Origin: a virus
DNA: 23,687 nucleotides
IMG/VR virus record: IMGVR_UViG_3300037185_000071
Span: 1 to 23,687 of that record
Reading direction: 5' to 3' (one strand)
The translations under genes and the position numbers were made by a program. The first letter of the stretch is position 1. Each line of letters starts with the position of its first letter. This document shows, one piece after another, positions 1 through 23,687 of the stretch. The notes below the pieces were generated by a model. That model saw nothing but the letters and a program-made list of their open reading frames with translations. It had not been told where the DNA came from and did no database searches.

Positions 1-125
1 TCGGTGTAGGCATTGCCGAACAGCTTCAAGAACTGGCGGGTGGCCTTCCAGCGCATGCGCCGGACTTCGATGTGGGGAGAGCCCTCGAATTTCACGAGGG
101 CAGTTTTCTGTTTGATGGTATCCAT
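1..125 (-). CDS. Tail gene, 5' end only (tail assembly chaperone candidate)
   Basis: The window edge cuts this leftward gene after about 41 codons. It opens with ATG at 125 and reads MDTIKQKTALVKFEG, followed by a basic stretch (VRRMRWKATRQFLKLFG). It lies 52 bases beyond the tail-tube candidate, the position where many tailed phages keep tail assembly chaperone genes, and the short charged start fits that role without proving it. No purine-rich ribosome binding site is visible. The bases just before ATG are GACCCCC, a C-rich leader shared with other uncoupled starts in this window. The open frame and position make it a real gene. The product name is only an inference from gene order. Confidence 0.55.
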   Translation of the reverse strand, partial: MDTIKQKTALVKFEGSPHIEVRRMRWKATRQFLKLFGNAYT

Positions 126-177
126 GGGGGTCGATTTTGGCTTTGCTATTCAGGATTGTTGACCAGGCCGCGCCAGC

Positions 178-681
178 TCAGGAGCTGGCAACGACGGCGT
201 CCTTGGTCCACTGGATGTCGCCGGTCTTGAGCGACTCGATCTTGATGGTGGCGTCGGAGAACTTGCCGTCGCCGTGCGTGACCTTGCCGTCGCGAGTGAC
301 CAGGCAGGGGAAGTCGGCCTCGCTTATCATTGCGATCGTGCCGGTATTATCCAACACGTCGGGAACGAACAGACTGCAGGTGGCGTTCACGGCCCCGATC
401 GTTGCGCCGTTGAAAATACTCATCAGGCGTTTCACCTCCTGCAGGTCAAAGGTGTAGACCTCGTAGCCCTTGGTCCGCACAGCGCGGGCCTTGCGCACCA
501 CGCCGTCCAGGCCTGGACGCTCCAGGTATTTGATCTCCTGGGTGGGATTGTCTTCGAGCTTCGTGGCCTCGAAAACGAGCGTGACCGGAACGGTCGTTCC
601 GATCTTCAGTTGGATAATGCTCAGCCCATTCATAATGGACTCAGCGGCATCGAAGGGTGATCTTGGCAGTACTGTTGACAT
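178..681 (-). CDS. Putative tail tube protein
   Basis: This 167-residue protein is probably the major tail (tube) subunit, which would polymerise below the connector. The evidence is mostly positional: it follows gp36-like and gp37-like connector genes and precedes another tail gene. The sequence is rich in alternating hydrophobic residues and short turns (for example IIQLKIGTTVPVTLVFEA near residues 22-39, and SDATIKIESLKTGDIQW near 142-158), compatible with a beta-rich tube fold. No signal peptide or membrane segment is seen. The start at ATG 681 is the first in frame, 44 bases after the upstream stop. No tail sheath gene is visible in the window, so whether the tail is contractile cannot be decided. 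An alternative is another small tail protein of the same module. Confidence 0.55.
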   Translation of the reverse strand: MSTVLPRSPFDAAESIMNGLSIIQLKIGTTVPVTLVFEATKLEDNPTQEIKYLERPGLDGVVRKARAVRTKGYEVYTFDLQEVKRLMSIFNGATIGAVNATCSLFVPDVLDNTGTIAMISEADFPCLVTRDGKVTHGDGKFSDATIKIESLKTGDIQWTKDAVVASS

Positions 682-690
682 GTGAGGATT

Positions 691-704
691 GCGCCTGGTG
701 GCGC
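691..704. repeat. Short hairpin between connector and tail genes
   Basis: GCGCC and GGCGC form a perfect 5-bp stem around a TGGT loop in the 44-base gap between the gp37-like gene and the tail-tube candidate. On the minus strand no T tract follows, so it is not a convincing terminator. It may be an RNA processing or translation-tuning site, or chance in GC-rich DNA. Confidence 0.3.
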
Positions 705-725
705 GGGTTGGGATTTGGTTTTGGA

Positions 726-1178
726 TTACGAGTTGGTCTGCGAAAACGCCGGAGACCAGGTGAAGTCCGTCGCGACGATCAGCACGCGGCAGAAAGAGCC
801 ATCGGTGTTCTCGCGCAGTTCATGGCGCTTGAAAGTGAAGAGGCTCGATTTCTGGATGGTGGGATCGGTCGGCGCGCCATGGATGAGTGGCACAATCGTG
901 TCGATGACAGCCACGGTCGTGAGGCCCTGCGGGTCATCGAGCAGGCCGCGGTGAACGACGACTTCAAATTCCTCTTCGGAAAGCGCGCGGCCGCGCAGCT
1001 GCTGGCCTTTGGATTGCCCGCTGGATGGCATGACCACGATCGCAAGCGACTGAGTCTGCAGGGCGTTCTCAACCTCGCTGGCCAGGTTGCCCTTGTCTTC
1101 GACCAGCACCGGGTAACCGGCGAGGACGGGAGCGGATGCGATCAGATCGCGCAGGCGGTTTTGGATGGCCTGGAGCAT
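726..1178 (-). CDS. Mu gp37-like tail terminator / head-tail joining protein
   Basis: This 150-residue protein resembles the DUF1834 (Mu gp37) group by length, position and layout. It has an N-terminal helix (MLQAIQNRLRDLIASAP), a hydrophobic strand near residues 43-51 (QSLAIVVMP), a central segment EFEVVVHRGLLDD, and a later strand near FCRVLIVATDF. Proteins at this position cap the tail tube and join it to the head. It starts 2 bases after the DUF1320-like gene ends, so translation is probably coupled, and the tail-tube candidate follows. Assignment rests on synteny and recalled family appearance. A different connector is possible. Confidence 0.6.
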   Translation of the reverse strand: MLQAIQNRLRDLIASAPVLAGYPVLVEDKGNLASEVENALQTQSLAIVVMPSSGQSKGQQLRGRALSEEEFEVVVHRGLLDDPQGLTTVAVIDTIVPLIHGAPTDPTIQKSSLFTFKRHELRENTDGSFCRVLIVATDFTWSPAFSQTNS

Positions 1179-1180
1179 GG

Positions 1181-1642
1181 CTAGAAGTTGAACGTCTCAG
1201 GCGAGCCTGGCGTCGTGCCCGCTCCTGGAAATTGTCCCCAAGCTCCGCCGGCGGTGGGGCGCTGGACCTGCGTCGGCGGCTGCACGAAGAAGCGGCCGGC
1301 CGCCACGTCCTTGAGCCGACCAATCGCATCCTCGTATTCTTTGCGCCTCGCCTCAGTGAGCAGCATCGTTGCGGCACGACCGGCGGCCACGCGCGTGAGC
1401 AGATGCCACCGTGCGATTGCGAGCGCTGTGGACTTGAGCTCCGAAGGCAAGGTGCCCGGATCGCCGACGATCCCGTTGGCCCGAGCCGCGACGTAGCCGC
1501 GCACTTCCTCGGTTGTGTCGGCGAGCGCGGCCGCGACCGGATCGGCGGCTCCGGAGGCGAGCGAATAGCCCGACAGCGCAGCGACCTCCTGGGCGAGGAG
1601 CGTCGCAGCCAGATCGGCAGATATGAGTGTGATCCAGGACAT
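1181..1642 (-). CDS. DUF1320-like head-tail connector (Mu gp36-like)
   Basis: This 153-residue protein fits the DUF1320 family (Mu gp36), an adaptor at the head-tail joint. The N-terminal half is helical and alanine-rich, with the family-like pattern of an early short helix (MSWITLISADLAATL), a segment that places residues on an Asp/Thr-rich turn (ADTTEEVRGYVAARA), and a helix ending in ALAIARWHLLTRVA. An ARRKEYEDAIGRLKDVAAGR helix follows, then a proline/glycine-rich tail from about residue 118. It starts 2 bases after the glycosyltransferase stop and ends 2 bases before the gp37-like start, so it belongs to the same translational chain. Confidence 0.75.
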   Translation of the reverse strand: MSWITLISADLAATLLAQEVAALSGYSLASGAADPVAAALADTTEEVRGYVAARANGIVGDPGTLPSELKSTALAIARWHLLTRVAAGRAATMLLTEARRKEYEDAIGRLKDVAAGRFFVQPPTQVQRPTAGGAWGQFPGAGTTPGSPETFNF

Positions 1643-1644
1643 GG

Positions 1645-2898
1645 TCAGTGGGCGGCTTGAGTGGAAAGGACTTTGTGCGTGCGCTCTCCCGCGCGATTCG
1701 AGCGCCAGAAATAGGTGTAGAGAAATTCCGGGAGGAACTCCTCGCTCTTGATCAGCGGCCTTAGGCGCTCCGCAAAGTCAGTGTCCTCCTGGAAATCCAC
1801 CGCATTGAATCCGACCTTGAGCGCGAGCTCGCGACGGATCGGTGTGACATGATACGGGAATCGCCGGTAGGTCTTGATTCCGTCAAGGAAGACGAAGTCC
1901 CGGTTCACCGGATTCGTGATGGAATATTTGCAGTCGGCTTCGAAAATGCCATCGCAGTACCGCTTTGAAAAATAAGTGACGGCGTCCGCATGCGGATTGC
2001 GCAGGATGGCGCCGAGCACTTTCGCGATATAGTCCGGAGCGACCAGGTCGTCATCATCGACAAAAACCACGAAGTCCCCCTTGGCCTGGTCAAGCAGCCG
2101 CTGGCGCTTCTTCCCGATGCTCTCCTGGCCGTCGTCGGCCGCCAGGAGGAACTCGACTCGCTCGGTCCATTGCGGCGCGAGGCAGGCAATCAGCCGGTCC
2201 AGGTAGCTTTTCCGGCTGAAGATTGAGCAGACGCAGATGGAGAGCAGCGTCCTGGTCCGCACCCATTTTTCCTCAAAGCGTTTCCGGTTGGCCTCCAGGA
2301 TCGCGCGGTAGTTGGCCTGGCGTGTGAAGGTTGTAAGCTCGGCCTTGTGGTCGACAACGCAGTTGCCGCAGACCCCAAGCGAAAGCCCTGCGAGCGCGGC
2401 GCGGCGGCAATAATCGTTGTCCTCCCAGTTGCCTCCTTCGAACCGCTCGTCGAGCGTGCCGATCGCATCGATCGTCGCCCGCGAAATATACACGCATACG
2501 AACGCGAGGAAGCTCGCCTCAGTAACGTTGTAGGGTTGCGACGCCTGCTGCCGGGGATTGCAGCAACGCCCGTTGATTGTGGCGCTGACAATGCCGAAGG
2601 CGGCACTGGCCGACTGCAGACGATCGAACCCGCAGAAGCTCGTCAGCTGCGCATCGTCGTTGCAGAGGATGACATCATCGGAGCCTGCGGCCGCGATCCC
2701 GAGGTTGACGTTGCGCGCATAACAAAACGGCTGCACACCCTCGATCCATTCGATGCCGGCCACCATCGCTCGATCCGCCGGACAGATGCCATCGCCCACG
2801 ACGATGATGCGCAGATCAGGCTGGTGCCGCCGCATTGCAGTCACGCAGGCGACGACGTTGGCGATCTTGGCCGATGGAATGATGACGGTGTAAGACAT
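1645..2898 (-). CDS. Two-domain GT-A glycosyltransferase in the head module
   Basis: This 417-residue protein has two family-2 style GT-A domains in tandem. Domain 1 (about 1-215) shows a nucleotide-binding strand (SYTVIIPSAK), ARNVNLGI at 61-68, a metal-binding NDD at 80-82 and GNWEDNDYCRRA at 156-167, the usual acceptor-site acid motif. Domain 2 (about 216-417) has DDDD at 281-284 after FVVFV, and a QEDTDFAERL acid motif. It should transfer sugar from a nucleotide-sugar donor in the cytoplasm. No membrane segment is seen. The start is placed at ATG 2898; an upstream TTG at 2922 would add only eight residues. It sits between the capsid and connector genes, so capsid or tail glycosylation is a reasonable guess. 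A moron that alters the host surface is the alternative. Confidence 0.8.
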   Translation of the reverse strand: MSYTVIIPSAKIANVVACVTAMRRHQPDLRIIVVGDGICPADRAMVAGIEWIEGVQPFCYARNVNLGIAAAGSDDVILCNDDAQLTSFCGFDRLQSASAAFGIVSATINGRCCNPRQQASQPYNVTEASFLAFVCVYISRATIDAIGTLDERFEGGNWEDNDYCRRAALAGLSLGVCGNCVVDHKAELTTFTRQANYRAILEANRKRFEEKWVRTRTLLSICVCSIFSRKSYLDRLIACLAPQWTERVEFLLAADDGQESIGKKRQRLLDQAKGDFVVFVDDDDLVAPDYIAKVLGAILRNPHADAVTYFSKRYCDGIFEADCKYSITNPVNRDFVFLDGIKTYRRFPYHVTPIRRELALKVGFNAVDFQEDTDFAERLRPLIKSEEFLPEFLYTYFWRSNRAGERTHKVLSTQAAH

Positions 2899-2971
2899 GG
2901 CTGAATGAGGCAGAGGCTTCAAAGAGCCGCCCGGCAGGGCGCCAGGCAGCTCGGGAAAACTCCGCGGGAGA

Positions 2972-5068
2972 TCAGGATCCGCCGCTCGCAGTGGCGCTGG
3001 AGACCAGGCGCTGCATGGAGGGAGCCTGGCCGACGGCCTGGCCGCGCATGTAAGCAGCGCGCCAGTTGGCGGTGCCGGCGCGGTGGTCCAGGTACTTCAC
3101 GAGCATCATGGAGAAGCCCGTGTCCGGATTGGTGACCTGCTCGATGATCGCCGTCGCGGGCACGTCGCCCATCGCCTGCGTGTAATCGTTGGGCAACCGG
3201 GCGGCGACCGCCAGGCAGTCGGGCGTACCGCAGAAGCCGATCAGGTTTTCGCCCGTCGGGATGTTGCCGACCTGGTAGGGTTGGAACCCCGCGACCGGAG
3301 GCAGCACGTTCTGGGTCAGCAGTCCCTTGAACTCGGCCTGGAAGGCGGCCATCTGGACGATCGAGGAATCCTTGCCCAGGGCATGGAAGGCCGAGCCGTT
3401 CAGCATGGCAAAGCGGCTGGCAGACGGCACACCGCGGCCAAGGAAGGCTTCGTCGACCGTCTGCAGCGTATCGCGGCAGAAGCTCGAAGCGGCGATCGCC
3501 GTCTCATGCGGGAAGTGCGCCACCGTCACCAGCGACATGATCGCATCCCAGAAATCCTTCGCGACCGCGTAGAATGCGCCTTCAACCTGTTCGCCGAACA
3601 GATCGCGCTTCGTCTCGGCCAGTTCGTTCGCGTTGAACGAAATCGGCACGAACTGGTGGGCGTTGATCACGATCGGCACATCGATCGTGGTCGAGCTCGC
3701 GCCCGCGGCCAGGTCGTAGCCGCCGGCGGTCGGATCGTAGCTCTGCACAGTCGGAACGGTCCGCAGGCGGGTCATGACCGTCTGACCGAAAGAGATCGGG
3801 TTGTCCGAGAAATCGGTCGTGATGGCGAAGAGCGCCGGGAAGCGCAGCTTGAGCAGCGTCAGGGACCGCTGCAGGATCAAGTTTCCGGCGAGCGAGCCCA
3901 GCGAATTGGCCGCAAGCAGCGGCAAGAGCTGGAAGGCCGGATCGGCAAAAAGATTCCGGATGTCCTTCGCGTAAATCGCCGCGCATTCCTGGGCATGCAC
4001 CTTGGTCGCACCGCACTTGGCCTTGTAGGCGCGGAGGACTTCGAGGACACCGTCCTTCACCTCGAACACGCCAGGTTGCGTGACGCGGGTGAGCACGGTC
4101 GCGCCGGGCAGCGCGGCCAGGAGTTCGGCATGCTTCGGATCAGCCTCGATGAGACCGGTCCATTTCGCCTGCAACGCTTCGTCCTTGGGAGGCAGCGCCC
4201 CGCGGGCGACCGCTGCATTGACCAGGGCCTTGGCGTCGTCCTTGCGGCGCTGGGCGTCCTTGGCCTTGAGGGTTTCGAGCTCGGCCTCCTTTGCCTTGAG
4301 GCTCTGGAGTTCGGCGAGCTGGGCCTTGAGCGCGACGCCTTCGGCGCCGGCGGTCGGCAGTTTGTCGACGTGCTTCGCCACGAGGGCGGTGAGTTGATCG
4401 TCGGTCGCATCGGCGGGTACAGGAACCGCCAGCGCGGCCAGGATCTTGATGAGCGTTTCTTTGTTCATGACTGGATTCTGGTTGATGTTCCGGGGACCGC
4501 CGGATGCGGGATTGGTGGTTTCGGCGCCGGCCAATCGGGCGGCGATTAGCGCCGGCATTGCGGCGCCGAAAGCGGGAGCGTTCACCAGGCCGCCGGCGGC
4601 ATGGCCGGCGGGCAGCCGGGTAACGCGCCTGGTCTTCGGGTTGACGAAGAAGGCAGGGGAAAAGGAATAGTAGACTTTGCCGCGCAGGAGCTCCTGACCG
4701 AGCGAGGTCCATTCGACCTTGGCCATGATGCCTTGCGCCGGATCCCAGCGGAAGCCGGTCACCCATGCAGTGGCCTCCTCATCCTTGTGATCCTTGTCGA
4801 GGTAGACGCGCTGGCCCTTGCCGAGGATGGCCGCAAAGGAGGCCGCGATCAGGTTGCCGCCGGCTTCATCGCATAAGACGGTGGCATCGACGGGCGCGCC
4901 CGCTCCGGTGAAACAGCTGATCTCATGGGTCCCGGCCGGCATCCAAACGATTTCCCCTGGCAGATCAGCGGTGGCGTCGGTAGGCAGCGCGAGCGGCATG
5001 GCGGCAGCCAGGGCGATCAATTCCGGATCGGAGGAGGCAGCGAGAAGGAAGAAAAGTTTTCTGCTCAT
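2972..5068 (-). CDS. Protease-scaffold-major capsid fusion (Mu I/Z-T like)
   Basis: One 698-codon frame appears to hold three head functions. Residues 1-180 look like the Mu I-type prohead protease, with a candidate catalytic His in LDKDHKDEEA (H94) and Ser in YYSFSPAF (S135 or S137). Residues 201-340 form a Lys/Glu/Ala-rich coiled-coil scaffold (repeats of LKAKEAELETLKAKDAQ near 257-272). Residues 345-698 resemble the gpT-like major capsid protein (FADPAFQLLPLLAANSLGSL, TDFSDNPISFGQ, and QRLVS near the end). In Mu, I with nested Z and the capsid gene T are separate. An internal ATG at 4468 opens the scaffold part exactly where Z would start. The gene overlaps the portal stop by ATGA. How free capsid subunits arise, by internal initiation or by self-cleavage, is not shown by the sequence. 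Confidence 0.82.
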   Translation of the reverse strand: MSRKLFFLLAASSDPELIALAAAMPLALPTDATADLPGEIVWMPAGTHEISCFTGAGAPVDATVLCDEAGGNLIAASFAAILGKGQRVYLDKDHKDEEATAWVTGFRWDPAQGIMAKVEWTSLGQELLRGKVYYSFSPAFFVNPKTRRVTRLPAGHAAGGLVNAPAFGAAMPALIAARLAGAETTNPASGGPRNINQNPVMNKETLIKILAALAVPVPADATDDQLTALVAKHVDKLPTAGAEGVALKAQLAELQSLKAKEAELETLKAKDAQRRKDDAKALVNAAVARGALPPKDEALQAKWTGLIEADPKHAELLAALPGATVLTRVTQPGVFEVKDGVLEVLRAYKAKCGATKVHAQECAAIYAKDIRNLFADPAFQLLPLLAANSLGSLAGNLILQRSLTLLKLRFPALFAITTDFSDNPISFGQTVMTRLRTVPTVQSYDPTAGGYDLAAGASSTTIDVPIVINAHQFVPISFNANELAETKRDLFGEQVEGAFYAVAKDFWDAIMSLVTVAHFPHETAIAASSFCRDTLQTVDEAFLGRGVPSASRFAMLNGSAFHALGKDSSIVQMAAFQAEFKGLLTQNVLPPVAGFQPYQVGNIPTGENLIGFCGTPDCLAVAARLPNDYTQAMGDVPATAIIEQVTNPDTGFSMMLVKYLDHRAGTANWRAAYMRGQAVGQAPSMQRLVSSATASGGS

Positions 5069-7008
5069 TTGGATCTTTGTTTGGTGGAAGGAAGTTTGGA
5101 GTAGCTGTGTGCGGCGCCGGCGATCATCGCCTCGCTGAGGCCTGCCTCCAGGGCGTCTGCCAGTTCGGACGCGCCAATCATCGTCGGGGCGAGGGCGTCG
5201 AGCTTGGCGATGAAGGCTTCCAATTCGCCGACCACGTCCAGATTGCCCGCCTCGATGGCAGCCAGGAGCGGTTGGGCAGCCTTGCGCAGCGGAGCCATGT
5301 CGTGGGCATGAGCCAGGGCGAGGGCCTTGGCCGTGGCCTCCGGCATCTGGTAGTTGCCTGGGATTGCGGCGGACCCGGCGGGCTGAGCGGCGGCGCGGGC
5401 ATTTAACGCGTCGCTACGAGGTACGGCGGAGCGCGGCGAATCAACGATAAGGCCGTTCGCCGTCGTTGTGGCTATGTCAGTACCCCCCGAACCGTCCTGG
5501 GCGGTTTGCGGGGCTGCGCTGGCATCGGACCCCGAGGGGCCTTTGCCCCCCGGGGATGACCCCGACAATCCTGGCAGCGACCCGCCTTTCGGCGGGAAGT
5601 CAGAAGGTGAAGGTTGGCCGCCGATCGTTTCGTCGCCTTCTTCAGGCAAAGGAAGACCGTGCCTCTCATAGAAATCCGAAGCCACGAAGCGCACGCCCTG
5701 GATGGCGGCGAGGATTGAATCACGCGTCGCGAGCTGCACGGGATCCGGATCGCCGGCGAGGTCAGGCACGACCGTCGGCGTCTCAGAGACATCTCCCCAG
5801 TTCCATCGGAGGATGGCTGGGACGAGCTGGTAGTTGAGCAGATTGGCGCACCATTGCGCGGCGGAATGGAGCACTTCCCGGCGGACCTCGCCCTGTAATT
5901 GGGCCTGGCCGCCACCATTGAGCCCCTGCGAATGCTGGGCGCCGGAGCCCTCCTGCCCGAGGATGAGCAGGTCGCAAGCCTTGTCCGCCAGCTGCTGGAT
6001 GAGGATCTGAGGATTGTCCTGGGAGCGGGTAACGGCGTCTTTGAAATCGAGCGTCGTGCCGGCAGGGAATGCCGCATATCCGGCCGTAGCCATCTGCTGC
6101 AGCATCTGCGTCAGTGTGCCGAGCAGTTCCGGACGGCTGGGATCATAGGTCGCCCAGCGGAACGGAACGCCGAAGATCTGCGCCGTGGCGAGCAACCATT
6201 CCCATCCAAAAGTGATACCAACCCAGTAGGGAGCCAGAGCGCGCAGCAATGCGGTGGCGCCCGGAGCGCCGGAGCGCGCCTGCCAGATCCCGCACCAAAA
6301 CTGCCCTTCCGGGAAAGGCTGCCATGAGGTGCTGGTGGGCGTCGGCGTCCAGACCGTGGATCCGGAGCCCAGCAGTCCAAGCTCTGTGCCGTCCGGACTC
6401 CACCCATAGCGTCGCGGCGAAAGCATGTGAGCGCAGCGCGGCAGGATACCCTCCGGGGTCTGCGACCAGCCAACCTCGTTGACCGCGATGCCTTTGCCAT
6501 AGGCGTCAAGGACGTGGTAGAGCGCATCTTCGAATCCCAGTTCGAGCGTGCCGGGCCGCGGCCGCCAATTCTTGAGCGCCGCTTCCACCAGGTCAGCCTT
6601 CTCTTTTGCGCTATCGGTGGGCTTCCCTCCCCCCGTGACATGGGGTTGCACCGTGTACTTCGCTCGCGAGGCATTACTGCGGACCTCCGCAAGGTTCTTC
6701 AGCAGCCGCGGCCAGGTGTCCTCCATGAGGGCGAACAGCTCATATTGATCGGTCAGAGAGCCCTGGGCGGCATTCTGTAGCACCCAGCGGATCTGCGATG
6801 GATCGAGCCGGCGATTCGCCCAGAACATCGGGGCGAAGTCGGAGACCTTCGGCTGGACAAGATCCTGGCGTGGAGCCGCCGTGGGCCTCTTCGCGGGAAT
6901 CACCGGAGGGGCCTCGCCCGGTTCCGCGGCCATGACCATTAGGTCGGGCGGCATTACTTCCAGGCTTTGGCCCTGTGACTTCTTGAAGATGGATAGAGGG
7001 AGTTTCAT
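5065..7008 (-). CDS. DUF935-like portal protein (Mu gp29-like)
   Basis: This 647-residue protein matches the portal subunit of Mu-like phages, the dodecameric ring at the head vertex through which DNA enters and leaves. Family-like features include the N-terminal LDPSQIRWVLQNAAQGSLTD segment, repeated Trp-rich strands (FGWEWLLATAQIFGVPFRW), and a later LADKACDLLILGQ segment. It follows the large terminase by 6 bases and overlaps the capsid fusion by ATGA. Residues about 470-495 are a Gly/Pro/Ser-rich linker encoded by palindromic GC-rich DNA, followed by a helical C-terminal domain. The protein is longer than a typical portal of this family, mainly because of that tail. The leader is TGACCCCCG directly before ATG, with no purine-rich site. 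Confidence 0.85.
   Translation of the reverse strand: MKLPLSIFKKSQGQSLEVMPPDLMVMAAEPGEAPPVIPAKRPTAAPRQDLVQPKVSDFAPMFWANRRLDPSQIRWVLQNAAQGSLTDQYELFALMEDTWPRLLKNLAEVRSNASRAKYTVQPHVTGGGKPTDSAKEKADLVEAALKNWRPRPGTLELGFEDALYHVLDAYGKGIAVNEVGWSQTPEGILPRCAHMLSPRRYGWSPDGTELGLLGSGSTVWTPTPTSTSWQPFPEGQFWCGIWQARSGAPGATALLRALAPYWVGITFGWEWLLATAQIFGVPFRWATYDPSRPELLGTLTQMLQQMATAGYAAFPAGTTLDFKDAVTRSQDNPQILIQQLADKACDLLILGQEGSGAQHSQGLNGGGQAQLQGEVRREVLHSAAQWCANLLNYQLVPAILRWNWGDVSETPTVVPDLAGDPDPVQLATRDSILAAIQGVRFVASDFYERHGLPLPEEGDETIGGQPSPSDFPPKGGSLPGLSGSSPGGKGPSGSDASAAPQTAQDGSGGTDIATTTANGLIVDSPRSAVPRSDALNARAAAQPAGSAAIPGNYQMPEATAKALALAHAHDMAPLRKAAQPLLAAIEAGNLDVVGELEAFIAKLDALAPTMIGASELADALEAGLSEAMIAGAAHSYSKLPSTKQRSK
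5530..5596. repeat. GC-rich palindromic block inside the portal gene
   Basis: Several short inverted repeats are packed together here: CCCC-GA-GGGG (5530-5539), GGGGC-CTTT-GCCCC (5536-5549), GGGG-ATGA-CCCC (5552-5563) and CCCGCC-TTTC-GGCGGG (5581-5596). The block encodes a Gly/Pro/Ser-rich linker and differs in texture from flanking portal sequence. It looks like a small palindromic element captured in frame, but a home-grown low-complexity linker cannot be excluded. Confidence 0.4.
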
Positions 7009-7014
7009 CGGGGG

Positions 7015-8598
7015 TCAGGCGAAGTGAGTGATGATGGGGCGCTGAATGATCGGCATGCCGGGGCGCGCGGTGCCCATGCGGACCATCTGCAGGGTCTCCG
7101 CGGTAAAGGCGCCGGAGTTCGGCCGCTGGCTTGCGCGGATCGCCAGGGCGAGCGCCCAGAAGTGATCGGCATGTCCTGCCTCATCGCGCTCGGCGGCGAT
7201 TGACACGCGGCCGGACGGCGAGACCAGGCGCTCGGGCTTGCGCAGATCATCGCGCAGCTCGGGATCGGACGGGATCTCAATGCGGCGATCTTCAAAGACG
7301 CCCAGCAGTTCGGTCGCCATGATCTCCGTCACCCGGGCAGTCTCCGCCTTGCGGCCGTCGGATATGAGGCGCTGAGTGAGGGGCTCAGTCGTGGAGAAAT
7401 CAACGCCGCCGATATCCCGGCCGGCGTGCGCGTCCTGGGCGTATTCGACGAGGCCAAGACCGAGACCGGTCATATCGATCCGGGCGGAGCGGAAGCGGGG
7501 AAGTTTGACGATGCGATCGAGCTGCCTCTGCTGCGCAGGCAATCGCATGTTCTCCATTCGCAGCATGGCGACCACGCGGTAACCTTGGCCGATCTTTTCG
7601 ATGACAGCCTGGACTGAGCGGTCGCGACGGCGGCCGACGTCCTGACCGAGGAACAGGTCGCCGATCGTCTGCGTGCGCAGCCGCTCGATCGTCGCCTCGG
7701 ACCATTCCTGCAGTTCGATGACAATGCCCTCGCGCTCCGCGGAGCTGATGAGCTCCTGGGTGAGCAGCGCCGAGGCTTCGTCGTTGAACTCGCATTCGTA
7801 GTTCTGATCGTAGGCGCGCTTGTCGCTCGCTTCGGCGCGGGCCTGATCCGGCGTGATCTCTTTGCCAGTGACGATCGAATAGATGTGCAGTTCACCGCGG
7901 CGCCAGGCGTCTGACCTGCGGAGGCGGTAATATGGAATCCGCCCTTCCGCGATGAGCTGGTAAAACATGTTTCTCCGGCCGTTGCCTGTGCTGGAGATCC
8001 GGCATAGAAATTCCGGATTGGCTGAGATGATCGGCTCGGCTGCCTCCCAGATGGCCCGGCTGTCCTGGTGAAACGCGAACTCATCGAGGACCAGATCGCC
8101 GGAGAACCCGCGAGCAGTCCGGGGATTGGCGGCCAGCACAATGATGCGACCGAGCTTGCCGCCGATCTCCAGGCGGACCTCGAAGCGCATGAGCTCTAAT
8201 TTGGCGTCCTCGGAAATATCGTTGCGCCGATCGAGCTCCTCCCTGTTGCCGTCCTCGACGAAGGCCTTCTGCAGCTTGTGGCAGACCTCATGGACCTTGA
8301 GAACGAACTCGCCACCGTTGGAGCGGGAGTTCGAGAGGACAGTGACGAGCCAGGCGTCGTGAGTCTGCAGCTGGCGCAGGAGCCGGTTAACGGCCCAGCC
8401 GGCCAAGGTCGTGCTCTTGCCGATCTGGCGCGACCAGTGCAAGAGCGCAGTCTTTGCCGTGTGATCGTGCACCACGGGCAGCTGGTAGCCGCGGTAGTGC
8501 ATCATTGGCTCCGGGACAGCGCCGGCGAGCGTCGCCACGGCCGCGATCACAGCGGCGGTCTGGCGAACCTTGCGCACACTCTTGGAAGCGGCCGTCAT
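7015..8598 (-). CDS. Terminase large subunit (Mu gp28-like)
   Basis: This 527-residue protein is the DNA-packaging motor and headful nuclease. The ATPase half has a Walker A-like HWSRQIGKSTT (about 54-64) and Walker B DLVLDEFAFH (168-177), followed by a coupling-type segment ISSTGNGRRN at 201-210. The nuclease half has candidate metal ligands at D320 (LGQDVGRRRDRS), D375 (SARIDMTGLG) and the C-terminal Asp pair in RDEAGHADHFWA (D472, D478). It overlaps the small terminase by ATGA and precedes the portal by 6 bases, the normal packaging order. It should act at the portal vertex, bringing phage DNA into the prohead. Confidence 0.9.
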   Translation of the reverse strand: MTAASKSVRKVRQTAAVIAAVATLAGAVPEPMMHYRGYQLPVVHDHTAKTALLHWSRQIGKSTTLAGWAVNRLLRQLQTHDAWLVTVLSNSRSNGGEFVLKVHEVCHKLQKAFVEDGNREELDRRNDISEDAKLELMRFEVRLEIGGKLGRIIVLAANPRTARGFSGDLVLDEFAFHQDSRAIWEAAEPIISANPEFLCRISSTGNGRRNMFYQLIAEGRIPYYRLRRSDAWRRGELHIYSIVTGKEITPDQARAEASDKRAYDQNYECEFNDEASALLTQELISSAEREGIVIELQEWSEATIERLRTQTIGDLFLGQDVGRRRDRSVQAVIEKIGQGYRVVAMLRMENMRLPAQQRQLDRIVKLPRFRSARIDMTGLGLGLVEYAQDAHAGRDIGGVDFSTTEPLTQRLISDGRKAETARVTEIMATELLGVFEDRRIEIPSDPELRDDLRKPERLVSPSGRVSIAAERDEAGHADHFWALALAIRASQRPNSGAFTAETLQMVRMGTARPGMPIIQRPIITHFA

Positions 8599-9194
8599 GA
8601 CTTCGCTCCCTTCCGCTGATCAACGTCCGCGAGCGATGGAACATTCTCAGGCATGCCGAAGACGCGTTGCCGTACGCGTTCAAGTCTGGCGTCGTCATCG
8701 AGGCCGGGCTCGCGCATGATCTCCTGCAACTCGGCAAGTTGCCCCATGACTAGCTTCAGAAACTTCTCCTGGTCCAGGTGCAGGCGCTCGCGATCGAGTT
8801 CGAACTTCTGCTGATCGAGATCGAGCTTTCGCTCGATGAGCTCGTTCTTCTGCAGTACCGCGATGTCTTTTGGCGTCAACTCTTCGAGGGTTGCCAGGAA
8901 CTTGGCGTGGCCGAGCGCCGTGCGAGCCTGCAGGTCGTAATCAGCCGGACAGTTGGCCTGGGCGATGAGAGCGGACTCCTTCGCGGCCGCGAAACGGCGC
9001 TCAACCTTTGCGCCCTGGTACCATGCGGAGATCGCCTGCGTGCTTGGGCGGCGACCACCCCATTCCGCCTTGGTCCATTCGGCGACCTTGGAGGCGGCCT
9101 CCGGCAATCCAAGCCCGCCGGCGAGCGCAATGAAGAGATCGTCGCGCTGGGAGGCCGTGAGGCGGGCCGCAAAACTGTCGGAGCGCAGCTTCAT
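8595..9194 (-). CDS. Terminase small subunit, DUF3486-like (Mu gp27-like)
   Basis: This 199-residue protein has the layout of the DUF3486 family, which recognises phage DNA and recruits the large terminase. An N-terminal helix-turn-helix region spans about 12-60 (ASQRDDLFIALAGGLGLPEAASKVAEW, then TQAISAWYQ). A coiled coil rich in Glu/Leu/Lys spans about 108-160. The start is set at ATG 9194 because its ATGA overlaps the stop of the 52-residue membrane protein. The upstream extension to 9320 is antisense-like sequence over that gene. The stop overlaps the large terminase start in the same way. Confidence 0.85.
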   Translation of the reverse strand: MKLRSDSFAARLTASQRDDLFIALAGGLGLPEAASKVAEWTKAEWGGRRPSTQAISAWYQGAKVERRFAAAKESALIAQANCPADYDLQARTALGHAKFLATLEELTPKDIAVLQKNELIERKLDLDQQKFELDRERLHLDQEKFLKLVMGQLAELQEIMREPGLDDDARLERVRQRVFGMPENVPSLADVDQRKGAKS

Positions 9195-9349
9195 GGATGG
9201 GCCGCAGAGGACGCTTGGGAGCGCGGTGTGAGAGGGAATGAGACGCGGGGATCGCGCAGCGCCGAGATCGCGAGGCCAAGCAGCACCGAGTCGATTACGA
9301 GAATCGCCAGGGCTAGCCAAAGCAGCTGTCTATCGCGCGGAGCGGTCAT
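9191..9349 (-). CDS. 52-residue single-pass membrane protein
   Basis: A short N-terminus (MTAPRDRQ) leads into one hydrophobic helix at about 9-30 (LLWLALAILVIDSVLLGLAIS), then a polar, Ser/Pro-rich tail. The start ATG at 9349 shares its A with the stop of the upstream winged-helix gene (TGATG), and the stop overlaps the small terminase start (ATGA), which strongly supports the boundaries. The size, single membrane span and place between other membrane genes and the packaging genes suit a holin-like or lysis-accessory role. This is inference only; no specific family was recognised. Confidence 0.65.
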   Translation of the reverse strand: MTAPRDRQLLWLALAILVIDSVLLGLAISALRDPRVSFPLTPRSQASSAAHP

Positions 9350-9597
9350 CAGCGGAATCGTCTCTGCGCTTCTGTGCGACCCTCGGCCGTGAGGCACCAA
9401 AGAGGATCGCCATCGTCATTGCGCGACTGGACGGCATAGCGGCGCTCTGCGAGACGCCCAAGGGCCTCGGTGAGCTCGCCGTTGCCGATTGGTCTATTAC
9501 CGAGTTTTTCGGACAACTGCGTTCGCAAGGCCGGCTCGGTGATAGGCCAGGGGTCAGACAAATGCAGCATCTGGAGGACTTCGGTCGAGGAGATCAT
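9349..9597 (-). CDS. Small winged-helix-like protein
   Basis: This 82-residue soluble protein has the shape of a winged-helix domain: a helix (ISSTEVLQMLHL), a second helix with ALRTQLSEKLG, a recognition-like helix GELTEALGRLAERRYAV, and a wing with Gly/Asp turns (RNDDGDPLWCLTAEGRTEA). Its ATG overlaps the upstream stop (ATGA at 9594-9597) and its stop overlaps the next start (TGATG). It could be a late-gene regulator or a structural partner of the small terminase. No exact family was recognised. Confidence 0.6.
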   Translation of the reverse strand: MISSTEVLQMLHLSDPWPITEPALRTQLSEKLGNRPIGNGELTEALGRLAERRYAVQSRNDDGDPLWCLTAEGRTEAQRRFR

Positions 9598-10034
9598 GGA
9601 ATGCAGGGCTTCCCGAGTGTGCAGGGTAGGCGTTTGAGTTCTCCCTCAACCCGGGAAATCCCTGAGAGCAGGAGATTGATCCGCTCATGCGTATGGCTCG
9701 CCCGCTCTTCGCTTTTCTCATCCAGTTTCGCCAACGCTTTCGTCAGCATTTGCAGGCGTTCGGCATCCTGGTGTTCGAGGCGTTCGACGCGGCCCTCGAT
9801 AATCTTGAGCTCTTCATGGGTCGCCATGCGCACGACCTGCCGGGTTTCGAGCGGCTGCTGAATGGCGACCTGTTGCGCCTCATCATTCTGCTGGAGCTGG
9901 GCCTTGAGCTCCTTGGCGAGATCGCTTTTGAATTGCCGCAGGACCAGGAATGCACCGGCGAGCACAATCAACCCAAGAAAGGCGAAGCCAATGAGAGTTG
10001 CTCCCTGGCTGGAAAAAAGACTTTCGGGGATCAT
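9594..10034 (-). CDS. Membrane-anchored coiled-coil protein (lysis or envelope module)
   Basis: This 146-residue protein has a short N-terminus, one membrane helix at about 11-33 (GATLIGFAFLGLIVLAGAFLVLR), then a long Glu/Lys/Gln/Leu-rich coiled coil (about 34-130) and a Cys-containing end (LPCTLGKPCIP). The topology resembles inner-membrane spanin or holin-accessory proteins with a helical periplasmic or cytoplasmic arm. That reading is structural analogy, not homology. The start at ATG 10034 is preferred over the in-frame start at 10106 because the extra 24 residues read as shadow of the upstream gene. It ends in an ATGA overlap with the small winged-helix gene. Confidence 0.6.
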   Translation of the reverse strand: MIPESLFSSQGATLIGFAFLGLIVLAGAFLVLRQFKSDLAKELKAQLQQNDEAQQVAIQQPLETRQVVRMATHEELKIIEGRVERLEHQDAERLQMLTKALAKLDEKSEERASHTHERINLLLSGISRVEGELKRLPCTLGKPCIP

Positions 10035-10047
10035 TTTAGGGATGTTC

Positions 10048-11043
10048 TCAGAGGACGTTGGCCTGGCGGAGCGCGGCTTCGGCCCGCTCGGCGGTGCCGT
10101 CGGCAACGGTGATCCATTCCGACTTTATCTGCTGCGCCTTGGCGGCGAGCTGAGGGGCTTCCGTCGCGATCAGTTGCCCAAGATGGTGTGTCGCTGCGGA
10201 TGCGTCGCGGGCCAGCCCTTCGGCGTCGGCCTTTGCCTTGGCGGCGAACGGAGCAAGAATCGCGTGCGCGGCCGTCACGATCGGCTTTAACGCAGGGCAT
10301 GCCATCTCCAGGAGCGGGAGAACGTAGGCAATCGCCAAGTAGGCGATACCAATGTAGAGCGCCCAGCGGATCACCATGTCGGCCGCTTCACCCAGGGCGT
10401 TCTTCTCTGAAAGCGTTTGAGTGAGCTGCTCCTGCAGGGTCTTCTTTTCCCCTGCGAGTTTGTCGGCCTGCCCCCGGGCCGCGGTGGCCCGATCGAGCTC
10501 CCCACGCTCGCGGCTCGCGGACTGGCGCAAGGCTTCATCGGCGATGGAGAGAGCTTTGTCCGCGGCTGCGCGGCGATCTTCGGAAGCGCTGGTAGCATCG
10601 CGGACCAGCTGCGACACCCATGCCTTTTGCTCCGCAGTGAGCGGACCAGCAGCCTGGGCGAGAGCGCCAGCGGCCTTGTCGTTCCACTTTCCAGCAAGTT
10701 GTATGGCTGGGTCAGCCTGCGCTTCCGGAGCGGCGGCGTTGATCGCCTGGCCGGTTGCCTCGACGAATTGCTGACCCTGCTTGGTCTGCGCGAGTTGTTC
10801 GGCATGCGCGTTCTTCTCGGCGTCGCGAGCAGTGGACGCCGCGGCGTCCAATTTCGCCTGAGTGCCATCGACTGCCTGGACCTGGGCGGTGATCGTCGAC
10901 GCGCTTGGGCCGGTCGAGAAAAGATGGAAGTGAGAGGCTTTCCAAACAGCGCCGCCTACCGCGACGGCACCGGCGATCAGGAGAACAAGGGCGATCTGAA
11001 TAGCGCCGCGGCGCGGATGCGCAATGGGGTGTAGTGCTACCAT
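10048..11043 (-). CDS. Large two-span membrane protein with Ala-rich coiled coil
   Basis: This 331-residue protein carries a signal-anchor-like helix at about 14-33 (AIQIALVLLIAGAVAVGGAV), an Ala/Gln/Glu-rich coiled-coil middle (about 45-215, including LAGEKKTLQEQLTQTLSEKNAL), and a second span at about 224-243 (VIRWALYIGIAYLAIAYVL). A helical C-terminus follows. It heads the membrane-protein module upstream of the terminase genes. No muramidase or peptidase motif is visible, so it is not an obvious endolysin. A lysis-control or envelope role is inferred. The start codon lies directly after a 7-bp perfect hairpin and no purine-rich ribosome binding site is present, so translation may be controlled. 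No family was recognised. Confidence 0.6.
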   Translation of the reverse strand: MVALHPIAHPRRGAIQIALVLLIAGAVAVGGAVWKASHFHLFSTGPSASTITAQVQAVDGTQAKLDAAASTARDAEKNAHAEQLAQTKQGQQFVEATGQAINAAAPEAQADPAIQLAGKWNDKAAGALAQAAGPLTAEQKAWVSQLVRDATSASEDRRAAADKALSIADEALRQSASRERGELDRATAARGQADKLAGEKKTLQEQLTQTLSEKNALGEAADMVIRWALYIGIAYLAIAYVLPLLEMACPALKPIVTAAHAILAPFAAKAKADAEGLARDASAATHHLGQLIATEAPQLAAKAQQIKSEWITVADGTAERAEAALRQANVL

Positions 11044-11060
11044 GCGCCCAGTGTGGGCGC
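11044..11060. promoter_or_regulatory. Hairpin abutting the start codon of the two-span membrane protein
   Basis: GCGCCCA and TGGGCGC pair perfectly around a 3-base loop, and the stem ends exactly at the ATG (11043) of the minus-strand gene. No Shine-Dalgarno-like tract is free on either side. The structure could hide or mark the initiation site. A terminator is unlikely because no T tract follows. Confidence 0.4.
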
Positions 11061-11090
11061 GCCAATCGCGGAACTTGAAGCCCGCCGATT

Positions 11091-11112
11091 GTCAGTGAGT
11101 GTCAGTCAGTGA
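11091..11112. repeat. Two TCACTGAC direct repeats
   Basis: On the minus strand TCACTGAC occurs twice, 14 bases apart, spanning the stop codon of the small DNA-binding-like gene. A third copy lies at 16371-16378, in the gap before the DUF6745-like gene. The repeats could be operator half-sites, or simply extra in-phase stops. Two of the three fall in the few gaps of an otherwise packed operon. Confidence 0.3.
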
Positions 11113-11357
11113 CAGAGATCGTCGGTCATGGTCGATTTTTGGGCTTTTTCGCCGAAGGGCTGAAAGCCGGGATGCAAAACCCACCAAGTCCAAGCGTTGG
11201 ACGGCAAGATGTAGCGGCACCGGATAGACTGCGGGCATTTTTCGATGACTGCGCGGGCGTAGCGGTAGCTTATCCCCACGCCCTGCGCTGCGAAAAAGTC
11301 GACAAGCTCCTTCGCCATGACGAGCTGCTCAGGAGGTGCCTTGAGATTGGTCGTCAT
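11106..11357 (-). CDS. Small DNA-binding-like protein (excisionase-like fold)
   Basis: This 83-residue protein reads like a compact helix-turn-helix or excisionase-type domain. A helix (EQLVMAKELVDFFAAQG) is followed by a probable recognition helix (GISYRYARAVIEKCP) and a basic strand (SIRCRYILPS). A Trp-rich segment ends in WWVLHPGFQPFG. It starts one base after the gpG-like stop and is the last gene before the membrane module. It might regulate late genes. This is inferred from shape only. Confidence 0.6.
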   Translation of the reverse strand: MTTNLKAPPEQLVMAKELVDFFAAQGVGISYRYARAVIEKCPQSIRCRYILPSNAWTWWVLHPGFQPFGEKAQKSTMTDDLCH

Positions 11358-11358
11358 G

Positions 11359-11949
11359 CTACTTGCCTTGATTCAAAATCCTCCCGACCTCTTGCTCCGC
11401 CCTCGCTTCCAGGGCCGCTCGGAGCTGATCTACTGGCGGCAGCGCTCGCGGATCCGGCGGCTGTGTGACAGAGGGCACGAGCCGCCAGTAGACGCGCAGG
11501 GCCTGTCCATCTTTTGCCGCAAGGTACATCCGGCCGCCGCTCATCTTTTTGAAGAACAATCCCGGGATATAGTTGCCCCGCGGCATCTTGCCATACACTT
11601 CGGCGCGCAGGGGAATAGCCAGCAGCCGGCGGCCGGGGCCTGGCCGGATCGTGCCACCGGTAACCTTGAAGCGAAACTTTGCCGAATCGATGCCGACCAC
11701 GGCGCGATCGGCCGTCGCCGAGCGTAGCTGCGTCTTATCCCTCGCCTCTTTGTTCCAGAATCCCTGCGGGGGGAATCCCTGCTTGTTCCCCTCGGCATCG
11801 CGCTTGGCAAAATGTGCCTTGAGCTGTTTCTCCAGCTCCTTGCCCAGGCGCTGCATCAAAGCCTGACGCTGGGTCGCAGAGAGCGCCTGCACCATCCGCT
11901 TCAGCTTGGGTGTGGCCAGGTCTCGGATCTGGATGACGGGAGTGAACAT
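11359..11949 (-). CDS. Phage virion morphogenesis protein (Mu gpG-like)
   Basis: This 196-residue protein resembles the phage virion morphogenesis family that includes Mu gpG. Shared-looking features are the N-terminal helices with basic residues (KRMVQALSATQRQALMQRLGKELEKQ), the Gly/Phe/Trp segment GNKQGFPPQGFWNKE (about 54-68), and a later strand pair around RRLLAIPLRAEVYGKMPRGNY. Such proteins complete the head-tail interface. The gene starts at an ATG that shares its A with the stop of the 47-residue gene (TGATG). In Mu the G gene lies downstream of F and the portal; here F and G both lie far upstream of the terminase genes. Confidence 0.7.
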   Translation of the reverse strand: MFTPVIQIRDLATPKLKRMVQALSATQRQALMQRLGKELEKQLKAHFAKRDAEGNKQGFPPQGFWNKEARDKTQLRSATADRAVVGIDSAKFRFKVTGGTIRPGPGRRLLAIPLRAEVYGKMPRGNYIPGLFFKKMSGGRMYLAAKDGQALRVYWRLVPSVTQPPDPRALPPVDQLRAALEARAEQEVGRILNQGK

Positions 11950-12092
11950 CAGCGTTTCTTGCCTTCCGAGGGTTTCGGCTTCGGCGGTGCAGGCACACCG
12001 CGTTTGCGCAGCTCGTCAGCTGCCTTCTTCGGCAGTCCGTACTCCCAATCCATCTGCGCATCCAGTTCAGCCCACGTCGGTTTCTTTTTCAT
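11949..12092 (-). CDS. 47-residue basic protein between MuF-like and gpG-like genes
   Basis: The sequence begins MKKKPTWAELDAQMDWEYG and ends in a Pro/Lys-rich tail (PPKPKPSEGKKR). The start ATG overlaps the stop of the MuF-like gene (ATGA) and the stop overlaps the next ATG (TGATG), so both ends are fixed by coupling. A GAGGTG ribosome-binding-like motif sits just upstream. It is too short to assign. A head-assembly accessory is plausible from position. Confidence 0.7.
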   Translation of the reverse strand: MKKKPTWAELDAQMDWEYGLPKKAADELRKRGVPAPPKPKPSEGKKR

Positions 12093-13468
12093 CGCTTCAC
12101 CTCATAGAAGAACTTCTGGCCGGTCGCTGCAACCCAGTCCGCCAACCGTGCCTGCGCCACCTGGTCCGCGGTGTCGGCCGGCGCGAAGAAGCCGGCGACA
12201 ACCCTGTGCTTGGCGTCATAGATCGCCACAGGCACATTCCCCTCGGCAAACATGGTCTCCGTGCCGTAGCCAAGCAGTTCGCCGCCGGCACCGCCAATCA
12301 GGCGCGTTTCAATCTCATGCCGACTGAACGGACTGTCGAAACGTCGGGCGAAGACATGACCCTCGCGTGTCCAAATATCCATCGAGTCACCGGCGTTGCT
12401 CCGCAGCCAGGCCGTCATCTCACCAGCCAGCTCGTCGCCAACGTGCTCGTGATATACGGGCTTGGTCCCAGCCTGGACCGCGTTCACTTCCACCGCCGCA
12501 GATTCGCTCACAGCCGAGGGGACCGTCTCCGGTACGGAGTCCGTCAATTCCTTCCAGAGCGCAGAGACGCTCGCCGATCCAGCGGGGATTTCATCCGCAG
12601 CCTTGGCTTCGGAATTGGACTTCCATTGAGCCGTATCTCCTTCGAAAGAGATCTGATCCCCGAAGGCTTGGTATAAGGAATCGCGCATCTCCGGCGCGAT
12701 TCCTTTGACGCTGGCCTGCAGGCCCTCGTTCCAGTCCTGCTGCTGCTTCGCAGAGGCATCGCGGAGCTGTTGCAGGCGCGCCGCGGGAGACTGATTCTTA
12801 TCGAGCAATCCGAGCGCTTCGGCCTCGGAACGGTCCCCGTCTTCCAAGCCCATTCCAGAGCCGTAGTCGAAGGGCGGCCAGGGCCGGCCAAAGCGTGAGA
12901 GCGCAGCCCAGATCGGGCTGGTCTTCAGAGCAACAAGCTCGGTCTTGCTCGCGCCCACCCAATTCACAGACGCGCCAGCTTCTCCCCAGCGCTCGTACCA
13001 GTCGCGAGGAACACGGCGCGATTCGACACGGCTCAGGCGGTATGCAGGGAAAGCGTCGAGCAGGTTCGGATCCATGTCGGCTTTGCGGGCAGCGAACCCA
13101 TGCGCGTCCTGCATCTGGAAATTCCAGATGAGCTCCAGGCGTCGGACGGATGTGATATCGGTCAGATCACCTGAGTCTCCCGGCGCCGCGCCCAGCAGAT
13201 TGCGCATGTCAGCCACAAATCGCGAGTGATCCATGCCCGTGCCGCCCGGGCGCGATTGGTCGAGCCCCTGGACGACTTTGTCGCGCATCGCGGAGAGGAT
13301 CCGCGCATCCGTGAGACCTGCCGTCCAGAATGCCCGCTCCTTCAGCGCCAGCGGCATTCCCTCCCAATCGTCCGAGCGCAGCGCCGATCCGATCGGCGTC
13401 TTGCTGCTGAACCGGTCGACGGCCTCAGTCCAGGGCGATGTGGTCAAGTCTATGGAGTCGTCACTCAT
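12089..13468 (-). CDS. MuF-like head morphogenesis protein with extra C-terminal region
   Basis: This 459-residue protein has the minor-head (Mu gp30/F, SPP1 gp7-type) region at about 105-222. That region holds LELIWNFQMQDAHGFAARK, FPAYRLSRVESRRVPRDWYERW and the Pro/Gly-rich RFGRPWPPFDYGSGMGLED. Such proteins bind the portal and are packed in the head. Residues 225-330 are a Gln/Ser/Glu-rich helical linker. Residues 335-459 look like a separate folded region (VYHEHVGDELAGEMTAWL, TREGHVFARRFDSPFSRHE, and FFYEVKR at the end). MuF proteins often carry variable C-terminal modules, including toxins, and this may be one. No nuclease or other catalytic motif was recognised. Both ends overlap neighbours by ATGA. 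Confidence 0.78.
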   Translation of the reverse strand: MSDDSIDLTTSPWTEAVDRFSSKTPIGSALRSDDWEGMPLALKERAFWTAGLTDARILSAMRDKVVQGLDQSRPGGTGMDHSRFVADMRNLLGAAPGDSGDLTDITSVRRLELIWNFQMQDAHGFAARKADMDPNLLDAFPAYRLSRVESRRVPRDWYERWGEAGASVNWVGASKTELVALKTSPIWAALSRFGRPWPPFDYGSGMGLEDGDRSEAEALGLLDKNQSPAARLQQLRDASAKQQQDWNEGLQASVKGIAPEMRDSLYQAFGDQISFEGDTAQWKSNSEAKAADEIPAGSASVSALWKELTDSVPETVPSAVSESAAVEVNAVQAGTKPVYHEHVGDELAGEMTAWLRSNAGDSMDIWTREGHVFARRFDSPFSRHEIETRLIGGAGGELLGYGTETMFAEGNVPVAIYDAKHRVVAGFFAPADTADQVAQARLADWVAATGQKFFYEVKR

Positions 13469-13782
13469 TGGAATGCCAGTTCCGCCTGGTGGGGTGTGGC
13501 CGCTTCGCGCCGTGCGGCATAATATTCGATCAGCTCGGCATCAGTGCGCGCGCGGTAGACGCCGCCTGCTGGATTGCGGCCGATGCATTCGACGAAGCCG
13601 AGTTGTGCCAGCTCGCAGACGCGCGGTCGCACGGCGAGCACGCTCCAACCCATGATGCCGGAGAGAGCGGCCGTGTCGCATGGGCCATGGGCAATCAGAG
13701 CGCCGAGCACGGCGGCGCGCCGCCCCGAGAGATTATCCCGGAGGGCGCGCCATGTATCGTTGCGAATGTCAGTCGGCAGCAT
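13465..13782 (-). CDS. Winged-helix DNA-binding protein
   Basis: This 105-residue protein has a MarR-like or phage winged-helix pattern. An N-terminal helix leads to GRRAAVLGALIAHGPCDTAALSGIMGWS (helices 1-2), a recognition helix near VLAVRPRVCELAQLG, and a wing FVECIGRNPAGGVYRARTD. A helix with acidic residues ends the protein. It follows the KilA-N gene by 2 bases and overlaps the MuF-like gene by ATGA. It could switch transcription toward the late genes, taking the place of Mu's Mor/C activators, which are not seen. That role is inference. Confidence 0.72.
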   Translation of the reverse strand: MLPTDIRNDTWRALRDNLSGRRAAVLGALIAHGPCDTAALSGIMGWSVLAVRPRVCELAQLGFVECIGRNPAGGVYRARTDAELIEYYAARREAATPHQAELAFQ

Positions 13783-13784
13783 CG

Positions 13785-14684
13785 CTAGACGGGCACCGCA
13801 GAACTGTGATCGAAGTCGAGCTGGGCCTGGCCACGCATGACCTGGTCAGCAACCGGAGCAGTGATCGCCTTCCGGCGGCGGCGGATCTCCGCGATGTAGA
13901 GGAATTTTTCCTCGGCGGCGGCGAGGGCCATGGCATCCGGCTCGCGGAACTCGTGCCCCAACTCGCGAAGCGCGGCCGCGATGTGCTCTGGCGGCCATGT
14001 CCGCACTCGTTGCCAACCGGATGGCCGCTGCCGACACTTGCCCGCGCCGAAATTCCGAATCATTCGGCAGTAGCCAGTCGGGAAGTCATAGGCCGCGCGC
14101 CGGTGCCTCATCAGCGTAGAAAGTGCGAGGTGTTTCACTTCCTCCTGCTTGATCCCGGCCGCCTCGACATAGACGCGCACCGCATATTGCCCTGGGATCT
14201 CCTGCGCTTGCCAATAGCGGGCAACCTTGGTGACGAGTAGCTGCCGCGTGTCCTCGATCCCGGCCTCGATCCGTTTAAGGGCAGGCTTGTCTTCCGCTGT
14301 GGCGTAAACGCGACCGGCGAGCAGCGCGCGGATGATGCGGTTGCACCAGATCGCGAACGCCGGCGAAAGCCACCGGGCGCATTCAATCGCCAGATCCGGG
14401 TGCGCCCAGGTGCCGGACCCATAGCGCCCTTCCGAAGTGATCAGAAGGCTTTCTCCGGAGGATTTTAACTGCCGGGAATCCCGGCAGTTAAGATCTACTT
14501 TTGAGGTCGCCGCCAAACCAGTGTCTGCTGCCAGTGCGGCCATGTAGTCTGCGGTCGATTTGAGATCGAGAAAATGCGATGGCCGCTTGTTGAAGGCGGC
14601 GCAAAGTTCCGTGAGGTTGACGAAGGCATCGTCGGCGAAGGAGACCGGCGCGTCCTGATATTCGTATGTGCTGATTGGGATCAT
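13785..14684 (-). CDS. KilA-N domain protein
   Basis: This 299-residue protein has a KilA-N DNA-binding domain at about 15-122: FVNLTELCAAFNKRPSHFL, then a Ser-rich insertion, then GTWAHPDLAIECARWLSPAF and AIWCNRIIRALL. KilA-N proteins are widespread in phages and large viruses and often act as antirepressors or nucleic-acid-binding regulators. The C-terminal half (about 125-299) is Arg-rich and unassigned. The ATG overlaps the upstream stop by ATGA. A perfect 27-base hairpin (14465-14491) lies inside the insertion loop and encodes residues about 65-73, which is unusual for coding DNA. Confidence 0.82.
   Translation of the reverse strand: MIPISTYEYQDAPVSFADDAFVNLTELCAAFNKRPSHFLDLKSTADYMAALAADTGLAATSKVDLNCRDSRQLKSSGESLLITSEGRYGSGTWAHPDLAIECARWLSPAFAIWCNRIIRALLAGRVYATAEDKPALKRIEAGIEDTRQLLVTKVARYWQAQEIPGQYAVRVYVEAAGIKQEEVKHLALSTLMRHRRAAYDFPTGYCRMIRNFGAGKCRQRPSGWQRVRTWPPEHIAAALRELGHEFREPDAMALAAAEEKFLYIAEIRRRRKAITAPVADQVMRGQAQLDFDHSSAVPV
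14465..14491. repeat. Perfect 12-bp inverted repeat inside the KilA-N gene
   Basis: The arm TTAACTGCCGGG (14465-14476) is followed by AAT and then the exact reverse complement CCCGGCAGTTAA (14480-14491). The stem has no mismatch. It lies wholly inside the KilA-N coding frame. No T tract follows on either strand. It could be an operator, a structured mRNA element or a small mobile palindrome that stayed in frame. Confidence 0.85.
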
Positions 14685-15010
14685 GATCTATCGGGGGTTG
14701 AAAGGTTGAGGTCTTGCACCCGCCGGATTTCCGCGACGTGCGCTTCGAACTGCTTGTTGAGCTGGCGTCTGATGGACGCTGCAAGGATGCAGATGGCCGA
14801 AACCCAGGGCGGTTCTCGGTGATTGTTGAGACCGCCGCGATCTTCCGAGGCCAGCTTGGTGGCCAGGAGATCGATCATCGCCGTAGCGTTCCCAACGGCT
14901 TGCTCCAGATCCAACGTGGTGTGAAGTTGCCGCTCCGGCGGCAACGAGACGGGCCGCGGCTGCGCCGCGCGCTCGGTTGTGGGGTTGGTGACCCCGGACT
15001 GTGCTTTCAT
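14681..15010 (-). CDS. Small phage protein, function unknown
   Basis: This 109-residue protein has a polar N-terminus, then a helical body (LHTTLDLEQAVGNATAMIDLLATKLAS and ICILAASIRRQLNKQFEAHVAEIRRV). The start ATG at 15010 has a good ribosome binding site (AAGGGAAG, about 7 bases upstream). The stop overlaps the KilA-N start by ATGA. I did not recognise a family. Confidence 0.65.
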   Translation of the reverse strand: MKAQSGVTNPTTERAAQPRPVSLPPERQLHTTLDLEQAVGNATAMIDLLATKLASEDRGGLNNHREPPWVSAICILAASIRRQLNKQFEAHVAEIRRVQDLNLSTPDRS

Positions 15011-15021
15011 GACTACTTCCC

Positions 15022-15291
15022 TTAAAAGGCACCGCCCAGAGAAGCGTTGGAGCTTGTCGGCCCCGCGGCACCACCCGCAGACGACCTATCCCCAGGCGGC
15101 GCCAAGGGTTCACGTTGCCGGTCGAGACTCGGGTGGTTGCCCGGGCCGTGAATGACCGATCGCCAGTCCAACCTGGCGACATGTGCAACGCCGTGCAGCG
15201 CAGCGAAAAAGTCAAGATTGGAAACATGATCATGTCGCGAGCTCCGGGGCGTATTCCTCGCCGCGTTTGCCGAATGTGGAGGCGACGGCAT
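15022..15291 (-). CDS. Possible small gene without a clear start
   Basis: Between the DUF6745-like stop and the 109-residue gene, about 219 bases, one minus-strand frame reads as protein (SNLDFFAALHGVAHVARLDW, GPGNHPSLDRQREPL) and stops at 15022. Its only clear ATG is at 15291, inside the DUF6745-like gene with a 62-base overlap. A coupled ATG at 15233 opens a different frame, one base off; a -1 slip on the T5 run near the DFF codons would join the two. It may be a short real gene, a frameshifted gene or a remnant. Confidence 0.35.
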   Translation of the reverse strand: MPSPPHSANAARNTPRSSRHDHVSNLDFFAALHGVAHVARLDWRSVIHGPGNHPSLDRQREPLAPPGDRSSAGGAAGPTSSNASLGGAF

Positions 15292-16366
15292 TCTGCGGCG
15301 TGAGCACCTGTGGCTTCTGCTGGGCCATCCAGGCGCGCTTCCGCTCCTCTGGCCAATTGCCGGGAGGCAGCGGACGCAACTGGGGATCCACGCGAAGGAA
15401 GTAGTCTTTGAACGTGCCGTCCGGCTCAGCTGTCGAGTTGGTGACTTTAACCATCACGATTGGCTCGTCACTGATCACATCCTTGCGGTAGAGAATCCCC
15501 CGCGCATCGCGGGAGATCTCCTGGGCGCCGGCGTCGACCAGGTATCGCGCCGGACCATAGCGGTCGATCATGACTCGGCGGATCTCCGCATTGGTCTCGC
15601 GGCCGATGCGCTCAACGGTGATCGACTTCGGGTCATCAATGACGTCAGCAGGCACCCGCACGCCATGGACGGCATAGACAGCGAAGCCGTCAGGATACGC
15701 GACCGCTGGGCCGGTCTCGCAATGGAGACGGTTGCGATCGTCGCGATGGATGACGGTCGGATGTTCGGAAATAAACGCCCAGTCCGGGAAAAGGATGGAC
15801 CACCCTGCAGCCGCGGTGAACTCAAAGTTCCCATCGAGCTTGGATCGATCGAATCCCAACTCGCCGGCAGCATCGTAATAGGAGCACCACCATGCGTCGA
15901 ATTGGCCGAAGTCATACCACCACCAGAAGTTAAGTACGTCGCTGAGTTTAGCGCGGAGTTGATCGCTGAGTTGAGCGCTGAGTTGAGCGCGGAGTTGATC
16001 GCGGAGTTGAGCGCGGAGTTGAGCGCTGAGTTGATCGCTGAGTTGATCGCTGAGTTGATCGCGGAGTTTAGCGCTGAGTTGAGCGCGGAGTTGATCGCGG
16101 AGTTGAGCGCGGAGTTGATCGCTCAACTCCGGAGAAATCGCGGCGCTTTTGCTGCGCAAAAGCGCGACTGCGTAGGCGACCTCTCTCGGGCTGCGAAGGA
16201 TAAACACCGTGCTGGGCTTCGCTCGGCCTCCAGCGGCGTACAGCTTCTCCAATGCAGCTTCGACCGTGGCGCGTTGAACAGGCTCGGTGGATAGGCCGAT
16301 CTTCAGCCATTTCTCGCGGATCGCTGGCAGTTTCTTCTCAAAACCTCTCGGGAATTTCGTAATCAT
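15230..16366 (-). CDS. DUF6745-like protein with a 16-unit tetrapeptide repeat
   Basis: This 378-residue protein has an N-terminal helical part (1-80), sixteen tetrapeptides of the form L-(S/R)-(D/A)-(Q/K) at 81-144, and a C-terminal DUF6745-like region. That region includes NFWWWYDFGQFDAWWCSYYD near 146-165, RNRLHCETGPAVAYPDG, and VMIDRYGPARYLVDAGAQEI followed by NSTAEPDGTFKDYFLRV. The family has no known function that I can name. The repeats are heptad-poor but helical and could form an adjustable spacer. The start ATG at 16366 follows the C-rich leader GACCCCG. The repeat number is likely to vary between relatives because the DNA units are near-identical 12-mers. Confidence 0.75.
   Translation of the reverse strand: MITKFPRGFEKKLPAIREKWLKIGLSTEPVQRATVEAALEKLYAAGGRAKPSTVFILRSPREVAYAVALLRSKSAAISPELSDQLRAQLRDQLRAQLSAKLRDQLSDQLSDQLSAQLRAQLRDQLRAQLSAQLSDQLRAKLSDVLNFWWWYDFGQFDAWWCSYYDAAGELGFDRSKLDGNFEFTAAAGWSILFPDWAFISEHPTVIHRDDRNRLHCETGPAVAYPDGFAVYAVHGVRVPADVIDDPKSITVERIGRETNAEIRRVMIDRYGPARYLVDAGAQEISRDARGILYRKDVISDEPIVMVKVTNSTAEPDGTFKDYFLRVDPQLRPLPPGNWPEERKRAWMAQQKPQVLTPQNAVASTFGKRGEEYAPELAT
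15935..16126 (-). repeat. Sixteen 12-bp tandem repeats inside the DUF6745-like gene
   Basis: The array is exactly 192 bases, sixteen units, in frame. On the plus strand most units read TTGATCGCTGAG or TTGAGCGCGGAG with only two or three variable bases. Units 2-5 and 10-13, counted in the protein direction, encode the same order of residues except one Lys/Gln change, so an eight-unit block seems to have been duplicated. The two end units are divergent. Confidence 0.9.
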
Positions 16367-16398
16367 CGGGGTCAGTGATTGATGTTCGTCGGTGATGG

Positions 16399-16731
16399 TC
16401 AGTCCTGCACCTGGCGGATTGCCTCAGGGGAGTATTCGCTCTGGCGCGAGACCCGGTAGACGCCCTTCGGCAGGACGATCGTGCCGTGTTCGTCATGGGT
16501 CAGCTCCGCTTTCGCCGCGCGGATATCGAGGAACATGACTCCGGGCTCCTTGGCTGAGGTGTAGAGATCGCACCGGGGCGTCGCTATGCCGTGCGAATGG
16601 CCCGTGGCAGAGCCGTGCGCGAGAATCAGTCGGCCGCTCTCGCGGGCCACCTTGACGAGCTTCTTGGGCAGAGAGGGGATGCTCTCGATGAGAACATCGC
16701 CCTGGCGATACTGTTGGTTTTTGTTGTTCAT
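16399..16731 (-). CDS. GDV-type conserved small protein
   Basis: This 110-residue protein matches a recurring phage and bacterial type with QGDVLIESIPSLP near the N-terminus, an LAHGSATGHSHG motif at about 38-49 and LTHDEHGTIVLPKGVYRVSRQSEYSP near the end. The conserved His residues suggest metal or ligand binding, but no function is known to me. The ATG at 16731 is chosen over an upstream TTG at 16746. It lies 11 bases after the previous gene. Confidence 0.75.
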   Translation of the reverse strand: MNNKNQQYRQGDVLIESIPSLPKKLVKVARESGRLILAHGSATGHSHGIATPRCDLYTSAKEPGVMFLDIRAAKAELTHDEHGTIVLPKGVYRVSRQSEYSPEAIRQVQD

Positions 16732-16742
16732 GGGATACGGGA

Positions 16743-17240
16743 TCAAAAAGGGTTCGGTTCCTTCGATTGCGCAGCAGTCGCCTTCGGAACCGGCGTCCGC
16801 CGATTCCTCACGGTGAAGACCAGCCTCCAGAGCTGCTTCGCGTTGGCCTCGTCGAGACTGCAGCGATACTGCCGCCGGCAGATCGCCGCGACGTAGTCCG
16901 GACGCAGGCCGCGCTCCTGGAGCGCCTGGTCAAGCTTGTAGCGCGCGATCCGGCGGTCGTTGTCGGCGTCGCGGACAAGCGTGCGCGTCGCCGCAGCTGC
17001 GTTTCCGCCGAGCGACTGAAAATGGGCGACCAGGCGGCCATAGTGCGCCTGGGTGCATGCGCAGAGCGATTGGACGCCGCATGCCTTGCCCTGCTCGACA
17101 TGCCGCCACGACTCAAAGCAGGCAGTCTTCGACTGCTCTGCGTTGATCGCCTCAAACGCCTCGCGCTCCGACCAGGCCTCATAGGCCCGGCGCGCCAGCT
17201 GCGCCACGATGCGCTTCTGCTCTGTGGAAAGCGGGGTCAT
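16743..17240 (-). CDS. Phage protein of unknown function, 165 residues
   Basis: The protein is helical and charged, with QKRIVAQLARRAYEAWSERE near the start, a Cys-bearing middle (ACFESWRHVEQGKACGVQSLCACTQ) and an ICRRQYRCSLDEANAKQLWRLVFTVRNRR segment near the end. The last segment is faintly like the C-terminal part of GemA-type (Mu gp16) regulators, but this is not enough for an assignment. The cysteines could bind zinc. The leader is TTCCCCG directly before ATG. It follows the 153-residue gene by 9 bases. Confidence 0.65.
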   Translation of the reverse strand: MTPLSTEQKRIVAQLARRAYEAWSEREAFEAINAEQSKTACFESWRHVEQGKACGVQSLCACTQAHYGRLVAHFQSLGGNAAAATRTLVRDADNDRRIARYKLDQALQERGLRPDYVAAICRRQYRCSLDEANAKQLWRLVFTVRNRRTPVPKATAAQSKEPNPF

Positions 17241-17249
17241 CGGGGAATG

Positions 17250-17711
17250 TCACTCGCGCGGGATCTTGTTGTCGGTCCTTAGCACGAGGACGGGTGTCTT
17301 GGTTCTCACAACCAAGTCGGTTTCTTTGAATGCCTTGGCAGGTATGTTCTCAATCGCCTCGCCGACCGTCGTCACTGGCAGCAATCGACCGCGGTTGCTG
17401 GCGTTGAAATCATAGGCCGCTCGCAGGATCCGATCCTGGGTTGTGGCAGGCGATTCATCCTCGGGGATCTGCAGTACCCAGGCGACGGCGCCGCCATTGT
17501 TCATCGGTGCGCCGAGGCCTTTATTGAACACGACGCCATCCGGATCACCCACCAGTACGACGAATTGTTTCTTTCCCGCGCGGGGCTTTGCTTCGCCGAC
17601 TTCGGGCTGAGTCAGATAGTTCATCTCTTCGATGATCCGACGGAGCACGGCTGGCTCGATTTTGTTCTTCTGGAGGATCTCTGCGACTTTATTGATCTGG
17701 ATTTTTGCCAT
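17250..17711 (-). CDS. Phage protein of unknown function, 153 residues
   Basis: The N-terminus (MAKIQINKVAEILQKNKIEPAVLRRIIEEMNYLT) is helical and helix-turn-helix-like. The middle has a beta-rich stretch (KKQFVVLVGDPDGVV), and the protein continues with GGAVAWVLQIPEDESPATTQDRILRAAYDFN. It sits 44 bases after Gam, with the C-rich tract AACCCCG about 8 bases before ATG. No family was recognised. Its place in the Gam cassette suggests an early role in DNA metabolism or host takeover. Confidence 0.65.
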   Translation of the reverse strand: MAKIQINKVAEILQKNKIEPAVLRRIIEEMNYLTQPEVGEAKPRAGKKQFVVLVGDPDGVVFNKGLGAPMNNGGAVAWVLQIPEDESPATTQDRILRAAYDFNASNRGRLLPVTTVGEAIENIPAKAFKETDLVVRTKTPVLVLRTDNKIPRE

Positions 17712-17755
17712 GATATTTCGGGGTTGAGTTTCAGGGAAAGTGGATCGTGCGTTGC

Positions 17756-18298
17756 CTATTCCTCGCTTGTATCCTCGGCCTCTTCGTCCAGGAGTTTCGC
17801 AACCAGCTTGTCGACCTCGTCGTCCACGGGCTTGATGTAGACGACATCGCCGACCTCACCGACCGTGCAGCCGATGCGCTTGAGATCCGCCGTGCTGAGG
17901 CCAGCCAGAGCCTTCTTCTGGACCTTCTCCACAATCTTGATCAGCACCTTGGCCTGGTCGGGGAAGTGCTGCTTGATCCGCGCAACGACGCTCTTCTCGT
18001 CGGCCCATTCGATTTTCCCCTTCCCCTTCATGTAGCCCACGCGGATGCCGTGGCAGACGAGTGTGCGGGGATCTTCGAACAGCCCAGGTGCGTGGGCGAT
18101 CGAGGCTTCGAGTGTCGACTTTGCTTCGACGGCCGCAGCCACGGCGCTCTTGATGCCTGGCAGCCTCCGGCGCTTGGTGGCTTCCATCTCTTGCTGGAGA
18201 TCGGCGACGCGTTCCGAGAGGACAGAGCGGGCATCGGCGAGCGTTTTGGCCTGCGCGTCGATGCCTGCGAGATTGGGACTGACTGTGGTGTTGCTCAT
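17756..18298 (-). CDS. gam: Gam-like host-nuclease inhibitor
   Basis: This 180-residue protein resembles Mu Gam, which binds double-stranded DNA ends and shields phage DNA from host exonucleases in a Ku-like way. Residues 12-45 form the coiled coil (DAQAKTLADARSVLSERVADL). The body has the family's DPRTLVCHGIRVGYMKGKGKIEWAD (about 76-100) and a later LAGLSTADLKRIGCTVGEVGDVVYIKP (about 131-157). An acidic tail ends it. The start at ATG 18298 is fixed by an ATGA overlap with the 46-residue membrane protein. The longer frame to 18541 is shadow sequence. Confidence 0.85.
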   Translation of the reverse strand: MSNTTVSPNLAGIDAQAKTLADARSVLSERVADLQQEMEATKRRRLPGIKSAVAAAVEAKSTLEASIAHAPGLFEDPRTLVCHGIRVGYMKGKGKIEWADEKSVVARIKQHFPDQAKVLIKIVEKVQKKALAGLSTADLKRIGCTVGEVGDVVYIKPVDDEVDKLVAKLLDEEAEDTSEE

Positions 18299-18435
18299 AG
18301 ATGGAAAAAGAGTGCGATAACCCAGACGCTGAGGTTGACGCCGGCCGCAAATGCCAGGGCCAGCAGCAGGGCAAACGTGCCGCGGGGCAGTTGCAGCGGC
18401 ACGACGTAGCGTTCGATGGCGGGCATGAGTTTCAT
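18295..18435 (-). CDS. 46-residue membrane microprotein
   Basis: The peptide begins MKLMPAIERYVVPLQLPRG and continues with one hydrophobic helix at about 21-44, ending in FFHL. Its ATG overlaps the previous stop (ATGA at 18432-18435) and its stop overlaps the Gam start (ATGA), so it fits exactly between two coupled genes. It is too short for family recognition. A membrane-acting early protein, such as an exclusion or anti-host factor, is one possibility. Confidence 0.65.
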   Translation of the reverse strand: MKLMPAIERYVVPLQLPRGTFALLLALAFAAGVNLSVWVIALFFHL

Positions 18436-18704
18436 ACTGGAATAAAGGCCGCAGCGGATTGGAGGGTGGCGCGATAGAAAGCGGTGATGATCGCCTCATC
18501 GCCCGGACGTGGCTTGAGATTGAGTGAATCGCTCGCGCCAAAGGTGCGGACAGTGCCGTCCGGGAGGAACACGTAGAAGCCGGCGCTGACAGGCGTGTAG
18601 CCGAGCGGCTTGAGCCCGTCCGCCAGATCGGCGTGCGAGGCCGGTACTGTGCAGCTGAACGGCACCTCCATGCCGAAGCGGTCGCGCAAGATCACGTATT
18701 TCAT
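18432..18704 (-). CDS. Small beta-rich phage protein, function unknown
   Basis: This 90-residue protein begins MKYVILRDRFGMEVPFSC and contains GFYVFLPDGTVRTFGASDSLNL. It is predicted to be mostly beta structure. The start ATG at 18704 overlaps the previous stop (ATGA), which rules out the longer frame to 18860. It is coupled at its own stop to the 46-residue gene. No family was recognised. Confidence 0.65.
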   Translation of the reverse strand: MKYVILRDRFGMEVPFSCTVPASHADLADGLKPLGYTPVSAGFYVFLPDGTVRTFGASDSLNLKPRPGDEAIITAFYRATLQSAAAFIPV

Positions 18705-18919
18705 CGGTATCCTTCCTGATGCTCCAGGTAGGCAGCGGCATTCAGGGCGGTGGCGAGCTGCTTTTGCGCGGCCTTCTGCCACATGATCGCCGCGACTAGC
18801 GCCCCGTGCCTGGCAGCACTCCCGACCGATTTCGCGCGGATCCGCAGCGCACGTTCGCATTGCTGGATATCGTGGGGGAGCAGCACTAAACAGAGCTCAA
18901 GTTCAGTTGTCGGATGCAT
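18701..18919 (-). CDS. Small helical protein, function unknown
   Basis: This 72-residue protein (MHPTTELELCLVLLPHDIQQ, then helices rich in Ala and Lys ending YLEHQEGYR) begins at ATG 18919, overlapping the end of the AP2-like gene by 17 bases. Its stop overlaps the next start by ATGA. No membrane helix or known motif is seen. Confidence 0.6.
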   Translation of the reverse strand: MHPTTELELCLVLLPHDIQQCERALRIRAKSVGSAARHGALVAAIMWQKAAQKQLATALNAAAYLEHQEGYR

Positions 18920-19343
18920 GGTTAATCTCCTTCGCATTGCGTAACCGCGCCGCGATGATCGCAGCATTGGCCAGGGCGAGCTTTGTCAGGTGATCTCTCC
19001 GCAGTGCGATCGCTCGACGCCAGGCCTCGGAACTGCCGATGGTCTCGATGCAGAACTTCCGGCTTGTGCAGCCGAGGTTGACATACAGAAAATGCTTCCC
19101 GTCGCGGGAGCGCCGGGAGAGGGAAATTCCGACAATGCCGGTCTTGGTCTTGTGTACCCGCTGGCGAAACGTCCGGAGATGGGGCCCGCAGACCGGCACC
19201 CAGTCGTGCGAGTGCCGCGCCGGCCGGGCGATCGCGAGATCCTCATCGGCCGGGCGGTAGCCCTCGACGGTGCGGCCGTAGTCGCCGAACAGCACGAGCG
19301 GCATGGCGGCGGCGGCCTGGCGGGCTGTGGCGGAATGCGGCAT
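18903..19343 (-). CDS. AP2-like phage protein
   Basis: This 146-residue protein has a Gly/Arg-rich core at about 62-112: TKTGIVGISLSRR, then KHFLYVNLGCTSRKFCIETIG and EAWRRAIALRRDH. The pattern of three strands and a helix is like the AP2 DNA-binding domain found in phage homing and regulatory proteins. No HNH nuclease motif is attached. It follows the B ATPase by 2 bases and has a strong GGAGG ribosome binding site 5 bases before the ATG. A DNA-binding role is inferred. Confidence 0.65.
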   Translation of the reverse strand: MPHSATARQAAAAMPLVLFGDYGRTVEGYRPADEDLAIARPARHSHDWVPVCGPHLRTFRQRVHKTKTGIVGISLSRRSRDGKHFLYVNLGCTSRKFCIETIGSSEAWRRAIALRRDHLTKLALANAAIIAARLRNAKEINHASDN

Positions 19344-19345
19344 GG

Positions 19346-20347
19346 CTACCTCCGAGCAAGCTCTTTCGCGAGCGCGGCGAGGACGATTTCGTGCGTGATC
19401 GGCTTCGCGTCCTGCTCAAGCACCCGCTCACAGACGGCATCGACGAACGACAGGTTGCCGCCGCTCTTACCGGCTTTTGCTCGTTCGACAGCCGCCATGA
19501 GCACCGCGGTCGTGCTCTCCTTGCTGTCGTAGCCGTCGAGCCGGCGCTGCAGGAGCTTGCGGACATCGGCCTCGCGGAGTTCGCCAAGCTTGAGGCGCTC
19601 GGCCAGGCGATTGCCGAGAAGCTGTTTCACTTCCTCATATGCTCCGCGCTCCAGGCGGCGCCACAGCGTGGGCAGCGCGAGCAGTATCAGCTCACCTGGG
19701 GCCTGGTTGACGAGGGTTTTGCAGCCATTAAGGCATTTGGGCCCCATATGGTGAGCCTCGTCGATCGCGAGAGCGGTGCGCGCCTGGCGGAGCCGCTTGA
19801 GGAGCATGCGCAGCCGCTCTTCGCGGCCGGCGGGCTGGTCGCCGACACCGAGGGCATCAAGGGCGGCCCCGAGAAGGGCGTTCGGATTGTCGTCCCAGTA
19901 GATGGAGGCCTCGATCACGAGCAAGCGCTGCCCCCACTTCCGTTGCATGAATTTGAGCGCGGCACTCTTGCCAAGGCCAGAATCGCCCTCGACAAGAATC
20001 ACCCGCCTGATCGAGCGGCACTCGAAGATGTCCGTGAGTGCGCGGCGGAAAGAAATGACAGTCGAAAGATCGTCGAAAAGTTCGACGTCGCCCCGCTCCC
20101 CACCAGTGAGCGCCTCGATAACCGCCCAAACAGCGCGGTAATCGGACGCCCAGCGCTGCAGGTCGAGTTCGGCCAGATCGTTTTTTACGATCCGCACGAA
20201 AGTCTTCGTGGAGCCAAGGCCGGGGAACCGGCGAAGGAGCTCGTTGTCCGAGAATTTCCGCGCCTCCTGCCAGGTGCGGATCTTCTTTGCCAGAGCGACC
20301 AGTTCGTCGCCCTCAAGATTGTTCAGATTTTCAGGGGTCGTTATCAT
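19346..20347 (-). CDS. MuB-like transposition ATPase
   Basis: This 333-residue protein is the AAA+ partner of the transposase. It would bind target DNA, stimulate transposase and confer target immunity. A helix-turn-helix-like N-terminus spans about 14-55 (ELVALAKKIRTWQEARKFSDNELLRR). Walker A is GDSGLGKS at 121-128 and Walker B is ALAIDEAHH at 192-200. Later helices (LGELREADVRKLLQRRLDGYD) form the lid. The gene starts 3 bases after the transposase stop, the A-B order of Mu-like phages. No purine-rich site precedes its ATG, so coupling to A is likely. Confidence 0.88.
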   Translation of the reverse strand: MITTPENLNNLEGDELVALAKKIRTWQEARKFSDNELLRRFPGLGSTKTFVRIVKNDLAELDLQRWASDYRAVWAVIEALTGGERGDVELFDDLSTVISFRRALTDIFECRSIRRVILVEGDSGLGKSAALKFMQRKWGQRLLVIEASIYWDDNPNALLGAALDALGVGDQPAGREERLRMLLKRLRQARTALAIDEAHHMGPKCLNGCKTLVNQAPGELILLALPTLWRRLERGAYEEVKQLLGNRLAERLKLGELREADVRKLLQRRLDGYDSKESTTAVLMAAVERAKAGKSGGNLSFVDAVCERVLEQDAKPITHEIVLAALAKELARR

Positions 20348-20350
20348 AGG

Positions 20351-22234
20351 TCAGAAATTGAGCGGGGTGGGATGTGCGCGCTGGTAAGCGCGCTCCTTGG
20401 CTTCGATGCGGGCGAGCTCGTCAGCTTCCTCAGAAGCTGTGAGGATTCGCTGGGCGCGATTGATGGGCGCCGGCGCGGTCGTGACGCGGGTCGAAAGCAC
20501 CGGATCGGCAGCAGTGCCGCGATCGGTCTGCGGAGCAGTCGCGGCACCGCGGTCCATGCCGGTGGCGACATGCCCATCAGGGCCGCGCTGCTCAGACATC
20601 CAGGATGCAAGCGATCCGTCTGGCGCAATCGTCCTATGCTCGCGACGCACCCATGTGCGTGCCCGGCGCTTCGCCTCTTCCGCCCGCGCGGCGTGTTCAC
20701 TATCCCAGGCGATCTCCGGCTCCACAGAGCCTGCCCGGTGAATAATCACCGGCGCCCGCGAAATGCATGTGGCCGCCGAACACACCAGGTCCGATCCGTG
20801 GAAGATCGCGGCTGTCACCGGATCGCCGTTCGGATCGAAGTAGACTGTGACGTACTTTCCCTCAAGGGGGATCAAAGCCTCATCGAAAAACTCATAGCGG
20901 TTCTTTTCACCAAGCGGCGAAGTGGCTTCGCAGTGGACCATGTGCCGGCGCACCATGAGGTCGCGCCGCTCGGGCCGGAGCAGGTGTTCGAGCTTGGATG
21001 GCCATGGCCGCATGGGTTGCTGGGCAAGATCGGTCTGCCACCGCTCAGCAGGCACCCAAGATCCGAAGAGCGGGCCGGCGTCGATCCGCTCGTGATTGCG
21101 CACGTCAATTACCTGCTGGAACGCGGCCATCGCCTGCGTGATAGTCAGTAGCTCGTTCCGCGGATCCCTGCGCCCTTCGCGGTATGCCGTGAGACGCTTA
21201 TTCATCTCCTCTTCCTCACCGCGGAATCGTCCGATCTGACCCGGCAGGCGGGAGAGATACGTCCAGGTGGTGTTCCACCAATTTTCGATCAGCTTTTGAC
21301 GGGGCATGTACGCCGTGAGGCGCTCGATGCCGGCCAGGTGGAAAAACTCATTCATCCGCTCGGCCTCCCATGACCCTCGCTCCAGATAGGCCATCCCCCA
21401 TAGGCCGGTCTGCCGCATCGCATGCCCCATGGTCGCGATCAGGTCCTCGGCGCGGTAGCTCTGCGCAGCGCGCACCACCCATGACACGGCCGGCACGTAC
21501 CCCGAGCCACAATCGAGGATCGGTAGCACCTGGAAGCGACCGACCTTGACGCCGTATTTGTCAGCGCATGGATCGCCGCCACCCCAAGGCCACGGCACCT
21601 GGACAAGGAAGTTCACGGAGCCGTCATCTGATGAGAATTGCTCTCCTGCGTGCAGCCGGCGCTCTTCCGAAGGATGTTTGTGGAGTATACCCGGCGTGTA
21701 GACGCTGTTGAGCACGGCCTCCGTGGGCGACCGGTGATGATCCACCACGGCAATCGCGACCTTGATCTTTTTGCGTAGTGACGGCGGCAGATACTGGCGA
21801 TCCGGCCGAGCGTCGAGATACGCCTTGAATCCAGGAGGACAGCAGGGGTGATTCGCCGCCAGTCGCACGGCGAGGGCGTAGCTCCCGCCAGCCTTCGTCC
21901 GGTTCATCTCAAGATACAGCCGCCGGGCTAGCGCGATGAACTCCGGCGGAAGGGAGAAGCGAACTAGGACGGTCGGAGCACCGAACTGGCTCTTACTTTC
22001 AGGCCAAACATTCGAAATGGCATCCGACAATTCGCCCGCAGCCAGGTCCTCATCGATTCGGGGCGACAGATTCCCAGTTGCATAACGGGATTGCTCGGAT
22101 CCATTCGCTAGGCTTTCCCCACCCGCTGTTTCATGCGGTGATCTTGGACCGGTCGCAGGATCTCCCTGCGCACCATTGCACGGCGAGGAAAGTGGAGTCA
22201 TGGACGGGGTAGTACCGAGCTTCATGGCGGGCAT
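20351..22234 (-). CDS. Mu-type DDE transposase (A protein)
   Basis: This 627-residue enzyme would nick phage ends and join them to target DNA during integration and replicative transposition. The RNase H-like core lies at about 195-330: first acid D203 or D204 (EQFSSDDGSVNF), second acid position LERGSWEAERM (E285) and third acid E317 (PRQKLIENWW). E317 is 32 residues after E285, as in DDE enzymes. The second acid is normally Asp, and here it appears to be Glu. A beta-barrel region follows (GKYVTVYFDPNGDPV near 459-473), and the C-terminus is Arg/Glu-rich, where a MuB-contacting tail would lie. The start ATG at 22234 shares its A with the upstream stop (TGATG). Confidence 0.85.
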   Translation of the reverse strand: MPAMKLGTTPSMTPLSSPCNGAQGDPATGPRSPHETAGGESLANGSEQSRYATGNLSPRIDEDLAAGELSDAISNVWPESKSQFGAPTVLVRFSLPPEFIALARRLYLEMNRTKAGGSYALAVRLAANHPCCPPGFKAYLDARPDRQYLPPSLRKKIKVAIAVVDHHRSPTEAVLNSVYTPGILHKHPSEERRLHAGEQFSSDDGSVNFLVQVPWPWGGGDPCADKYGVKVGRFQVLPILDCGSGYVPAVSWVVRAAQSYRAEDLIATMGHAMRQTGLWGMAYLERGSWEAERMNEFFHLAGIERLTAYMPRQKLIENWWNTTWTYLSRLPGQIGRFRGEEEEMNKRLTAYREGRRDPRNELLTITQAMAAFQQVIDVRNHERIDAGPLFGSWVPAERWQTDLAQQPMRPWPSKLEHLLRPERRDLMVRRHMVHCEATSPLGEKNRYEFFDEALIPLEGKYVTVYFDPNGDPVTAAIFHGSDLVCSAATCISRAPVIIHRAGSVEPEIAWDSEHAARAEEAKRRARTWVRREHRTIAPDGSLASWMSEQRGPDGHVATGMDRGAATAPQTDRGTAADPVLSTRVTTAPAPINRAQRILTASEEADELARIEAKERAYQRAHPTPLNF

Positions 22235-22968
22235 CAGTCTTGGTGAGGCATGCCCTTGTCGACCCAGGCGGCGGTGCAGGCGCGCAGTTCGTCAGGCATC
22301 TGGCGGAGCAGCGTCGCCCATTCGTTGACGGTCTTCTCCCAAGTGGCCTTCCCGGGCATCTCCCCCTGGCGCCAGTGCTTCACGAGCAGGCTCGTGCGAA
22401 GCTTCTGCACACCGGCCCAAATATTCTGAGGGTGATTGGTCGCGGCCTTGCCGCCCTTGCCGCCGCCAGCCACGAGGAACATGCCGCTGACTGCCGGCAT
22501 CACCCGGTTCATGGCGATGCCACCCGTCTCGATCGCTTCGCGCAACTCGCGGGCCTTCTTCCGTGTCTTTTCGGTCACCGGGTAGCAGGTGCCATCGTCG
22601 AGATCGATAGTCTCGCCATCCGGGGCCTGCTCCACCTGGTCGCAGATCCCGAGGGCCTTCGCCCGGGCGAGGTAGCGGTAGGCAGTCGCCGTCCCTATCC
22701 CAAGCTCCCGCGCAATCGCGGCTTTGAAGCCATCTTCCCGGTTCGAAGTCTCATCGTGAGACTTCGAAGAGCCTTTTGGGATCAAATTGGCGTTTTTGTC
22801 GAGGAGGTAGAGGCCCCGAAGGCGCTCGATTTCCCTCGTAAACTCATCCCCGACGCGCAGGCCTTCGCGAAGAAGCTCGCGAGCGCGATTCCACGCCGGA
22901 TCGAGCCGGGCAGCGGAAGAAGGAATTAATGACCGAGAGGCAGTGTGTGCCAGAGAGGTAGTTTCCAT
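22234..22968 (-). CDS. Helix-turn-helix early protein before the transposase
   Basis: This 244-residue protein has a helix-turn-helix at about 81-103 (FKAAIARELGIGTATAYRYLARAK), followed by an acidic stretch and a basic, Lys/Gly-rich segment (AGGGKGGKAA near 167-176). The C-terminus is helical with Trp residues. It begins at ATG 22968; the frame extends to 23106 but that part is antisense to a likely rightward gene. Its stop overlaps the transposase start. Position suggests a regulator or transposition partner, comparable to the small regulators before A in other transposable phages. Confidence 0.7.
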   Translation of the reverse strand: METTSLAHTASRSLIPSSAARLDPAWNRARELLREGLRVGDEFTREIERLRGLYLLDKNANLIPKGSSKSHDETSNREDGFKAAIARELGIGTATAYRYLARAKALGICDQVEQAPDGETIDLDDGTCYPVTEKTRKKARELREAIETGGIAMNRVMPAVSGMFLVAGGGKGGKAATNHPQNIWAGVQKLRTSLLVKHWRQGEMPGKATWEKTVNEWATLLRQMPDELRACTAAWVDKGMPHQD

Positions 22969-22978
22969 GGAAAACGGG

Positions 22979-23488
22979 TTATTTTCTGCGTTGCTTGCGC
23001 TTCCGTTTGGCGGCAGGCTGCAAGCATGGACGCGACCGATCTTTCCCACCTTGATGACCGGCTCGAAAAGATAGCGGATCAACTTCGCACCCAGGTGCGC
23101 GAACACATTGGTCAGATTGCGGGGCTGCGCGGGGAAATGATAGGGGTGACGCGCCAGCAGGATCGCTTGGCGAAGACGAGCGAAGAGGTTGGCTATCTCC
23201 GAGGTCAGATGAGTCTCGTGTGCGACGAGCTGAAAGCCCTTCGGCGAACCGTAGACAACCTCTTGCTTCAGCGAGCTTCGCAGTTGCCGAGCAGAGAAGC
23301 GGATTCAGGTCCTCCCATTCCTCGGGATACCACCGGTCAAGCTCACTGATCGCTTCCCAGGCGAGTCGGACGGATTCGCCGGCTGCATCGACATGCCGAA
23401 GGACTCTGGCTAGGTCGCTCATTCCGCCTTGCCCGTTGTTCTCCGCCAGGATCCGTCGCATCTCGGAGATAAATTCCTCGCGGCTCAT
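22979..23488 (-). CDS. Small early protein, C-terminal half doubtful
   Basis: The start ATG at 23488 overlaps the upstream stop (ATGA), which supports it. Residues 1-85 look real (MSREEFISEMRRILAENNGQ, then RWYPEEWEDLNPLLCSATAK and LRFAEGLS). From about residue 85 the frame reads as Ser/Pro/Arg-rich filler ending in a basic tail (KRKRKQRRK). That part lies opposite a coding-like rightward frame. The gene may be shorter in reality because of a frameshift or sequencing error, or the two genes may truly overlap. No family was recognised. Confidence 0.5.
   Translation of the reverse strand: MSREEFISEMRRILAENNGQGGMSDLARVLRHVDAAGESVRLAWEAISELDRWYPEEWEDLNPLLCSATAKLAEARGCLRFAEGLSARRTRDSSDLGDSQPLRSSSPSDPAGASPLSFPRAAPQSDQCVRAPGCEVDPLSFRAGHQGGKDRSRPCLQPAAKRKRKQRRK
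23026..23349 (+). CDS. Possible rightward coiled-coil protein
   Basis: This is the only coding-like frame on the plus strand. It encodes 107 residues with a clear coiled coil (LDDRLEKIADQLRTQVREHI, then DRLAKTSEEVGYLRGQMSL and DELKALRRTVDNLLLQ), and a polar Pro-rich end. A GGCAGG-like site lies upstream of the ATG at 23026. It faces away from the HTH-transposase operon and runs into the leftward 23488 gene. Composition favours it over the opposite frame for its first 80 codons. Function is unknown. Confidence 0.5.
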   Translation: MDATDLSHLDDRLEKIADQLRTQVREHIGQIAGLRGEMIGVTRQQDRLAKTSEEVGYLRGQMSLVCDELKALRRTVDNLLLQRASQLPSREADSGPPIPRDTTGQAH

Positions 23489-23687
23489 TCCGCACCTCCG
23501 TCGCAGGGCTGCTTGGCACGTCGGATCCGTTCAGCCCGACGTTCGGTAGCATTGAGAAAATTGAGGGGCACGGGTTCCCCACGGCGGATTGATGCGATAG
23601 CACTTTCAATGCGCTCGGCCTCTGCTTGGCTCTCGTGGGCAGCCCAGCGAAGTTTCTCTGCACGATGAATCAAAAACGGCAGCCAGC
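23485..23687 (-). CDS. Small basic helical protein, 5' end outside window
   Basis: The visible 66 or so residues (RAEKLRWAAHESQAEAERIE, then LNFLNATERRAERIRRAKQP) are charged and helical. The frame remains open to the window edge; an internal TTG at 23673 is a possible but weaker start. The stop overlaps the next ATG by ATGA. No family was recognised. Confidence 0.55.
   Translation of the reverse strand, partial: WLPFLIHRAEKLRWAAHESQAEAERIESAIASIRRGEPVPLNFLNATERRAERIRRAKQPCDGGAE

Follow-up and report, generated by a model that had tools for sequence, protein, structure and literature searches.

In phage HK97 the scaffold, known as the delta domain, is fused to the N-terminus of the HK97-fold capsid protein gp5, and the protease gp4 is encoded by a separate gene. 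Fusions of protease and capsid are presumably what NCBIfam NF045541 (scaf_prot_MCP2) describes, judging from its title; by name and length, this model and PHROG 4523 ('major head and protease protein', which is also matched by Mu T) represent protease plus capsid chains of ~640 positions. In phage Mu (AF083977) a protease-scaffold of the PF10123/PHROG 328 type is encoded by I, the scaffold Z has a nested start, and the capsid gene T follows directly as a separate gene (ATGA overlap with I/Z) of the PF10124/PHROG 371 family. One gene encodes both protease and capsid in Arthrobacter phages of clusters AM, AU and AN and in Rhodococcus RRH1 (PMC5513430); the same has been described for Microbacterium cluster EE (PMC11749239) and Rhodococcus cluster CF (PMC13313380). 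Akkermansia phage Chantilly (ON453895) has a protease-scaffold related to the one examined here, whose nested Met also has an open leader, but its capsid is encoded separately, 3 nt downstream, and belongs to another family (PHROG 212).

We analyzed a virus record of 23,687 bases (the window), in which protease, scaffold and capsid are encoded by a single gene (Table 1). The protease-scaffold type, the nested start and the position of the capsid directly after the scaffold are those of Mu. Unlike in Mu, the capsid belongs to PHROG 283 and is fused, so that the putative nested product would be scaffold plus capsid. The product predicted from the nested start, Met201, has the layout of HK97 gp5, whereas the protease is of Mu I type and fused upstream. 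RRH1 Orf7, the only one of the actinobacteriophage fusions compared, falls in PHROG 2263 with a sub-threshold match to the HK97-protease model TIGR01543, and has no PHROG in common with the window protein. No NCBIfam model, NF045541 included, matched the window protein at E ≤ 1, NF045541 had no match in two related genomes, and PHROG 4523 did not match the window protein. A full-text literature search, with subscription papers mostly outside its reach, found no account of a capsid fused to a protease of Mu I type. Protease-capsid fusion as such is already known; as far as shown by the databases and literature searched, the pairing of a Mu I/Z module with a PHROG 283 capsid and a conserved nested start is new.

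The window also encodes a terminase large subunit, Mu Gp36, a MuA-type transposase (PHROG 310), a MuB-type ATPase (PHROG 296) and a protein with a weak match to Mu Gam. Their profile matches are in keeping with a Mu-like transposable phage. Assemblies labelled Opitutaceae and Akkermansia contain related genes, as do many other genomes of the same phylum, and from this distribution the host is probably a member of the Verrucomicrobiota.

Table 1. Features of the fused head gene and its upstream neighbor (window coordinates; residues numbered from the first ATG)
Feature	Position	Strand	Description or basis
Fused protease-scaffold-capsid gene	2972..5068	(-)	698 codons, ATG start, 73.7 kDa, stop-free
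Protease domain, residues 36-163, Mu I type (PF10123 / PHROG 328)	4580..4963	(-)	Profiles, AlphaFold2 domain model
His94 codon, candidate catalytic His	4787..4789	(-)	Invariant in 30/30 aligned proteases
Ser137 codon, FSP motif, candidate nucleophile	4658..4660	(-)	Ser and next Pro invariant in 30/30 aligned proteases
Disordered linker, residues 164-200, predicted cleavage region, contains nested-start leader	4469..4579	(-)	pLDDT < 50 at 164-202
Leader of nested ATG, 20 nt	4469..4488	(-)	A-rich, 2 G, unstructured (folding)
Nested in-frame ATG, Met201, homologue of Mu Z start	4466..4468	(-)	Alignment, open leader
Scaffold region, residues 201-375 (coiled coil 203-318, C-terminal helices 341-375)	3944..4468	(-)	AlphaFold2 model
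Disordered scaffold/capsid junction, residues 376-396, predicted second cleavage region	3881..3943	(-)	pLDDT < 50
Capsid domain, ~residues 386-698 (33 kDa), HK97 fold, PHROG 283	2975..3913	(-)	Profile and structure matches
Mu-type portal gene, directly upstream of fused gene	5065..7008	(-)	PF06074, E 3.7e-58

Three domains in one open frame

The initial annotation of this DNA had described an uninterrupted 698-codon frame joining an I-type protease, a coiled-coil scaffold and a gpT-like capsid domain, and had suggested profile searches of the protease and capsid halves and a structure prediction of the full chain. The frame is there, without a stop, and its ATG overlaps the stop codon of the portal gene (ATGA); neither a sigma-70-type promoter nor an intrinsic terminator was found within it. 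When all retrieved loci (L numbers below) were searched with custom profiles, the fusion proved to be kept as one open frame in 18 different sequences, with identities down to ~31%. They come from independent metagenomes (16 IMG/VR sequences) and from two bacterial genome assemblies, L033 (labelled Akkermansia muciniphila) and L038, which was drawn from the same phylum. On the opposite strand of the fused gene there is a GTG frame of 488 codons (3083-4549, +), probably a by-product of GC-rich codons.

The AlphaFold2 model of the full-length chain has a moderate mean pLDDT (66.8), and the domain borders are clear. It resolves a beta protease domain, a disordered stretch (164-202), a helical scaffold (203-318), a second disordered stretch (323-339), helices (341-375), a third disordered stretch (376-396) and a capsid fold, and agrees with the profiles on the presence of protease, scaffold and capsid in one frame. 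PF10123 (Mu-like_Pro) matches residues 83-292 (E 1e-18; 68.4 bits against a curated cut-off of 25.2) and the head maturation protease family PHROG 328 matches residues 23-363 (E 2.6e-24). His94 and Ser137 form a conserved Ser/His pair, as in assemblin-like proteases, and are candidate catalytic residues on the strength of the alignment. Modeled alone, the protease domain reaches a mean pLDDT of 87.7. Its top matches in the PDB are mostly herpesvirus assemblins, with TM up to ~0.4 and E > 0.1 throughout, so that the likeness in fold is only suggestive.

The separate search of the capsid half led to a different family from the one expected. PHROG 283 (major head protein) matches residues 414-605 of the whole protein (E 1.5e-10), and the match improves to E 1.2e-11 with residues 372-698 as the query. 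The gpT identity was ruled out, since residues 372-698 gave no match at E ≤ 1 to PF10124 or PHROG 371, whereas Mu T, used as the positive comparison, scored 418 bits against PF10124 and fell in PHROG 371. A protease-scaffold module of Mu I/Z type has therefore been joined to another capsid family. In Foldseek the capsid part matched 8zdh_A (E 1.3e-12), the gp8 protein of mycobacteriophage Douge, which is its closest solved relative (profile E 1.5e-7), and BFVD capsids also matched the model, the TM normalized to target length being as high as 0.85 (A0A6J5RK18). From these model and profile matches, the capsid part is assigned the HK97 fold and the family PHROG 283. Among the relatives, L033 and L040 match the P22 coat model weakly, below the cut-off.

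The nested start at Met201

The ATG at 4468, proposed in the initial annotation as the scaffold start, is in frame at residue 201, and it aligns with the annotated start of Mu Z at residue 179 of Mu I (window VMNKETLIKILAALAVPVP; Mu PMNETLRKLLARLGVTVP). The RNA from -25 to +20 around it has a folding energy of only -1.9 kcal/mol, which ranks 7th of the 674 codons. In 20 of the 22 tested homologues that have a Met in the linker, fused and split alike, this Met lies in an unstructured stretch, one of the most open in its gene, and in ~19 the codon with the least structured surroundings is at most 5 codons away. The leader is mostly G-poor in fused and split homologues alike. G count (p 3e-14) and folding energy (p 1e-9) both set the linker Mets apart from the remaining internal Mets, in a comparison whose rows are related and not independent. 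The local RNA at the linker Met is structured in L018 and L020, and the fused gene of L008 has an in-frame GTG in the linker instead of a Met. We found no Shine-Dalgarno motif at Met201, nor is there one at many other starts of this genome. An A-rich leader would also arise by itself from a disordered linker rich in N, Q and T.

Four close alleles share a run of 48 conserved degenerate codons without synonymous change over residues 162-214 (4427-4585, -). The next longest run is 12 codons, and none of 5000 shuffles gave one as long; amino-acid changes and an indel are present in the same region. In distant pairs there is no synonymous dip at residues 191-200 (0.44 against a mean of 0.37), and a shared recombination tract could be the source of the low variation in the close alleles. 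For these two reasons synonymous-site constraint was dropped as proof of the nested start, for which the run is supporting evidence at best. A further internal start, giving the capsid alone, was also considered and rejected, as between residues 201 and 432 there is no ATG, only GTG and TTG codons.

Split and scaffold-capsid relatives

In Chantilly and many other genomes the module is split into a protease-scaffold gene of ~310-380 codons and a separate capsid gene (~300 codons where seen). Read by eye, the separate scaffolds end in helices similar to residues 341-375 of the window protein, and the stand-alone capsid genes begin where residues 376-396 align; the fusion therefore joined complete neighbors. 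L027, L028 and L030 show a third layout, in which the protease has its own gene while scaffold and capsid are joined in another, of 535-573 aa. The protease genes upstream of scaffold-capsid in these loci (L027:267-3731 and its counterparts in L028 and L030) are up to 1154 codons long, and motifs such as GAPxGNxNAAGPH and GTSEGAxKGW recur in them.

The capsid tree has a branch (97/96) that sets the fused and the scaffold-capsid rows apart from the others, and the scaffold-capsid rows are nested in this group. The protease tree likewise places L027, L028 and L030 among fused sequences, with L006 as their neighbor (97/94). Such nesting in both trees is what fission at the nested start would give, and a scaffold-capsid chain evidently suffices. 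As read from the trees, the history would most simply comprise a single fusion and a later fission at the nested start. Beyond this, the protease tree requires three to four state changes, so that protease modules have also been exchanged.

Other arrangements were seen nearby. Other Verrucomicrobiota genomes contain long ORFs (L069-L077) with a domain of PF10123 type; these were rejected as fusions, as they have no capsid-profile match. L045 (1321-3477) joins an inorganic pyrophosphatase domain (PF18823, E 6.3e-48) to a protease domain of Mu I type within one frame. L081 (3009-5195) has a PHROG 283 capsid gene that is sister to the fused clade and follows a protease-scaffold gene, with an in-frame TAA before the capsid gene; this protease-scaffold is not of Mu I type and looks S49/ClpP-like by eye.

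Predicted products and alternative explanations

We consider it likely that the gene gives rise to two chains, protease-scaffold-capsid and, from Met201, scaffold-capsid, which would co-assemble and then be cleaved at the linkers. The full-length chain of 698 aa (73.7 kDa) would carry all three functions, while initiation at the nested ATG, the counterpart of the Mu Z start, would yield a chain of 498 aa (52.8 kDa). The latter would probably form the bulk of the procapsid and work like HK97 gp5 with its delta domain. Full-length chains would join it through the scaffold and capsid parts common to both, and so carry some proteases into the procapsid. The Ser137/His94 protease is predicted to excise itself near residues 164-200 after assembly and to release the capsid near residues 376-396, leaving a mature capsid protein of ~310-320 residues (~33 kDa). 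Observation supplies the fusion, which is intact and conserved, the identity of the domains, a conserved nested start whose leader is open, and the scaffold-capsid genes of the relatives; use of the nested start, the share of each product, cleavage, its positions and the order of events are what the model would add.

On balance we also favor a broader reading, in which this single gene with two starts would specify the complete procapsid shell of a tailed phage bar the portal. The minor chain would be protease-scaffold-capsid and the major chain scaffold-capsid, the ratio of the two starts would set the protease copy number, and in a sister lineage the nested start would have become the start of an independent gene. 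One family links three known head designs: protease-scaffold and capsid separate; all three fused; and protease separate with scaffold and capsid fused, as in HK97. This suggests a route by which HK97-like scaffold-capsid fusions could originate, in which neighboring genes fuse and the joint gene is later divided at a nested start. The system is also compact, and protease dosage is testable in it by altering one start codon.

Alternatively, the full-length chain alone could be made, each subunit bringing its own protease and scaffold and maturing by self-cleavage, with the nested Met a leftover from a Mu I/Z ancestor. The existence of other protease-capsid fusions (RRH1 Orf7; NF045541; Arthrobacter phages, PMC5513430) is consistent with this, as are the lack of a nested ATG in L008 and of a Shine-Dalgarno motif at Met201. 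Nevertheless, it leaves aside that the Met and its open leader are kept across homologues whose linkers are otherwise unalignable, and that relatives encode scaffold-capsid without the protease. One protease per subunit would, moreover, be expected to crowd the procapsid interior. We regard production of the full-length chain alone as unlikely, though it deserves serious consideration.

Quite improbable, in our judgment, is a protease that is made in cis in a chain which is cleaved while it is being translated or shortly afterwards, so that the head is assembled from three separate proteins as in Mu. In favor of this, the scaffold has a disordered linker at either end, and the split relatives assemble from separate proteins. 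However, head proteases normally act inside the assembled procapsid, and the scaffold-capsid fusion has been kept in L027, L028 and L030, whose protease is encoded separately. Finally, a sequencing or assembly error that fuses two genes (the initial annotation had named a sequencing error hiding a stop as refuting) has practically no probability: the same frame is open in 18 different sequences, two genome assemblies among them, so the fusion is due neither to chance nor to assembly error.

Two other genes of the window deserve mention beside the two-chain model that we prefer. A glycosyltransferase gene (1645-2904, -; PF00535, PHROG 14775) lies between the capsid and Gp36 genes. It occurs at the same place in L001-L005, L015 and L019 and was not found in L016, L018, L026 and L033, and because of this patchy presence it looks like a later insertion. 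In the DUF6745 gene (15230-16366, -) the domain is preceded by near-identical short repeats (DQLRAQL / SDQLSAQL).
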